The notes beneath the pieces are model-generated. The model was given only the letters and a program-made list of their open reading frames with translations, was not told where the DNA came from and searched no databases. A DNA stretch of 64,000 nucleotides from Alphaproteobacteria bacterium. GTDB lineage: Bacteria; Pseudomonadota; Alphaproteobacteria; Reyranellales; Reyranellaceae. A program made the translations under genes and the position numbers. Where the stretch lies: positions 434,001 to 498,000 of the forward strand of contig JAHBYP010000005.1 of assembly GCA_019635875.1 (NCBI GenBank), read 5' to 3'. Shown one piece after another: positions 1 through 64,000 of this stretch (its first letter is position 1; each line of letters opens with the position of its first letter).

Positions 1-601
1 GCGAGGGCGGCGGGTTGTCGAGATGCGCCATGACCGGCAGGCCCACCTCCTCCGCGACCTCGAGCGCCATATCGAGCGGCATCACGCCGTTGTCGCCGCC
101 GGCGCCCTTGCCGACGCGCACCTTGATGCCCAGCACCAGGTCGGCGTTCTCGCGCGCCACGCGGGCGCATTCGCGCAAGTCGAGCAGGCGGATGTCGGCC
201 GCCTCGCCCACCATCACCGCCTTTGAGAAGGCGAAGATGCCGGGAAACGAGAGGTTGAGATACGGCAGGATGCGCACCGGCGACGGCTCGATCACGTGCG
301 CGCGAAAGCCGTGGAAGTTGCCCGGACCGGCGCTGCCGGCGTCGATGAACGTTGTCACGCCGCCGCTGCGCGCCAGCGATTCCGCGGCCACGCCCAGCGA
401 CGTGCCGCCCCAGTAGACGTGGGTGTGCAGGTCGATCAGGCCGGGACAGACGATTCTGCCCGCAACGTTGCGCGAGTCCGAGCCCGAGAGATTGTCGCCG
501 ATCGCCGCGACCTTGCCGCCGGCGAACGCGATGTCCGTGACCTTGTCGACGCCCTGCGACGGGTCGATCAGTCGCCCGCCCTTCAATACCAGATCGCTCA
601 T
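1..601 (-). CDS. Amidohydrolase/deacetylase-family metallohydrolase (partial, C-terminus off left edge)
   Basis: About 200 N-terminal residues of a cyclic amidohydrolase-superfamily enzyme. The start MSDLVLKGGRLIDPSQG is the typical N-terminal beta-sandwich entry. LIDLHTH (H59 and H61) gives the HxH metal ligands, and LGIKVR near residue 165 carries the lysine expected to be carboxylated to bridge two metals. Family members hydrolyse cyclic amides or N-acyl groups in the cytoplasm; the substrate is unknown here. I chose the ATG at 601 because AAGGG lies about 8 bases upstream. An in-frame ATG at 607 would overlap the previous stop as ATGA. Either way it is translationally coupled to the TIGR03084-like gene upstream. 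The protein continues past base 1. Confidence 0.85.
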   Translation of the reverse strand, partial: MSDLVLKGGRLIDPSQGVDKVTDIAFAGGKVAAIGDNLSGSDSRNVAGRIVCPGLIDLHTHVYWGGTSLGVAAESLARSGGVTTFIDAGSAGPGNFHGFRAHVIEPSPVRILPYLNLSFPGIFAFSKAVMVGEAADIRLLDLRECARVARENADLVLGIKVRVGKGAGGDNGVMPLDMALEVAEEVGLPVMAHLDNPPPS

Positions 602-603
602 GA

Positions 604-1410
604 TCATCCCTTGGTTTCGCGCCGCCGCGTGCCGGGCGCGGGTGGAGTCTCGGGCGGACCGGCGAAGCATTGCGCTATCGCCATCCAGGCGCGCGCCGTC
701 TCGCCGCTCACCCTGAGCCTGGTGTCGGTGACGTGGCGCGTCTGCGCCACGACCTGACAGAATTCCTCGGCATCGCCCTCGACCGCGTTGTCGCTGCTAG
801 GCGTGTTCCATTCCCAGACCGCGCCCGACGGTGCGTCGAGGCGCACATAGGGTGCCGGCCCCGGCGGCTTCTCGCCGCGATTGGCGAAGGTCCAGCCGAA
901 GGTGCGCACGCCGATCACGGCGATGTTCTGCAGCCGGTCGGAGCGCGGCCGCACCATGCCCAGCATGTCGTAGATCGCCTGGCCGTGCGCCCAGATCTCC
1001 ATCTGGCGCGCCGTGGTGAACATGCGCACGCCCATGTCGGGACCGGCCCATTTCAGGCGATCGTCAGGCGCACGTGCCCCCAGCGTGTCGGCGAGCTTGC
1101 CCAGCGTCTCGTGCCAGCGCGCCAGCAGGGCGCGGTCCGTGAGATCACCCAGGCGTTGCCGCTGATCCTCCAGTCGCGTCAGTCCGCTCTCCCGCCTGGC
1201 CTTGATGTCGGCCTGCAGGGCGAAGAATGCCGCCTCGTCGGTGGCCGAGGCGTAGCCCATCAGGTCGCCCATGTGCAGGTGGCCGACGATGTCGTTGAGG
1301 GTCCAGCCCTTGAAGCGCGTGGCGCGACTCCAGTCGGAGTCCGGGAGCGGCGACAGCAGATGGTGCAGTTCGTCGGCCTCGGCCCGCAGATCGACAGCTT
1401 GTGAAAGCAA
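604..1410 (-). CDS. TIGR03084-type DinB/maleylpyruvate isomerase-like metal-binding protein
   Basis: 268 aa. It starts at a TTG (MLSQAVDLRAEADELHHLL) preceded by GGGAGGG five bases upstream; no ATG opens this frame at a sensible place. The N-terminal half has the four-helix DinB look, with KGWTLNDIVGHLHMGD and ARQMEIWAHGQ supplying the H...E...H metal triad typical of mycothiol-dependent maleylpyruvate isomerase relatives. The C-terminal part (VRTFGWTFANR, then VWEWNT) matches the extra domain of the TIGR03084 group. Alphaproteobacteria lack mycothiol, so the thiol partner, if any, is unknown. Its TGA overlaps the next gene's start region, so the two probably form one operon. Divergent from the dehydrogenase at 1501. 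Confidence 0.78.
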   Translation of the reverse strand: MLSQAVDLRAEADELHHLLSPLPDSDWSRATRFKGWTLNDIVGHLHMGDLMGYASATDEAAFFALQADIKARRESGLTRLEDQRQRLGDLTDRALLARWHETLGKLADTLGARAPDDRLKWAGPDMGVRMFTTARQMEIWAHGQAIYDMLGMVRPRSDRLQNIAVIGVRTFGWTFANRGEKPPGPAPYVRLDAPSGAVWEWNTPSSDNAVEGDAEEFCQVVAQTRHVTDTRLRVSGETARAWMAIAQCFAGPPETPPAPGTRRRETKG

Positions 1411-1500
1411 TTCGGCACCCTCCCGCGCGCAGCATGCATGGGTGCGCGCTTGTCCGCCACCGTCGAACAGGGGCACGATCGCGCGCGGGAGGATCACACC

Positions 1501-2427
1501 ATGCGCGTTGGTTTCGTTGGACTGGGAATCATGGGAGCCAGCCTTGCAGCAAACGTGCAGAAGGCCGGCCATTCGCTGACGGTGCACGACGTGCGCCGCG
1601 ACGCCGCGGCCAAGCATATCGCCGCCGGTGCCACCTGGGCGGACTCGCCCAAGGCCGTCGCAGCGGCATCGGATGTCGTGCTGACCTCGCTGCCCGGCCC
1701 GCCCGAGGTCGAGGCGGTGGCGCTGGGCGAAAACGGCCTGCTGGCGGGCATCAAGGCCGGCGCGTCGTACTTCGACCTGTCGACCAATTCGCGCGCGACG
1801 GTGCGCAAGATCAACGAGGCCTTCACCGCCAAGGGCGCGCACATGTTCGATGCGCCGGTCAGCGGCGGGCCCAAGGGCGCCTTTACCGGCAAGCTCGCGA
1901 TCTGGGTCGGCGGCGACAAGGCGATCTTCGAGCGCGATCGCGCGGCGCTCGACGCCATGGGCGACCAGGTGCGCTATGTCGGCGCCATCGGCCAGGCGAC
2001 CGTGGCCAAGCTGGTGCACAACTGCGCCGGCTATGCGCTCACCGTGGCGCTGGGGGAGGTCTTCACCATGGGCATCAAGGCCGGCGTCGATCCCGCCGAC
2101 CTGTTCGAGGCGGTGCGCCAGGGTGCGCTGGGCCGCCGCCGCACCTTTGACGGCCTGCTCGACCAGTTCCTCTCCGGCACCTACGACCCGCCGGCCTTCC
2201 AGCTGCGCCATGCGCACAAGGACGTGTCGCTTGCCACGCAGCTCGGCCGCGAGGTCGGCGTGCCGATGCGGCTTTCCAACCTCACCCTGGAGGAGATGAC
2301 CGAGGCGCTGAACCGCGGCTGGGCAAACCTCGATTCGCGCAGCATCCTGAAGCTGCAGCAGGAGCGTGCCGGCGTCGACGCGACGGTCCCGCCCGATCGC
2401 CTGGCGCAGCTGCGGGGCAACGGGTGA
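1501..2427 (+). CDS. NAD(P)-dependent beta-hydroxyacid dehydrogenase (3-hydroxyisobutyrate dehydrogenase family)
   Basis: 308 aa. It has an N-terminal Rossmann motif (VGFVGLGIMGASLA), the substrate-binding signature DLSTNSRATV, the GGPKGAFTGKLAIWVGG loop, and VAKLVHN with the catalytic lysine near residue 170. The all-helical C-terminal domain (HAHKDVSLA) is intact. The family oxidises 3-hydroxyisobutyrate, tartronate semialdehyde or related beta-hydroxyacids in the cytoplasm; the exact substrate is not readable. The start is the ATG at 1501, after GGGAGGATC. An in-frame upstream start at 1438 has no domain support. It is followed after 4 bases by the MBL-fold gene, so they are probably co-transcribed. 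Confidence 0.88.
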   Translation: MRVGFVGLGIMGASLAANVQKAGHSLTVHDVRRDAAAKHIAAGATWADSPKAVAAASDVVLTSLPGPPEVEAVALGENGLLAGIKAGASYFDLSTNSRATVRKINEAFTAKGAHMFDAPVSGGPKGAFTGKLAIWVGGDKAIFERDRAALDAMGDQVRYVGAIGQATVAKLVHNCAGYALTVALGEVFTMGIKAGVDPADLFEAVRQGALGRRRTFDGLLDQFLSGTYDPPAFQLRHAHKDVSLATQLGREVGVPMRLSNLTLEEMTEALNRGWANLDSRSILKLQQERAGVDATVPPDRLAQLRGNG

Positions 2428-2431
2428 GCCC

Positions 2432-3238
2432 ATGGCCGACGCGCTGCCGCAATACGAGGTCTACGCCATCCGCTACGCGCGCCGCGATGCGCGCCGCGCC
2501 GACCATTTCATCGGCGGCGACCCGCATGACGGGCCGATGCCGATGGACTACTTCACCTGGGTGATCCGCGGTGCGGGCCGCGTGATCGCCGTCGACACCG
2601 GCTTCACCGCCGACGTCGCGGCCAGGCGCAAGCGCGAGTTCCTGCGCTGCCCGGTGACAACGATGGCGGAGCTCGGCATCAGCGCGGAGCAAGTGTCCGA
2701 CGTGGTGCTGACGCATCTGCACTACGACCATGTCGGCAATTTCGACAAGTTCCCCAACGCGCGCTTCCACCTGCAGGTCAAGGAGATGGGCTTCGTCACC
2801 GGGCCCTACATGAAGTACCCGAAATTCGGCCACAGCTTCGAGGTCGAGGACGTGGTCGGGATGGTGCGCCTGAACTTCAAGGGCCGCGTCGAGCAGCACA
2901 GCGGCGCGGTCGATCTCGCGGCCGGCATCACGCTGCATCATGTCGGCGGCCATACGCCGGGCCTGCAGATCGTGCGCGTCAGCACCCGGCGCGGCTGGGT
3001 CGTGCTCGCCTCGGACGCCTCGCACTACTACGAGCACATGCAGAAGAACCGGTTCTTCGGCACTGCGTACAATCTCGGCGAAATGGTCGATGCCTACCGC
3101 ACCGCCGAGAAGCTCGCCGCCTCGCCCGACCACATCGTGCCCGGCCACGATCCATTGGTGATGCAATACTACCCGCCGGTGTCGCCGAAGCTCGACGGCG
3201 TGATCGTTCGATTGGATGTCGCGCCGCGTACCGCTTGA
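2432..3238 (+). CDS. MBL-fold metallo-hydrolase (N-acyl-homoserine-lactonase-like)
   Basis: 268 aa. The zinc-binding HxHxDH motif is seen as LTHLHYDHVGNF near residue 96, followed by HVGGHTPG (third histidine), the SDASHYY aspartate and the distal VPGHDP histidine. The extended N-terminus with HFIGGDPHDGPMPMDYFTWVI resembles the AiiA/AttM lactonase branch of the metallo-beta-lactamase superfamily. The true substrate could be another lactone or ester. The start ATG at 2432 lies five bases after the dehydrogenase stop. Context with dehydrogenase and hydratase genes suggests catabolism rather than quorum quenching; that is inference. Confidence 0.85.
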   Translation: MADALPQYEVYAIRYARRDARRADHFIGGDPHDGPMPMDYFTWVIRGAGRVIAVDTGFTADVAARRKREFLRCPVTTMAELGISAEQVSDVVLTHLHYDHVGNFDKFPNARFHLQVKEMGFVTGPYMKYPKFGHSFEVEDVVGMVRLNFKGRVEQHSGAVDLAAGITLHHVGGHTPGLQIVRVSTRRGWVVLASDASHYYEHMQKNRFFGTAYNLGEMVDAYRTAEKLAASPDHIVPGHDPLVMQYYPPVSPKLDGVIVRLDVAPRTA

Positions 3239-3334
3239 CCGCATCACGGAACGAGAGTCCGCGGTGCGATTTCCCGGAGTCGCGACCGGATGGCCCTTGC
3301 GGTAAGCGTCGCCTCGTCCCAATCGAGGTGAATC

Positions 3335-4114
3335 ATGGATGTCTCCCGTCAGCGCGAACTGGCCGAATTGCTCGCGAGCCTACGGCGCGAGGGTCGACAG
3401 CAGAGCGGACTCGACGCGGCGCTGGTGCCACCCGACAAGGCGACCGCCTATCGCATTGCGCGCATGGTCGAGGAGGAACTGGGCTGGCCGGTGCTGGGCT
3501 GGAAGATCGCGGCACAGAAGGAGGAGATGCAGCGGCAGCTGCGCACCGACTCGCCGATCTACGGTCGCGTCTACGCCACCAGGACTTCGCCGGTCTCGGT
3601 CGAGCGCGCCAGCCAATGCAGCCCGATTCCGGAGGTCGAGTATCAGGCGGTGCTCGCCATCGACCTGCCGCCGCGCGACAGGACCTACAGCGTCGAGGAG
3701 GTCACCGACGCGGTGGCGTCGCTGCATCCCGGACTCGAGCTGGCCGAGTGCCGCTTCGTGCACGACGAGACGTTTCCACCGCTGCCGGCGGTGCTCGCCG
3801 ATGGATCGGGCAGCGGCACGATCCTCTACGGCCCGGCCATCGACGACTGGCGCAACCGCGACATCGCCGGTCAGGAGGTCGTTCTGCTGTGCAACGGCGT
3901 GCCGCGCCGGCGCGGCACCGCGGCCGCGGCGCTCGACCATCCGATGGTGCCGCTGACCTGGCTGGCCAACGAGCTGTCGCGCACCGGCATCGGCATGAAG
4001 GCCGGCCAGATGATCAGCACCGGCACGCTCACCGGCATGCTGGCGCCGAAAGCCGGCGAGACCTACACCGCCGATTTCGGGCCGTTCGGCAGCGTAACGA
4101 TGACATACACTTAA
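3335..4114 (+). CDS. 2-keto-4-pentenoate hydratase-like protein (fumarylacetoacetate hydrolase family)
   Basis: 259 aa, the usual length of MhpD/DmpE-type hydratases. VLGWKIAA and the PEVEYQAVLAIDL segment (metal-binding E-x-E) followed by HPGLELAECRF are typical. The C-terminus has the G(M)KAGQMISTGTLTGML motif of the FAH fold. Family members hydrate 2-hydroxypenta-2,4-dienoate or decarboxylate related oxo-acids at the end of meta-cleavage pathways, using Mg or Mn. No ring-cleavage dioxygenase or aldolase is nearby, so the pathway is unknown. The start is supported by GAGGTGAATC before ATG. It lies 96 bases after the MBL gene, probably in the same transcript. Confidence 0.85.
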   Translation: MDVSRQRELAELLASLRREGRQQSGLDAALVPPDKATAYRIARMVEEELGWPVLGWKIAAQKEEMQRQLRTDSPIYGRVYATRTSPVSVERASQCSPIPEVEYQAVLAIDLPPRDRTYSVEEVTDAVASLHPGLELAECRFVHDETFPPLPAVLADGSGSGTILYGPAIDDWRNRDIAGQEVVLLCNGVPRRRGTAAAALDHPMVPLTWLANELSRTGIGMKAGQMISTGTLTGMLAPKAGETYTADFGPFGSVTMTYT

Positions 4115-4204
4115 GATGACAGGTCGAGCGCACCTGTCATCCCGAGCGCCAGCGAGGGATCTTTGATTGCCGGAAAGATCCCTCGCTGGCGCTCGGGATG
4201 ACAG
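4115..4204. repeat. Perfect 31-bp inverted repeat with an overlapping alternative hairpin
   Basis: Bases 4134-4164 and 4174-4204 are exact reverse complements (31 bp) around a 9-base loop. Bases 4115-4124 and 4132-4141 form a second, 10-bp stem that shares the GATGACAG sequence, so the two stems compete. It sits between a plus-strand gene ending at 4114 and a minus-strand gene ending at 4213, so it could act as a two-way terminator. Its length and perfection look more like a dispersed intergenic palindromic element. Confidence 0.8.
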
Positions 4205-4212
4205 AGCAGTTC

Positions 4213-6510
4213 TCAAGGCGTGAGGCGCTGTCTCGTCCGGGCCAGCGCCTCGATGCGCGGCCAGGCATAGAGCGCGGGGATCAGCGCGCCCTTGCCCCAC
4301 AGCGGCAGCTGGTCGACGTAATGCGGGCTGCCCGGATGGCCCGAGGCGCCGTGGAACACCAGCCACGAGCCGGTGTCCCAGGCGCCGACATCGTAGGCAT
4401 AGCGCGCGATCGCGCCATAGGCGGCATCGACGCCGGCCGAGGCCAGCGTGCCGTTGGCCCATACCGTGTCGCCGTCGCCGCCGACATCGACGGCTGGCGG
4501 ATCGAGCAAGGACGCCGCGTCGGGAAAGCTCGCCGACAGCGGATGCGCGAAGCGCGGGCGATGGCGTTCGCCCCATGTCGCCGGCGCATCGGTCGCGGCC
4601 ACCTCGTCGAGCCCCATCGCGATTAGCTCCGCCCAGCTCGCGCCGCCGAGCAACCCGGTGTCGTCGGCGCGCAGCAGCGCCGGCAGGGTCCACCAGAGCT
4701 GGATCAGCGGCACCACACCGGGCGGCACCTTGGTCAGCGGATCGGACGAGGCGCGCGACAGGCCGGAGCGTTCGGCCAGCAGGCGCGTGAGCGCGCGGCG
4801 CACGTCGATGTAGCGCCCGGCCGCGACCGAGCGGGCCGCCATGTGGCCGTCCCACGCCGCGATCTGGTCGCGCAGTGCAAGGCCCGCCGGCGTCTTCGGT
4901 GCCGCCTTGGCGATGCGGTCGCGGATCTCCAGACCCGGCAGGCTGAGATCGTCGACATGGATCGACAGCATGTCGGGCAGGCTGGCCGCCGGCAGCGTGT
5001 TCAGCCGGTCCATGATGCGCCGCGCACGGTACGGCGGATGGCAGTCGGTGGCGAGATAGTCGGGATGGTTGTCGGCGACGAAGCGGTTGTTGGCGGTGAC
5101 GATCGCGCCGCCGTTGGGATCGACGACGCGCGGCATGCGCTCGAACGGCACGTTGCCCTGCCATTCATGCGCGCCGGTCCAGCCCGGCACCGGCAGCCAG
5201 CCATTGATCCTGGGCCGCACCGGCACGATTGCTCGCACGAGATGGCCGATGCGGCCCCTGGTGTCGGCGGCGACGACGTTGTGGTCGATCAGGCCCCAGC
5301 CGCGCGCGGCGTCGTAGAAGCTGTCAACGTCCCTGGCCCTCAGCATCGGCAGCAGGCAGGCCAGCGACCGGTCGGCGTCGGCGTACTGCACCGAGCGCAG
5401 GGTCAGCGCCGCGCCCTTCGCCGGATCGCCGGCGATCACCGGGCCGTGGTGCGTGGCGACGACATCGACTGTGACTGGCGAAGCGCCACGCACGGCGATC
5501 GACTCGGTGCGCCGGATCGTCGGCCGCCACTCGCCCTTGAATTCGTAGCGCCCGGCATCGTCCTGGAAGCGCTCGACGAAGAGGTCGTGGATGTCGGCGA
5601 AGGCGTGCGTAACGCACCACGCGACATGGCCGTTGTGGCCGAAATGCGGAAAGCCCGGCACGCCGGGCACGCTGAAGCCCAGGGCGTCGAAGGCGTCGCA
5701 GGCGATGTGCGTCTGCGCGTACATGCTGGGCAACTCGAACTGGCGATGCGGATCGCCGGCCAGCAGCGGCCGGCCGGCCGCGGTGCGCGATGGCGCCAGC
5801 GCCCAGTTGTTGCTGCCGCCGCCGGTAGAGTCGGGCGCGCCGAGCGCCGCCACCGCCTCGATTGCCGGCGTCAGCTCCCGCAAGGTGGCGATCCAGCGCA
5901 GTGCCTCGGCACCGGGCGGGATGCACAGCAGCTCGCGGCCGCCATCGTCGTAGCGCAGCTTCGAGATCTGCTCGGCGCCGATGGTGCGCAGCGCCGCGGC
6001 GCGCCACAGCTTGAACCACACCGAGCCCATCAGAAACCCGCGCTGGCGCATCGCGGCGATGGCGTCCTGCGGCCGCCACGGTTCGGGCGCCTGGTCGAGC
6101 AGCTTGTACTCGATGGGAAAGATGCCGCGCGCGATGAAGGCGTTCACGCCGGCGGCATAGGCCTCGAGCATGCCGCGCGTCTCGGCCGGCAGCGCGTCGT
6201 AGTCGCGCTTCGCCGCGCCCTCGCCGTCGAGCTGGCGCGCCAGCCGGTCGGCGGCGACTCCCGACGGGCCGACCCACTCCGCCCAGCGCCCCAGGCCGCG
6301 CCGTCGCGTGGCATCCATCTGCCACAGGCGATCCTGCGCGTGCACGAAGCCCAGCGCGATGAAGACGTCGTCGGCGCCGCGGGCGCGGATATGCGGCACG
6401 CCCCAGGTATCGCGCATCACCTCGACCGTGCCGGCGAGGCCCCTGACGGCGACCTCGCCCGTCATGTCGGGCACCGCCGCTCGCACATCCGCCACTGTAA
6501 TCGCCGCCAT
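4213..6510 (-). CDS. Penicillin acylase family protein (Ntn-hydrolase)
   Basis: 765 aa, near the usual 750-800 for unprocessed acylases. The alpha-chain part has GVPHIRA and FIALGFVHAQDRLWQMD, the classic N-terminal signatures. The autocleavage site and nucleophile are in STGGGSNNWALAPSRTA (Ser followed by NNW, near residue 230), then GDPHRQFELPSMY. The later VTANN motif supplies an oxyanion-side asparagine. The family hydrolyses amide bonds of beta-lactams, acyl-homoserine lactones or other N-acyl compounds. No convincing Sec signal is seen, unlike many periplasmic members. The ATG at 6510 is preferred; an in-frame GTG at 6519 is possible. Divergent from the cytochrome gene. Confidence 0.87.
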   Translation of the reverse strand: MAAITVADVRAAVPDMTGEVAVRGLAGTVEVMRDTWGVPHIRARGADDVFIALGFVHAQDRLWQMDATRRRGLGRWAEWVGPSGVAADRLARQLDGEGAAKRDYDALPAETRGMLEAYAAGVNAFIARGIFPIEYKLLDQAPEPWRPQDAIAAMRQRGFLMGSVWFKLWRAAALRTIGAEQISKLRYDDGGRELLCIPPGAEALRWIATLRELTPAIEAVAALGAPDSTGGGSNNWALAPSRTAAGRPLLAGDPHRQFELPSMYAQTHIACDAFDALGFSVPGVPGFPHFGHNGHVAWCVTHAFADIHDLFVERFQDDAGRYEFKGEWRPTIRRTESIAVRGASPVTVDVVATHHGPVIAGDPAKGAALTLRSVQYADADRSLACLLPMLRARDVDSFYDAARGWGLIDHNVVAADTRGRIGHLVRAIVPVRPRINGWLPVPGWTGAHEWQGNVPFERMPRVVDPNGGAIVTANNRFVADNHPDYLATDCHPPYRARRIMDRLNTLPAASLPDMLSIHVDDLSLPGLEIRDRIAKAAPKTPAGLALRDQIAAWDGHMAARSVAAGRYIDVRRALTRLLAERSGLSRASSDPLTKVPPGVVPLIQLWWTLPALLRADDTGLLGGASWAELIAMGLDEVAATDAPATWGERHRPRFAHPLSASFPDAASLLDPPAVDVGGDGDTVWANGTLASAGVDAAYGAIARYAYDVGAWDTGSWLVFHGASGHPGSPHYVDQLPLWGKGALIPALYAWPRIEALARTRQRLTP

Positions 6511-6649
6511 ATCCCGCACGCCTCGTCACCAAGCAATCGGCCGGGACCATACAGCGTGCGCTGCGGGCGAAACAACGAATCGCCTCGGCGCTTCCCCTTT
6601 TCTGGCGGTTGTATAGCCTGCCGGACGGAAGTGTTCGTCGGGGGAGCTT

Positions 6650-8863
6650 ATGCGGGCAGTGTTCGGCTTCGCGGTCCGGGTCTTCAAATGGTGGGTGCTG
6701 CCCCTGGCCTGCCTCGGCCTCGCGCTTCTCGCTGCGGTGTCCTACGCGCCCGAATCGGTGCGCGCGAAGCTCGTTGCGTTGGCCGGCGCGGCGAACGGCC
6801 TGCCGCCGCCGCTTCCCGAACGCAGCACGATCACCGAGCGTCACTGGCTCGAGCAGAACTGGACGGGCCGGCAGCGCTACTGGTTCCACCACGCCTCGCA
6901 GGGCACCGCGACCTTCCCGGTTCCCTACGATTTCTTCGTCAGCCTCGAGCAGCCGAGGGTGACGCTGTTCGATCGCGGCCGCCTCGCCGACATCGACTAT
7001 CTCAGGCGCTTTGGCTTCATCGACAGCCCCTCGTCGCGCGACTTCGTCGCCAAGGCCGAGCAGTTCGGCTACAGCCGCGGCGGCCTCGCCGATCCCGGAT
7101 GGCCGGGCGACGTGCCGACGAACGACGACGGCCTGCCCGTCGGCTTCGCCCGCCTTCCCGGCGGCATCGATCCCGAAACCGGCCGGCCCTATCCGGCGCA
7201 GCTCGGCTTCACCTGTGCCGCCTGCCACACCGGCCACATCGAGTACAGGAACGTCAGCATCCGCTTCGATGGCGGGCCGGCGATGATCGATCTCGGGAAG
7301 CTGGAGAAGGCCACGGGCCTGGCCATCCTCTACACGCTCGAGCTGCCGTTCCGGCTGAGCCGCTTCGCCGACGCCGTGCGCAGCCGCGGCGGTGAATGGA
7401 AGACCCGGAGCGACCAGGAGATCGAGGCGGAGCTGCGCGCGGCGCTCGCCAGGATCGGCCTCAACCTCGAATGGACGCTGCAGGTGCAGCGGCGCTTCAA
7501 CTGGGAGAGCCTCGATGAAGGCTTCGGCCGGCTCGATGCGCTGAATCGTATCGGCAACCAGGTCTTCTTCGAGAATCTCCTGCCGCCCGAGGCACTGACG
7601 CAGGCGCAGCCCGGCACGCCCAACCAGGGGCCGCGCGGCCGCGTCGTGCCCGACGGCCTGGCGCCCAACTTCGCGCGCCTCGACGCGCCGGTGAGCTTCC
7701 CGCCGATCTGGGACACGCCGTGGTTCAGCTGGGCGCAGTACGACGGCTCGATCTTCAACGAGCTGGTGCGCAATGCCGGCGAGGCGCTGGGCGTCAACGC
7801 CAAGGTCAACATGAACGGCAGGAGCAGGAACCCCGTCTTCCGTTCCTCCGTCGACATGATGAACATCCATCGCTTCGAGGAGCTGCTGCGCGGCCCGATG
7901 GACGGCGTTCATGCCAGACGCGCCTTCGCGGGCCTTGTCGCGCCCCGATGGTCGGATGTCGCCGACAAGTTCAAGGGCGACGCCGCGTGGTCGATCAGGG
8001 CCGACATGGTGGATCGCGGGCGCGAGCTGTACCGCGCCCATTGCGCCGAATGCCATCGCGGCCCGGTGCGCGACGGCGATCTCACGAAGACCTGGCCGAC
8101 GGGCTCCTTCTGGGACGCCGACAACTGGATAAGGGTCGGCGACCGCCAGTACTACAAGGTCGTCGAGAAGCCGGTAGCGGACATGGGCACGGATCCGCAG
8201 CAAGCGCTGGTCCTGACCACGCGCCAGGTCCGCTTGCCGCCGGAGCTGGGCCTCGATCCGATCGCGGTCCTGAACGCCAAGGGCGATTGCGGCCTGCCCG
8301 CCTCGGCGGGCCCGAACGCGAACTTCGCGCTCGCGCTAATGGCCGTCGTCGATCGCACAATTGACCAGTGGTTCGAGGACCAGCGGCTGGCCGGCAAGCC
8401 GGTGCCGCCCGAGCTCGAGAGGCAGATGCGCGGGCCGCGTCGCAACTGCCCCAACAGGCAGACCTTCCGGGTGAACACCATCGATGGCCGCTCGAGCATC
8501 ACTGTCGTGCCGCATTATCGTGCGCGCCCGCTCGACGGCGTCTGGGCCACCGCGCCCTACCTGCACAACGGCTCCGTCCCGACGCTCGACGACCTGCTCA
8601 AGCCGCAGGACCAGCGGCCGACGCGCTTCTGCGTCGGCAGCCGCCAGTTCGATCCCGGGAAGGTCGGCCTCGTGGCCGAGCCGGGCGATCGCTGCCCCTC
8701 CGGGTTGACCGAGTTCGATACGCGCAGCCTCGCCAACAGCAACCGCGGCCATTCCTTCGAAGGCACCGAGCGGGACGTCACCAGGCTGCCCTCGGGCGTG
8801 ATCGGCCCCGCCTTCAGCGAGCCGCAGCGGCGGGACCTGATCGAATACCTGAAGACGCTGTGA
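6650..8863 (+). CDS. RoxA-like diheme c-type cytochrome, membrane-anchored
   Basis: 737 aa. An N-terminal hydrophobic segment (residues ~13-32) would anchor or export it. Two heme-attachment motifs are seen: CAACHTGH near residue 189 and CAECHRG near 465. The C-terminal RPLDGVWATAPYLHNGSVPTLDDLL is the hallmark of the diheme peroxidase/rubber-oxygenase (RoxA/RoxB) superfamily. Expected to be periplasmic, oxidising or oxygenating an organic substrate. Whether it is a rubber oxygenase, a peroxidase or something else cannot be decided here; RoxA itself is about 680 aa with hemes spaced closer. Start: GGGGGAGCTT before ATG. It ends in a strong inverted-repeat terminator. Confidence 0.8.
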   Translation: MRAVFGFAVRVFKWWVLPLACLGLALLAAVSYAPESVRAKLVALAGAANGLPPPLPERSTITERHWLEQNWTGRQRYWFHHASQGTATFPVPYDFFVSLEQPRVTLFDRGRLADIDYLRRFGFIDSPSSRDFVAKAEQFGYSRGGLADPGWPGDVPTNDDGLPVGFARLPGGIDPETGRPYPAQLGFTCAACHTGHIEYRNVSIRFDGGPAMIDLGKLEKATGLAILYTLELPFRLSRFADAVRSRGGEWKTRSDQEIEAELRAALARIGLNLEWTLQVQRRFNWESLDEGFGRLDALNRIGNQVFFENLLPPEALTQAQPGTPNQGPRGRVVPDGLAPNFARLDAPVSFPPIWDTPWFSWAQYDGSIFNELVRNAGEALGVNAKVNMNGRSRNPVFRSSVDMMNIHRFEELLRGPMDGVHARRAFAGLVAPRWSDVADKFKGDAAWSIRADMVDRGRELYRAHCAECHRGPVRDGDLTKTWPTGSFWDADNWIRVGDRQYYKVVEKPVADMGTDPQQALVLTTRQVRLPPELGLDPIAVLNAKGDCGLPASAGPNANFALALMAVVDRTIDQWFEDQRLAGKPVPPELERQMRGPRRNCPNRQTFRVNTIDGRSSITVVPHYRARPLDGVWATAPYLHNGSVPTLDDLLKPQDQRPTRFCVGSRQFDPGKVGLVAEPGDRCPSGLTEFDTRSLANSNRGHSFEGTERDVTRLPSGVIGPAFSEPQRRDLIEYLKTL

Positions 8864-8868
8864 GGCTG

Positions 8869-8929
8869 GGGGCGCGCCACTCCGGTGACGCGTCTTGCAG
8901 TCCACCGCGCCACTGGAGTGGCGCGCCCC
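8869..8929. terminator. Bidirectional hairpin terminator between convergent genes
   Basis: Bases 8869-8883 and 8915-8929 are perfect 15-bp inverted arms (GGGGCGCGCCACTCC and complement), extendable by several pairs with one wobble. They lie between the convergent cytochrome (ends 8863) and sulfatase (ends 8945). There is no clear U-tract, so its termination efficiency is uncertain. Confidence 0.6.
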
Positions 8930-8944
8930 GACCAAGGAAAGGGC

Positions 8945-10489
8945 TCAGGCGGCGCGGACCTGCAGGCCCTCCGGCGTGGCGCGATAGCCGGTCAGAGTGC
9001 GCTCGGCGAAACCCAGGCGCCAGTCGAGCATCTTCTGGGCGTAGTGGCGCACCTTCGCCGCGTAGGCCGGGTCGTCGGCGCGGTTGACGAACTGGCCGGG
9101 ATCGGCGCGCAGGTCGAAGAACAGCGGCGGCAGCGCGGCGAAGTGCACGTACTTGCAGTCGTGGTCCTGCACCACCGCGAGGCTGCAGCGATCCATCGGC
9201 ACGCCCAGTGCCGATTCCGGCTGGCTGTAGTGCAGGTCGCGGAAGTCGAACTCGTAGTGGACCTCGCTACGCCAGTCGGCCGGCGGCGCGCCGTGACAGA
9301 ACGGCAGCAGCGAGCGGCCATCGCATTGCCGTGGAACGCCCAGCCCAAGCCACTCGAGGATGGTGGGCATGGTGTCGATCGTCTCGGTGAAGTGCCGCTC
9401 GACGATGCTGCCGCGCGAGGCGTTCGCCTCGGCCAACGGATCGCGGATGATCATCGGGATGCGATAGGACTCGTCGCAGTAGCCGATCTTGCCCAGGAGG
9501 TGGTGGTCGCCGAGCTGCTCGCCATGATCGCAGGTGAAGACGATCAGCGTGTCCTGCCACTGTCCGGTCTGCTGGAGGAACTCGAAGACGCGGCCGAGCT
9601 GGTCGTCGATCTCGCTCATCAGGCCGTAGTAGGTGGCGCGCATCTGGCGCACCTGGGCATCCGTCATTGCGCTGCCCAGACCCTGGCCGTCCTGGAAGAA
9701 GCTCGATTGCCTGATGTTCTCGATGTAGTAGCGCAGCAACGGATGCTGCCCGGCCTCCTCGGCCGCGCTCGCCGCGCGCAGCGGCGCCGGCATGTCCCGC
9801 GGATCGTACATCGCGTTATACGGCGCCGCTGCGACGAAGGGCGGATGCGGGCGGTAGTAGCCGAGATGCAGGAACCACGGCTTGCCTCCGCGGCCGCGCA
9901 GATAGGACAGCGCCCGTTCGGTGAACCAGGCGGTGTCCGACAGCTCCTTGGGGATGCGAGCGGGCCGCGCGGTGGCGCCGCTCTCGCCCGCCGCCGCTCC
10001 GTCCGGTAGCCAGATGTCCTCGCGATTCTCCGGCAGCCTGTATCCCTGGCTTTCGACCCAGCCGAAATAGGCGTCGCGATAGGGCTCGAAGGCCCCCACC
10101 GGGCGGAAGCCGTCCATGATGTCGCCGAGCACGAGAAAGCGCGGATCGTCGGGCCCGGTGGTGCGCGGATCGGGCGTGGTGGTGGTGTAGCCGACCAGCG
10201 CCGGATCGTAGCCGCCCTTGCGCAGCTCGTGCGCGAGGTTAGTGAAGCGCGAATCGAGCGGGATGGTGTTCTGCACTGCGCGATGGTTCATCAGGTACTG
10301 GCCGGTGAGCAGGCTGGCGCGGCCTGGCCCGCAGGGCACCGCCTGCGTGAAGTGATGACGGAAGGTGACGCCTTCGGCTGAGAGCCTGTCGATGTTGGGC
10401 AAGCGCAGCAATTTCGCGCCGAGCTTCGGCAGCAGCTCGCCGCGCCATTGGTCGACGACAATCAGCAGGACGTTCTTGCGCTTGGACAT
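8945..10489 (-). CDS. Sulfatase / phosphonate monoester hydrolase (alkaline phosphatase superfamily)
   Basis: 514 aa. VDQWRG near the N-terminus gives the first metal aspartate. CGPGRASLLTG (Cys53, Arg57) is the C-x-P-x-R sulfatase motif, whose cysteine must become formylglycine. FTCDHGEQLGDHH supplies the second metal pair. The VDQWR and PCGPxRASLLTG combination resembles phosphonate monoester hydrolases more than classic arylsulfatases. No signal peptide is seen, so it should be cytoplasmic, consistent with PMH-type enzymes. It lies 36 bases downstream of egtD on the same strand, with a 7-bp hairpin (10504-10519) between them, so read-through from egtBD is likely but may be attenuated. Confidence 0.87.
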   Translation of the reverse strand: MSKRKNVLLIVVDQWRGELLPKLGAKLLRLPNIDRLSAEGVTFRHHFTQAVPCGPGRASLLTGQYLMNHRAVQNTIPLDSRFTNLAHELRKGGYDPALVGYTTTTPDPRTTGPDDPRFLVLGDIMDGFRPVGAFEPYRDAYFGWVESQGYRLPENREDIWLPDGAAAGESGATARPARIPKELSDTAWFTERALSYLRGRGGKPWFLHLGYYRPHPPFVAAAPYNAMYDPRDMPAPLRAASAAEEAGQHPLLRYYIENIRQSSFFQDGQGLGSAMTDAQVRQMRATYYGLMSEIDDQLGRVFEFLQQTGQWQDTLIVFTCDHGEQLGDHHLLGKIGYCDESYRIPMIIRDPLAEANASRGSIVERHFTETIDTMPTILEWLGLGVPRQCDGRSLLPFCHGAPPADWRSEVHYEFDFRDLHYSQPESALGVPMDRCSLAVVQDHDCKYVHFAALPPLFFDLRADPGQFVNRADDPAYAAKVRHYAQKMLDWRLGFAERTLTGYRATPEGLQVRAA

Positions 10490-10503
10490 CGGACGATCGC
10501 TCC

Positions 10504-10519
10504 GCGGCTCGGGAGCCGC
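10504..10519 (-). terminator. Short hairpin between egtD and the sulfatase gene
   Basis: Perfect 7-bp arms (GCGGCTC / GAGCCGC) with a 2-base loop lie in the 36-base gap between the egtD stop and the sulfatase start. There is no T-run, so this is an attenuator or mRNA-processing candidate rather than a proven terminator. Confidence 0.3.
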
Positions 10520-10525
10520 ATGTGA

Positions 10526-11508
10526 TCAGCCCGCCTGCGAATCGGCAACGAGGTAATGCACCGCAAAGAACTTGTCATCGTCGCACCAGGTGCGGCCGAT
10601 GTCGAAGCCCGTGCCGTCTACGAGTGCTCCGAATGTCCGATCGTCGTACTTGTAGGAGTACTCGGTGTGGATGCGTTCGCCTGCCGCGAACATAAAGCGC
10701 CAGCCCGCGACCATCGCCGTTTGCGAGCGCAGGCTGCGGGCGTAGATCTCGATGCGGCCCAGTTCCTCGTTGTAGTAGGCCTCGTGCGCGAAACCCGACA
10801 GATCGAGCGTGGCGTCGAGCTCCCGGTTCATGCGCCGCAGCAGGTTGAGCGTGAAGGCGGCCGTGACTCCGGCGCTGTCGTTGTAGGCGGCGTGCAGCGG
10901 CGCCGGATCCTTGCGCAGGTCGACGCCGATCACCATGGCGCCGCCGCCACCGACCAGCGCACGCGCACGCTGCAGGAAGTCCCTGGCCTCGTCCGGCGTG
11001 AGGTTGCCGATCGTCGAGCCGGGGAAGAATCCCAGACGGCGCGCCGAGGGCACCGAGTCAGGCAGCGTCGCGATCGCCATGTAGTCGCCGCACACCGGCT
11101 CGACCCGCAGCCCGGGATAGTCGCGCCGCAGCTGATCGGCCGTCGTGTCGAGATGGTCACGCGAGATGTCGATCGGTGCGTAGACGGCAAGATCGCGCAG
11201 CGCATCGAGCAGCAGGCGCGACTTCACGCTCGAGCCGCTGCCGTACTCGATCAGCGCGCGGCCCGGGCCTGCGAGCTCGGCGATCTCGGCCGCACAGCCG
11301 CGCAGGATCGCGGTCTCGGTGCGCGTCAGGTAGTACTCCGGCAGTTCGCAGATCTGGTCGAACAGCTGCGAGCCGCGCGCATCGTAGAGGTACTTCGCGG
11401 GAATCGCGCGCGGCGCGCGCGACAGGCCGTCGAGCACAGCGCGTTCGAACTCCTCGCGATCGGCGACGGCGGCGGCTTGCGCCAGGTTGTGCAGCGGGCT
11501 GGTGGTCA

Positions 11509-11512
<4 letters not shown>
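10526..11512 (-). CDS. egtD: L-histidine N-alpha-methyltransferase EgtD
   Basis: 328 aa. Trimethylates histidine to hercynine using three SAM, the first step of ergothioneine synthesis. Recognisable by KYLYDARGSQLFDQICELPEYYLTRTE at the N-terminus (family signature), the SAM-binding LIEYGSGSSVKSRLLL, and the FFPGSTIGNL motif. Length matches the family (about 320). The start ATG overlaps the egtB stop (ATGA, 11512-11509), so the two are translationally coupled. Note the order egtB then egtD, although EgtD acts first in the pathway. Confidence 0.95.
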
Positions 11513-12735
<1,223 letters not shown>

Positions 12736-12876
12736 ATCGCCTCCGCTGGCGCAGCAACGACGCAAACGTCATCCACGATAGCGGGTTCCAGGGCTCCGGT
12801 CGCGGCCGGATGCAACCGCGCCGTGTCAGGTTCCTGTGAGCACGCGCTTGCGCCAGGCGACACAAGCGTCGCTAAT

Positions 12877-13800
12877 ATGGTGATGCCCATCGCCGAGATC
12901 GATCCCTGGCGCATGCAGTATTTTGTTGATGTGCCCTGCCCCGACGACGTGCTGATTCCCACCGAGGACAGCGACGCGTGGATGTGGAACCCCGATCATC
13001 GCTGGGTCTACGACAAGCTCGCGGTGGCTCGCAGCCAGGGACTCGACGCCGCGCCGCATGGCGTCGACCCGCCGTCGTTCCCGGTCTTCTCCAAGCCGAT
13101 CTACAATCTCAAGGGCATGGGCGTGGGCAGCCGCGTCATCGCCTCGGCCGAGGACTACAGGGAAGCACAGACCGCCGGTCATTTCTGGACAAGCTTGCTG
13201 ACGGGAGATCACGTCAGCACCGACGTCGCAGTGCTCGACGGCGAGCCGCGATGGTGGCGCCACGCCACCGGCGAGTCGGCAGGCGATGGCACCTTCGATC
13301 ACTGGACAGTGCACGCCGAGGCCAACGAAGCGGTCGAGCGATGGTGCGGCGCCTGGTGCCGCAGGCACCTCAAGGGCTACAGCGGCATGGTCAACCTCGA
13401 GAGCATCGGCGGACGCATCATCGAGGTGCATCTGCGCTTCGCCGACCAGTGGCCCGATCTCTACGGCGAAGGCTGGGTCGAGGCGGTGGTGCGGCTCTAT
13501 GAGAAGCGCGCGTGGCGTTTCGACGACAGCCGACGGCGCACCGGATACAGCGTAGTGCTCTTCCTGCCGCACGGTCGGCGCTACCGCCATCCACCGGCCG
13601 CCATGATCGACGAGCTGACGCGGCAAGCCGCCATCTCCAGTGTGCAGATCACCTTCCACGAGGACCGGGCCGCGCATCTGCACGCCATGCCGCCTGGCGG
13701 GTTCCGCGTGGCGATCGTCAATTGCTGGGATCGCGACGCGGGCAATGCCGCCCGCGCAAGCCTGCGCCGGCAGTTTGAAGCATCCGCGGCGAGCTTGTGA
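12877..13800 (+). CDS. ATP-grasp-like protein of unknown function, divergent from egtB
   Basis: About 307 aa; not a family I can name. Features fit an ATP-grasp fold: FSKPIYNLKGMGVGSRVI (nucleotide-binding lysine strand), LLTGDHVSTDVAVLDGE (the G-x-x-x-S-x-D pattern), and near the C-terminus GMVNLESIGGRIIEVHLRFADQWPDLYG, resembling the metal-binding E...(E/N)xR end of ATP-grasp enzymes. That would predict ATP-dependent ligation of a carboxylate to an amine or thiol. The ATG at 12877 has a poor ribosome site; a GTG at 12823 and an ATG at 12883 are in frame. It shares a 140-base divergent promoter region with egtB, which suggests, but does not prove, a link to ergothioneine. Confidence 0.6.
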   Translation: MVMPIAEIDPWRMQYFVDVPCPDDVLIPTEDSDAWMWNPDHRWVYDKLAVARSQGLDAAPHGVDPPSFPVFSKPIYNLKGMGVGSRVIASAEDYREAQTAGHFWTSLLTGDHVSTDVAVLDGEPRWWRHATGESAGDGTFDHWTVHAEANEAVERWCGAWCRRHLKGYSGMVNLESIGGRIIEVHLRFADQWPDLYGEGWVEAVVRLYEKRAWRFDDSRRRTGYSVVLFLPHGRRYRHPPAAMIDELTRQAAISSVQITFHEDRAAHLHAMPPGGFRVAIVNCWDRDAGNAARASLRRQFEASAASL

Positions 13801-13859
13801 AACCAGGAGAGCGCGCTAGGCTGCCGGCAACGAACAGCGCAGAACCGGGACCGAACGCC

Positions 13860-15467
13860 ATGAACGCCAGCGCCGACATCCAGTACGACTACATCATCGT
13901 CGGCGCAGGCTCCGCCGGCGGCGCGCTGGCGGCAAGGCTGACCGAGGATGGCCGCTCGCGCGTGCTGCTGCTGGAGGCCGGCAAGGCGAGCCACCGCTAC
14001 GCGCGGTACCCGATCAGCTTCGGCCTGCTGATCAACAGCCCCGAAGCCAATTGGCTCTACCAGTCCGATCCCGAGCCGGGCACCGCCAACCGCGAGATTC
14101 CCGTGCCGCGCGGCAAGCTGCTGGGCGGCTCGAGCTCGATCAACGGGCTGGTCTGGGTGCGCGGCCAGCCGCTCGACTACGATACCTGGGCCCAGCTGGG
14201 CAATCGCGGCTGGAGCTGGCAGGACGTGGCGCCGCTCTTCACGCGCATCGAGCATTACGAGAAAGGCGGCAAGAACGGCCGTGGCACGGCGGGGCCCTTG
14301 AAGGTGTCGGAAGTTCCCGACCGCAATCCGCTTTACGACGCGCTGTTCCGGGCCGCCGTCGCCGCCGGCTACAAGCTCAACGCGGACTACAACAGCGAGG
14401 ACCAGGAAGGCGTCGTCAAGACCCAGGCCAGCATCTGGAAGGGCCGGCGCATGAGCGTGGCCCACTGCTATATCGAGCCGGCGATGAAGCGGCCCAACCT
14501 CACGGTGATCTGCGAGGCGCACATCAACAAGGTGCTGCTCGAGGGCAAGCGCTGCATCGGCGTCGAGTACGAGCGCGCCGGCCAGGTGCACACGGCGCGC
14601 GCCGGGCGCGAGGTCGTGATCTCTGCCGGCGGCGTGGCGTCACCGCAGATTCTCGAGCTCTCGGGCATCGGCAACCCCGAGATCCTGAAGAAGCACGGCA
14701 TCGAGATGAAGCACGAGCTTCCGGCGGTGGGCGAGAATTTCCGCGATCACCTCAACGCCCGCATCGTCTGGCGCGTGAAGGTGCCGGCGGTGTCTTACAA
14801 CCACATGGCGCGCGGCATCGGCGCCGTCGGCCAGGCGCTGAAATACATGACCTCCGGCGGCGGATTCTTCAGCCTGCCCTCGGCACCGGTGCTGGCATTC
14901 CTGCGCACGCGGCCCGAGCTCGCGACACCCGATGTGCAGATGCACCTGGTGCCCTACTCGATCAAGGATCCCAAGCAGCGCAAGCTGCAGGACTTCCCGT
15001 CGATGACCGTGGCCTGCTACCAGCTGCGCCCCGAGAGCCTGGGCTCGATCCACATCCGCTCGGCTGATCCGCGCGCCCAGCCGGCGATCCGCTTCAACTT
15101 CCTCGGCGATCCGATCGACCAGCGCACCACGGTCGACGGCTTCCGCATGATGCGCAAGATCGTCGAGGCGGCGCCGATGGACACCTATCGCGGCGACGAG
15201 CACTCGCCGGGCAAGGAGGTCGAAACCGACGAGCAGATCCTGGGCTGGATCCGCAACAACTCGCAGACCGCCTATCATCCGATCGGCACCTGCCGCATGG
15301 GGCCGGGACCGAACTGCGTCGTCGACGACAAGCTCAAGGTGCACGGGCTGGAAGGCCTGCGCGTCGCCGACGCCTCGATCTTCCCGACCATGCCCTCGGG
15401 CAATACCAATGCACCCAGCATCATGGTCGGCGAGAAGGCCGCGGATATCCTGAAGGCGGCCGCCTGA
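13860..15467 (+). CDS. GMC-family FAD-dependent oxidoreductase (choline dehydrogenase-like)
   Basis: 535 aa. It has an N-terminal FAD motif DYIIVGAGSAGGALAARL, the GMC signature GGSSSINGLVWVRG (residues ~85-98), the second GMC motif SAGGVASPQILELSGIG, and C-terminal HPIGTCRMGPG with the catalytic histidine and VADASIFPTMPSGNTNAP. The family oxidises primary alcohols. The substrate is not predictable, and no betaine aldehyde dehydrogenase or transporter neighbours it. The ATG at 13860 is chosen because the FAD motif begins about 10 residues later. It is followed after 17 bases by the small AtzG-like gene, so it may share a transcript with the amidase and SDR. Confidence 0.88.
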   Translation: MNASADIQYDYIIVGAGSAGGALAARLTEDGRSRVLLLEAGKASHRYARYPISFGLLINSPEANWLYQSDPEPGTANREIPVPRGKLLGGSSSINGLVWVRGQPLDYDTWAQLGNRGWSWQDVAPLFTRIEHYEKGGKNGRGTAGPLKVSEVPDRNPLYDALFRAAVAAGYKLNADYNSEDQEGVVKTQASIWKGRRMSVAHCYIEPAMKRPNLTVICEAHINKVLLEGKRCIGVEYERAGQVHTARAGREVVISAGGVASPQILELSGIGNPEILKKHGIEMKHELPAVGENFRDHLNARIVWRVKVPAVSYNHMARGIGAVGQALKYMTSGGGFFSLPSAPVLAFLRTRPELATPDVQMHLVPYSIKDPKQRKLQDFPSMTVACYQLRPESLGSIHIRSADPRAQPAIRFNFLGDPIDQRTTVDGFRMMRKIVEAAPMDTYRGDEHSPGKEVETDEQILGWIRNNSQTAYHPIGTCRMGPGPNCVVDDKLKVHGLEGLRVADASIFPTMPSGNTNAPSIMVGEKAADILKAAA

Positions 15468-15484
15468 CGCGAGGAGGAATCCGG

Positions 15485-15691
15485 ATGAGAAGCGAGCAGG
15501 ATCTGCGCGCCGACTACGAGGCGTCGCTGCGCCTGGCCGGCATCGTCGTGCCGGCGGACCGAGAGCAGGCGATGTTCGATGCTTTCAAGGTGGTGCGCCA
15601 GATGATGGACGAGCTGCGCCGGCCCTGGCGCTACGACGAGGAGCCGGCCTTCATCCATCGACCGCCGCCGCCGGCAGAAGACGCGCGATGA
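15485..15691 (+). CDS. AtzG/GatC-like small subunit preceding an amidase
   Basis: 68 aa. It starts after GAGGAATCCGG. Its helical core (EASLRLAGIVVPADREQAMFDAF) followed by an extended tail EEPAFIHRPPPP resembles DUF4089/AtzG proteins, GatC-like partners that wrap around AtzE-type amidases. Its stop overlaps the amidase start (ATGA, 15688-15691), the arrangement known for atzG-atzE. Similarity is by pattern and context only, since such a short protein is hard to place. The predicted role is to stabilise the downstream amidase as a heterocomplex. Confidence 0.65.
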   Translation: MRSEQDLRADYEASLRLAGIVVPADREQAMFDAFKVVRQMMDELRRPWRYDEEPAFIHRPPPPAEDAR

Positions 15692-17103
15692 GCGCCGATC
15701 CCGCCAGCCTGACGATCGCCGGCGCCGGACGGGCGTTGCAGGCTCGGACCCTCTCGCCGGTCGAGCTGCTCGAGGCGACGCTGGAGCGCATCCGCGCCTG
15801 GGATCCCGCGCTCAACGCCTTCGTGCTGCTGACCGAGGCGCGCGCCCGTCAAGACGCCGAGCGCGCCCATCGCGAGATCGCTTCGGGCCGTTGGCGCGGA
15901 CCGCTGCACGGCGTGCCCTACGGTCTGAAGGACATCATCGATACGGCAGGCATCCGCACCACCTGCCATTCGCAGCTGCTGATCGACAACGTGCCGGCCA
16001 AGGATGCGCATGTCGCCGACCTGCTGCACGCGGCCGGCGGCGTGCTGCTCGGCAAGATGGCGACGCACGAATTCGCCACCGGCGGGCCGGCCTTCGACCT
16101 GCCCTTCCCGCCGGCGCGCAATCCCTGGGACCGCGCCTGCTTCACCGGCGGCTCCTCGAGCGGCTCGGGCGCCGCCGTCGCGTCGGGCATGCTGCCGCTG
16201 GCACTGGGCACTGATACCGGCGGCTCGATCCGCCTGCCCGCAGCCTATTGCGGCGTCGCCGGCATCAAGCCGACTTATGGCCGCGTCAGCCGCCGCGGCG
16301 TGGCGCCGCTGTCGTTCAGCCTCGACCATGTCGGCCCGCTCTGCTGGACGGTCGAGGATTGCGCCCTGTCGCTGGGCGCGCTCGCCGGCTTCGACCCGGC
16401 CGATCCCGGCTCGGCCGACCTGGCCGTGCCCGATTACGCCGCGGCGCTCGCGGGCGGCGTTGGCGGCCTGACCATCGGCTACGTGCGCAATTTCAGCGAC
16501 GGCGCGAGCGACGACATGGCAACCGGCATCGAGGTGGCGCTCAACGAGCTCTCGCGGCTGGGCGCGCGCATCGTCGAGGTCGAGCTGCCTGACATGTCGC
16601 TGTTCCAGGCCGCCTACCGCGCGATCTGCGGCGCCGAGGGCTTCGCGGTGCACGCCCACGATCTGCGCACGCGCCCGCATCTGTACGCGCGCGTCACGCG
16701 CGAGCGGCTGATGGTCGGCGCCTTCATCACCGGCGAGGACTACGTGCAGGGCCAGCGCCTGCGGCGCGAGCTCATGGCGGCGGTCGACCGGGCGTTGCAG
16801 GGCGTCGACCTGCTGGCCGGCGCCACGATCCTGGCGCCGGCGCAGCGGCTGGAGGATGTCGACACCTCGCCGCTGCGCCGCGCCGCGCCGATCACCGTGC
16901 CGTTCAACATCACCGGCCATCCCGCGCTCAGCCTGTGCTGCGGCTATGGCGGGGGCGGATTGCCGCTGGCCCTGCAGCTCGTCGGCCGGCCATTCGACGA
17001 GGCGCGCGTGCTGCGCGCCGGCCACGCCTACGAGCGCGCCACATCGTGGCGCGAGCGGCGGCCCAGCTGCGCGCCGCAATCCGCGGCAGTGGCAGCGCAA
17101 TAG
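15688..17103 (+). CDS. AtzE-like amidase (amidase signature family)
   Basis: 471 aa. It carries the full Ser-cisSer-Lys triad of the amidase-signature family: GVPYGLKDIIDTAG (Lys, ~residue 80), FTGGSSSGSGAAVASG (cis-Ser), and GTDTGGSIRLPAAYCG (nucleophile Ser). The sequence FATGGPAFDLPFPPARNPWD is of the GatA/AtzE type. The family hydrolyses carboxyamides such as 1-carboxybiuret, or is part of transamidosomes; the substrate is unknown. It overlaps the AtzG-like gene by four bases and lies 12 bases before an SDR gene. Confidence 0.85.
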   Translation: MSADPASLTIAGAGRALQARTLSPVELLEATLERIRAWDPALNAFVLLTEARARQDAERAHREIASGRWRGPLHGVPYGLKDIIDTAGIRTTCHSQLLIDNVPAKDAHVADLLHAAGGVLLGKMATHEFATGGPAFDLPFPPARNPWDRACFTGGSSSGSGAAVASGMLPLALGTDTGGSIRLPAAYCGVAGIKPTYGRVSRRGVAPLSFSLDHVGPLCWTVEDCALSLGALAGFDPADPGSADLAVPDYAAALAGGVGGLTIGYVRNFSDGASDDMATGIEVALNELSRLGARIVEVELPDMSLFQAAYRAICGAEGFAVHAHDLRTRPHLYARVTRERLMVGAFITGEDYVQGQRLRRELMAAVDRALQGVDLLAGATILAPAQRLEDVDTSPLRRAAPITVPFNITGHPALSLCCGYGGGGLPLALQLVGRPFDEARVLRAGHAYERATSWRERRPSCAPQSAAVAAQ

Positions 17104-17115
17104 AGCGAGGAACTC

Positions 17116-17883
17116 ATGGCAGGCGCATTCGATCTGAAGGGCAAGGTCGCCGTGGTGACCGGCGGCAACGGCGGCATCGGCCTGGGCATGGCGCGCGGCA
17201 TGGCCGAGGCAGGTGCCGCCATCGTCGTCGCCGGCCGCAACACACAGAAGAACGAGGCGGCGGTCGCGGCGCTGAAGGGCACCGGCGCCGAGGCCTCGTC
17301 GGTCGTCGTCGACGTCAACGACGAGAAGCAGTGCGCGGCGATGGTGGCGCACGCCGTGACGCAGCATGGCCGTCTCGACATCCTGATCAACAACGCCGGC
17401 ATCAACGTGCGCAAGCCGCCGCACGAGATCTCCGTGGCGGAATGGACGCTGGTGCTCAACACCAACCTGACCAGCGCCATGGTGTGCAGCCAGCTCGCCC
17501 ACCCCGAGATGAAGAAGACCGGCGGCGGCAAGGTGATCAACATCGGCTCGATGATGTCGATCTTCGGCGCGCCGTACACGCCGGCCTACGCCGCCAGCAA
17601 GGGCGGCATCGTGCAGTTCACCAAGGTCTGCGCCACCGCCTGGGCCAAGGACAACATCCAGGTCAATGCCGTGCTGCCGGGCTGGATCGACACCGAGCTG
17701 ACCAGCAACGCGCGCCGCGAGGTGCCGGGCCTGCACGAGCGCGTGCTGTCGCGCACCCCGGCGGGACGCTGGGGCACGCCGCAGGACATGGCGGGCATCG
17801 CCGTGTTCCTCGCCAGCCCGGCCTCCGATTTCGTCACCGGCGCGGCGATCCCGGTCGACGGCGGCTTCGCGGTGCTCGGCTGA
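17116..17883 (+). CDS. SDR-family NAD(P)-dependent oxidoreductase
   Basis: 255 aa, classical short-chain dehydrogenase. It has TGGNGGIGLG (cofactor loop), NNAGIN, the catalytic Ser in NIGSMMS, and YAASKGG with Tyr and Lys; the C-terminal PVDGGF completes the fold. AGRN after beta-2 suggests NADP preference (inference). The close relative pattern is 3-oxoacyl-ACP reductase or gluconate/glucose dehydrogenase-type SDRs. GCGAGGAACTC precedes the ATG. Last gene of the GMC-AtzG-AtzE-SDR run; it converges on the TPR gene four bases later. Confidence 0.88.
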   Translation: MAGAFDLKGKVAVVTGGNGGIGLGMARGMAEAGAAIVVAGRNTQKNEAAVAALKGTGAEASSVVVDVNDEKQCAAMVAHAVTQHGRLDILINNAGINVRKPPHEISVAEWTLVLNTNLTSAMVCSQLAHPEMKKTGGGKVINIGSMMSIFGAPYTPAYAASKGGIVQFTKVCATAWAKDNIQVNAVLPGWIDTELTSNARREVPGLHERVLSRTPAGRWGTPQDMAGIAVFLASPASDFVTGAAIPVDGGFAVLG

Positions 17884-17887
17884 GGCC

Positions 17888-18721
17888 TCAGGGCGCCGGC
17901 CGCCGCGACGGCGCCGGCCGCGGGAAGTATTGCGGGTTGTTGCGCAGGCTGGCGGCGCGCTCGGGAATCGACAACGTGCGCAGCTGGCCGAAATACACCA
18001 GCTGGCGCGCGGCGCTCTCGCTGTCGTAGTCGGCGCGCAGCCAGCGGCTGGCCTGGGCCATGTCGCCGGCGATGCCGTGGGCCAGCGCCAGGTTGCCGCG
18101 CACCCGCGACGCGCTGTTGGCGATCGGGGTGAGGATGGCGATCGCCTCGTCGTAGTAGCCGCCGACGATCAGCGACAGGCCGAGATTGTTGCGCGCCGGC
18201 ACGAATTGCGGCGCGTGCTCGGAGGCGCTGCGATAGGATGTGCGCGCCTCCTCGTGACGGCCCAGCAGATCGAGCGCCACGCCGCGGCCGGTCAGGGCGC
18301 GCGGGTCGTCGGGCGCCGAGAGCAATGCCGAGTCGTACTGCGCCAGGGCCAGCTCCGGCTGGTCGAGCGCGATGAAGACCGAGCCCAGCCCGCGCAGCGC
18401 CGCCGGATGCGACGGCGCCAGCTTGAGCGCGTCCTGGTAGGCCGCGACCGCCTCCTCGTAGGCGCCCAGCTCGACCATGGCGCCGGCCTGGCCGATGATC
18501 GGCTCGATGGCGCTCGGCCGCATCTCGCGGGCCTTGCGGTAGATGCTGAGCGCGTTGACGGCGTCGCCGCCGGCGCGCGCGCCCTCGGCAAGCCGCATGA
18601 CGGCGTCGTAATTGCCTTCAGTCTGCACATTGCCGGAATCGCCGCTTGAGCAACCGGCAAGGGCAAACAAGAACGCAACGATCAGCGCTCGCGCGCGACG
18701 GGCTGGGGAGCTTGTTGTCAT
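17888..18721 (-). CDS. TPR lipoprotein, TadD-like pilus assembly candidate
   Basis: 277 aa. The N-terminus (MTTSSPARRARALIVAFLFALAGC) is a lipoprotein signal with lipobox LAGC, so it would be a lipidated outer- or inner-membrane protein. Several tetratricopeptide repeats follow (for example DAVNALSIYRKAREMRPSAI and EEAVAAYQDALKLAPSHPAA). This is the make-up of TadD, needed for Tad secretin assembly. It lies on the same strand and just downstream of the tad locus but is separated from it by a plus-strand cupin gene, so it has its own promoter. I chose the ATG at 18721 because the signal peptide begins there. The assignment to TadD is by context. Confidence 0.75.
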   Translation of the reverse strand: MTTSSPARRARALIVAFLFALAGCSSGDSGNVQTEGNYDAVMRLAEGARAGGDAVNALSIYRKAREMRPSAIEPIIGQAGAMVELGAYEEAVAAYQDALKLAPSHPAALRGLGSVFIALDQPELALAQYDSALLSAPDDPRALTGRGVALDLLGRHEEARTSYRSASEHAPQFVPARNNLGLSLIVGGYYDEAIAILTPIANSASRVRGNLALAHGIAGDMAQASRWLRADYDSESAARQLVYFGQLRTLSIPERAASLRNNPQYFPRPAPSRRPAP

Positions 18722-18880
18722 CTGGCCCGGCCGAGGGGGTACCGGCTCTTTTCTGTTGTTTCTCGGGGTATTATAGAGCGTTCTGAGGCAAAAGCCAGCC
18801 CCGCGGTCCCAGGCTCCGGAACCGGCCCGCAACGGCCCGGGATCTGCCGCGTCGGTGGCATGCCGCCGAAGGGAGTCGCC

Positions 18881-19450
18881 ATGGGCCGCGCCGACTTGAT
18901 CCCGTTTTCCGATCGGCTTCAGCCGCGCGAGCCGCTGACCTTCCGCTTCGCGGCCGACCCCGAGGTGCCCAACAACCCGCGCCTGCCGCTGATCATCTAT
19001 CGCGGCGCGCTGCGGCTGGAGCCGGCCGGCGATCCGGCGGCGATCTTCGAGGAAGTCTTCGCCGCCAATGGCTGGGGTTCATCCTGGCGCAACGGCATCT
19101 ACCCGTTCCGCCACTTCCACATCCGCGCGCACGAGGTGCTGGGCATCGCCCGCGGCGACGCGCGGGTCGAGTTCGGCGGGGCGGCGGGCGAGCGGCTCGA
19201 CATCGGCGCCGGCGACGTCGCGATCCTGCCGGCGGGTACCGGGCACAGGCGCCTGGCCCAAAGCGCCGACCTGCTGGTGGTCGGCGCCTACCCTGCGGCC
19301 GGCGGTTTCGACCAGAAACGCGCCGGCGAGATCGATATCGCCAGCGCGCTCGCCGATATCGCGAAAGTGCCGGATCCGTCGAAGGACCCGGTCTACGGCG
19401 CGGACGGCCCCCTGCGCGCCCTCTGGGGCGCGTCGGGCCGGGTCGCTTAG
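18881..19450 (+). CDS. YjlB-like cupin protein
   Basis: 189 aa. One cupin domain: FRHFHIRAHEVLGIARG carries HxHxxxxE-like metal ligands, and GDVAILPAGTGHRRL is the second cupin motif. The N-terminal NPRLPLIIYRGAL and GWGSSWRNGIYPFRHFH match the YjlB group of unknown function. Start: GGGAGTCGCC before ATG. It is inserted between the TadD-like gene and the tadE genes with opposite orientation to both, probably unrelated to pili. Confidence 0.8.
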   Translation: MGRADLIPFSDRLQPREPLTFRFAADPEVPNNPRLPLIIYRGALRLEPAGDPAAIFEEVFAANGWGSSWRNGIYPFRHFHIRAHEVLGIARGDARVEFGGAAGERLDIGAGDVAILPAGTGHRRLAQSADLLVVGAYPAAGGFDQKRAGEIDIASALADIAKVPDPSKDPVYGADGPLRALWGASGRVA

Positions 19451-19476
19451 CTCAGGCGCCCGGCGCGCGGTTGCCG

Positions 19477-19878
19477 TCACATCACCGGGACGCGGGTGCG
19501 GCTGGTCACGCCGAGCGAGACGAAGGGGAAGAGCTTGCTGGCCAACGCCACCGTGCCGGTGGCGGTGATCGTCTTGTAGGTGATGGTGCCGCTCGTCGTC
19601 GACGTGACGCTGACCGTCGGCGTGACGCCCGATGGGGCCTTGGTGGTGACCTGGCTGGAGATGGCGCTGTCGGTGGCGGCCGGGTTGGTGATCGCGTAGC
19701 GGCCGGCCTCGGTGACCGCGTAGTCCAGCTTGTTCTTGATGTAGAAGTAGCGCCCGAACTCGACGGCGCCCACGATGCACATCAGGACGGCGATCGAGCC
19801 GATGGCGAACTCGATGGACGCCACGCCGCTCTCCTCGCGGCGGAGCCGCCGCAGCAGGTGTCGCATTCTTCGGATCAT
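19477..19878 (-). CDS. TadE-family pseudopilin (second copy)
   Basis: 133 aa. After a basic N-terminus (RHLLRRLRREESG) comes the TadE/TadG-type segment GVASIEFAIGSIAVLMCIVGAVEFGRYF: Glu at position +5 of the presumed mature protein, then a transmembrane helix. This fits a pseudopilin processed by CpaA and inserted in the inner membrane. The Ser/Thr-rich C-terminus would be periplasmic. The start ATG overlaps the stop of the upstream TadE-like gene (ATGA), so the two are coupled. It is too short for TadG, which has a von Willebrand domain. Confidence 0.82.
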   Translation of the reverse strand: MIRRMRHLLRRLRREESGVASIEFAIGSIAVLMCIVGAVEFGRYFYIKNKLDYAVTEAGRYAITNPAATDSAISSQVTTKAPSGVTPTVSVTSTTSGTITYKTITATGTVALASKLFPFVSLGVTSRTRVPVM

Positions 19879-20363
19879 TGGACGCTCACCGCCGCAGTGA
19901 CGGTGATCGATGTCGGCAAGGACCAGGCCTGCACGTTGCTGAGGATGCGCACCGAGTTGCGCGTCGCGGTCAGGGTCATGATCTTGCGCACCGTGCCGCT
20001 GGTGCAGGTGCCGGTGGTGCATGACACGGCCGTGCCATTGTTGCACTCGCAGGCGAACGTCGCCGTGGTGGTGACGCCGGTCACTGTCGCGGGCAGCGCC
20101 GCGGTGATCGCCGCGCGCGAGCCCGCCGTGTCGGTCGGGTTGCGCAGCGCATACTGCGCACCGGCATTGACCGCAGCCTGGAGCTGCGACTTGTTGAAGT
20201 AATTGACGCCGAACTCGGCGGTACCGCCCAGCACGAGCACCAGAATCGGCAGGGCAATCGCCATTTCAATAAAGGAGGCACCGGCCTGATCGGCGCGCAA
20301 TCGCACCGCGAACCGGCGGACGGCCCGGAGGGCAAGACGGCATGACGAAAACATCGCGCTCAT
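19875..20363 (-). CDS. TadE-family pseudopilin
   Basis: About 162 aa. GASFIEMAIALPILVLVLGGTAEFGVNYF is the classic TadE N-terminal helix with the conserved Glu. An alanine-rich region follows (AAVNAGAQYALRNP), then a periplasmic part with two Cys-rich patches (FACECNNG, SCTTGTCTSG), which suggests disulfides. The start is taken at 20363 (MSAMFSS); the ATG at 20354 is an alternative. It lies 224 bases from tadC, a larger gap than elsewhere in the locus, so a separate promoter is likely. Confidence 0.83.
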   Translation of the reverse strand: MSAMFSSCRLALRAVRRFAVRLRADQAGASFIEMAIALPILVLVLGGTAEFGVNYFNKSQLQAAVNAGAQYALRNPTDTAGSRAAITAALPATVTGVTTTATFACECNNGTAVSCTTGTCTSGTVRKIMTLTATRNSVRILSNVQAWSLPTSITVTAAVSVQ

Positions 20364-20421
20364 ACCTTTTGCGTCGGTCGGCTCGCCGAAAGCGAGGATC
20401 GACGCCCATGAATGGTCTTCA

Positions 20422-20487
20422 ATCAAATCCGGACCGAGTAATATTGGCCCGCACCGAAAATATCCAGCATGCCGGATCAAATCCGGA
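20422..20487 (-). promoter_or_regulatory. Possible operator: repeated TCCGGATTTGAT half-sites upstream of tadE pair
   Basis: In the 224-base gap before the tadE genes, the 12-mer ATCAAATCCGGA occurs twice (20422-20433 and 20476-20487), and the second is part of a perfect dyad CCGGAT-CAA-ATCCGG (20472-20486). The AT-rich stretch around it contrasts with the flanking genes. It may bind a regulator of the pseudopilin promoter. No experimental or motif-database support. Confidence 0.3.
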
Positions 20488-20587
20488 ACACACCCTGATC
20501 TTCATTGTATGTGTTAAAAGGTCGGAGTCAACAGTCACCTGCAATAAACTGACCAATATGGACAGTTTGTCTTCGTTGCTGCAGCAA

Positions 20588-21559
20588 TCAATTGATGATG
20601 GTGTCCATGATGCTGATGATGCCAGGCCCCATGATGATGATGAAGAGTGTCGGCAGGATGAAGATCATCATCGGCACGGTCATCATCGCCGGCAGCCGGG
20701 CGCCCTTCTCCTCCGCCTTCATCATGCGTTCGTTGCGGAACTCGGCCGACAGCACGCGCAGCGACTGCGCCAGCGGCGTGCCGAACTTCTCCGTCTGGCG
20801 AAACGCGTTGACCAGGGCGCGCACGCCGGGAATGTCGTTGCGGGTGGCCAGGTTCTCGAAGGCGGTCTGGCGATCGGGCAGAAAGGTGAGCTCGATCGCG
20901 GTGAGCTGCAGCTCGTAGGCCAGTTCGGCCGAGAGGCCCTGCAGCTCCTTCGAAACGCGCTGCAAGGCCATGTCCAGGCTCAGGCCGGCCTCGACGCAGA
21001 TGGTCAGCAGGTCGAGGCCGTCGGGCAGCGCCTTGGTGATGATCTGGGTGCGCTTGATCGCGGTATTGCGCACGTAGATTTCCGGCCCCTTGAAGCCGAA
21101 CAGGGTGGCGCCGAAGCACAGCACCGGCTGGAGGAACTCGGGAAACGGGAAGACCTTCAGCACGTAGACGATCATCACCATGATGAAGCCGAACACGAAC
21201 GGCAGGCACAGGCGCATGAACTGGTAGACGACGACGGCGTCGGGGCTGCGGAAGCCGGCCTGCTGCAGCTTTGCGCGCACGTCGTCGGCGCCGTTGGCCT
21301 TGAGGCTCTCGAACCGGCCGATGAAGTTGCGCATGGTGCCGACGGTAAGCAGGCGGCGTTCGCCCCGACGGCGGGTGGTGCTTGTCGCGTCGCTCTTCAG
21401 CTTGGTGCGCCGGCCGTGCAGCGCCTTGAGCCGCTGCGAGAAGTCCTCGGGCAGCAGGAGCGCGTTCCACACGACATAGGCGACGATCACGGCGGCGAAG
21501 CCGACGCCGCCGAGAATCAGTTCCTCGCCGGTGAAGCCGCCTGGGAAGATGGTGTCCAC
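20588..21559 (-). CDS. tadC: Flp pilus inner-membrane platform protein TadC
   Basis: 323 aa, type II secretion F-domain protein. There is an N-terminal membrane segment (ELILGGVGFAAVIVAYVVWNALL), the cytoplasmic core GLDLLTICVEAGLSLDMALQRV with EFRNERMMKAEEKGARLPAMMTVPMMIFILPTLFIIIMGP, and a C-terminal helix. It pairs with TadB to form the inner-membrane platform driven by CpaF. It starts 10 bases after the tadB stop. Confidence 0.92.
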   Translation of the reverse strand: MDTIFPGGFTGEELILGGVGFAAVIVAYVVWNALLLPEDFSQRLKALHGRRTKLKSDATSTTRRRGERRLLTVGTMRNFIGRFESLKANGADDVRAKLQQAGFRSPDAVVVYQFMRLCLPFVFGFIMVMIVYVLKVFPFPEFLQPVLCFGATLFGFKGPEIYVRNTAIKRTQIITKALPDGLDLLTICVEAGLSLDMALQRVSKELQGLSAELAYELQLTAIELTFLPDRQTAFENLATRNDIPGVRALVNAFRQTEKFGTPLAQSLRVLSAEFRNERMMKAEEKGARLPAMMTVPMMIFILPTLFIIIMGPGIISIMDTIIN

Positions 21560-21569
21560 GGCGCCCGCC

Positions 21570-22568
21570 TCAGATCTCGAAGGACGCCATGCGCTTGATG
21601 ATGAAGATGCCGATGCTCATGCTGCCACCGGCGACGGCCAGCATCGTCATGCCGCGTGGATCGCTGAACATCGTCGACATGTAGTCGGGGTTGAGCAGGA
21701 ACAGCACGAGGCCCAGCACGAAGGGCAGCGAGCCCATGATGATCGCCGTGGCGCGCGCCTCGGAGCTGAATGCCTTGATCTTCAGCTTCATCTGCCGGCG
21801 CTCACGCAGCAGGTTCGACAGATTGCCCAGCGTCTCGGCGAGGTTGCCGCCGGTCTCGCGCTGGATTGACATGGCGATGATCAGAAAATTGAACTCCGGC
21901 ACCTTGATCGATTCGGCCACGCGCCAGAACGCGTCCTCGAGCGGCACGCCGATGCGCATCTCGTGCTGCACGCGGCGGAAGATGCCACCGACCGGCTCGC
22001 CGATCTCGTTGGAGGCGTTGGCGATGGCTTCCTGGATGGGGATGCCCGAACGCAGCGCACGCACCATCAGGTCGAGCGCGTCGGGAAAGATGGCGTTGAA
22101 CTGGTCGATGCGCTTGTTGACCCTGCGGCCAACCCAGATGTGCGGCAGGCCGAGCGCGGCGGCGGCGGCGGCGAGCAGGCCGATCGGCATCGACAGGCCG
22201 ACCAGCAGGATCAGCACCACGGCGACAATGCCGCCGATGCCGGCGCAGATCAGCGCATAGTCGCCGACGCTGATATTGACGCCGGTGCGCTCGAGGCGGT
22301 CCTGCAGCGCCGCGGGATTCGGCAGCCAGCGCATGACCATCTTGTCGGTCATCTTACTGTCGGCCGTCTTGCGCAGCGCCTGACGCGCCTGCTTGACGTT
22401 GCGCGCCGCCTGGCCCCAGAGCCGCTCGCGCACCTCCTCCAGCCGCTCGCGCTGCTGGCGCCGCTGCTTCTCGACGGTGAGCACGTACCACACCGCGACA
22501 CACAGGCCGAAGACCATGCTGAAGGCGAGAAACAGCGCCTCCGGCGCGACGTTACCGGGCAATTCCAT
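21570..22568 (-). CDS. tadB: Flp pilus inner-membrane platform protein TadB
   Basis: 332 aa, T2SSF-domain protein. There is an N-terminal membrane helix, then a second hydrophobic block (VVLILLVGLSMPIGLLAAAAAAL), the F-domain FPDALDLMVRALRSGIPIQEAI and QRETGGNLAETLGNLSNLLRERRQMKLKIKAFSSEARATA, and C-terminal helices. The order cpaF-tadB-tadC with 3- and 10-base gaps is the standard tad operon. Confidence 0.93.
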   Translation of the reverse strand: MELPGNVAPEALFLAFSMVFGLCVAVWYVLTVEKQRRQQRERLEEVRERLWGQAARNVKQARQALRKTADSKMTDKMVMRWLPNPAALQDRLERTGVNISVGDYALICAGIGGIVAVVLILLVGLSMPIGLLAAAAAALGLPHIWVGRRVNKRIDQFNAIFPDALDLMVRALRSGIPIQEAIANASNEIGEPVGGIFRRVQHEMRIGVPLEDAFWRVAESIKVPEFNFLIIAMSIQRETGGNLAETLGNLSNLLRERRQMKLKIKAFSSEARATAIIMGSLPFVLGLVLFLLNPDYMSTMFSDPRGMTMLAVAGGSMSIGIFIIKRMASFEI

Positions 22569-22571
22569 GAC

Positions 22572-24590
22572 TCAGCCCATCGCCTCCATGACGGCGCGGT
22601 CGAGACCGTAATACGCCGCCTTGGCCAGGAAGTTCGGACGCAGGCCGGAACTCTTGAAAGTGCCGACCAGCTTGCCGTCGGGCCCTTCGCCCTTGAACTC
22701 GTAGGTGAACAGATCCTGCGTGGTGATGACCTCGCCCTCCATCCCGGTAATCTCGGTGATGTGGGTGATGCGCCGCATGCCATCGCGCATGCGCTGGATC
22801 TGCACGATCATGTTGACTGCGCCGGCGATCTGCGTGCGCAGCGCCTTGACCGGCAGGTTGAGGTTGGCCATCGCCATCATGTTCTCGAGGCGGGTCACCG
22901 CCTCGCGCGGCCGGTTGGCGTGCAGCGTGCCCATCGAGCCGTCATGGCCCGTGTTCATCGCCTGCAGAAGATCGACGGCCTCGGGACCGCGGACCTCGCC
23001 GAGGATGATGCGCTCGGGCCGCATACGCAGCGCGTTCTTCACCAGGTCGCGCATCGAGATCTCGCCGTTGCCCTCGAGGTTGGGCGGACGCGTCTCGAGG
23101 CGCACGACATGCGGCTGCTGCAGCTTGAGCTCGGCAGCGTCCTCAATGGTCACGATACGCTCGTCGTGGCCGATCATGCCGGAGAGCGCGTTGAGCAGGG
23201 TCGTCTTGCCCGAGCCGGTGCCGCCGGAGATGACGATGTTCATGCGCACGCGCGAGGCGATACGCAGCACCGTGGCCATCTGCGGCGACATGTTGCCGCT
23301 CGCCGCCATCTGGTCGAAGTCGATCGACTTCTTGGAGAACTTTCGGATCGAGACGCTGGGACCGTCGATCGCCAGCGGCGGGATGATGATGTTGACGCGG
23401 CTGCCGTCGAGCAGGCGCGCGTCGCAGATCGGGCTCGATTCGTCGACGCGCCGGCCGACCTTGCTGACGATCCGGTTGCAGATGTTCAGCAGATGCGCGT
23501 TGTCGTCGAAAATGACGTCCGTGAGCTGCAGCTTGCCCTTGGTCTCGACATAGACCTGCTTGGGGCCGTTGACCATGATGTCGGTGACCGTCTCGTCGCG
23601 CAGCAGCGGCTCGATCGGTCCCAGCCCGAGCATGTCGTCGAGGATCTGGGTCAGGAGCTCGGTCTGCTCGGCGCGATTGAGCTGCAGGCGGGACTCGACC
23701 AGCAGGTCGCGCAGCATCTCATCGAGCTGGTGCTGCAGGTCGGCGCGCGGCAACTCGACCGCCGCGGCGATGTCCATGCGACGGATGACGAGCGGATGCA
23801 ACAGGCGCTTGGCCTGCTCGATCTTGACCCGGCCCATCTTCACGACGTCGGACTGGGTTGAGGTCGCCGTCTGCGGCGTCGGCGCCGCAATACCGCCGGG
23901 CACCACCGAGAAGGACGGCGGCGGCTTGCCGCCGGCCGGCACCGCGGCCCTGGCCGGCACGGGCGGCGCCTTCGGGGCGGCGGCCGTCGGCGGGGCCTTG
24001 GGCTGGGCGGCCGGCGCCGGAACAGGCGGCGCCGGAATGGGCGGCGCGGGCGGTGCCGGCTTCTTGGCCAGGCCTGAGGCTGGCGGCAAGGGCCGCCAGG
24101 CGGCACCCTCTTCGTCGCCCGACGACGGGACGGGTCGCCACGCCGGCATGTCATCGGCTGACTTCGGCGTCGGCGCGGTGAAGCGTGGTGGCGGTGGCGG
24201 CGGTGGCTCAGGCGCCGGCGGCGGCGATTCCGGTTCGGGCTCGGCGACCGGCGCGAGCGCGCGGCCGACCATGTCGCGCAGCTCCAGCACCGTCAGCGCC
24301 ATGCCGGCGGCGCGCGAACGCGCCTGGATCATCTCGCCCGCGGTACGCGCCACTTCGCCCGGCGAGCGGCCGGCGGCGCGCTCGGCGGCAATGCGCTCGC
24401 GCAGCGGCTCGGCGAGTTCCTCGTTCAGCGAGGCCAGGCGCTGGGCGCGCTCGGCGCCGCTGCGCGTGGCGCTGGCCGCGGCGGTCGCCTCGTTGGCCCG
24501 CGCGCGACGGTCGAGTCGATCGGCCAAGCCGTTGGCCACCTGTGGCGCCGGCCTGGCCGCTTCCGGGTTCTTGCCGCTACGTCCGAACAT
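22572..24590 (-). CDS. cpaF: Flp pilus assembly ATPase CpaF/TadA with long proline-rich N-terminus
   Basis: 672 aa, against 430-500 for typical CpaF. The ATPase core is intact: Walker A GGTGSGKTTLLNAL (~residue 460), ASP box RIVTIEDAAELKLQQPHVV, Walker B RPERIILGEVRG, and the His box GHDGSMGTLHANRPREA. The first ~260 residues are coiled-coil-like then very rich in Pro and Ala, and are not in the family core; they may tether the ATPase. It hydrolyses ATP at the cytoplasmic face to polymerise Flp pilin. It lies between cpaE (15 bases upstream) and tadB. Confidence 0.93.
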   Translation of the reverse strand: MFGRSGKNPEAARPAPQVANGLADRLDRRARANEATAAASATRSGAERAQRLASLNEELAEPLRERIAAERAAGRSPGEVARTAGEMIQARSRAAGMALTVLELRDMVGRALAPVAEPEPESPPPAPEPPPPPPPRFTAPTPKSADDMPAWRPVPSSGDEEGAAWRPLPPASGLAKKPAPPAPPIPAPPVPAPAAQPKAPPTAAAPKAPPVPARAAVPAGGKPPPSFSVVPGGIAAPTPQTATSTQSDVVKMGRVKIEQAKRLLHPLVIRRMDIAAAVELPRADLQHQLDEMLRDLLVESRLQLNRAEQTELLTQILDDMLGLGPIEPLLRDETVTDIMVNGPKQVYVETKGKLQLTDVIFDDNAHLLNICNRIVSKVGRRVDESSPICDARLLDGSRVNIIIPPLAIDGPSVSIRKFSKKSIDFDQMAASGNMSPQMATVLRIASRVRMNIVISGGTGSGKTTLLNALSGMIGHDERIVTIEDAAELKLQQPHVVRLETRPPNLEGNGEISMRDLVKNALRMRPERIILGEVRGPEAVDLLQAMNTGHDGSMGTLHANRPREAVTRLENMMAMANLNLPVKALRTQIAGAVNMIVQIQRMRDGMRRITHITEITGMEGEVITTQDLFTYEFKGEGPDGKLVGTFKSSGLRPNFLAKAAYYGLDRAVMEAMG

Positions 24591-24605
24591 CGCGCGACCC
24601 GTCGG

Positions 24606-25967
24606 TTACTTCTTCTTCGGCTTGGAGGCGAAGAGCGGGCCGAAGAGACCGGACTTGCCGGCGCCCTTCTGCGCCGCGCCCTTCGCCGGCTCGGGCGCGC
24701 GGAACTCCTTCACCAGGGGCTGCAGCGACTTGACGATCGGGCTGCGCGGCATCGCCTCGGGAACCGGCACGCCGGCATTGACGGAGCCGGCCAGCGCCTT
24801 CTCGTCATAGGCGACCTGGCCGTCGACCTTGCGCTTGATGCTCTTCTCGAGATCGGCGATTCGGATCGGGCTCTTGCGAGGATCGGCGGCGCCGCCGGCC
24901 ACGACATAGACCGTCGCGCGTGGCGCGCTCTCGGTGATGAAGTTCAGCAGTCGCATGCCGTCGCGCACGCCGGTCAGCGTCAGGTCGCCGACAACGACGA
25001 TGTCGGTGGCGCACTCGAACGCCTGCTGCTGCATGACCGGATCGCCGCGCGGCACGTCGAGCACGATGAAGTTGAATTTGCGCTGGAACTTCTCGACGAG
25101 CTGGCTGAGCACGCCCTTCTCGAGCGGCATCGGCGTGTTCGGCGGATCCTCGGCACCCAGCGCGCACAGGAACTCGCCCTTGCGCTGCACCGATTGCTCG
25201 ATGAACAGGTTGTCGACGCGATCCGGACTCTGCAGCGCCTCGCGCAGGGCGTCCGACGGATCGAGGTCGAGCGACAGCATCACCGAGCCGTAGTGCAGGT
25301 CGAGATCGAGGATCAGCACGTCGCTCTTGTTGGTCGTCGCCACCATCGATGCCAGGCTGATGGCGACGGTCGAGGTGCCGACGCCGCCGCGCGCGCCGAC
25401 CACGGCGACGACACGGGCCGGCACGCTGGGATCGACGGGTACCATCATGTTGCCCGAGCCGATCTGCTCGAGCTTGGCGCGTGCCTCGGTCATCTCGCGA
25501 TCGCGCTTCTTGGCCGCCAGCGCGGTGTCCAGGGCCTTGCGCAGCATACCGGGACGCAGCGGGCGCACCAGGTAGTCGGCGACACCCGTGCCCAGCAGGT
25601 CGCGGAAAAGGCTGACGTCGTTGGCATCGCCGATCGCCAGGACGGCGCAGTCCGGCGGCATGGTCGAGACCAGCGCCGCGAGGTCGGCGACGGCGCTCTC
25701 CGTGTCGGCGATGTCGATCAGCAGTGCCGCGAGGCCAGGCGGCATGTCGGGCACCGACAGCGCCGTCTGGCAGCCGCCGACAACGCGGTGCATCGGCAGA
25801 GGGCTGGCAGAATCGCCGCTCACCTCGCTCTCGGCGACGGCGGCGGTCTCCTCGTCGATGATGAACGCCAGCACCGCGCCTGCCGGAAGCGACGGGATGT
25901 CCGGGACCGGCTGCGACGCGTCCAGGTTGTCGAAGGGTTCCGCTGGCTGGGCTGCCATGGCTCTCAT
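24606..25967 (-). CDS. cpaE: Pilus localisation ATPase CpaE/TadZ
   Basis: 453 aa. The N-terminal atypical receiver-like domain ends with LLGTGVADYLVRPLRPGMLRKAL. The MinD/ParA-like ATPase begins at VVAVVGARGGVGTSTVAISLA (deviant Walker A), followed by LILDLDLHYGSV and FNFIVLDVPRGDPV. CpaE positions the Tad machine at the pole or membrane. The lysine-rich C-terminus (FASKPKKK) is basic. The ATG at 25967 is chosen; one at 25958 is also possible. It follows cpaD by 11 bases. Confidence 0.91.
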   Translation of the reverse strand: MRAMAAQPAEPFDNLDASQPVPDIPSLPAGAVLAFIIDEETAAVAESEVSGDSASPLPMHRVVGGCQTALSVPDMPPGLAALLIDIADTESAVADLAALVSTMPPDCAVLAIGDANDVSLFRDLLGTGVADYLVRPLRPGMLRKALDTALAAKKRDREMTEARAKLEQIGSGNMMVPVDPSVPARVVAVVGARGGVGTSTVAISLASMVATTNKSDVLILDLDLHYGSVMLSLDLDPSDALREALQSPDRVDNLFIEQSVQRKGEFLCALGAEDPPNTPMPLEKGVLSQLVEKFQRKFNFIVLDVPRGDPVMQQQAFECATDIVVVGDLTLTGVRDGMRLLNFITESAPRATVYVVAGGAADPRKSPIRIADLEKSIKRKVDGQVAYDEKALAGSVNAGVPVPEAMPRSPIVKSLQPLVKEFRAPEPAKGAAQKGAGKSGLFGPLFASKPKKK

Positions 25968-25978
25968 CCCGAAGTTCG

Positions 25979-26653
25979 TCAGGGCGAAGTCGTGCTGGCG
26001 CCGGCAGCCGCGGCCGCGCCGCCGCCCAGGGCGCTGGTACCGACCACCGACAGGGCCTTGGTCTGGTTGCGGTAGAGACGGTCGACCGCGTCGGCGCCAA
26101 GCTTGCCGCTGGACTGGCCGGGATCGCGCCCGACTTCGAGGTCCCTGGGATTGGCAACCATGGTCTGGATATTCACCGACGTGGCACAACCGAGGTTGCT
26201 GTGTGGCAGATTTCGCCCGTCATATCCGGGCGATTTGCTCCAATCCGGACAGTTCAGGTCGCGCGCGACGTACCTTTCGAGCTGAAGCACTATCGTGTTC
26301 GGCACCGGGGCCACTCCCGATGGCACCGTACTGGACCGAATTGGGACGCCGTGGCGCTGCGCGATGCTGCGCACATGGGCCACTCGCTGCTGGTCGGCGT
26401 AGCTGCCCGAGCCGCCGGCGGCGATGGTTATCGGCTCGCCGGCCTCGCGGGCCTGGCGAGCCAGCGCGTCAATGCGCGCCGCGTCCTCGAACGAGGGCGC
26501 GGTCTGGGCCGGCGAGTAGCGCACCGCCAGGAGCGCCACGGCGCGGTCGGCGCGCGGCTCCTTGGGCTTGTTGTAGCTGGCGACCTCGGAACTCTCGCAG
26601 GCCGACAGCAGCGCAAGAGCCAGGACGGCCGGCGCGATCAGACGGATGAGCAT
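25979..26653 (-). CDS. cpaD: Pilus assembly lipoprotein CpaD
   Basis: 224 aa. Signal peptide with lipobox LLSAC at residues ~15-19. The middle has TIAAGGSGSYADQQRVAHVRSIAQRHG, typical of CpaD (beta-alpha fold related to OmpA-like segments), and NLGCATSVNIQTMVANPRDLEVGRDPGQ, the strongly conserved CpaD C-terminal motif. It acts at the outer membrane with the CpaC secretin. It lies 23 bases after cpaC. Confidence 0.9.
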   Translation of the reverse strand: MLIRLIAPAVLALALLSACESSEVASYNKPKEPRADRAVALLAVRYSPAQTAPSFEDAARIDALARQAREAGEPITIAAGGSGSYADQQRVAHVRSIAQRHGVPIRSSTVPSGVAPVPNTIVLQLERYVARDLNCPDWSKSPGYDGRNLPHSNLGCATSVNIQTMVANPRDLEVGRDPGQSSGKLGADAVDRLYRNQTKALSVVGTSALGGGAAAAAGASTTSP

Positions 26654-26676
26654 GGCATGTCTCCCCTTGGCCCGCG

Positions 26677-28767
26677 CTAGTCGATCATGAAGCCGCCGCC
26701 GGCGACGACGCGACGCACCGGACCGCCCTGCCCGGCGGGTTGCTGGCGATAAGTGCGGCCATAGAGGTATCGATCGCCGTCGTTGGGTGGAACCAGGCCG
26801 TCCGTCGGCGACATCATCCGCCCGCTCGATGGCCTGACGAGATACGGCGTGACAAGGATCACCAGCTCCGTCTCGTTGCGCTGAAAGGCGTCGGAGCGGA
26901 ACAGCGCCCCCAGGATCGGCAGGTCGCCCAGGCCGGGAAGCTTCGAGATGTCCTGGGTCGAGGTGTTGTTGATCAGGCCGCCGATCATGAAGCTCTGGCC
27001 GCTGCCGAGCTCGACCGTCGTCTCGGCCCGGCGCGTGGTCAGCGCCGGGATGGTGAAGCCGTTGAGCACCACCTGTCCCTGGGTGCTGAGCTGGCTGACC
27101 TCTGGGCGGACCTTGAGATTGATCCGGCTGTCGCCATAGATGGTCGGCGTGAACGCGAGGCTGACGCCGAACTGCTTGTAGCTGACACTGACCTGGTTGA
27201 CGCCCGAGGTGGTGACGACCGGAAACTCGCCGCCGGCCAGGAAGCTCGCGGTCTCGCCGCTCAGCGCGACGAGGTTGGGCTCGGCCAGGATGGCAATGAA
27301 GTTTTCCGTCGCCAGCAGGTCGACCACGCCGTTGATGTCCCGGTTGGTGCCCTGGTTGCGGATGTTGAGCAGGCCACCGGACGGCGCCCCCTGGCGCAGC
27401 AGCTCGCCCGCGGCGCCGAACGCGATGTCGGTAGGCGTCGCCAGCCCGAGCGCGAAGGAGCCGATGCGTCCGGCCGCCTCCCAGTTGATCCCCACGCGCT
27501 TGAGCGCCTGGCGCTGGGCTTCGATAACGCGCACGCGCAGCAGCACCTGGCTGGGCGCGTCGACGCTGGCCTGAACCACGACGCGGTCGGGATTGCCGAG
27601 CTGCGCACCGGCGATACGGCGCGCCTCCTGGATCTCGCCGGCGTTGCGCGCAGTGCCGTTGATGAAGATCATGTCGCCCACTGTCTGGAACTGCAATTGC
27701 GTGCCGGGCGCGATGCGGCGCAGGGCCTCGTGCAGCCGCGAATGCTCGTGGGTTACGCGCACGATGGTGTTGATCAGAACATTGTCGGCCCCGTCGGTGG
27801 CGTAGAGCGAGGTCTCGCCCGGCTTCTTGCCGAAGACGTAGATCTGGGTCGGCGACTTCACCTGCACGTCGGCGATATCGGGGTTGGCGACGAACACCGT
27901 CGTCGCCGGCCCCTTCAATCGCACCATGGTGCCCTTGCTGACCTCGATCTGCATGGTCGGCGCCTCGGTCGGCACGACCGCGGCGCGGCCGAAATCGCGC
28001 TGGGCGCGGTCGGGCGGGGGCGGTGCCACTTGCGGCTGAACCGGGATCGTCGTCATGCCCGGCGGTGGCGGCACGGGCGCCGGCGGCGGTGCAGGCTGCA
28101 CGGGTGTCGTGGGCGGCTGGCCCGGCAACGGGACAGGCTGCGGTGGCGGCAGGCTGGGCGCCTGCGCGAGCTGACCGCCGGAGGGAGCCGATGGCGGCGG
28201 CGGAGTCTGGCCGCCGGAAGGGGCCGAGGGTGGTGGCGCGACCTGGGCCTGGGTCGGGACTGGCGCCGGGTCAGGTCTTGGTGCGAGACCGTCGGCCGGC
28301 GGCGGCTCAGTCCTGGACGTGCCAAACATGCGGTCGAAGAAGCCGGGCTTCGCCTCGTCACGCGACGGCGGCGGCACGGTCGGTGCCGGGCTCGGCGAGG
28401 GCGGCACGGCGACGGGCGTCGCGACCTGAGGCTCGACGGAAGCCGGCGTCGCCGGCGCGGCCTGAGGCTCGACCGAAGCCGGCGTCACCGGCGCGGCCTG
28501 CTGGGCACGGTCGATCTGCAGCTGCGCATTGAAACGCCGATTGAGCTCTTCGGCCGAGATCTCGCCCTTGACCCGCGCGGGCTTTGCCTGCGGCTTCGAC
28601 GTTACGCGTGCAGCGGTGACAGGTCGGTTGATCGTCACGCCGTCGCTCTGCGCACTCACCTCGGTCATCGGCCACAGCATGACGGCCGCCGCGAAAAGGC
28701 ATGCGACAGGCCGCGAGTGAAATCGCAGCCTGCCGGAAATGATGTCCAGAGGGGTCTTGATTGTCAT
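26677..28767 (-). CDS. cpaC: Pilus secretin CpaC/RcpA
   Basis: 696 aa. N-terminal signal peptide (cleavage likely after VSA, ~residue 38). It continues with a ~190-residue Pro-rich linker (unusually long), then PTMQIEVSKGTMVRLKGPATTVFVANPDIADVQV, the T2SS/T3SS N-domain, a BON-like domain and the secretin domain with AILAEPNLVALSGETASFLAGGEFPV and VELGSGQSFMIGGLI. It forms the outer-membrane pore for Flp pili. Its ATG overlaps the cpaB stop (ATGA, 28767-28764). Confidence 0.92.
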   Translation of the reverse strand: MTIKTPLDIISGRLRFHSRPVACLFAAAVMLWPMTEVSAQSDGVTINRPVTAARVTSKPQAKPARVKGEISAEELNRRFNAQLQIDRAQQAAPVTPASVEPQAAPATPASVEPQVATPVAVPPSPSPAPTVPPPSRDEAKPGFFDRMFGTSRTEPPPADGLAPRPDPAPVPTQAQVAPPPSAPSGGQTPPPPSAPSGGQLAQAPSLPPPQPVPLPGQPPTTPVQPAPPPAPVPPPPGMTTIPVQPQVAPPPPDRAQRDFGRAAVVPTEAPTMQIEVSKGTMVRLKGPATTVFVANPDIADVQVKSPTQIYVFGKKPGETSLYATDGADNVLINTIVRVTHEHSRLHEALRRIAPGTQLQFQTVGDMIFINGTARNAGEIQEARRIAGAQLGNPDRVVVQASVDAPSQVLLRVRVIEAQRQALKRVGINWEAAGRIGSFALGLATPTDIAFGAAGELLRQGAPSGGLLNIRNQGTNRDINGVVDLLATENFIAILAEPNLVALSGETASFLAGGEFPVVTTSGVNQVSVSYKQFGVSLAFTPTIYGDSRINLKVRPEVSQLSTQGQVVLNGFTIPALTTRRAETTVELGSGQSFMIGGLINNTSTQDISKLPGLGDLPILGALFRSDAFQRNETELVILVTPYLVRPSSGRMMSPTDGLVPPNDGDRYLYGRTYRQQPAGQGGPVRRVVAGGGFMID

Positions 28768-29747
28768 TGGCGTTGTACTCCGCCGCTTGCTCCTGCCGCC
28801 GCCGGGGGAGGGCCGGTCTGGGGGGCCGCGGTCGTAGCGGCCGTCCCACGCAGGATGGTGATGGTGGTTGCCGGAGCGCCGCCACCGCCGGTCGAGGCGG
28901 CCACCGGTGCGGCGGGACCGCCCAGCAGACGGCTGACGTTGCTGTCGCGGGTGAAGCTGGGCTCGTTGTCCTGGGTGCGCGCCGCTGCCCCGCCGTCGAC
29001 GTCCGATGGCTCCTGCAGGCTGCGCAGCGCGAGCGAGAGCTTGCCCATCTCGGCGAGGAGCACGATGATCTCGGCCTGCTTGGGCGTTACCTCGAGGGTC
29101 GCGGTCTTGGCGATCTGGGGCGCTTCGCCGGGCCGTACATCCAGTCGCTGGTCCATGGCGATGACGCGAATGTCGCGCAGGATGGTCTCGCTCGCCTGGC
29201 GCTCCTTGAGGCTGTCCTTTTCGTAGGTGTGCGTAAGGATCAGATCGACGCGATCGCCGGCGAAGATGAAGCCGGACACGCCGGAAGTCGGGGTGACCTG
29301 CACCGAAACGGCACGCATGCCGGGCTGGAGGACAGCGGCCATGAAGCCGCGGGTCCCGGAGAGCACGACACGACCCTCGGTGATCGGCTCGCCGGCCGAG
29401 ATCGGCGCGCGGGCGACGGCGCCGACGAAGTCGGACAGTGGGCGTCGGCCCTCGATGATGTAGGTCGGCGAGATTGTGCCATCGGGCCACGCCTGCCAGC
29501 GCATGTCGTCGGGCTTGACGATCTGGCCGGTGCGGATGTCGGTGCGGGCGACCAGAACCTGCAGGGCCGGCGCCGGCTGCGGCGCCTCGGTCAGCGAGGG
29601 CTTGGCCAGGCGCTGCGCCGGACCGCTGGGCGCGGCCACCGTCTGCGGCTGCTGGGCGGCGAAACCCAGCCAGTGACGGCCGAAGAAGACCATCACACCC
29701 GCAACCAGCAGGGCGATGGCGAAGACGCCTACACGTGCGACGTTCAT
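28764..29747 (-). CDS. cpaB: Flp pilus assembly protein CpaB
   Basis: 327 aa. There is an N-terminal transmembrane anchor (VGVFAIALLVAGVMVFFG), then an SAF domain with VARTDIRTGQIVKPDDMRWQAWPDG, GAVARAPISAGEPITEGRVV, and the C-terminal RcpC-like FIFAGDRVDLILTHTY. It is periplasmic, thought to support the secretin. The tail is Pro/Ala-rich. It follows cpaA by four bases. Confidence 0.91.
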   Translation of the reverse strand: MNVARVGVFAIALLVAGVMVFFGRHWLGFAAQQPQTVAAPSGPAQRLAKPSLTEAPQPAPALQVLVARTDIRTGQIVKPDDMRWQAWPDGTISPTYIIEGRRPLSDFVGAVARAPISAGEPITEGRVVLSGTRGFMAAVLQPGMRAVSVQVTPTSGVSGFIFAGDRVDLILTHTYEKDSLKERQASETILRDIRVIAMDQRLDVRPGEAPQIAKTATLEVTPKQAEIIVLLAEMGKLSLALRSLQEPSDVDGGAAARTQDNEPSFTRDSNVSRLLGGPAAPVAASTGGGGAPATTITILRGTAATTAAPQTGPPPAAAGASGGVQRQ

Positions 29748-29751
29748 GGGA

Positions 29752-30276
29752 TCAGGCCCTCGCCTCGGTCAGCAATCGCAGGCAGACCACCACCGCACCG
29801 GTGGCGATCGCCAAGCCGTATGGCAGCCGGCGGCGCAGTGCCGCCGTTACCGAACCGGAGAAGCCGGTATCGGCCAGCTCGGATTTCTGGCGGAACGCCG
29901 GCAGGAGAAATGCCGCGCTGAGCAACGCGCCGTAGAGCGTGGTGACCAGCACGAACTCGACGATATGGCTGGGGCCGGCCCACATCGCGCAGACAGCCAT
30001 CAGCTTGACGTCGCCACCGCCCAGCACTTTCTGGGAGAACAGGAAGGCGCCGCCCGCAAACACCGCGGCGCCGCAGGCCAGCGCCCAGACAAGCGACATC
30101 GCCGCGCCGCCGCCCAGCAGGATGACGCCGGCGTGCACGGCGAACAGGCCGGCGATCGCCACTGGAATCTGGTTGGGAATGACGAAGCGCGCCCAGTCGC
30201 TGAGCGCGGCGCCGATCGCCAAGGCGGCAAAGCCGCTGATCAGAATGAGATCGACGAGCTGGAGGGCTTCCGACAT
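29752..30276 (-). CDS. cpaA: Prepilin peptidase CpaA/TadV
   Basis: 174 aa. A membrane aspartyl protease cleaving Flp and TadE-type prepilins. Catalytic aspartates are seen in DWARFVIPN (residues ~27-35) and GGGDVKLM (~residue 86). Six hydrophobic segments fit the family. It lacks the methyltransferase domain of PilD, as TadV does. It lies 91 bases downstream of the first pilin gene, with a weak stem (30330-30337 / 30351-30358) in the gap that may attenuate transcription. Confidence 0.92.
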   Translation of the reverse strand: MSEALQLVDLILISGFAALAIGAALSDWARFVIPNQIPVAIAGLFAVHAGVILLGGGAAMSLVWALACGAAVFAGGAFLFSQKVLGGGDVKLMAVCAMWAGPSHIVEFVLVTTLYGALLSAAFLLPAFRQKSELADTGFSGSVTAALRRRLPYGLAIATGAVVVCLRLLTEARA

Positions 30277-30367
30277 GCGCCTGTTCTTTGACGGATGATG
30301 GGTCGCGGCGGCTTGTGCCGGCGGGAGCAGCCCAGGTAACGCCGTGCGCGACCCGGGCAGGTCGTCA

Positions 30368-30532
30368 CTAGTTCAGGCTGTTGGCGGTGTTGCTCATCAT
30401 TTCGCTGAGCTTGGTGCCGACGGTCGAGAAGGCGGTGATGGCAGCGACAGAGATCAGCGCGGCGATCAGGCCGTACTCGATGGCAGTGGCACCCGACTCG
30501 TCTTTCAGGATCGTGCCGATGACAGACAACAT
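30368..30532 (-). CDS. flp: Flp pilin (copy 1, nearest cpaA)
   Basis: 54 aa. MLSVIGTILKDESG is the leader; cleavage after Gly yields ATAIEYGLIAALISVAAI, with Glu5-Tyr6 as in mature Flp pilins. The C-terminus KLSEMMSNTANSLN is the same as in copy 2 and nearly so in copy 3. It starts after AAGAGGTTACCGTC. The AT-rich leader upstream (tattcataatatattcaag) is a good promoter or 5'-UTR candidate. Confidence 0.9.
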   Translation of the reverse strand: MLSVIGTILKDESGATAIEYGLIAALISVAAITAFSTVGTKLSEMMSNTANSLN

Positions 30533-30906
30533 GACGGTAACCTCTTGAATATATTATGAATAAGCTTGATGGACCGGGAGGCCTATCAGCCGGACCAGCA
30601 ATACATGCGGCGCCTCATGGCCGGCCGCAGAAGTCGCCCCGATCCCGCTGCGGCTTCTGCGCAGAAATCTACGCAAAGTCACTTCAATGGTCAAGATAAA
30701 ATACTTCAAGATGGACCAATAGACCATTGAATTAAAAAGAGATTTCTCATCCGTAATGGACTGATACCACGGATTGCGTCAATTCCTGGCCTCCGCTCGC
30801 TAGATCTGGTGGCCCAATTCGTCCATCTTCGATCATCGTGCCGGCCACAACGAGAGCGGGCCGCAGGATGACCTGCGGCCCGACTTCTTTCGCGCTGAAG
30901 GCGAGC
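30533..30906. other. Intergenic region between Flp copies 1 and 2
   Basis: 374 bases without a gene. It holds an AT-rich patch (about 30670-30750) that probably contains the promoter and leader for copy 1, and the 26-base hairpin at 30857-30882 just after copy 2. No conserved sRNA or repeat recognised otherwise. Confidence 0.5.
30857..30882 (-). terminator. Strong hairpin downstream of Flp copy 2
   Basis: CGGGCCGCAGG / CCTGCGGCCCG: perfect 11-bp stem with a 4-base loop, 25 bases after the copy-2 stop on the minus strand. There is no strong U-run. It probably terminates or stabilises the copy-2 mRNA, giving each pilin its own transcript level. Confidence 0.6.
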
Positions 30907-31071
30907 TTAGTTCAGGCTGTTGGCCGTGTTGCTCATCATTTCGCTGAGCTTGGTGCCCACCGTGCTGAACGCGGTGATGGCAGCGACAGAGATCAGCGCG
31001 GCGATCAGACCGTACTCGATGGCCGTGGCGCCGGACTCGTCCTTCATGACATTGCGGAAGATGGACAGCAT
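30907..31071 (-). CDS. flp: Flp pilin (copy 2)
   Basis: 54 aa. Leader MLSIFRNVMKDESG, then ATAIEYGLIAALISVAAITAFSTVG. The mature part is identical to copy 1; only the leader differs. GGAGATACGATC precedes the ATG at 31071, so the upstream in-frame start at 31092 is unlikely. It is probably the major pilin, since its ribosome site is the best of the three; this is inference. Confidence 0.92.
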   Translation of the reverse strand: MLSIFRNVMKDESGATAIEYGLIAALISVAAITAFSTVGTKLSEMMSNTANSLN

Positions 31072-31422
31072 GATCGTATCTCCTAAATACATTCGGTTCG
31101 CCCGGTTCGGGCCGTTATGGCTTGCGGGTCTCCCCCAAATTCAGTGCGAACCATGCTCATACCGGAGGAGTTTTATGGGATCGCGGCGGGGCCACGTTGC
31201 CGGACTGCACCTCCAATCAGTTCCAGCGAGTGGAAGTTATATCTCAACCAATTCATCAAATCAACGCAAAGCTATCGCGAAAGATAAAAAAGACATGACA
31301 AGTGATTATAATACCACAGCTACCGATTCTTTGACGATCCACGTCAACCAAGCGCGCAACGAGCCACGGCTGTCGTCTGCCGCGGCCTGTCGCTTTGACG
31401 CAGGTAAAGGACCGGTCGAGAT
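31072..31422. other. Intergenic region between Flp copies 2 and 3
   Basis: 351 bases. The minus-strand pilin signals should lie here: the region 31240-31330 is AT-rich, unlike the surroundings. It also contains a plus-strand reading frame of 83 codons with a perfect AGGAGG-like site (see the entry at 31175). I see no inverted repeat of note. Confidence 0.4.
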
Positions 31423-31426
31423 CTAG
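31175..31426 (+). CDS. Possible small hypothetical protein antisense to the pilin leader region
   Basis: 83 codons from ATG 31175. GGAGGAGTTTT immediately precedes the start, a near-ideal ribosome site. The product (MGSRRGHVAGLHL..., rich in Ser, Asn and Lys in the middle) has no recognised domain or membrane segment. It lies wholly in the gap between pilin copies 2 and 3 and its stop overlaps the copy-3 stop by three bases on the other strand. The reading frame may be fortuitous; the base composition is AT-rich rather than gene-like. Confidence 0.22.
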   Translation: MGSRRGHVAGLHLQSVPASGSYISTNSSNQRKAIAKDKKDMTSDYNTTATDSLTIHVNQARNEPRLSSAAACRFDAGKGPVEI

Positions 31427-31587
31427 TTCAGGCTGTTGGCCGTGTTGCTCATTCTCAAGCTGAGGTTCGTGCCTACCGTGCTGAAGGCTACGATGGCCGC
31501 AGTCGAGAGGAGCGCGACGATCAGGCCGTACTCGATCGCGGTGGCACCCCGCTCGTCCTCGAGAAGCCTGCGCAAGGTCGACAGCAT
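31423..31587 (-). CDS. flp: Flp pilin (copy 3, most divergent)
   Basis: 54 aa. Leader MLSTLRRLLEDERG, then ATAIEYGLIVALLSTAAIVAFSTVGTNLSLRMSNTANSLN. It differs from copies 1 and 2 at about nine mature positions (for example LRMS for EMMS) but keeps Glu5-Tyr6. GGGAGATATCTTG precedes the ATG at 31587. First gene of the tad locus; the promoter should lie in 31588-31753, where the leader is AT-rich. Confidence 0.9.
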   Translation of the reverse strand: MLSTLRRLLEDERGATAIEYGLIVALLSTAAIVAFSTVGTNLSLRMSNTANSLN

Positions 31588-31753
31588 CAAGATATCTCCC
31601 GATTGCCCATTGCTCGCCGTTTCGGCCGTACAGCACGGGCTTGCCGGTGCGGAATTTACGCCCGCTTTCGAGTTTAAGCAACGAGATTGGTTCTTTAGAT
31701 TAGACATTTCTGTTAACTTATTGAACTAATGTAATGTATTCAGATTCCATGAA

Positions 31754-32362
31754 TCAGCGATCACGCCAGCGACGCCTTGCCTCGACCAGACGACCGACCA
31801 CAGTGACCGCACAGAGTCCTGCAAGAATCAATGATAAGTACTTGAAAATGCTTGGATAAATCATCATGGCGACAAGGAATGCGATGGTTTCCGTGCCCTC
31901 GATCAGGCCGGCGGCGTGATAGAAGGATTTGCGGCCTCCTGGCGATGCCTGCTGGCCCCGCTTGGCCGCGATCACTGCATATCCCAGGAAAGAAGATGCG
32001 GTGCCGACGAAGGCCGCCAGCAGCAGCGCCGACCACAGCGCGTTCTCCGGCCGGGCCAGGGCGAAGCCCAGAACGACGGCGGCATAGAAAACCATGTCGG
32101 CAAGGATGTCGGCATAGCCGCCGAAATCGGTCGGCCCGCGGATGCGCGCCACCGCTCCGTCGAGGCCGTCGATAGCGCGATTGGCGAGACAGCAGGCCAG
32201 CGCCCAGCCATAGGCCTCGGCCGCCAGCAACGGCACGCACGCCAGCCCGACCACCAGACCGAGCAGGGTCAGCCCGTCGGCAGACGCACCGGCGGCCACC
32301 AGCCGGCGCCCCGCACGGTCGAGCGCCGGATCGACGATCCGCCGCATCAGCGGATCGAGCAT
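31754..32362 (-). CDS. CDP-alcohol phosphatidyltransferase family protein
   Basis: 202 aa, membrane protein. It carries the CDP-alcohol signature DG-x2-AR-x8-G-x3-D-x3-D in DGAVARIRGPTDFGGYADILAD. Family enzymes join CDP-diacylglycerol to serine, glycerol phosphate or inositol. Its position three bases after pssA suggests a second head-group enzyme. The specific alcohol is unknown. Hydrophobic helices run throughout. Confidence 0.87.
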   Translation of the reverse strand: MLDPLMRRIVDPALDRAGRRLVAAGASADGLTLLGLVVGLACVPLLAAEAYGWALACCLANRAIDGLDGAVARIRGPTDFGGYADILADMVFYAAVVLGFALARPENALWSALLLAAFVGTASSFLGYAVIAAKRGQQASPGGRKSFYHAAGLIEGTETIAFLVAMMIYPSIFKYLSLILAGLCAVTVVGRLVEARRRWRDR

Positions 32363-32365
32363 GGT

Positions 32366-33217
32366 TCAGCGCCGGCCGGGATCGCTCGAGTCGCCCACGG
32401 CGCGCAACTCGACGACGGCGGGCGAAGGCGTCTGGGCGGGCGCCGCCTCGCGCGCCGCTGTCCGGCGATGGCTGACGAAGCTGAACGGCAGCAGCAGGAG
32501 GTAGACCAGCCCGATCAGCGGCAGGGTGGTCCACGGCGTGGTCACCATCAGACCGATCCCCAGCGCCACCAGCACCAGGGTCGGCACCACCCAGGGACCG
32601 GGGATGCGGCCGCGCTTGAGCGACCATGACGGCAGGCGGCTGATCATCAGCGCGCCGATACCGACCAGGAACACCGCGCCGGTGACGGGATGGCGCAGCC
32701 ACGCCCATTCGACGTCGGGCGACAGGCTGAGCATCAGCGGCATGAGCACCAGCAGAGCGCCGGCCGGCGCCGGCACGCCCGTGAAATAGGCCCCGGCCCA
32801 GACCGGCGGCTTCTCCTCGGCGTAGATCCCGACATTGAAGCGGGCCAGGCGCAGCGCGCTGCAGATCGGGAACATCAGTGTGACGACCCAGCCGAAGGTG
32901 CCGGCCGTGCTCATGGTGGAGAGGTACATCAGGAAGGCCGGCGCCACGCCGAAGGCAATCACGTCGGACAGCGAATCGAGCTCGGCGCCGAACCGGCTGG
33001 TGGCATTGAGCCGGCGCGCCACCCGCCCGTCCAGCGCGTCGAGGAAGGCGGCGGCGATGATCGCCAGCACGGCGGAGCGGAAATCGCCGTTCAGCGCGAA
33101 GCGGATCGCCGTCAGGCCGGCGCACAGCGCCGCCAGCGTGATGATGTTGGGCAGCAGCCGGTTGATCGACAGGCCGCGCAGGCGCAGGCGCCGTTCGCGC
33201 TGCTCGGGATCGGGCAT
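32366..33217 (-). CDS. pssA: CDP-diacylglycerol--serine O-phosphatidyltransferase PssA
   Basis: 283 aa, multi-pass inner-membrane enzyme. Makes phosphatidylserine from CDP-DAG and L-serine. Signature DGRVARRLNATSRFGAELDSLSD is complete, and SALRLARFNVGI with YFTGVPAPAGA is typical of bacterial PssA type II. Start ATG 33217 after AGGGAGGCGGACC. It lies 20 bases downstream of psd, so phosphatidylethanolamine synthesis is encoded as a unit. The C-terminal tail (AAREAAPAQTPS) is soluble. Confidence 0.92.
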   Translation of the reverse strand: MPDPEQRERRLRLRGLSINRLLPNIITLAALCAGLTAIRFALNGDFRSAVLAIIAAAFLDALDGRVARRLNATSRFGAELDSLSDVIAFGVAPAFLMYLSTMSTAGTFGWVVTLMFPICSALRLARFNVGIYAEEKPPVWAGAYFTGVPAPAGALLVLMPLMLSLSPDVEWAWLRHPVTGAVFLVGIGALMISRLPSWSLKRGRIPGPWVVPTLVLVALGIGLMVTTPWTTLPLIGLVYLLLLPFSFVSHRRTAAREAAPAQTPSPAVVELRAVGDSSDPGRR

Positions 33218-33237
33218 GGTCCGCCTCCCTGGCCTCT

Positions 33238-33921
33238 CTAGAGTTCGGCCGCGCCGCGCGGCCCGGCATCGGCGGCGCGCTCGTCGGCCATCACGGTTTC
33301 GCCGCCGATCATACGTTGCCCCGGCGCCACCAGTGGAACAACGCCCGTTGGCAGGTACAGATCCGTGCGGCTGCCGAAGCGGATCAGGCCATAGCGCTCG
33401 CCGGCGCGCACCGCCTGGCCCGGCCGCAGATGGCAGACGATGCGCCGCGCGACCAGGCCGGCGATCTGCACCACCACGGCCCTGCGGCCGTCGGGCAGGG
33501 TCAGGCTGACCGACTGGCGCTCGTTCTCGTCGCCGGCCTTGTCGTCGGACGCCGCAAGGAAGCGGCCGGGGTGATAGGCCACGACATCGACGGTGGCGTC
33601 CGCCGGGATGCGATTGATGTGCACGTCGAAGACGCTGAGGAAGGTGCTGATGCGCATCATCGGCACCTCGCCCAGACCAAGTTCGCGTGGCGGCACCGCT
33701 TCCTCGACCTTCAGGACCAGCCCGTCGGCCGGCGCAACGAACAGTCCCGCCCGCGCCGGCGTGAGCCGCGGCGGATCGCGGAAGAAATAGACGCACCATC
33801 CGGTGGCGATGAACAGCGGCCAGAACAGCGGCGTCCACGCCAGCGCCAGGGTGACACCGGCGAAGATGGCGATGAAGCGCCATCCTTCGGGATGGATGGG
33901 AATCAGGAAATTGGCCAGCAT
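33238..33921 (-). CDS. psd: Phosphatidylserine decarboxylase Psd
   Basis: 227 aa, the short proteobacterial type. Decarboxylates phosphatidylserine to phosphatidylethanolamine. Two N-terminal helices, then VAPADGLVLKVEE, FLSVFDVHINRIPADATVDVVAYHPGRFLAA, and the self-cleavage site RFGSRTDLYLP (Gly183-Ser184), where Ser becomes the pyruvoyl cofactor. Four bases after the LysM gene. Confidence 0.92.
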   Translation of the reverse strand: MLANFLIPIHPEGWRFIAIFAGVTLALAWTPLFWPLFIATGWCVYFFRDPPRLTPARAGLFVAPADGLVLKVEEAVPPRELGLGEVPMMRISTFLSVFDVHINRIPADATVDVVAYHPGRFLAASDDKAGDENERQSVSLTLPDGRRAVVVQIAGLVARRIVCHLRPGQAVRAGERYGLIRFGSRTDLYLPTGVVPLVAPGQRMIGGETVMADERAADAGPRGAAEL

Positions 33922-33925
33922 GGGC

Positions 33926-35841
33926 TCATCTCGGCTTGGGGATGACGAACACCTGGCCGGGATAGATCAGGTTGGGGTCGCGGATCTGGCTGCGGTTGGC
34001 CTCGTAGATCGCGGTGTAGCGCTCGCCGCCGCCCAGCGCGCCGCGGGCGATGTTCCACAGATTGTCGCCGCGCACGACGGTCACCGAATCGCCGGGCTTC
34101 ACCTTCACTCGCTCGAACGGCACCTCGAGCCGGTGCGCCACGCCGGGACCGCCGGCGGTCAGGCGATCGACGCGCAGGCGCTGCGGGCCGTGCGGCGTGG
34201 ACTGCCCGGGTGCCAGGCTCCATTTGCCGTCGGCGCCGGCGGTGGCGTCGCCCATCGGCTGATTGTTGAGGTAGACGCGCACCGTCTCGCCGGGATTGGC
34301 CTGGCCGCCGATCGTCATGCGGCCGATCTCGTCGTAGTCGACGGTGCCCAGCACGAGATCGCCGGCGCGCGCCAGCGGCGGGCCCTGCAGCACCTGGCTG
34401 GCGCCGCCCGGCGCGGTCGGTGTCGCGCGACCAGCGGCGCGGCCGGCGGCGGCGCAGGTGCCGGCGGTGGCCCGGGCACGGTCGGCGCCGGTGACGCCGG
34501 CGCCACCGGCGCGGGCGCGACGGGCGGCGCAGCGGCGAGAGGCGGCGGCGCGGCGGGCGGCGGGACGATCACGGCGACGGTTCGATCCGATGGCACCGGC
34601 ACGCCGCCGGGCGGCGTCTGCACCAGGCGGAACTCGTGGCCTCCCGGTGGCAGTGGCGCGTCGAGGATCACCACCCACTCGCCGCGCGTGTCGGCGTTGA
34701 CCGTCGCCACCGTGCGGCCGCCGAGCTGCACCTCGACCCGCGAACCGGCGGGTGCCCGGCCCGAGATCACGGCGCGGCCGTCGCGCACAAGGACATTGTC
34801 GAAGGTCGGCGGTGCCGCCGCCGGGTCGGACTTGTCGGGCCCGGCAGGAGGTGGCGCTGGTGCCGCCGTTGTGGCCGGCGGCGGACCGTCCGGCTTGACG
34901 GGCGCCGGTGTGGCGGCCGGGGCCGTCGGGGTTGGAGCCGGCGTGGCTGCGGGCGGCGCCGCCGCCGTGGCCGCAGGCGGTGGACCACCGGGCTTGACGG
35001 GCTCAGGGGTCGCAGCCGGCGCCGTTGTCGCGGGTGACGCTGGATCGGGCACGGCGGCTGCGGGCGGCGCCGTCGCCGTGGCGGCCGGCGGCGGGTCGCC
35101 CGGTTTGGCAGGCTCCGGCGTGGCTGGCGCTGGATCGGGGGCGGCCGCGGGCGGCGCGGTCGCCGAGGTCGGTGGGCTGTCGGGCTTGGCGGGCTCCGGC
35201 TTGGCGGGCTCCGGCGTGGCGGCCGGCGCCGGGGTCGCCGCCGGGGGCGCCGGATCGGGCGTGGCTGCGGGCGGTGCCGTTGCCGTACCCGCGGGCGGCG
35301 GATCGGCTGGCTTGACGGGTGCCGAAGGGGTCGCCGGCGGAGTCGGTACCGTCGGCGTGGCGGGCGCCGCGGCCTGCTTGGGCTCGGTGGGCGGCGTGGC
35401 GGATCCGCCCAGCAGCGCCGCCACCTGGGGATGGTCGCGCAGCAGCCAGCCGGCGCCGCCGAGCAGCAGCAGGATCGCGACAAGCGCCAGGACGAGGCGG
35501 CCGCCGCCGCGGCGCGGCGCGGCCGGCGGCTCGATGCTCGGCGTAGCTGGCAGCAGCATCGCCGCGCGGGCGCTCCGCGGCGGCTTCGGCGCCTCGTCCG
35601 CGGCCGGCGGCGCGGCGGCGGGTACGGGGATCACCGTCACCGGCGCGTCGTCCGCGGCCGGCCTGGCGGTGACCGGCGCCAGGGTCACCCCATCGCCATT
35701 GCCCGGAGTGACCTCCCGAGGCGGGCCAGCCGGCGACAGGCGGGCGGCCAGAGCAGCCACGGCGGCACGGATCGCCTCCTCGTCCGTCGGCAGGGGGCCG
35801 GTGTCGGACGGTGGGTTGGGCGGCTTGACGGGTTCGGTCAT
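33926..35841 (-). pseudogene. Pro-rich membrane LysM-domain protein, frameshifted
   Basis: The reading frame from ATG 35841 (MTEPVKPPNPPS) gives a soluble N-terminus, one membrane helix (LVLALVAILLLLGGAGWLL, ~residues 114-132), a ~180-residue Pro/Ala repeat tract, and an Ig-like domain (ISGRAPAGSRVEVQLGGRTV). It runs on to 34315 with nonsense content. The next frame, open from 34678 to 33926, holds a second Ig-like domain (RMTIGGQANPGETVRVYLNN) and a C-terminal LysM (VVRGDNLWNIARGALGGGERY). The two parts join by a one-base deletion or -1 slip at about 34400-34480. Total length 1916 is not a multiple of three. LysM binds peptidoglycan or other N-acetylglucosamine glycans. Co-operonic with psd-pssA. 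Confidence 0.75.
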
Positions 35842-35970
35842 CTGACCTCTGAACGGATGGGCCTGGCCGGACTGGACGATTTCCGGCGTTCATGCCACGA
35901 CAATCATGGCAAACATGCGCCCGGCGGAAAACCGCCGGCATCCCTCCCCTCTCCCGCTTCCCGACCCGTG

Positions 35971-36555
35971 ATGTCAATTATTCGTTCGGTCTGTGTCTTC
36001 TGCGGCTCGCGTCCCGGCGACGAGCCGGTCTATGTCGAGGAGGCGCGGCGTTTCGGCGCGCTGCTCGCCCAGGCAGGCGTCACGCTGGTCTATGGCGGCG
36101 GCGGGCTGGGCCTGATGGGCGCGGTGGCCGACGGCACGCTCGAGGGCGGCGGCTATGTCGTGGGCGTGATCCCCGACTTCCTGATCCGGGCCGAGGCCGG
36201 CCACGGCCGGCTGAGCGAGCCGGTGATCGTCACCACCATGCACGAGCGCAAGCGCGAGATGTTCGAGCGCTCCGACGCCTTCGTCGTACTGCCCGGCGGC
36301 ATCGGCACGCTGGAGGAGCTGTTCGAGATCATGTCGTGGCGCACGCTGGCGCTGCACGAGAAGCCCATGGTGATGCTGAACACCGCCGGCTACTGGACGC
36401 CCCTGCTCGACCTGATCGAGCGCGTCATCGGCCGGCGCTTCGCCAGCGCCAATGTGCGCGACTCCATCCGCTTCGTCGATTCGGCCTCCGACGTGTTGCC
36501 GACCTTGCAGAGCATGCCGCGCGGCTCGCTGATGAAGCCCCTGGATCGAACCTGA
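35971..36555 (+). CDS. LOG-family protein (TIGR00730, cytokinin riboside 5'-monophosphate phosphoribohydrolase-like)
   Basis: 194 aa. SVCVFCGSRPGDEPVY at the N-terminus and VVLPGGIGTLEELFE (PGGxGTxxE) are the LOG signature; VYGGGGLGLMGAVADG is the third motif. Hydrolyses nucleotide N-glycosidic bonds, releasing a base and ribose 5-phosphate; many bacterial members have unclear physiological substrates. The ATG at 35971 is the likely start, with a GTG at 35968 as alternative. It lies 130 bases from the LysM gene start, divergent, so the two share a promoter region. Confidence 0.9.
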   Translation: MSIIRSVCVFCGSRPGDEPVYVEEARRFGALLAQAGVTLVYGGGGLGLMGAVADGTLEGGGYVVGVIPDFLIRAEAGHGRLSEPVIVTTMHERKREMFERSDAFVVLPGGIGTLEELFEIMSWRTLALHEKPMVMLNTAGYWTPLLDLIERVIGRRFASANVRDSIRFVDSASDVLPTLQSMPRGSLMKPLDRT

Positions 36556-36606
36556 GGCGCCTTTCTCGGGCGACCCAGCGCCGCCTTGCCGCGCCCTGCG
36601 GCGTGA

Positions 36607-38922
<2,316 letters not shown>

Positions 38923-38946
38923 CGCGGCGTCGGTATGGCATTCTGT

Positions 38947-39100
38947 CCTTCTCCCCGCGAAGGCGGGGAGAAGGTGCCGAGCGCCAGTGAGGCGGATGAG
39001 GGGCTTCCTCGCGCGACGACGAACGCCGTCGTTGTTGAGACTCCGCGAAGCCCCTCATCCGCCCTTAGGGCACCCTCTCCCCGCCCTCGCGGGGAGAAGG
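38947..39100. repeat. Palindromic intergenic element (CCTTCTCCCCGC family, copy A)
   Basis: 154-base nested palindrome between the two isocitrate dehydrogenase genes. An inner hairpin CCTTCTCCCCGC / GCGGGGAGAAGG is at 38947-38974. The right end (39073-39100) forms a similar hairpin. The middle has GCGGATGAGGGGCT on one side and AGCCCCTCATCCGCC on the other. The same 12-bp hairpin recurs at 42816-42843. Typical of REP/MITE-like dispersed repeats of high-GC alphaproteobacteria. Confidence 0.75.
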
Positions 39101-39170
39101 AGTACATTGGCGATGCATGGCGATAGCACCGCAGGCAGCAGGGGCAGCGCGCCAGACAACAGGAAGCACG

Positions 39171-40388
39171 ATGCCGAAGATCAAGGTGAACAACCCGGTC
39201 GTCGAGATGGACGGCGACGAGATGACCCGCATCATGTGGGCCTTCATCAAGGACAAGCTGATCCTTCCCTATCTCGACATCGACCTGAAGTACTACGACC
39301 TCGGCATCGAGAATCGCGACAGGACCAGCGACCAGGTGACGGTCGACTCGGCCGAGGCCACCAGGAAGCACGGCGTCGCGGTGAAGTGCGCCACCATCAC
39401 GCCGGACGAAGGCCGCGTGCAGGAATTCAATCTCAAGGAGATGTGGAAGTCACCCAATGGCACGATCCGCAATATCATCGGCGGCACCATCTTCCGCGAG
39501 CCGATCGTCTGCAGGAACGTGCCGCGTCTGGTGCCGGGCTGGACCAAGCCGATCGTCATCGGCCGTCACGCCTTCGGCGACCAGTACCGCGCCACCGACT
39601 TCGTCGTGCCCGGCAGGGGCAAGCTCACCATCAGGTTCGAGGGCGAGGACGGCAAGGTCCTCGAGCACAACGTCTTCGACTTCCCCGGCGGTGGCGTCGC
39701 CATGGCGATGTACAACGTCGACGAGTCGATCATGGGCTTCGCGCGCAGCACGTTCAATTACGGCCTGATGCGCGGCTGGCCGGTCTACCTGTCGACCAAG
39801 AACACCATCCTGAAGCAATACGACGGCCGCTTCATGGATCTGTTCCAGAAGGTCTTCGACGAGGAGTTCGCCGAGAAGTTCAAGGCCAGGGGCATCACCT
39901 ACCAGCATCGCCTGATCGACGACATGGTCGCCTCGGCGCTGAAGTGGGATGGCGCCTTCGTCTGGGCCTGCAAGAACTATGACGGCGACGTGCAGTCCGA
40001 CACCGTGGCGCAGGGCTTCGGCTCGCTCGGCCTGATGACCTCGGTGCTGCTGACGCCGGACGGCAGGACGGTCGAGGCCGAGGCGGCGCACGGCACCGTC
40101 ACGCGCCACTATCGCGAGCACCAGAAGGGCAAGGCGACCTCGACCAATCCGATCGCCTCGATCTTCGCCTGGACGCAGGGCCTGAAGTACCGCGGCACCT
40201 TCGACGCCACGCCCGACGTGGTGAAGTTCGCCGAGACGCTGGAGAAGGTCTGCGTCGAGGCCGTTGAGGGCGGCAAGATGACCAAGGACCTCGCGCTGCT
40301 GATCGGTCCCAATCAGCCGTGGCAGACGACGCAGGAGTTCCTCGACACGCTCGACGGCATGCTCAAGGAGCGCATGGCGAAGTGGTAA
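39171..40388 (+). CDS. icd: NADP-dependent isocitrate dehydrogenase, homodimeric type
   Basis: 405 aa. [23 protein letters not shown] and [29 protein letters not shown] mark the eukaryote/alphaproteobacterial subfamily II of the Icd/IMDH fold; [12 protein letters not shown] near the C-terminus is the cofactor signature. Catalyses the same reaction as the neighbouring monomeric enzyme. The ATG at 39171 is chosen because the family begins there. It is separated from the other IDH by palindrome copy A. A hairpin candidate follows at 40413-40450. Confidence 0.95.
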
Positions 40389-40412
40389 TTCCCGGCAACG
40401 TCAGTTGAATGA

Positions 40413-40450
40413 GCGAAGGGTCGTGAGTAATCCCGGCCCTTTCGTGCTTT
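40413..40450 (+). terminator. Possible terminator after the second isocitrate dehydrogenase
   Basis: CGAAGGG ... CCCTTTCG stem across a 16-base loop, followed by TGCTTTC. A partial T-run on the plus strand makes this the better terminator candidate in the area. It would insulate the atypical gene that starts at 40489. Confidence 0.45.
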
Positions 40451-40488
40451 CAGATTAACCAGAAGTCCTCACACTCCCTGGTGTGCAG

Positions 40489-41439
40489 ATGAACACCCTC
40501 TTTACCAACGCGATTCTCGCAATACGGATTGGTGTCGAAGACTACCAGTCCAACGATCCTGGGCGTGCCTTGTCTGCCGTCAGGAACTTCTACGCGGGCA
40601 TCCTCCTTTTGGCAAAGGAGGTCCTTGTGCGTCAGGCACCGAATGCCCAGGCGACAGACGTATTGAGCGCGGCCTATAAGCCTCAACCAGATGGTGTGGG
40701 GGGAATCTCCTTCGTTCCTCAGTCTTCTAAGACTGTGGACTTCGCTACACTCGCAGATCGGTTCAAGGACTTCGGACTACGAATCGATCGTACTCTGCTG
40801 AACGATCTGAATCGAATTCGGAATGAAATTGAGCATCTGTACACCGCGACGCCGGTTGCTGTGGTGCGAGAGGCAATCGCGCGGGCGTTTCCTGTTGTCA
40901 GTGATCTCTTTCGGTATTTGCAGGAGTCTCCGGCGGCCGCACTTGGCGAAGCCTGGACGAAGATGCTGGAAGTCCGCGAGGTTCACGAGCGCGAGCTTGC
41001 TGCTTGCGTTGGCACGTTCCAATATGTCGAGTGGACGTACTCTTGCTTGCAGGATGCACCGCGCGAATGCCCCGAGTGCGGCTCCAATCTCGTGGCTCAG
41101 ACAGACCCGGAGAATAGGGATCGCCAAAGTGTCGAAGCGGTATGCAGAAGCTGTGGCGAAGAGATTTCTGCAGAAGCACTGGTGGAGCATACTCTCGATA
41201 AATACTTCGAGGCCGATGCCTATATGGCAGCTAAAGATGGCGACACGCTGCCAGTCCAAACTTGCTCGGAGTGCTCGGTCGACGCCTACGTAACGACAGC
41301 AGAGGAAACTGGCTGTGTTTGGTGTGGCTCCGTTCTAGGGAAGTGTGCTCGATGCCATGTTGACTTGGATCCGAGTAACGTATCCTTCAATACTTCTAGC
41401 CTCTGCGCCTACTGCGACCATGTGGCTTCGAAGGACTAG
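40489..41439 (+). CDS. HEPN-like protein with three C-terminal zinc ribbons
   Basis: 316 aa. No exact family known to me. The N-terminus ([19 protein letters not shown], residues ~30-47) and RNEIEH (Arg111-His116, matching R-x4-H) look like a HEPN domain, the fold of many toxin and CRISPR-associated RNases. The C-terminus has six CxxC pairs at 194, 219, 259, 276, 286 and 306, enough for three zinc ribbons. GC content is clearly lower than in the flanking genes. A GTG at 40483 is in frame. It stands alone between a terminator candidate and the alcohol dehydrogenase. I infer an acquired, possibly defensive nucleic-acid-binding protein, not proven. Confidence 0.65.
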
Positions 41440-41467
41440 CTTGTAGGCCAATCGGCAGGAGACGAGC

Positions 41468-42640
41468 ATGCAATCCGGCACGATGGTCTTCACCGCGATG
41501 AACCGCGTGATCTTTGGAAAGCCTGCAGCCGAGTCGATCGTGGCCGAGGCGGATCGCCTACAGGCAAAGCGTGTCTTCATCCTAAGCGGGCATACGCTGA
41601 ATGCCGCGACAGACGAGATCGAGAAGGTGAAGAAGGCACTCAGTGCGCGTTTCGCCGGTGTGCACGATCATATGCCAGCGCATTCGCCGCGCGAGTCGGT
41701 CATCGCCTGTGCCAATGCCGCGCGCGACGCCGGTGCGGATCTGCTGGTGACCATTGGCGGCGGCTCGGTTACCGATGGCGGCAAGGCGGTCACGATCTGC
41801 CTGGAGCACGGCATCAGCGACGTCGATGGCATGGAGCCGTTCCGCAGCGTCGTCGACGAGACCACCGGCACGCGCCGCACGCCCGACTTCACGGCGCCGA
41901 AGGTGCGGCAGATCGCGGTGCCGACCACGCTGTCGGCCGGCGAGTTCAACGCCCGCGCCGGCATCACCAACACGAAACTGAAGCTCAAGCAGAGCTTCAT
42001 CAATCGTGGCATCGTGCCGGAGACGGTGATCCTCGATCCGGCGATCACCGTGCACACGCCCGAATGGCTGTGGCTGTCGAGCGGGGTGCGCGCGGTCGAC
42101 CATGCGATCGAGACGTTCCTGTCGCTCGATGCCAACGACTACACCGACGGCACGGCGCTGCAGGCATTGCGCACGCTGGGAGCCGGGCTGCCGGCGGTGA
42201 AGGCCGATGCCAACGATCTCGACGCGCGTCTGCGCTGCATGATCGGCGCGTGGCTGTCGATGGTGGGCATTGTCTCGGGCACGCGGCTGGGTGCCAGCCA
42301 TGCCATCGGCCACATCCTCGGCGGCTCGGCCAACGTGCCGCACGGCCATACCTCGTGCGTGATGCTGCCGTACGTGCTCGACTACAACGCGCCGGTGAAC
42401 GGCGCGCGGCAGCGCGAGGTCGCCGCCGCGCTGGGACAGCCGAACACACCGCCGGCGCGCATTCTCGACAGCTTCATCCGCAATCTCGGCATGCCGCGCA
42501 CCTTGCGCGACGTGAACATCGACGAGTCGGACCTGCCGCGCCTGGCGAAGAACTGCATGCTCGACGACTGGACCCATTCGAACCCGCGACCGATCTCTAG
42601 TCCGGAGCAAGTCATGGAGATCCTGAAGGCTGCGTATTAG
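41468..42640 (+). CDS. Iron-containing alcohol dehydrogenase (maleylacetate reductase-like)
   Basis: 390 aa, type III alcohol dehydrogenase. It has LVTIGGGSVTDGGKAV (nucleotide-binding), VPTTLSAGEFN, and the metal-binding SGVRAVDHAIE with GASHAIGHILGGSANVPHGHTSCVMLP (His ligands). The group includes maleylacetate reductase and 1,3-propanediol dehydrogenase. Start ATG after AGGAGACGAGC. GC content returns to genome average, so it is separate from the HEPN-like gene. Confidence 0.88.
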   Translation: MQSGTMVFTAMNRVIFGKPAAESIVAEADRLQAKRVFILSGHTLNAATDEIEKVKKALSARFAGVHDHMPAHSPRESVIACANAARDAGADLLVTIGGGSVTDGGKAVTICLEHGISDVDGMEPFRSVVDETTGTRRTPDFTAPKVRQIAVPTTLSAGEFNARAGITNTKLKLKQSFINRGIVPETVILDPAITVHTPEWLWLSSGVRAVDHAIETFLSLDANDYTDGTALQALRTLGAGLPAVKADANDLDARLRCMIGAWLSMVGIVSGTRLGASHAIGHILGGSANVPHGHTSCVMLPYVLDYNAPVNGARQREVAAALGQPNTPPARILDSFIRNLGMPRTLRDVNIDESDLPRLAKNCMLDDWTHSNPRPISSPEQVMEILKAAY

Positions 42641-43014
42641 AGCGCATTCGGGCGGATGGAGCACCCTTACTTCCCCCGGAGGGGGAAGGTGGCGCGAAGC
42701 GCCGGAAGGGGGATGTCGAAGACGGACTCCTCAGTTCGTCTTCGACATCCCCCGTCCGCCCTTCGGGCACCTTCCCCCTCCGGGCAGGGCTATCGCATAT
42801 GGCTTTGCTGTAGTTCCTTCTCCCCGCGACGGCGGGGAGAAGGGAAGAACATCATAGGCGATCACCCGCGATTCCGACACGCATAAGCGGAGGCAGAATC
42901 CCCTGTCTCGCAGCGATCGGAGGGCTGCGGACGACAACCGTAGAGGTTGAAATAGGAGTCTGTCGCCTGCGGGCTTACACCGGCTGCCATCGTTTCACGC
43001 CGGAGTCCGCCCGC
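42641..43014. other. Gene-free region of palindromic repeats
   Basis: 374 bases. It holds the two palindromes described below and, further right, a stretch ending in GGAGTCCGCCCGC that is the ribosome site for the gene at 43015. I see no ORF with coding look. CGCATATGGC at about 42794 is the same short core found beyond the next gene. Confidence 0.6.
42675..42843. repeat. Palindromic intergenic element (copy B) with inner hairpin
   Basis: Arms 42675-42724 and 42737-42784 are imperfect inverted repeats about 50 bases long (GATGTCGAAGACG on one side). Next to them, 42816-42827 and 42832-42843 form a perfect 12-bp hairpin, CCTTCTCCCCGC / GCGGGGAGAAGG, the same as at 38947. Between them is TCGCATATGGC, also found in copy C. 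Confidence 0.75.
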
Positions 43015-43851
43015 ATGTCCCATATCCGCCTGCTCTCTCCCGACTTCTGGACCTGGGAGGCCGTCATCGACTGCACGCCGATGAGCCGCCTGCTGTTCCT
43101 CGGCCTGCAGAACTTCGCCGACGATTTCGGCGTGCTGCCGCTGCGGCCGCGCACCTTGCGCCTGCAGATCTTCCCCGGCGACGCGCTCGACGACGAGGCC
43201 GTGCGCGTCCTGATCGAGGAGCTGGCGGCGCGCGGCCTGGTGCGCCGCTACACGGTCGAGGACGTGGAATACCTGTCGATCGTCGACTGGGCGGTCCACC
43301 AGCGCGTCGCCAAGCGCGCGCGGCGGCGCTACCCCGCGCCGGCGCCCGACCATGGCGAACCCCATAGCAATCCATCGCAAGTCCCCGAGCCGGTCGCCGC
43401 CGAACCACCGCCGCCTGCGCCCGAAGCCGCCGCCTGCGATGCCGCGGCCGCGACGCCCGACCATAGCAATCCATCGCAAAGCCCCGAGCTGGCCGCCGAG
43501 GATCCGCCGCCCGCGCGCGAAGCCGCCGCCTGCGCTGCGACGGTCACGACGGCAGACCATAGCAATCCATCGCAGAGCCCCGAGCCGGTCGCGGCCGCGA
43601 ACGACGACGCGGCCGACGCCGCCTGGCACCACGCCGTCGCCTCGGCGGTGCGGCGCAGCTGGGGCGCCGACCTGCCCGCCGACCTGCCGCTGCATGCCGC
43701 ACGCTGGCGCGCCGAGGGTCGCGACCTCGCGCGCGACGTGCTGCCGGCGGTCCGCAGGGTCGTGCGCGCCGCCGTCGAGCTCAACCGCCCGCTGCGCCTC
43801 GCCCTGGCCGACGCCGCCATGGCAAACCATGTCAAGCGGGCCCCGGCGTAG
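43015..43851 (+). CDS. Phage-replication-like DNA-binding protein (orphan)
   Basis: 278 aa. The first ~100 residues (MSHIRLLSPDFWTWEAV, RLLFLGLQNFADDFGVLPL, LEDVEYLSIVDWAVHQRV-type end) resemble the N-terminal winged-helix domain of phage replisome organiser/DnaD-like proteins. A tandem repeat of about 32 residues follows (HSNPSQ-PE pattern, three starts at residues ~117, 150 and 182), then a helical C-terminus. In phages this protein loads helicase at origins. No phage genes surround it, so it looks like a domesticated or remnant copy. GGAG precedes the start by about 10 bases. Flanked on both sides by related palindromes. Confidence 0.62.
   Translation: MSHIRLLSPDFWTWEAVIDCTPMSRLLFLGLQNFADDFGVLPLRPRTLRLQIFPGDALDDEAVRVLIEELAARGLVRRYTVEDVEYLSIVDWAVHQRVAKRARRRYPAPAPDHGEPHSNPSQVPEPVAAEPPPPAPEAAACDAAAATPDHSNPSQSPELAAEDPPPAREAAACAATVTTADHSNPSQSPEPVAAANDDAADAAWHHAVASAVRRSWGADLPADLPLHAARWRAEGRDLARDVLPAVRRVVRAAVELNRPLRLALADAAMANHVKRAPA
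43363..43574 (+). repeat. Internal tandem repeats with conserved 17-mer
   Basis: The 17-mer CATAGCAATCCATCGCA is present exactly three times, at 43363-43379, 43462-43478 and 43558-43574, spaced 99 and 96 bases. It encodes HSNPS(Q). The intervening units are similar but diverged. Base-level identity of an AT-rich core inside a GC-rich gene suggests recent duplication or selection on DNA. Confidence 0.75.
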
Positions 43852-43870
43852 TCGCCGGTCACCAGTTTCA

Positions 43871-43990
43871 TACCTTCCCCCTGAGGGCGGGGATTCGCAT
43901 ATGGCTGCACTTCATACCTTCCCCCGCTGGCGGGGGAAGGTAGGAGACGAAGCGTCATATGCGAATGCCCTGCCCCTCCGGGGGAAGGTA
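43871..43990. repeat. Palindromic intergenic element (copy C)
   Basis: Outer arms (43871-43905 and 43955-43990, about 35 bases, imperfect) contain TTCGCATATG and its complement. The centre is a perfect 13-bp hairpin TACCTTCCCCCGC / GCGGGGGAAGGTA with a 2-base loop (43915-43942). It shares GCAGGGC-AT-TCGCATATG with copy B on the other side of the phage-like gene. Confidence 0.75.
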
Positions 43991-44011
43991 GTCAGTTGAA
44001 AGCACGACGGC

Positions 44012-45235
44012 TCACGACTTCCGCCCGTAGCTCGCGAGACCGCCGGTCTGCTGCTTGGGCGGGTGTGCCTTGATCGCTTCCTCGTTCGGTTCGGTGCCCC
44101 AGCCCGGCCGGTTGGGCATGATCAGGTGGCCGTCCTTGAACTCCGGCACGTGCGTGAACAGCTCGTGGTCCCATTCGAGGCGGTCGACGTCGGTCTCCAT
44201 GATGCGCAGATTGGGCACGCAGGCCGCGAAGTGCGCGTTCATCATCGTGCAGAGGTGGCCGTAGAAATTATGCGGCGCGACGTTGACCTCGTGCGCCTCG
44301 GCGAGGTTGGCGATCTTCATCGACTGCCAGACGCCGTTCCACGGCGTGTCGATGATCGCCACGTCCATCGCCTGCTCGCGGAAATACGGCAGGAACTCGC
44401 GGATGCCCAGCAGGGTCTCGCAGGAGGAGATCGGATGCGGGCTCTGGCGGCGGATCAGGCCGAGCGCCTCGGGGCTGTAGGAATCGATCTCGACCCAGAA
44501 CATGTCGAGGTCACCGATCGCGCGCAGGATCTTCAGGTAGCCCTCGGTGCTGCAGTTGAAGTTGAGATCGAGCAGCAGGTCGACATCGGGGCCGGCGCCC
44601 TCGCGGATCGCCTCGAGATGCATGCGCAGATTGCGCAGCACGTGGCGATCGACGTTGCGCTCCGGGTAGTTGGGCGTGCCGAAGCCGGGGCGCCAGCCCC
44701 TGGGGTTCTTCTTCAGCTGATCGTAGATGAAGATGTTGGTCTTCATCGCCGTGTAGCCCTTCTCGCGCACCTCGCGACCGATCCCCACCACGCCGTCGAG
44801 ATCGGTGATCGCCGGCTTGAAGTAGCCGGGATGGTTGATGCGCCAGGTCGCGCAGTGCGACCAGTAGACCCGGATGCGGTCGCGGATCTTGCCGCCCAGC
44901 AGCTCGTAGCACGGCACGCCCAGCGCCTTGGCCTTGGCGTCGAGCAGCGCGTTCTCGATCGCGCCCAGGGCCAGCGCGACGACGCCACCGGCGGCCGGGC
45001 GCGTCACCGCGTAGAGCTCGGCGTAGAGCCGCTCGTGCTCGCCGACGGGCTGGCCGATCAGGCGGTCGGAGAGCTTGGCGATCGCGGTGCCGACGCCCGG
45101 TGCGCCGAAGCCTTCGTCGTACTCGCTCCAGCCGACGATGCCGTCCTCGGTCGTCACCTTGACGAAGTAGTAGTTGCGCCAGCCGGCGTCGGCCGCGCGC
45201 GTCTCGATCGAGCGGATCTTCGAGTTCACCTTCAT
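44012..45235 (-). CDS. Mandelate racemase/muconate-lactonizing-enzyme family protein (enolase superfamily)
   Basis: 407 aa. N-terminal capping domain, then the barrel with AMKTNIF (general base Lys), DLLLDLNFN (metal Asp), FWVEIDSYS (metal Glu), SCETLLG (metal Glu) and a late APHNFYGHL histidine. It resembles dehydratases such as galactonate/galactarate types, but substrate cannot be told. Start ATG 45235 with AGGGGAGGAAGACG upstream. Solitary on the minus strand; no sugar transporter adjacent. Confidence 0.86.
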   Translation of the reverse strand: MKVNSKIRSIETRAADAGWRNYYFVKVTTEDGIVGWSEYDEGFGAPGVGTAIAKLSDRLIGQPVGEHERLYAELYAVTRPAAGGVVALALGAIENALLDAKAKALGVPCYELLGGKIRDRIRVYWSHCATWRINHPGYFKPAITDLDGVVGIGREVREKGYTAMKTNIFIYDQLKKNPRGWRPGFGTPNYPERNVDRHVLRNLRMHLEAIREGAGPDVDLLLDLNFNCSTEGYLKILRAIGDLDMFWVEIDSYSPEALGLIRRQSPHPISSCETLLGIREFLPYFREQAMDVAIIDTPWNGVWQSMKIANLAEAHEVNVAPHNFYGHLCTMMNAHFAACVPNLRIMETDVDRLEWDHELFTHVPEFKDGHLIMPNRPGWGTEPNEEAIKAHPPKQQTGGLASYGRKS

Positions 45236-45387
45236 CGTCTTCCTCCCCTGCGCCGTCGGCCGCCCCGCTTCATCGCGTGTCCGTCGCGTTCCGGTCAATC
45301 CCGCCGCGTGCGCGGCACCCCTGCGTCCGCCCTGTTCCGAAGAACGCTTCGCGACGCTAAGCTCGGGCGACGGCGGGGGGCGAGGCC

Positions 45388-46104
45388 ATGCACGGCATCT
45401 GGGGAGCGTCGATCGCGGCCACGATGGTGTTGGCGGCGGCCGTCGGCTTCGTGCTGTGGCGCTTCGCGCCACGCGCACATCTCGGGCCGCTTGGGCTGGC
45501 GCTCGTGCTGCAGCTGCCGATGTCGGCGCTGGCCTTCCATCTGGTGCGCCAGCCGATCATCGACCTGCTGCAGCCTTCGGTCGGCGCCAGCGCGATCTAT
45601 CGCTGGGCGCAGTTCCTCTACGCGCCGCTGACCGAGGAGCCGGCCAAGCTGTGGCCGATCCTGCTGCCATTCTTCGCGCGCCGCGTCGATCGCATCACGC
45701 TGGCCTGGTATGGGCTCGCGCTCGGCATCGGCTTCGCCATCGGCGAGGTATGGTTCCTCGCCGACATGATCGCGCGGTCCGGCCGGTTCGCCGAGCTGCC
45801 GTGGTGGCAGTTCGGCGGCTTCATCTCCGAGCGCGTCCTGGTCGGGCCCTTCCACGCGGCGATGGTGGCAACGGCACTGCGCGGCTGGCGCTGCTGGCGC
45901 GGCGGCCTGGCGCTCGGCCTGGCCGCGGCCATGCTGATGCACCTGCTCGGCAACCTGCCGATCGGCGTCTTCCCGCTGATCTTCCCGCCGGCGCTGGCGC
46001 CGGCGATGATCTCGCTGCTCACCATGGCGCTGTGCGGCGGCGGCGGCCTGCTGCTGTACTACTACGCCATCAGGATACCCGCGCCGGCGAATGCCGGCCG
46101 GTGA
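45388..46104 (+). CDS. PrsW-like intramembrane glutamic protease
   Basis: 238 aa, about seven or eight hydrophobic segments. Motifs of PrsW/CPBP-type proteases: TEEPAKLWPIL (EExxK, residues ~87-97), GIGFAIGEVWF (second Glu), VGPFHA (His) and MHLLGN (His). PrsW cleaves anti-sigma factors in Bacillus; this homologue's target is unknown. Start: GGGGCGAGGCC before ATG. Its 3' end converges on the DUF4345 gene ten bases later. Confidence 0.72.
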   Translation: MHGIWGASIAATMVLAAAVGFVLWRFAPRAHLGPLGLALVLQLPMSALAFHLVRQPIIDLLQPSVGASAIYRWAQFLYAPLTEEPAKLWPILLPFFARRVDRITLAWYGLALGIGFAIGEVWFLADMIARSGRFAELPWWQFGGFISERVLVGPFHAAMVATALRGWRCWRGGLALGLAAAMLMHLLGNLPIGVFPLIFPPALAPAMISLLTMALCGGGGLLLYYYAIRIPAPANAGR

Positions 46105-46114
46105 TCGATGGCGC

Positions 46115-46516
46115 CTATGGTGCCGTCATACGGCGCGCCACGCGCACCTGCCACAGCGCGATCGCCGGCGCCACGATGAGCTCGAGCACGAGTGCGCCGA
46201 GCATCGACCAGGACGGCGGTCCAGCCACCACCAGGCTGAGCAGGCGCGCGAGGCCGCCGCAGGCCACCAGCGCCGCGAGCAGTCGCACGCGGGCGCCGCA
46301 GCGCTCGATGGCCGCGATCGCGCTCCACCATGCCACGCCGATCGCCAGCAGGAGGCCGCTGAGATAGCGCATGTGGCTGTCCTGCGAGGGCAGGCCGGCC
46401 AGGCCGTCGACCATCGCCTGTCCCTGCAGCACCCCGGCGAGGCCGGCGGCCACGGGGACCAGCGCCAACAGCGCAATGGCGCCTTGCAACGCACGGCGTT
46501 CCATCCGGGGTGTCAT
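46115..46516 (-). CDS. DUF4345 membrane protein
   Basis: 133 aa, four hydrophobic segments. LPSQDSHMRYLSGLLLAIGVAWWSAIAAIE and LLSLVVAGPPSWSMLGALVLELIVAPAIALWQ match the DUF4345 pattern (small membrane proteins of unknown function). GGAG lies seven bases before the ATG at 46516, which favours it over the ATG at 46531. It converges with the PrsW-like gene. Confidence 0.78.
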   Translation of the reverse strand: MTPRMERRALQGAIALLALVPVAAGLAGVLQGQAMVDGLAGLPSQDSHMRYLSGLLLAIGVAWWSAIAAIERCGARVRLLAALVACGGLARLLSLVVAGPPSWSMLGALVLELIVAPAIALWQVRVARRMTAP

Positions 46517-46626
46517 CGTCCGCTCCCGCATGCTAGCGTCGCTGGCAATACGACCGGCGCAAGCCGGCGGATCGGGGCGGCGTAACCGGGCGCCGCAGGG
46601 TGGAAGTGAGAGGACGGAGACACTCC

Positions 46627-48222
46627 ATGCGTCATACGAAGATGGTTTTCGCCGCGACAGGCGTCGCGGCAATGTTGATGTCGGGCATCGCGTTGGCCCA
46701 GAAATCGGGCGGCACGCTGCGCATCGCGCACCGCGACAACCCGCCCAGCGCCTCGATCCACGAGGAGGCGACGATCTCCACCGTCATGGCGTTCATGCCG
46801 GTGTACAACAACCTGGTGATGTTCGACCCCAAGGAGAAGCTCAACAGCGCCGACAAGCTGGTCGGCGAGCTGGCGACGAGCTGGTCGTGGAACGCCGACA
46901 AGTCGCAGCTCACCTTCAAGCTGCGCGATGGCGTGAAGTGGCACGACGGCAAGCCCTTCACCAGCGCCGACGTCGTCTGCACCTGGGACGCACTCACCGG
47001 CAAGGCCAAGGGCGAGTCGGCCATGCGCAAGAACCCGCGCAAGGTCTGGTACAAGAACCTCAAGGAGACCAAGGCCAACGGGCCGCTGGAGGTCACCTTC
47101 GTGCTGGAGCGGACGCAGCCCTCGTTCATCGCCATGCTGGCGTCGGGCTACACGCCGGTCTACCCCTGCCACGCAACGGCCGCGCAGATGCGTACCAAGC
47201 CGATCGGCACGGGTCCGTTCAAGTTCGTCGAGTTCAAGCGCAACGAATCGATCAAGCTGGTCAAGAACCCAGACTACTTCAAGAAGGGCCAGCCCTACCT
47301 CGACGCCATCGACTGGACGATCGTCTCGAGCCGTTCGACGCGCATCCTCTCGTTCGTCGCCGGCAACGTCGATCTCACCTTCGATTCGGACGTCACCTTC
47401 CCGATGCTGAAGGACGTCAAGACACAGGCGCCGACGGCGATCTGCGAAGCGCGGCCGACCAACGTCAGCACCAACCTGATCGTCAACAACCAGGCGCCGC
47501 CCTTCGACAATCCCGAGATCCGTAAAGCGATGATGCTGGCGCTCGATCGCGATGCCTTCAGCAAGATCATCGCCGAGGGCAACGACCTGCCGGGTGCGGC
47601 CATGCTGCCGCCGCCGGCCGGCGTCTGGGGCATGCCGACGGAAGAGCTGGCCAAGCTGCCGGGCTACGCCGACAGGGCCAAGAGCCTGGAGGCCGCCCGC
47701 GCCATCATGACCAAGCTGGGCTACAGCGCCGCCAAGCCACTGAAGATCAAGGTCGCCACCCGCAACATCGCGATCTACCGCGATCCCGCCGTGATCCTGA
47801 TCGACCAGCTCAAGCAGATCTACATGGATGGCGAGCTCGATCCGGTCGACTCGCCCGTCTGGTTCCCCAAGGTGGCGAAGAAGGACTACCAGGTCGGCCT
47901 CAACCTGACCGGCGGCGGCGTCGATGATCCCGACGTGATCTTCTACGAGAACTACTCGTGCGGCTCGGAGCGCAACTACACCGGCTATTGCAACAAGGAA
48001 GTCGATGCGCTGATCGACGCGCAGTCACGCGAGCTCGATGTCGAGAAGCGCAAGCGCCTGGTCTGGGAGGTCGAGCGCAAGCTGGCCGACGATGTCGCCC
48101 GGCCGATCATCTCGTGGAACGTCGCCAACACCTGCATGTTCCCGCACCTCAAGGGCCTCGTGCTGCAGCACAACGCGATCTACAACGGCTGGCGCTTCGA
48201 CGAGGTCTGGCTCGACAAGTAA
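46627..48222 (+). CDS. Peptide/oligopeptide-type ABC substrate-binding protein (SBP_bac_5)
   Basis: 531 aa. Signal peptide (MRHTKMVFAATGVAAMLMSGIALAQ) for the periplasm. The SBP_bac_5 core is seen in LATSWSWNADKSQLTFKLRDGVKWHDGKPFTSADV and AIYNGWRFDEVWL at the end. Family members bind peptides, opines, nickel or glycosides. No permease or ATPase genes are adjacent, so it either uses a remote transporter or is a solitary receptor. A 6-bp GCCGGC hairpin follows (48232-48248). Confidence 0.9.
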   Translation: MRHTKMVFAATGVAAMLMSGIALAQKSGGTLRIAHRDNPPSASIHEEATISTVMAFMPVYNNLVMFDPKEKLNSADKLVGELATSWSWNADKSQLTFKLRDGVKWHDGKPFTSADVVCTWDALTGKAKGESAMRKNPRKVWYKNLKETKANGPLEVTFVLERTQPSFIAMLASGYTPVYPCHATAAQMRTKPIGTGPFKFVEFKRNESIKLVKNPDYFKKGQPYLDAIDWTIVSSRSTRILSFVAGNVDLTFDSDVTFPMLKDVKTQAPTAICEARPTNVSTNLIVNNQAPPFDNPEIRKAMMLALDRDAFSKIIAEGNDLPGAAMLPPPAGVWGMPTEELAKLPGYADRAKSLEAARAIMTKLGYSAAKPLKIKVATRNIAIYRDPAVILIDQLKQIYMDGELDPVDSPVWFPKVAKKDYQVGLNLTGGGVDDPDVIFYENYSCGSERNYTGYCNKEVDALIDAQSRELDVEKRKRLVWEVERKLADDVARPIISWNVANTCMFPHLKGLVLQHNAIYNGWRFDEVWLDK

Positions 48223-48231
48223 GTTGGGAGT

Positions 48232-48248
48232 GCCGGCGTCGCGCCGGC
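48232..48248 (+). terminator. Hairpin after the ABC substrate-binding protein gene
   Basis: GCCGGC-gtcgc-GCCGGC stem then TCTTCTCC. A second GGCCCC/GGGGCC stem is at 48301-48318. Both lie in the 234-base gap before the amidase gene. Pyrimidine-rich rather than U-rich tail, so only a moderate terminator. Confidence 0.4.
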
Positions 48249-48456
48249 TCTTCTCCCCCCCCTTTGATCGCCCCGGCTTGATGCCGGTCACCGCAGCACC
48301 GGCCCCCCGACAGGGGCCGTTGCTTTGTCAGCCGCTCACCGCCTTCGCCCCGGGGCCTGGACCGCGGCGCTGCGGCGCACAACGTGCGACGCTCGCAATG
48401 ACGCCACGCGCCGCGCTAGGCTCGCAGCGGGCCCGTCGGCCCTGGGGAGAGCACGC

Positions 48457-49887
48457 ATGAGCGATACCGATCTCTGGCGCTGGGACGCCGTCGATCTCGC
48501 CTCGGCGATTCGCGCGCGCAAGGTGTCGAGCGTCGAGGCGACGCGCGCGGTGCTCGACCGCATCGAAGCGGTCAATCCCAAGGTCAATGCCGTGGTGCGC
48601 CTGACCGCCGACGAGGCGCTCGATGCCGCCAACGCCGCCGACGACGCGGTACGCCGCGGCGGCCAGCTCGGCGCGCTGCATGGCGTGCCGGTGACCATCA
48701 AGGAGAACATCGACCAGGCCGGCCATCCCACGATCAACGGCGTGGTGGCGTTCAAGGAGCTGACGGCGCAGGAGGACTCGCCGCCGGTCGCCAACTGGCG
48801 TAGGGCGGGCGCGGTAATCGTCGGGCGCACCAACACGCCGGCCTTCTCCCTGCGCTGGCACACCGACAACGACGTGCATGGCCCCTCGCTCAATCCCTGG
48901 TGCCGGACGCGCACCTCGGGCGGCTCGTCGGGCGGCGCCTCCGCCGCGCTCGCCGTCGGCATCGCGCCACTGGCGCACGGCAACGACTATGGCGGCTCGA
49001 TCCGCTATCCCGCCTACACCTGCGGTCTCGCCGGCATCCGCCCGACGCAGGGCCGCGTGCCGGCATTCAATGCCACGGCGACAGCCGAGCGCGCCGCCAG
49101 CAACCAGCTCATGGCGGTCAACGGCCCGCTGGCGCGCAAGGTGCGCGACGTGCGCATCGGGCTCTCGGCCATGGCCGGCGGCGACGCGCGCGATCCGATC
49201 TGGGTGCCGGCCCCGCTGGAGGGTGCGGCGCCCGCGCGGCCGATCCGCGTGGCGCTGTGCCCTACGCCCAAGGGCATGTTCACGCATCCCGCCGTGGCCG
49301 AAGCGGTGCGCAAGGCCGGCAAGGCGCTGGCCGACAACGGCTACGCCGTCGAGGAGATCGAGCCGCCCTCGGTCGAGGCAGGCGCGGCGCTGTGGCAGGC
49401 GCTGGTCTTCACCGAGGCGCGACACATGACCTGGGAGACGGTGCAGAAGCTGGGCGATGCGCAGGCCCGCAAGGCGATGAGCCTGTGGTTCGAGGTGCAG
49501 CCCGACCTGTCGATCCTCGACTACATGAAAGGCCTGGCGCAGGTCCTGACCCAGCGCCGCGAGTGGTCACGCTTCATGGAACGCTATCCGCTCGTTGTCG
49601 GCCCGAACTCCGGCGACCTGCCCTTCGAGGTCGGCTTCGACCACAAGGACGTCGCCACCATCCGCCACGTTCTGTCGGCGCAGGCGCTGATGACGACCAT
49701 CAACATGCTCGGGCTGCCCTCGGCGGCGGTGCCGGTGGGCACGACCACGGCAGCCGGCGCGCCGCTTGGCCTGCCGCTGGGCGTGCAGATCGCGGCGCAG
49801 CGCTATCGCGAGGACCTCGCGCTCGATGCCGCGGAGATCGTCGAGGCCGTGCACGGCGTGACGACGCCGATCGACCCCACCTGGTGA
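48457..49887 (+). CDS. Amidase (amidase-signature family)
   Basis: 476 aa. The triad is complete: GVPVTIKENIDQAG (Lys), RTSGGSSGGASAALAVG (cis-Ser) and GNDYGGSIRYPAYTCG (Ser nucleophile). It hydrolyses a carboxyamide in the cytoplasm. Start: GGGGAGAGCACGC before ATG. It lies 14 bases before the hydroxyacyl-CoA dehydrogenase-like gene, so they are probably one transcript. Distinct from the AtzE-like amidase at 15688 and lacks a small-subunit partner. Confidence 0.87.
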   Translation: MSDTDLWRWDAVDLASAIRARKVSSVEATRAVLDRIEAVNPKVNAVVRLTADEALDAANAADDAVRRGGQLGALHGVPVTIKENIDQAGHPTINGVVAFKELTAQEDSPPVANWRRAGAVIVGRTNTPAFSLRWHTDNDVHGPSLNPWCRTRTSGGSSGGASAALAVGIAPLAHGNDYGGSIRYPAYTCGLAGIRPTQGRVPAFNATATAERAASNQLMAVNGPLARKVRDVRIGLSAMAGGDARDPIWVPAPLEGAAPARPIRVALCPTPKGMFTHPAVAEAVRKAGKALADNGYAVEEIEPPSVEAGAALWQALVFTEARHMTWETVQKLGDAQARKAMSLWFEVQPDLSILDYMKGLAQVLTQRREWSRFMERYPLVVGPNSGDLPFEVGFDHKDVATIRHVLSAQALMTTINMLGLPSAAVPVGTTTAAGAPLGLPLGVQIAAQRYREDLALDAAEIVEAVHGVTTPIDPTW

Positions 49888-49901
49888 TCGAGGGAACAAT
49901 C

Positions 49902-50831
49902 ATGGCATCGTCAACGAAGCGCGCCGTCGTCGTGGGTGGCGGCGTGATGGGCGGCGGCATCGCCGCGATGTTCGCCGGCGGCGGCTGGCACACCGATGTG
50001 GTGTCGCGCTCGGCCTCGACGCGCGACGCGATACCGGGTGTGGTCGAGCGTTGCCTGAAGGCGATGGCCAAGCCGGTCGACCTCACAAGAGTAAAGACCC
50101 ATGCGACACTGCCCGAGGTGCCATGGTCCGATGTCGCCATCGTCGTCGAGACGGTGAGCGAGGATCTGCCGCTCAAGCAGAGGATCTTCGCCGAGCTCGA
50201 GACGCTCGCGCCCAAAGGCACCCCGCTCACCAGCAACTCGTCGTCCTTCCCGATCAGCAGGATCGGCAAGGATCTGTCGACTCAGTCGCGCATGATGGGC
50301 CTGCACTTCTTCATGCCGGCGCACCTCGTGCCGCTGGTCGAGGTTGTGCGCTCGGTGCACACCGACGTGACGCTCGCCGAGTCCGTCGGCGACATGATGT
50401 CGTCGCTGGGCAAGCGGCCGGTGCAGGTGCGCAAGGACGTGATCGGCTTCCTCGGCAACCGCATCCAGGGCGCGCTGATGCGCGAGGCGCTATGGCTGAT
50501 CGAAGAGGGCGTCGCCTCGCCCGAGGACGTCGACGCCACGGTGCGGCTGAGCTTCGGCTTCCGCTACGCCGCCGCCGGCCCGATCCTGCAGAAGGAGCAC
50601 TCGGGCTGGGACACGACCTGCGCGGTGGCCAAGATCATTTACCCCGACCTCAGCAACGCCGACGGCCCGCCGCCGGTGCTGCAGAAGAACGTCGACGAAG
50701 GCCGCATCGGCTTCAAGACAGGCCGCGGCTTTTTCGACTGGACGCCGGACAAGATTGCCGCCGAGCGCGCGCGCTACGAACGAGCGCTGCTCAAGTGCAT
50801 GGAAATCTTCAGGGAGGAAGGCATCATCTGA
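49902..50831 (+). CDS. 3-hydroxyacyl-CoA dehydrogenase family protein (single-domain)
   Basis: 309 aa. Rossmann motif AVVVGGGVMGGGIAAMFAGGG, then VVETVSEDLPLKQRIFAELE, SNSSSFPISRIG and GLHFFMPAHLVPLVEVV (the catalytic His region), and the C-terminal domain with IGFKTGRGFFDW. It lacks a hydratase domain. The substrate could be 3-hydroxybutyryl-CoA, carnitine or another 3-hydroxy acid. Co-directional with the amidase; convergent on the GST gene nine bases later. Confidence 0.87.
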   Translation: MASSTKRAVVVGGGVMGGGIAAMFAGGGWHTDVVSRSASTRDAIPGVVERCLKAMAKPVDLTRVKTHATLPEVPWSDVAIVVETVSEDLPLKQRIFAELETLAPKGTPLTSNSSSFPISRIGKDLSTQSRMMGLHFFMPAHLVPLVEVVRSVHTDVTLAESVGDMMSSLGKRPVQVRKDVIGFLGNRIQGALMREALWLIEEGVASPEDVDATVRLSFGFRYAAAGPILQKEHSGWDTTCAVAKIIYPDLSNADGPPPVLQKNVDEGRIGFKTGRGFFDWTPDKIAAERARYERALLKCMEIFREEGII

Positions 50832-50840
50832 TGCCTTGCC

Positions 50841-51470
50841 TCACGACGACGGCGGGATGAAGGGCTGAACGATCGCCTGGAACGCCGGCAGGGCTTCCAG
50901 TCGCCTCGCGTGATTGGCCAGCGCCGGGAACCGGGCCATGGGCATCAGGTCCGGATGCGCCTCGCCGATGAAGCGCAGCGCACAGGCGACGGCGATGTCG
51001 GCATGACCGATCCTCGCGCCGAACCAGAAGTCGCCGGGCCGGCGGGTCCGGTCGGATTCCAGCTGGCTCGCCGCGCCGACGACCTGCGCGCGGCAGCGCT
51101 CGACGAACAGGGCCGACGCCTGCTGGTGCAGGCGCAACTCGTAGAACAGGCTCACCGCCTTGTCGGCCATGCCGGTGGCGAGCGCCGCGACCTTCAGCGC
51201 CTGGCGACGCTGCGGCTCAGCGATCGGAAACATGCGCTTGTCCGCCGGCACGAGACTGTCGAGATAGTCGAGAATGCTGTGGCTCTCGATCAGCGCGTCG
51301 CCGTCGTCGAGCACCAGGGTCGGCACGCGGGTCAGCGGGTTGTAGGGCCTGAGCTTGTCGGCATCGCCGAAGGTCGACCACGGACGGTGCTCGAACGGCA
51401 TGCCGTAGAGCGTCAACGCGACGCCGACGCGACGCACGAAAGGCGAATCGTATTGGCCGATGAGGATCAC
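50841..51470 (-). CDS. Glutathione S-transferase family protein
   Basis: 209 aa. MILIGQYDSPFVRRVGVALTLYGMPFEHRPW is the GST N-terminal thioredoxin fold; Ser9 may activate glutathione as in zeta/theta GSTs. TRVPTLVLDDGDALIESHSILDYL is the glutathione-binding cis-Pro and Glu-Ser site. The helical C-terminus holds HADIAVACAL. I chose GTG at 51470, since the fold begins right there and GGAG is near; upstream ATG-started readings have no fold. Confidence 0.88.
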   Translation of the reverse strand: MILIGQYDSPFVRRVGVALTLYGMPFEHRPWSTFGDADKLRPYNPLTRVPTLVLDDGDALIESHSILDYLDSLVPADKRMFPIAEPQRRQALKVAALATGMADKAVSLFYELRLHQQASALFVERCRAQVVGAASQLESDRTRRPGDFWFGARIGHADIAVACALRFIGEAHPDLMPMARFPALANHARRLEALPAFQAIVQPFIPPSS

Positions 51471-51591
51471 AGCGCTCGCTCCGCGAAAGGTCGGATTGCT
51501 ATAGCGCGCGTTGCGCCCGACGCAAGCCTCCCGTGATTTGACTCGTCGCCGCGCCACTGCGAGCGTTTCGACATCCAAGGGAGGACACGCG

Positions 51592-52380
51592 ATGGCGGGC
51601 AGCATCGCCTGGAACGAGTCGAGTCTCGCCATCGCGGGCGTGAAACTGCATCTCGCACGCGCCGGCAAGGGACGACCGCTGCTGGTGCTGCACCATGACA
51701 CCGGCACGCTCCCGCGATTGCCGTTCTACGACGCGCTGGCCCAAGGCTTCGACGTGCTGGTGCCGCATCATCCCGGTTACGGCAGGTCGGAGCGGCCGCA
51801 GTGGTTGCGCCATCCGCGCGATGTTGCCGTGATGTATAGCTGGCTGCTCAGCGAGCTTGGCGTCTCCGCGCCGACCCTCGTCGGGCTGGGATTCGGCGGC
51901 TGGATCGCGGCGGAGATGGCGACGGCGGCGCCGCGCGATGTGGGAGCTCTGGCGCTGGTCGGCGCGATGGGCGTGAAGCCGCCGCAGGGCGACATCCTCG
52001 ACCAGGCACTGCTGAGCTACGTCGATTACGTCAAGGCCGGCTTCCACCAGCAGAGCGCGATGAACGCGGTATACGGCGCGGAGCCCAGCACCGACCAACT
52101 GGTGGAATGGGACGTCTGCCGGGAGATGAGCTTCCGCATCGCCTGGAAGCCCTACATGTACAGCCAGACGCTGCCCCACCTTCTGGGCGGCGTGAAGGCC
52201 CGCGCGCTTGTGGTGCATGGCGACGACGATCGCGTCGTGCCGAGGAGCGCCGCCGAGGTTTATGCCAGGGGCCTGCCCAACGCGACGCTCGAGATCGTCC
52301 AGGGTTGCGGCCACTACGTCGAGATGGAGAAGCCCGGGGAGCTGGCGGCGCTGGTGACGGCGCTGGCCGGCGGAAACTGA
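51592..52380 (+). CDS. Alpha/beta-hydrolase fold protein lacking the nucleophile serine
   Basis: 262 aa. The fold is clear: LLVLHHDTGTLPRLPF, VPHHPGYGRSERP, the nucleophile elbow LVGLGFGGWIAAEMA, VVHGDDDRVVP (Asp) and GCGHYVEMEKP (His). But the elbow reads G-L-G-F-G where a serine is expected; the DNA reads ggg ctg gga ttc ggc. It therefore cannot form the usual acyl-enzyme. Start ATG 51592 after GGGAGGACACGCG. It is 11 bases before an LLM monooxygenase, hence co-transcribed. Confidence 0.85.
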   Translation: MAGSIAWNESSLAIAGVKLHLARAGKGRPLLVLHHDTGTLPRLPFYDALAQGFDVLVPHHPGYGRSERPQWLRHPRDVAVMYSWLLSELGVSAPTLVGLGFGGWIAAEMATAAPRDVGALALVGAMGVKPPQGDILDQALLSYVDYVKAGFHQQSAMNAVYGAEPSTDQLVEWDVCREMSFRIAWKPYMYSQTLPHLLGGVKARALVVHGDDDRVVPRSAAEVYARGLPNATLEIVQGCGHYVEMEKPGELAALVTALAGGN

Positions 52381-52391
52381 GGGAGGCGACC

Positions 52392-53633
52392 ATGCACCTG
52401 ATGTACTTCACCGAGCAGCCGATGTCGGCCTACGACTCGAAGAAGGGCCTGGATTTCGGCGCCACCGCCCTGATGTTCTCCAACAGCCACTTCGATCCGA
52501 TCGCCGGCAGTCGCCTCTACAACGAGTACATCGAGCAGTACAGGCTGGCCGAGGCCGTGAACTTCGACGGCATCATGCTCAACGAGCACCACAACGCGCC
52601 GTTCTGCATGCAGGCCAAGGCCAACATCTTCGCCGCCGTGCTCGCGGCCATCACCGAGCGGGTGAAGATCGTCATGCTCGGCAATCCGCTGCCGCTGTCC
52701 GACAACCCGCTGCGCCTGGCCGAAGAGCTGGCGATGATCGACATGATCTCGAAAGGCCGGCTGGTCTCGGGCTTCGTGCGCGGTGGCGGCCAGGAGCAGC
52801 TGGCGACGGGCGTGAACCCCGCCTACAACCGCGAGCGCTTCGAGGAGGCGCACGAGCTTATCGTCAAGGCCTGGACCCAGCCCGGCCCGTTCCGCTTCGA
52901 GGGCACGCATTACCAGCACCGCGTCGTGAACCCTTGGGCGGTGCCGCTGCAGAAGCCCTACCCGCGCGTCTGGATCCCGGGCGTGGTGAGCCGCGAGACC
53001 ATCATCTGGTCGGCCAAGCAGCGCTATCCCTATATCGCCCTCAACACCTCGATCGAGGCGACCAGGAAGATCTGGGAGACCTACGAGCAGGCGGCGCAGG
53101 AAGCCGGCTACACCTCGGGGCCGGAGAATCGCGGCTATCTGCAGCGCGTGCACGTGGCCGAGACCGAGGAGAAGGCGATCGCCAACGCGCGCCAGTTCAT
53201 GTGGATGCAGGGCGAGTTCACCGGCCTGGCGCATCCGGTGTGGAGCAGCCCCTCGGGCTATTTCTCGCCCACCCAGCGCCGCTCCTTCGTCGAGTTCGCC
53301 ACCGGGCGCGCCGTCAGCCCGCGCGGCCGGCCCGACTTCCAGCAGCAGCTCGACGACCTGCAGATCATCGCCGGCACGCCCAGGACGGTGATTCCCAAGC
53401 TGCGCCGCATCCTCGAGGAGACGCGGCCGGGCATCATGGCGCTGTGGGCCAACGACGGCACGGTGAGCCACGAGGATTCCAAGACCTGCATCCGCCTGCT
53501 GGGCGAGGAGGTCCTGCCGGCGCTGCGCGAGACCGGCGCCAGGCTGGGTCTGAACAGCCCGTTCGACTGCAACGCCCCGGTGGGTATCGAGTACTCCACC
53601 GACCTGCGCAGGCCGGCCGTGGCGGCGAGCTAA
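52392..53633 (+). CDS. LLM-class flavin-dependent monooxygenase
   Basis: 413 aa, luciferase-like TIM barrel. It has MLNEHHNAPFCMQAKANIFAAVLAAITERVKIVMLGNPLPL and LAMIDMISKGRLVSGFVRGGG, typical of the flavin site, and YPRVWIPGVVSRETI further along. Uses reduced FMN, so it needs a separate flavin reductase, none nearby. The Ser-less hydrolase directly upstream (11 bases) suggests the pair acts on one substrate. Start after GGGAGGCGACC. Confidence 0.9.
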   Translation: MHLMYFTEQPMSAYDSKKGLDFGATALMFSNSHFDPIAGSRLYNEYIEQYRLAEAVNFDGIMLNEHHNAPFCMQAKANIFAAVLAAITERVKIVMLGNPLPLSDNPLRLAEELAMIDMISKGRLVSGFVRGGGQEQLATGVNPAYNRERFEEAHELIVKAWTQPGPFRFEGTHYQHRVVNPWAVPLQKPYPRVWIPGVVSRETIIWSAKQRYPYIALNTSIEATRKIWETYEQAAQEAGYTSGPENRGYLQRVHVAETEEKAIANARQFMWMQGEFTGLAHPVWSSPSGYFSPTQRRSFVEFATGRAVSPRGRPDFQQQLDDLQIIAGTPRTVIPKLRRILEETRPGIMALWANDGTVSHEDSKTCIRLLGEEVLPALRETGARLGLNSPFDCNAPVGIEYSTDLRRPAVAAS

Positions 53634-53639
53634 TCGATC

Positions 53640-54765
53640 GAATCTAACATTTTTGGTACCCGCACGTGACGGCGGCAATGATCTTGTTGGGATCGTCGGT
53701 CCAGACAAAGGGCCTTGGCATTTGATTTGTCGCGGCGATGAAGCCATCGATCGCCATTTCCAGTTCGGGCACGGAGCGGAAGACGCCGCGCTTCAAGTAC
53801 CGCCTGGAAAGTATGGCGAAATAGCGCTCGACGGCATTGGGCCACGAGCAGAAAATTGGCGTGAAGTGGAAGGAGAACCGTTTGTGCCGGGCGAGCCAGG
53901 CGTGAACCTCCGGATGCTTGTGGGTGGCGTAGTTGTCGAGCACGACATGGACAGCTTTGCCCTTCGGCGTCTCGGCCTCAATGGAGTTGAGGAAGCGAAT
54001 GAACTCCTGATGGCGATGCTCTCGCATGCAGCGTCCGGTGACCTTTCCCTCAAGGACGTCGAGGGCCGCGAACAGTGTGGTCGTGCCGTTGCGCTTGACG
54101 TTGTGCGTCATTGTCCCGGCACGCCCCTTCTTCATGGGAAGACCCGGCTGAGTGCGGTCGAGCGCTTGAGTCTAACTCTTCTCGTCGACCGAGAGCACGA
54201 TGGCGTGGGCAGGCGGATCAACGTAGAGCCCCACGACAGCCCGCAGTCTTTCGACGAACTTCGGATCGTTGGAGAGCTTGAACTGCTTGATCTGGTGGGG
54301 CTGAAGGCCATGAGTCCGCCACATCCATCTCACTGCGCTGGCGCTGAAGCCGCAAGCCTCGCCCGCCGTCGCTCCGGTCCAGTGGGTGGCTTCTCCCGGC
54401 GGCCGTTCCTGCGTCAGGGCGACAACCCGAGCGGCGACCTGCGGCCCGAGCAGCGCGATCCGCGACGGTCGCGTCTTGTCGCGCAGCAGGCCCTTGCCCC
54501 CTTTCTTCCATGAAGCGTTCCTGCCAGCGCCACACGCAAGTCTTGGACTTCTTCGTCCGACGCATGATCTCGTTCTTTCCAAGGCCCTCGTCCGAAAGCA
54601 GGACGATCTCGGCTCGCCATGCGTGCTTCTGCGGCGCGTTGCGGTCCTTCATTATCGCCTTCAGCCGCTTGCGCTCCGAAGACTTCACCGTCATCGATAC
54701 TCCCGTTCGCATGCGCCAGATTCGCAAGCAACGCCGTCAACTGGAATCCCTTGCGGGATTCTAAT
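53640..54765 (-). mobile_element. IS630-type insertion sequence remnant
   Basis: The transposase pseudogene plus flanks. Terminal inverted repeats were not convincingly matched between the two ends; both flanks have GACGGCG near the end, and a perfect 7-bp hairpin (GAATCCC-ttgc-GGGATTC, 54744-54761) is at the right end. Limits are therefore approximate. It sits between the catabolic LLM gene and the glycan cluster. Confidence 0.6.
53644..54694 (-). pseudogene. IS630-family transposase, disrupted
   Basis: Reads from MTVKSSERKRLKAIMKDRN (54694, GGGAGTATCG before it) with a helix-turn-helix (GLGKNEIMRRTKKSKTCVWRWQERF). At about 54505 an extra base in a AAAGGGGG run breaks the frame. The next part is in another frame (GLLRDKTRPSRIALL...) and holds SVDEKS, with the first catalytic Asp. 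It then stops at an amber TAG (54172-54174), where relatives have CAG. The same frame resumes (ALDRTQPG, then DNYATHK and ERYFAILSRRY). So one insertion and one nonsense change: not functional as it stands. Confidence 0.85.
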
Positions 54766-54793
54766 GCCAGACGCTATCCACAAGGAAGACGCC

Positions 54794-55471
54794 CTACAAC
54801 TGGCCGAAGCCGCCGATGCGGTTGAGCCAAGTCGAATCGACCGGCTGCTTCAGGCGCCACAGTGAGATTCCGAATCTGCTGTTGAAGTCTTTGACGTGCT
54901 CGAAGACCCTCGATCGCAGCATCTCGTCGTGCACCCGCTTGCAGTCCGGGACCTCGACGGTGTCGTGCAGCGCCATCAGGGCTCCGGGCTTGAGCAGCTC
55001 ACGCACCAGGAAGACGTCCTTGCGCAGTCCGCGGTAGCTGTGGTCGCCGTCGACGAATGCGAAATCAACCGTACCCTTGTATGGCCGAAGCAGCTCGCGG
55101 ACCCGCGTCGAATGCGAGTCGTCGATAATCTCGAGCACGTGCTGAGAGTTCAGCGACTGCTTGATCCGCTTCCAGTGATGCGCATCGGGATGCGCACCGA
55201 GGTCGACGGTGATCGTCGCGGCGCAGCCGTAATATTCCCGGAGGAACACCGTCTGGCCGCCTCCCGCGACGCCGATGTCAAGGGACAGCTCCGAGGACTG
55301 CGCTTGGGTCGCCATGTAGGAGACGAAGTCGGCGAACTCCGCGGGATCCTGCTGCAGATACAGGCCATCCTCGCGGACCGGATAGCCGAAGTGCTCGAGA
55401 TCCCCTGAGCCTGAGGCTCGAATCCTATCCATCAGTTCATCGCGGGGCGGCAACGGCTTCAGCGTTGGCAT
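54794..55471 (-). CDS. Class I SAM-dependent methyltransferase (Methyltransf_24-like)
   Basis: 225 aa. SLDIGVAGGGQTVFLREYYG is the SAM-binding loop region, TITVDLGAHPDAHHWKRIKQ the second strand, and VDFAFVDGDHSYRGLRKD the third. Family members modify sugars or small molecules. The ATG at 55471 is chosen because MPTLKPLPPRDELMDRI begins the recognisable part. Divergent from the next methyltransferase, with a dyad between them. Confidence 0.78.
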   Translation of the reverse strand: MPTLKPLPPRDELMDRIRASGSGDLEHFGYPVREDGLYLQQDPAEFADFVSYMATQAQSSELSLDIGVAGGGQTVFLREYYGCAATITVDLGAHPDAHHWKRIKQSLNSQHVLEIIDDSHSTRVRELLRPYKGTVDFAFVDGDHSYRGLRKDVFLVRELLKPGALMALHDTVEVPDCKRVHDEMLRSRVFEHVKDFNSRFGISLWRLKQPVDSTWLNRIGGFGQL

Positions 55472-55562
55472 GTCAATCAGACCCTTGCTCCCCTGTCGCA
55501 GCCCATGGCTCGCTATGACACGGATTTTCCCCATGGCAGAGCAGCGGTATACATGCATATAG

Positions 55563-55594
55563 TACCTGTGGAAACCTCCCATCAGTCACAGGTA
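55563..55594. promoter_or_regulatory. Dyad between divergent methyltransferase genes
   Basis: Perfect 8-bp inverted repeat TACCTGTG (55563-55570) / CACAGGTA (55587-55594), spacer 16 bases, in the 262-base divergent intergenic region. A dyad with centres about 24 bases apart could bind a dimeric regulator. No match to a known operator that I can name. Confidence 0.35.
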
Positions 55595-55733
55595 TCAAGG
55601 TGCCTGCTTCAGCATTCAATCGTCAGCGGCCGCTGGTCTGTCGCCTGGTCGGGAGTCCGATGCTTCTACCTGCTTTCGCCGGTCGCCGGCGCCGTGATGG
55701 ATTCGGCAGTTCGTGCGGCCCGATTCGGCCAGG

Positions 55734-56774
55734 ATGAAGAACCCGTTTGGGGCCGCCTGGGACGCCGTCCTAGGGACAACTTGGCGCGCACGGGGAGCAT
55801 CGTCCGCCGAGCTGAAAATTGTCGTGAATCGCGGCGGACAGCGCATCAGCGTTCGACCGGACGAGTTCGACTCGTTCAGGTTCGAGAACGGCGATAGGCT
55901 GACGATCGAGCCGGGAGCTCTAGCGGCACGCTTGGCAAAGACACCCGACGGCAGCAGCCACATCCTGGTCGGCGACGCTTGGGCGATCCGCGTTCCGCCC
56001 CGTTACGATCTGGCCGACTTCAAGGGCTTCAAGCTGCCCGTCCACCTTGTGGTTCTGACAGGAGCCGGCCCAGAGACGCTCGATCCGATCGGTGCCGCCC
56101 ACATCCGCAGCTATGAGAAATTCATGAGCTTGCACCCCGATATGACGGTCCTTGAAATCGGCTGCGGCATCGGCCGTGACGCCATGCAGTTGATCGACTA
56201 TCTTTCAGCGGACGGTCGCTATATCGGGATCGACGTCACGCGCGACTCCGTTGAATGTTGCCGCAGGAATATCTCCACACGATATCGGAACTTCGAGTTT
56301 CACCACTTCGATGCGCAGCACGAACTCTACAATCCGCTGGGCGCGAAGACCTCGCTGGACTTCGCCTTACCGGCGCAGGCAGGCAGCGTCGATCGAGTCT
56401 TCTTGGGCTCGGTTTTCACCCACCTGTTTGAAGCAGAGGTCGTGCACTACATGAAGGAGATCCGGCGGGTCCTTCGACCGGACGGCCTCGCTTATGCGAC
56501 GTTCTTCCGATACTCACCCGAGATCATCGCTGCTGCCGTGCGCACGAACCGAACCCCATTCGGCCTTCGCTTCGAGCATCCGTATGGCGACGGATGTTAC
56601 ATCAACGACCCGGCCTATCCGACCGGGGCAGTCGCCTACACCGACGAGGCGATGATGCGGATGATCGAAGCCGCTGACCTGAAGCTCGCAGGGCCGTATC
56701 TGCGCGGTTGGTGGTCGGGCTATTTCGAAGAGGCCGACGACGGCCAGGACGTCGCCCTTCTGACGCCTCGATAG
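55734..56774 (+). CDS. Class I SAM-dependent methyltransferase with N-terminal extension
   Basis: 346 aa. Methyltransferase core from residue ~130: VLEIGCGIGRDAMQLIDYL, YIGIDVT, SVDRVFLGSVFTHL and VLRPDGLAYATFF. The first ~120 residues are a beta-rich domain of unknown function (QRISVRPDEFDSF). ATG 55734 is chosen; GTG 55713 is in frame but has no support. Part of the glycan cluster; likely modifies a sugar or lipid. Confidence 0.8.
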   Translation: MKNPFGAAWDAVLGTTWRARGASSAELKIVVNRGGQRISVRPDEFDSFRFENGDRLTIEPGALAARLAKTPDGSSHILVGDAWAIRVPPRYDLADFKGFKLPVHLVVLTGAGPETLDPIGAAHIRSYEKFMSLHPDMTVLEIGCGIGRDAMQLIDYLSADGRYIGIDVTRDSVECCRRNISTRYRNFEFHHFDAQHELYNPLGAKTSLDFALPAQAGSVDRVFLGSVFTHLFEAEVVHYMKEIRRVLRPDGLAYATFFRYSPEIIAAAVRTNRTPFGLRFEHPYGDGCYINDPAYPTGAVAYTDEAMMRMIEAADLKLAGPYLRGWWSGYFEEADDGQDVALLTPR

Positions 56775-56890
56775 ACCGGCGCGATCGATCGGGTACCGGG
56801 AGGTCGCGCTTGCGCAGCGTCGACTACACAGCTGCTTGACCCACAGACAGCGCTATCGCACGTTGACCCCCTCAACAATCAGGACGAAAC

Positions 56891-58093
56891 GTGGCCGCAA
56901 GCGATATCAGCATTTCCATCGTGGTTCCCACTCATGATCGGCTCAATCTTGTCAAGGAAGCAGTCAGCACGGTCATCCGTCAGGGCGCCGGCTCCTGGGA
57001 ACTCATCGTTTTCGACAACTGCTCGACCGAGCCTCTGGGCAACTTCGTGCAATCGCTCGCGCACCCCAACGTGCGCTTTGCGCGCTCGGACACGTTTCTC
57101 GACGTCACCGCCAGCTGGAATAGGGCGTTCAACATGGCCACGGGCGACTACATCATGCTCATCGGCGACGATGACGGCCTGGCGCCTGGCTTCTTTGATA
57201 AGGTCCGGGCGCTCGTCACCGAGCACGATTGGCCCGATATGCTGTACTTCCCGATCCTGCAGTTCTTCCATCCCGGCGTCGCGCCGTGGCGTCGCGAGGG
57301 ATATGTCGCGCATGTGCGCAGCGAGGCGCTGGGCACCGATTCGAAGCCGCACTACCTCGATCGTTCCCAGAAACGCGAAGCGGTGGCCGGCTCCTTCGGA
57401 ATGCGTCGCCGCTTCCTGTTCAACATGCAAGGACTGATCTTCAGGCGCTCCTCGGCGGACCGGATGAAGGTCAACGGCGATTTCTTCCAGTCGCCCTTTC
57501 CCGATTACTACATCGCCAATGCGGCCATGCTTCTGCTGGACAAGGTCCTGGTTTGTCCCGTGGCCGTGGCGATCGCCGGCGTATCGAAGGCGTCCTTCGG
57601 TTTCACGCTGTTCAACAATGAGGAAGCGCGCGGCGCGGCGATGCTAAAGACGGAGAATCGAGCGGATCCGTTCTGGCAGGACATGGAGCCCATCGTCCTG
57701 CCCGGCCCAGCCTACAACACCAACTACATCATAACCATGCGACACCTGCAGGAGAGGCTCGGTGCCGCCTGGGACATGAAGCCCGACTTCAAGCGCTATC
57801 GACGGATGCAGATCGCCGCGCTGGTCGACGCCCGGCTGCCTTTGCGTGAGGTCATCCTGACCCCGAACGAACGACTATTCGCGCTGGCCGTGAAGGGCAT
57901 GAAGAAGGTGCGCAACCTCTGGCCGTTCAATCGCATCCTCCATCACATTCAGCATCCACTGGCCGCGCCGCCGAAAGTTACGGAGCTCGCGGTCGGCGGA
58001 ATCGGTAGTGCGGTCGAGCTGTTCGAAATGCTACAGCCCGCGCCAGGCACGGACGATGCGGGGTGGGCGGTGGTTCCACGCGGCGCCAAGTGA
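56891..58093 (+). CDS. Glycosyltransferase family 2 protein
   Basis: 400 aa. N-terminal GT-A domain: SIVVPTHDRLNLVKEAV, ELIVFDNCST and the DxD-like IGDDDGL (metal site). It is paralogous to the next gene, with PGVAPWRREGY and FFQSPFPDYYIANAAML matching the same positions. GTG start at 56891 after AGGACGAAAC; no ATG is close. Predicted to add a sugar to a surface glycan in the cytoplasm. Confidence 0.85.
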   Translation: MAASDISISIVVPTHDRLNLVKEAVSTVIRQGAGSWELIVFDNCSTEPLGNFVQSLAHPNVRFARSDTFLDVTASWNRAFNMATGDYIMLIGDDDGLAPGFFDKVRALVTEHDWPDMLYFPILQFFHPGVAPWRREGYVAHVRSEALGTDSKPHYLDRSQKREAVAGSFGMRRRFLFNMQGLIFRRSSADRMKVNGDFFQSPFPDYYIANAAMLLLDKVLVCPVAVAIAGVSKASFGFTLFNNEEARGAAMLKTENRADPFWQDMEPIVLPGPAYNTNYIITMRHLQERLGAAWDMKPDFKRYRRMQIAALVDARLPLREVILTPNERLFALAVKGMKKVRNLWPFNRILHHIQHPLAAPPKVTELAVGGIGSAVELFEMLQPAPGTDDAGWAVVPRGAK

Positions 58094-58154
58094 CATCATT
58101 CGCGAACCCGCACCACCTGAAAACTCCCTCCTTGGATCCAGGACACCTGTGCAG

Positions 58155-59435
58155 ATGTCAGGATTGTCACCCCAGCAGCCGATGTTCTCCATCCTGCTTC
58201 CGAGCCGCAATGGCCTCGCCTACGTGAAGTTCGCCGTCGAATCGGTGCTGGCGCAATCGATCACCTCCTGGGAACTCATTATTTCGGACAATTGCTCGGA
58301 CGAGGACTATCGCGGATATCTCGCGCTGATCGGACATTCCGGCAATCGCGTGATTCGGCCAGCAGCTCTCCTAGCAAGGGCTGACAACTGGAACCACGCC
58401 CTTGCGCAGGCGGCGGGAGAGTATGTGATCGCGATCGAAGACGGCGACGTCCTCGCGCCGGAAGGCCTGACGATCCTCAAGGCCATCATCGAGGAGCACG
58501 ATCGGCCCGACGCCATCTTCTCAGCCGCCTATCAATACGTCTACCCGGGCGCGCTGCCGCGCCGGCCACGGGGGTATCTGGCAACCGTCATGCCCTCGGC
58601 GTCGCTGCGCAAAGCTTGGGGTTCGTCCGAGCTGCCATCTGGGAGGCGTCGATTCTATGCCGAGCAAGGAATGAGATTCCGCAGGGCATTCGGCTTCAAC
58701 ATTCAGTACCTCACGTGGAGGAAGTCGTTTATCGACAGCCTCGCCCATCTCGGGCCGTTCTTCCAAACGCCGTGCCCTCATTACTACGCGTCACTGGTCA
58801 CCATGAGAACGGCGCCCCGGGTAATCGCGAACCCGAAGCCATGCATCATCATCGGGACGTCGCCAAAGTCGTGTGACCCTCTCGACAATCCGGAGCTGGC
58901 GCAGTCCGCGTATGTCGATACAATGCGCACGGTGCTGCCACAGGCCGAGCAGGCGCTTCAATTGCCAGGCGACGTTCGTTATCGCAATTGGCTGGTCGCG
59001 AATCTTGCCATCTACCAGAAGTTGCCGGAGCTGTTTCCGAAGCGCGTGAGTTTGTGGCGCTACCGGACAATCCAGACTCTGTGGATGGCCCACCGCTACT
59101 ACGCCGCGGCGGGCCCCGACCGCGAGGCCAAGCTCGGCACGTTGCCGAAGCCGGAACAGCGGCTATTCATTCGCCTCGCCAAGCGATTTCAACTGGGGAA
59201 ACGGGCCGGCCGTTCACTCAGAAGGCTGTACGCCACGCTTTTCGACGAGTCGGCCCTTGGGCTCGTCCGCGCCCGAGTGCATCGTTTTGGCACCCACACC
59301 GACGTTCTGGACGCGCTGGCGTGGCTATCTGTTCGACACGACATTCCGCTGCGCCTGCTACAAGCCATTCCCCGCCGTGCCCTGGCGCTGCGACGCCGCA
59401 TGCGTGGCGTGCCGCGTCAGCTGAGCGCTCCTTGA
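58155..59435 (+). CDS. Glycosyltransferase family 2 protein (paralogue of the upstream one)
   Basis: 426 aa. FSILLPSRNGLAYVKFAVESVLAQ and ELIISDNCSDEDY are the GT2 start; AIEDGDVL is the metal region, with Glu-Asp-Gly-Asp where DDD is usual. PGALPRRPRGY and FFQTPCPHYYASLVTM match the previous gene. Longer basic C-terminus. The ATG at 58155 fits the fold start. Its 3' end overlaps the following minus-strand gene by 19 bases. Confidence 0.85.
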   Translation: MSGLSPQQPMFSILLPSRNGLAYVKFAVESVLAQSITSWELIISDNCSDEDYRGYLALIGHSGNRVIRPAALLARADNWNHALAQAAGEYVIAIEDGDVLAPEGLTILKAIIEEHDRPDAIFSAAYQYVYPGALPRRPRGYLATVMPSASLRKAWGSSELPSGRRRFYAEQGMRFRRAFGFNIQYLTWRKSFIDSLAHLGPFFQTPCPHYYASLVTMRTAPRVIANPKPCIIIGTSPKSCDPLDNPELAQSAYVDTMRTVLPQAEQALQLPGDVRYRNWLVANLAIYQKLPELFPKRVSLWRYRTIQTLWMAHRYYAAAGPDREAKLGTLPKPEQRLFIRLAKRFQLGKRAGRSLRRLYATLFDESALGLVRARVHRFGTHTDVLDALAWLSVRHDIPLRLLQAIPRRALALRRRMRGVPRQLSAP

Positions 59436-60523
59436 TTGGGTGTTGGTGTTGGTGTCGGCGTTGGCATCTGCAATAGCACAGATTCGATGTTCTTGAAGCA
59501 GCGTAGTGGCGGGATTTCGAACTGCCCGGGATCGACCGCGGCGTCGCCCCAAGTGAAATACCGTAGCAGCTCGCGATTGATCGGCGCCAGCGAACTGAAG
59601 ATGTCGGTCTGATTGTCGCGGATGAGCAGATCTTCCTGATCGCCGGAACGGAAGGTCTTGCTGTGTGGCCAGTCGTCGACCGGATACTCCCCCTTGTCGC
59701 CGACCACCAGGAGCGATGCACCATCCTTGACGATGGTCGCGCTCAACCCTTCGAGCCCGCTCTCGAACTTGAGGCAATCCATCTTCGAGAGTCCCAACTT
59801 CGGGAATCGCGACGTCAGGAATCTCGTCCGCACAAGGAAGCCGTTGGACCGCACGTGCGGATTGGGAAACGCCGGGAACATGGGCGCGCCTTCGTAGTCG
59901 GGATGCACCGACATGCGCTGGCGCCACAGGCGAAGATGCCGTCGCCGATAGGGCTCCTCGAACAGCGCCCACAGCCTTAATCGACGCCCGACTCGCGCAA
60001 CTCCGGGAATCCGGTAGCCGTTCTCCAAGGCACGAATGATGTCGGCGAACTGATCATGCGTGGACGATCGCAGCAGGTCGCCGTCGAGCACCTTGCCGAG
60101 ATACCAAATCCAGGCGCCGATCGTCGACTGCCGACTCTCGTAGGACGCAGTCGCGCCGACCAGACCGACACCAGGTCGAGAAGCCGCTCGATACAGCCGC
60201 TCGAGCCACAGCGGCTTGTTGATGATCGAGAACGTATTGAGACAGCTAATCCATTCCGTATAGACGGTTTGGGCCGTTCGAAGGTAGGCGTGGATATCGA
60301 AGCCTTCATCGGATTGGGCGACGAAGCGCGTGGCGATCGGCGCCAGGATCTCCTTTGCGCTCGCGACCTCTCTTTCGTCATCGCCTTTCAGGCAGACGAC
60401 GAGATCGTGCGGGATGCCGGCGGGATGATCGATGTAGCTTTGCCTGAAGCGCTCGATAGCCTCGATGCCTTCAGCCGCCCGTGCCAGATAGACGACACTT
60501 ACCGGTGGTCTCAGGAGCGACAT
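59417..60523 (-). CDS. Glycosyltransferase-like protein of unknown family (copy 1)
   Basis: 368 aa. VSVVYLARAAEGIEAIERF and LVGATASYESRQS suggest a GT-A fold start. It shares with 61636-62457 the blocks GATxSYES, RSNGFLVRTRFL, KTFRSGDQEDLLI and WGDAAVDPGQ. The C-terminus ends in a PT dipeptide run encoded by a hexamer repeat. I infer a glycan-related transferase; no signature metal motif is obvious. Overlaps the end of the GT2 gene by 19 bases. Confidence 0.65.
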   Translation of the reverse strand: MSLLRPPVSVVYLARAAEGIEAIERFRQSYIDHPAGIPHDLVVCLKGDDEREVASAKEILAPIATRFVAQSDEGFDIHAYLRTAQTVYTEWISCLNTFSIINKPLWLERLYRAASRPGVGLVGATASYESRQSTIGAWIWYLGKVLDGDLLRSSTHDQFADIIRALENGYRIPGVARVGRRLRLWALFEEPYRRRHLRLWRQRMSVHPDYEGAPMFPAFPNPHVRSNGFLVRTRFLTSRFPKLGLSKMDCLKFESGLEGLSATIVKDGASLLVVGDKGEYPVDDWPHSKTFRSGDQEDLLIRDNQTDIFSSLAPINRELLRYFTWGDAAVDPGQFEIPPLRCFKNIESVLLQMPTPTPTPTPNQGALS

Positions 60524-60730
60524 ATAGGCATCCCATTGGAGAAAGTGACGGCTGCTTCATTCCTGCATATAGAGCATCATCAGGGCGTTCGACGCAACTG
60601 CACGGCCTCCATCGCGCGCCGGTTTGCAATCCATCGGTCCGCATGATAGGTGCCGATGCGGCGAACATTCATGGCGCTCGATATGATGGCACGCACTCCC
60701 ACGACGTCGCCAAGTAAGGTACACACCTCC

Positions 60731-61639
60731 ATGACAAAAGGCCGTGCACAAGTCTCCTGTCCCTATTGTGGAAGCAAGGCGGTACACGCCCTCTCCGGCT
60801 CCGATATCAACAGGGGCGTCACCGACGCCGTCTTCCATCAATTCTGCTGCACAAAGTGCCGCCTCAGGTTCGTTTCAAATCCGCCTGAGAACTTGCCTGA
60901 GTACTATGGATTCGAGTATAATTACCCGTGGACTACTCTGGAGAATCTGGATAGAATTGGCGTTCCTCTTGAACGGTACAAGATTGATCTCGTCCTAGCG
61001 GCCAAGAAGTCCGGCAAGCTTCTTGAGATCGGCGCATCGGACGGGGTGTTCTGCAGGCTGGCCCAGCTGGCCGGCTTCGACGTGCACGCGATCGAGATGA
61101 ACCAAGCGTGCGTGAACTTCATGAACGACACCATCGGGATCCATGCCGTCCAAAGCAACGAACCGGCGGCAGTTCTCGAAGCGTCGGACGAGCGCTACGA
61201 TGCGATCTGCCTGTGGCACACCATAGAGCACCTGCCCGAGCCTTGGCGCATGTTCGAGTTGGCGGCGTCGCGTCTCGCGCCTGATGGCGTCCTGGTGATC
61301 GCCACGCCCAATCCGGATGCCTGGCAGGCCAGGCTCCTGCGCGCACGATGGCCCCACCACGATCTGCCGCGCCATCTCTATCTTCTGCCCATAGCGTGGA
61401 TTCGCGATCTGGCGCGAAAGAGCGGCCTCGCCGTCGATAACATCACCACGCGCGACGAGGGGAGCCTGTTCTGGAACAAGTTCACCTGGGCCACAATGCT
61501 AAGATCGTGGGGCAAGAATGCCCGCGGCAAGACCAAGATGTGGAACGCCGGACTGTCCCTCGGTCGCTTCCTGGATCCATTGGAAGCGCGCGAGGGGGCG
61601 GGTGCCGCCTACACCGCGATCCTGAGGCGTCCGGGCTAG
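60731..61639 (+). CDS. Class I methyltransferase with N-terminal zinc ribbon
   Basis: 302 aa. CPYCGSKAV and FCCTKCRLRF form a zinc ribbon at residues ~10-45, as in many sugar C- or N-methyltransferases of glycan clusters. The SAM domain is LLEIGASDGVFCRLAQLAGFDVHAIEMN, CLWHTIEHLPEP and PDGVLVIATPNPD. The start ATG 60731 places the ribbon at the N-terminus. Ends with a 4-base overlap against the convergent next gene. Confidence 0.82.
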   Translation: MTKGRAQVSCPYCGSKAVHALSGSDINRGVTDAVFHQFCCTKCRLRFVSNPPENLPEYYGFEYNYPWTTLENLDRIGVPLERYKIDLVLAAKKSGKLLEIGASDGVFCRLAQLAGFDVHAIEMNQACVNFMNDTIGIHAVQSNEPAAVLEASDERYDAICLWHTIEHLPEPWRMFELAASRLAPDGVLVIATPNPDAWQARLLRARWPHHDLPRHLYLLPIAWIRDLARKSGLAVDNITTRDEGSLFWNKFTWATMLRSWGKNARGKTKMWNAGLSLGRFLDPLEAREGAGAAYTAILRRPG

Positions 61640-62457
61640 CAGCCGTAGAGCGCGCCCCGCCAGCGCCAGTCGGCCCATGTCCTCAGCCGCTCGAGCCGAC
61701 TGGCCCGCCCCGGCATTGCCGCGTCGCCCCATGCCAGTTCCGCCAGCCAACGGCGTTTGCCCGGCGATCCCGCAGCATAGTCGAAGGTGCGGAAGTCGGA
61801 CACCGCAAGCGCCTCCTGTCCGCCTGAGCGGAACGTGCGGTTGCGCGGCCACTCCTCGGCCAGGGATCGGCCGCCCTCGCCGTCAACGACGACCGGCTTC
61901 AGACCGCGCGCCTCGATCTGCCGCGTAAGCCCCAGCGGTCCGGCCTCGAAGGCATTGCCGCTCTCCAGCGACGATACGTCGCCGGGATCCAGTTCGAGGA
62001 AACGCCTGCGTTCCATCATGAACGCGTTGGTGCGGATATGGACGTTGGGAAAGGTCGTGGCGCCCGACGTCTCGTAGCTGCCGGTGGCGCCGGCCACGCC
62101 GCAGCCGGGCACACGATCGAACGTCTCAAGGCACGCGCGCAACCAGGTCCGCGAGAGGATCTCGCTGGTCGAGGTGAAGAATACCAGGACATCGCAGTCG
62201 ACCTTCGCGGCGACATCGAAGCTCATGAAGAACTGGAAGACACCTTCGGGATAGCGATGCTCGTGAACCGCGCCTTTCCACTTGCGCGTCAGAGTCTCGA
62301 GCATCGGATTCCTGTCACCCTCGGCATAGCCCTTTGCCTGCCAATGGAGCTCCACGGCCAAGCCATCCGCGGCATCGATCACCGACCGTGTGAAGCGACG
62401 CGCGAAACGCGAGGAGTTCGCCGCGCGATCGAGATAGACCAGTCCGAGCTTAGTCAT
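61636..62457 (-). CDS. Glycosyltransferase-like protein of unknown family (copy 2)
   Basis: 273 aa. KLGLVYLDRAANSSRF, CDVLVFFTSTSEIL, GVAGATGSYETSGA, RTNAFMMERRRFL, RTFRSGGQEALAV and LAWGDAAMPGR: the same blocks as copy 1 at 59417, which is about 95 residues longer. Start ATG 62457 lies within the 8-base overlap with the upstream GT2 gene's stop. Probably a sugar transferase of the same glycan. Confidence 0.68.
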   Translation of the reverse strand: MTKLGLVYLDRAANSSRFARRFTRSVIDAADGLAVELHWQAKGYAEGDRNPMLETLTRKWKGAVHEHRYPEGVFQFFMSFDVAAKVDCDVLVFFTSTSEILSRTWLRACLETFDRVPGCGVAGATGSYETSGATTFPNVHIRTNAFMMERRRFLELDPGDVSSLESGNAFEAGPLGLTRQIEARGLKPVVVDGEGGRSLAEEWPRNRTFRSGGQEALAVSDFRTFDYAAGSPGKRRWLAELAWGDAAMPGRASRLERLRTWADWRWRGALYGC

Positions 62458-63346
62458 GCGGAGCGGTGCCGACCGGCTGCGCAGGCGCAATCCGCTTGGC
62501 CGCGGCCCTGGCACGCAACGCCTGCTTCAGCCGCCAGCGCACGAACTCGATGTTCAGCCCGACGACGCGCATGCGAAGGCGAAAGCGCTGCCCCGCCGTG
62601 AACCCGGTGGCCGACAGGCGTTCGGTGAAGCGCCAGAACTTCCACAGCGGCAGCACGTAGTCGACGACGCTGCGATGATAGTAGCGGAAGAGATTGCGCG
62701 AGCTCATGCCGCGGCTCCCGAGGATCAGCTCGCCGCCGTCGGCCTGCGCGACCTTGCCGAGCTTGAGCAGTTCCAGGACGACTGCCCAATCCGACGCCAG
62801 ATATTCCTCCTCGTGCAAGGCCTGGTTGCGCATCAGCGCTTCGCGCCGGAACAGCGAGTAGTAGCGGCCATTGGCGTGCCAGTAGCCGAAGAAGGCGAGC
62901 ACGCGCTGCGCCGGATCGTCGTGCTCGATCGGCCCGTCGCCCATGCGTTTGCGCTCGAAGATGCCGTTGTCGAAGCGCGTCCGGCAGTTGGCCGCAATCG
63001 CGTCGGGCCGGCGGCGCAGCACCGTGACGGTCTGGGTGAGGAAATCCGGCGAGCGCATGTCGTCGGCTGCCGCCCACATGAAGAGCGGCGCCCGTGCCTG
63101 GTCCAGCACGAAGCGGAAGTTAACGGTCGCCCCGAGATTGCGTGGCTGGCGCACGAACCGCACACGACCGTCCTGGCGCGCGAAGCGCTCGCAGATCTCG
63201 GCCGAGCGGTCGGTCGAGGCATTGTCGGAGATGATCAGCTCGAAGTCCCGGAAGTCCTGCGCCAGGATCGCGCCGATGGTGGCCGGCAGGTATTCCTCGG
63301 CGTTGTGCACCGGCATGCCGATGCTGACAGCCGGCACCTCGCTCAT
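62450..63346 (-). CDS. Glycosyltransferase family 2 protein
   Basis: 298 aa. VSIGMPVHNAEEYLPATIGAILAQ and ELIISDNASTDRSAEICERFA are the GT2 core; MWAAADDMRSPDFLTQ is the metal-site region. The C-terminus is basic. ATG at 63346 overlaps the epimerase stop (ATGA), so coupled. Its stop overlaps the next gene by 8 bases. Confidence 0.87.
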   Translation of the reverse strand: MSEVPAVSIGMPVHNAEEYLPATIGAILAQDFRDFELIISDNASTDRSAEICERFARQDGRVRFVRQPRNLGATVNFRFVLDQARAPLFMWAAADDMRSPDFLTQTVTVLRRRPDAIAANCRTRFDNGIFERKRMGDGPIEHDDPAQRVLAFFGYWHANGRYYSLFRREALMRNQALHEEEYLASDWAVVLELLKLGKVAQADGGELILGSRGMSSRNLFRYYHRSVVDYVLPLWKFWRFTERLSATGFTAGQRFRLRMRVVGLNIEFVRWRLKQALRARAAAKRIAPAQPVGTAPHD

Positions 63347-64000
63347 CGCAGCATCAGGTCCAGCGCGGCTTGGATCGACACCTGCGGACTCCAGCCCAAT
63401 GCGCGCAATCGCGTGGTATCGCCGTAAAGCGACGCGGGCTCGCCGGGACGCAGGGCATACAGGCGCCGCAGCGGCTCCGCGTCCTTTCCTAGCACGGCCG
63501 CGAGGTGATCGACCATGTCGGCGATCTGCGTCGGCTGGCCCGCACCGACGTTGAACGCGCCCGTGCCATCCGACGTCGCCAGCGTCGCCAGCGCCTCGCC
63601 CGCGTCGCCGACATGGAGGAAATCGCGCAACGCCACGCCGCCGATCGCGAAGGGCTCGCGCTCGCCGCGCAGTGCGGCGATCACCGAGGGAATGAGGCGA
63701 CCCGCCGGTTCGCCCTTGCCGATGGGAATGAACAGCCGGGCCCACGCGAACGGCACGCCATGCGCCGCGCAGACCGCTTCCATCGCCAGGTTCGCCTGGT
63801 GCTTGGATGCGCCGTACAGGGTCGCCGCCCGCAGCGGCGTCGAGCCCTCGACGCAGCAGGTGTGCTCCGACCATTCGTATTCTGCACAGGTGCCGACGCC
63901 GACAAGGCGCCGCCCCCCGGCGCGGCAGAACGCATCGGCGAGACGCTCGCTGGCCGCCACCCATTGCGTATTGACCGGTGCGGTCCAGAACTTGCCGTGC
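63343..64000 (-). CDS. NAD-dependent epimerase/dehydratase family protein (partial, 5' end off right edge)
   Basis: About 218 C-terminal residues of an extended SDR sugar enzyme. GVGTCAEYEW carries the catalytic-loop serine/threonine, LYGASKHQANL has the YxxxK pair, ARLFIPIGKGEPAGRLIPSVI and ALRDFLHVGDAGEAL are typical substrate-binding parts. It converts an NDP-sugar in the glycan pathway. Coupled to the GT2 gene (ATGA). The Rossmann start lies beyond base 64000. Confidence 0.88.
   Translation of the reverse strand, partial: HGKFWTAPVNTQWVAASERLADAFCRAGGRRLVGVGTCAEYEWSEHTCCVEGSTPLRAATLYGASKHQANLAMEAVCAAHGVPFAWARLFIPIGKGEPAGRLIPSVIAALRGEREPFAIGGVALRDFLHVGDAGEALATLATSDGTGAFNVGAGQPTQIADMVDHLAAVLGKDAEPLRRLYALRPGEPASLYGDTTRLRALGWSPQVSIQAALDLMLR

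Follow-up and report, generated by a model that had tools for sequence, protein, structure and literature searches.

An undescribed ATP-grasp-fold protein encoded beside egtB and egtD in Reyranellaceae, a candidate ligase with a tentative role in the ergothioneine pathway

Bacterial ergothioneine synthesis is regarded as centred on EgtB and EgtD, and the uses that bacteria make of ergothioneine are poorly known. In a genome of the alphaproteobacterial family Reyranellaceae, a gene is encoded divergently from egtB and egtD (Table 1). The question raised by this locus is what kind of protein the gene encodes, and whether its place beside egtBD reflects a part in the ergothioneine pathway. The window analysed here is a single stretch of 64,000 nucleotides of one contig.

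Table 1. Features of the locus, with positions in the window
Feature	Positions	Strand	Basis
ATP-grasp-fold protein gene, 305 aa	12883-13800	+	start conserved among relatives; predicted fold
shared divergent intergenic region, ~147 bp	12736-12882	.	conserved blocks within genus
egtB, ergothioneine (hercynylcysteine) sulfoxide synthase	11509-12735	-	TIGR03440, FGE-sulfatase and DinB_2 domains
egtD, L-histidine N-alpha-methyltransferase	10526-11512	-	TIGR03438, Pfam Methyltransf_33
sulfatase gene, next after egtD	8945-10489	-	Pfam
GMC oxidoreductase gene, starts inside stop of ATP-grasp gene	13797-15467	+	nearest model PRK02106

The reading frame of the gene is open from a GTG at 12823 to the stop at 13800. 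Since nearly all relatives have M/V-P-I-x-E-x-D-P-W as their N-terminus (L096 is the sole match among L001-L130 that starts far inside), the most likely start is the ATG at 12883, about 117 bp downstream of the start at 12766 given in a first-pass annotation of the window. The protein shows 66-88% identity to members from its own family (58 carriers; three give an incomplete sequence, broken up or cut off at a contig end), and conservation across 43 diverse members is far above chance. At the level of sequence, the frame is confirmed as a real gene. A 22-residue copy of the protein start (L131; G072:C58:15594-15659), located about 1.5 kb upstream of a full gene, is perhaps the remnant of a duplication.

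The genes egtB and egtD were identified on the opposite strand by TIGR03440 (577.7 bits, cut-off 360) and TIGR03438 (380 bits, cut-off 290.9), respectively, as the divergent arrangement described earlier had implied. The egtB frame is open up to a TTG at 12765; its start is probably the GTG at 12735, because the TIGR03440 match begins at residue 12 of the frame, and the spacer between the divergent genes would then be about 147 bp. This spacer had been called a short divergent promoter region. It is conserved in the genus, with 88% mean column identity over 12690-12900, the 5' end of egtB included, in three members. A search of 12600-13000 gave no sigma-70-like promoter.

The GMC oxidoreductase has the choline dehydrogenase model PRK02106 as its nearest model (587 bits, below the cut-off of 605). 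Among the loci examined, this gene and the sulfatase gene adjoin the ATP-grasp gene in the own genus only, and the loci shown from other genera carry other genes on their outer flanks. An operon with the GMC oxidoreductase gene was considered from the overlap of the frames at 13797-13800 and was rejected, as this neighbour is confined to the own genus in the loci examined (L001-L003, L031 and L032).

The protein matches no family in Pfam or NCBIfam at E values up to 10, and a Pfam search with the 43 members gave no ATP-grasp family and only three families at chance level. A sequence search of the PDB gave a single match both with the one protein (E 0.61) and with a profile of 43 rows (E 1.3), and a plasmid search with the protein gave no match. 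An AlphaFold model computed from the 43-row alignment has a mean pLDDT of 93.1 and a pTM of 0.89. The best PDB matches of this model in Foldseek are the L-amino-acid ligases BL00235 (3vot; E 6.5e-12) and RizA (4wd3), then PylC and BacD, all four within E 6.5e-12 to 7.4e-10; GAR synthetase, PurK and biotin carboxylases come next. Foldseek gave 411 PDB matches at E<=0.001, and the 50 listed are ATP-grasp enzymes. In VIA-align, the highest scores were obtained with GAR synthetase (PurD; 3lp8, 2xcl and 2yw2; Z 20.3 over 281, 279 and 282 residues, respectively; 3.0-3.2 A), tied with 3vot_A (Z 20.1, 287 residues, 3.5 A). An independent pairwise profile alignment to a D-alanine-D-alanine ligase (L132, a weak match of a phylum search that is a Ddl by Pfam) covers residues 62-123 around the ATP lysine (E 1.3e-6, probability 90.7). 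Taken together, the model, Foldseek, VIA-align and the Ddl profile match leave the predicted ATP-grasp fold well supported, and the ATP-grasp-like motifs noticed in the first-pass annotation are borne out by them.

The nearest known systems differ from the window protein in several ways. The L-amino-acid ligases BL00235, RizA and BacD/YwfE (3vmm, 3wnz) have the same fold and the best Foldseek E-values, whereas the window protein is only 10-13% identical to them, differs from them in a metal-site motif (E-x-H, below) and is linked to egtBD. It is also about 100 residues shorter than its nearest solved relatives (305 compared with 411 for 3vot_A), and the missing residues would be mostly those of the N-terminal domain, because residue 71 is already the ATP lysine. 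The PurD chains have about 420 aa, and no purine context was seen at the gene. The likeness to the Ddl family does not extend to a match with Pfam Dala_Dala_lig_C. The modelled fold and these comparisons are best explained if the protein belongs to a subfamily of ATP-grasp-fold ligases that has not been described before.

Linkage of this gene to egtBD was examined in 61 genomes of its own family (G000-G060). The ATP-grasp gene is present in 58 and egtD in 57, and in all 57 genomes with both genes the two are divergent on one contig. The median gap between them is 1353 bp, which fits an egtB gene in between; in the best 30 loci, the gene next to the ATP-grasp gene is egtB in 29 and egtD in one. 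Both genes are absent from G007 (100% complete), G002 (67%) and G049 (82%), and G051 (89% complete) has the ATP-grasp gene and lacks egtD. The co-occurrence has a Fisher p of 1e-4, a value that rests on three absences, with only G007 100% complete, and on related genomes. The own-family loci are not independent, because other clusters of flanking genes are conserved as well (45, 39 and 38 of 80 named loci). Much of the linkage within the family is shared ancestry.

A broader set of 80 named loci was kept out of 219 found; gene calls in the locus neighbourhoods are based on codon usage and miss genes in some contigs (L170, L193, L194). An egtB or egtD gene lies within 6 kb or up to the contig end in 60 of the 80, divergent in 55 and co-directional in five. 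The remaining 20 have no egt gene nearby, and 18 of these come from genomes with egtD elsewhere. The co-directional loci have more distant egtB (51-55%) and egtD (44-50%) genes. Besides the divergent arrangement, two further orders have been identified: gene-egtB-egtD in L091 (= L138), L110 (= L140), L144 and L148, and egtB-egtD-gene in L093, L097, L099 and L149. L091 contains a single open frame of 738 codons in which the ATP-grasp protein is joined in frame to EgtB, whereas in its relative L110 a stop lies between the two frames. The fusion is known from a single MAG, so that an assembly error is possible, and an internal ATG could start EgtB alone.

The family of G821 (Acetobacteraceae) contains the ATP-grasp gene in 18 of 140 genomes, and five of the 18 are egt-linked (L138, L140, L144 and L148 in the order gene-egtB-egtD; L149 in the order egtB-egtD-gene). 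In this family egtD (E <= 1e-10) is found in 13 of the 18 carriers compared with 37 of 122 non-carriers (Fisher p 0.001, kinship ignored), and five carriers are without egtD. In a class-wide draw, the ATP-grasp gene was found in 21 of 385 genomes, 16 of the 21 outside the own family. An egtB over the cut-off was detected in five of these 16 carriers compared with 94 of all 385 genomes, and there is therefore no egtB enrichment among the class-draw carriers outside the own family; genome-wide co-occurrence with egtB was accordingly dropped as general support. An egtD over the cut-off was found in five of the 16, with one more below it, and 11 had none over the cut-off. Three of 398 genomes in a phylum-wide draw gave a match; two of these genomes belong to the own family, and the remaining match is a D-Ala-D-Ala ligase.

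The first-pass annotation had tied the gene to ergothioneine from position only. The tie is now better supported, because homologues are associated with egtB or egtD in three gene orders and one fusion; the 20 loci with no egt gene nearby and the 11 class-draw carriers with no egtD over the cut-off stand against a general association. The egt link holds beyond the position in one genome, yet it is not universal.

All 43 members examined share Lys71, Asn171, Glu173, His183 and Arg185 without exception, and Glu181 is almost invariant. ATP-grasp enzymes have a phosphate-binding lysine after the first ATP-grasp strand, and Lys71 agrees with it: the pairwise profile alignment sets Lys71 against the ATP lysine of the Ddl motif VFIKP. 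The nearly invariant His110 lies, as placed by eye, where the ribose-binding glutamate of other ATP-grasp enzymes would be expected. In the ATP-grasp superfamily the last core strand typically, though not always, carries a metal-binding E-x-N. In the window protein this place holds E181-V-H183, an E-x-H. The surrounding IIEVHLRFAD resembles LIEYNCRFGD of PurD from the same genome, but the overall alignment is not significant (E 0.34); it was rejected as proof of a metal site, and the motif likeness alone was kept.

The same core has been found in phage proteins. PHROG 3577, a phage family of unknown function, is homologous over residues 36-187 (E 1.1e-9), is matched by 42 of the 43 members and has core residues including E-x-H in common with the window protein. 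The relative in Synechococcus phage ACG-2014f has 202 aa; its N-terminus and the greater share of the C-terminal part are missing. Its gene (L198:3971-4579) adjoins the baseplate genes gp25 and gp6. A scan of viral contigs with the cyanophage protein as query gave 14 loci (L199-L212), and the scan with A1 as query gave no relative.

The replacement of E-x-N by E-x-H leaves catalysis by the predicted ligase unproved. Together with His110, the lack of any matching Pfam ATP-grasp model and the direct fusion to EgtB in L091, it would suit a non-catalytic protein of ATP-grasp fold that has a nucleotide or a metabolite of the pathway as its ligand and serves as a regulator or scaffold of EgtB. This explanation is nevertheless highly improbable, since Lys71, Glu173 and His183 are invariant with Glu181 nearly so, and the retention of the core in short phage relatives speaks for a selected active site. 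Because that core, E-x-H included, is kept in the 202-aa cyanophage protein, the altered motif fits a selected site and not decay. The putative site of the candidate ligase may bind Mg-ATP.

A ligase encoded beside egtB could also supply the sulfur donor of EgtB in place of EgtA, for example gamma-glutamylcysteine or another cysteine dipeptide; the first-pass annotation had raised the need for a thiol donor. EgtA, the glutamate-cysteine ligase of GCS2 type in the ergothioneine cluster of actinobacteria, is likewise a ligase encoded with egtB and egtD, but it belongs to a sequence family unrelated to the window protein, which contains no GCS2 domain (PF04107) by Pfam. ATP-grasp enzymes do make peptides, the nearest folds are those of L-amino-acid dipeptide ligases, and both the adjacency to egtB and the EgtB fusion agree with such a role. 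However, a separate GCS2 protein over the cut-off is already encoded in 39 of 40 carriers tested (the exception, G933, is a fragmented assembly), and supply of gamma-glutamylcysteine is unlikely for this reason. Many carriers, moreover, show no egtD. The thiol-donor idea is weakened by these counts, and sulfur-donor supply as a whole is improbable.

A tree of 65 rows places all 22 egt-linked rows inside a crown clade of 50 (support 100/98). In this clade, 44 of the 50 rows come from genomes with egtD, whereas 10 of the 15 rows outside it come from genomes with no egtD detected, a label given even to genomes that may be incomplete; G105, whose egtD is below the cut-off, lies outside the clade and is labelled as having egtD. 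Linkage to egt genes amounts to four changes on the tree, of which at least two are forced by well-supported branches.

Outside the crown clade a second gene context has been identified. An S15 hydrolase (X-Pro dipeptidyl-peptidase-like) gene adjoins deep-branching members in five families (L157, L160, L166, L170 and L171; by Pfam for L160 and L166), and in L171 it is split over two frames. Four loci have a Ddl-like ATP-grasp neighbour (L159, where it is fused to a methyltransferase, L160, L167 and L171), and three have a CitMHS transporter gene (L159, L167 and L170; by Pfam for L167). The Ddl-like neighbours have the canonical E-x-N, and the L171 protein gives no significant alignment to the window protein. 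The ATP-grasp gene, S15 hydrolase, Ddl-like and CitMHS genes recur as a set, in part or whole, in several alphaproteobacterial families (L157, L159, L160, L166, L167, L170, L171 and L193). Among 80 genomes (41 carriers and 39 non-carriers), five of the 16 class-draw carriers from other families have a close Ddl-like protein of more than 450 bits, as does one genome that does not carry the gene, G090; weaker matches were found in 11 further genomes, that of the window included.

Several other arrangements were observed. Fusions of a methyltransferase and a Ddl-like protein occur as two copies in one genome (L159:4601-6490 and L195:6262-8205), and the L195 copy adjoins genes that by eye are TRAP transporter-like and amidase-like. 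The most divergent relatives (about 40%), L129:1501-2400 and L130:1477-2364, have a TatA-like gene (by eye) on one side and a PIG-L deacetylase gene (by Pfam for L129) on the other, and beyond the latter comes a gene that by eye is glycosyltransferase-like; other low-molecular-weight thiol pathways show such a mix. Thirteen loci of Acetobacteraceae type (L079, L085, L086, L094, L095, L100, L105-L107, L109, L173, L174 and L177) lie beside XdhC-family and MobA-domain genes, and 11 of them also have a CoxE-like VWA gene (Pfam on one example each). A role in molybdenum-cofactor metabolism was considered from these 13 loci and rejected, as they represent one lineage-specific arrangement.

The second context raises the possibility that the protein is a ligase of a different small-molecule pathway, peptide- or amide-like, with a substrate common to all carriers, and that adjacency to egtBD reflects shared regulation or accessory use. 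The deep-branching loci with S15 hydrolase, Ddl-like protein and CitMHS transporter point in this direction, as do the close Ddl-like protein in five of the 16 class-draw carriers, the 11 carriers among these with no egtD over the cut-off, and the 13 XdhC/MobA loci. It is opposed by the three gene orders and the fusion with egtB or egtD in the crown clade, by three genomes of the own family, G007 with its 100% completeness among them, that lack both genes together, and by the Ddl-like partner over 450 bits, which was found in none of the 26 crown-clade genomes examined. A ligase of another pathway in all carriers is consequently a serious but rather unlikely reading. Judged from the second context, the family may have begun as an enzyme of amide- or peptide-bond formation in another pathway, and the crown clade may later have put it to use in ergothioneine metabolism.

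The reading tentatively preferred here, and one that could quite plausibly hold, is that an undescribed ATP-grasp ligase acts on a metabolite of the ergothioneine pathway in the lineage of the window and the crown clade. The predicted ligase would bind a nucleotide triphosphate with Mg2+ and convert a carboxylate into an acyl phosphate, which would be attacked by an amine with formation of an amide bond; both steps, carboxylate activation by ATP and attack by an amine, are suggested by the fold together with the closest relatives. In the lineage of the window the substrate would be a metabolite of the ergothioneine pathway, most likely ergothioneine or hercynine, whose free carboxylate would be coupled to an amino acid or another small amine. 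Ergothioneine or hercynine is cast as the acyl partner because its carboxylate is free and its trimethylated nitrogen is blocked as an amine. A more specific and doubtful proposal is that the product is an amide of ergothioneine or hercynine, in other words a conjugate of ergothioneine with an amino acid.

A selenoneine synthase SenA (NF041186; 494.8 bits, cut-off 420) is also encoded in the genome of the window. It and a divergent group 1 glycosyltransferase beside it form the pair L151:6514-7770 (= G000:C3:337513-338769) and L151:5496-6776, and the glycosyltransferase stands where SenB would be expected. From these two neighbouring genes, the organism may make both ergothioneine and selenoneine.

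In a literature search that left most subscription journals outside its scope, no title among the best matches describes a link between an ATP-grasp protein and egtBD, and absence from print is not established by it; within the same scope, no paper joining Reyranella with ergothioneine was found. A third gene kept beside egtBD through changes of order, and once fused to EgtB, offers a concrete way to find a step still missing or a derivative not yet described. If the doubtful proposal of an ergothioneine or hercynine amide is true, Reyranellaceae and some Acetobacteraceae and Rhizobiales would use a modified ergothioneine for storage, export or redox purposes, and its maker would be an ATP-grasp ligase whose metal site is E-x-H. 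Since no Pfam or NCBIfam profile matches the protein and its metal motif is unusual, working out its function would extend a large superfamily of enzymes by a new branch.
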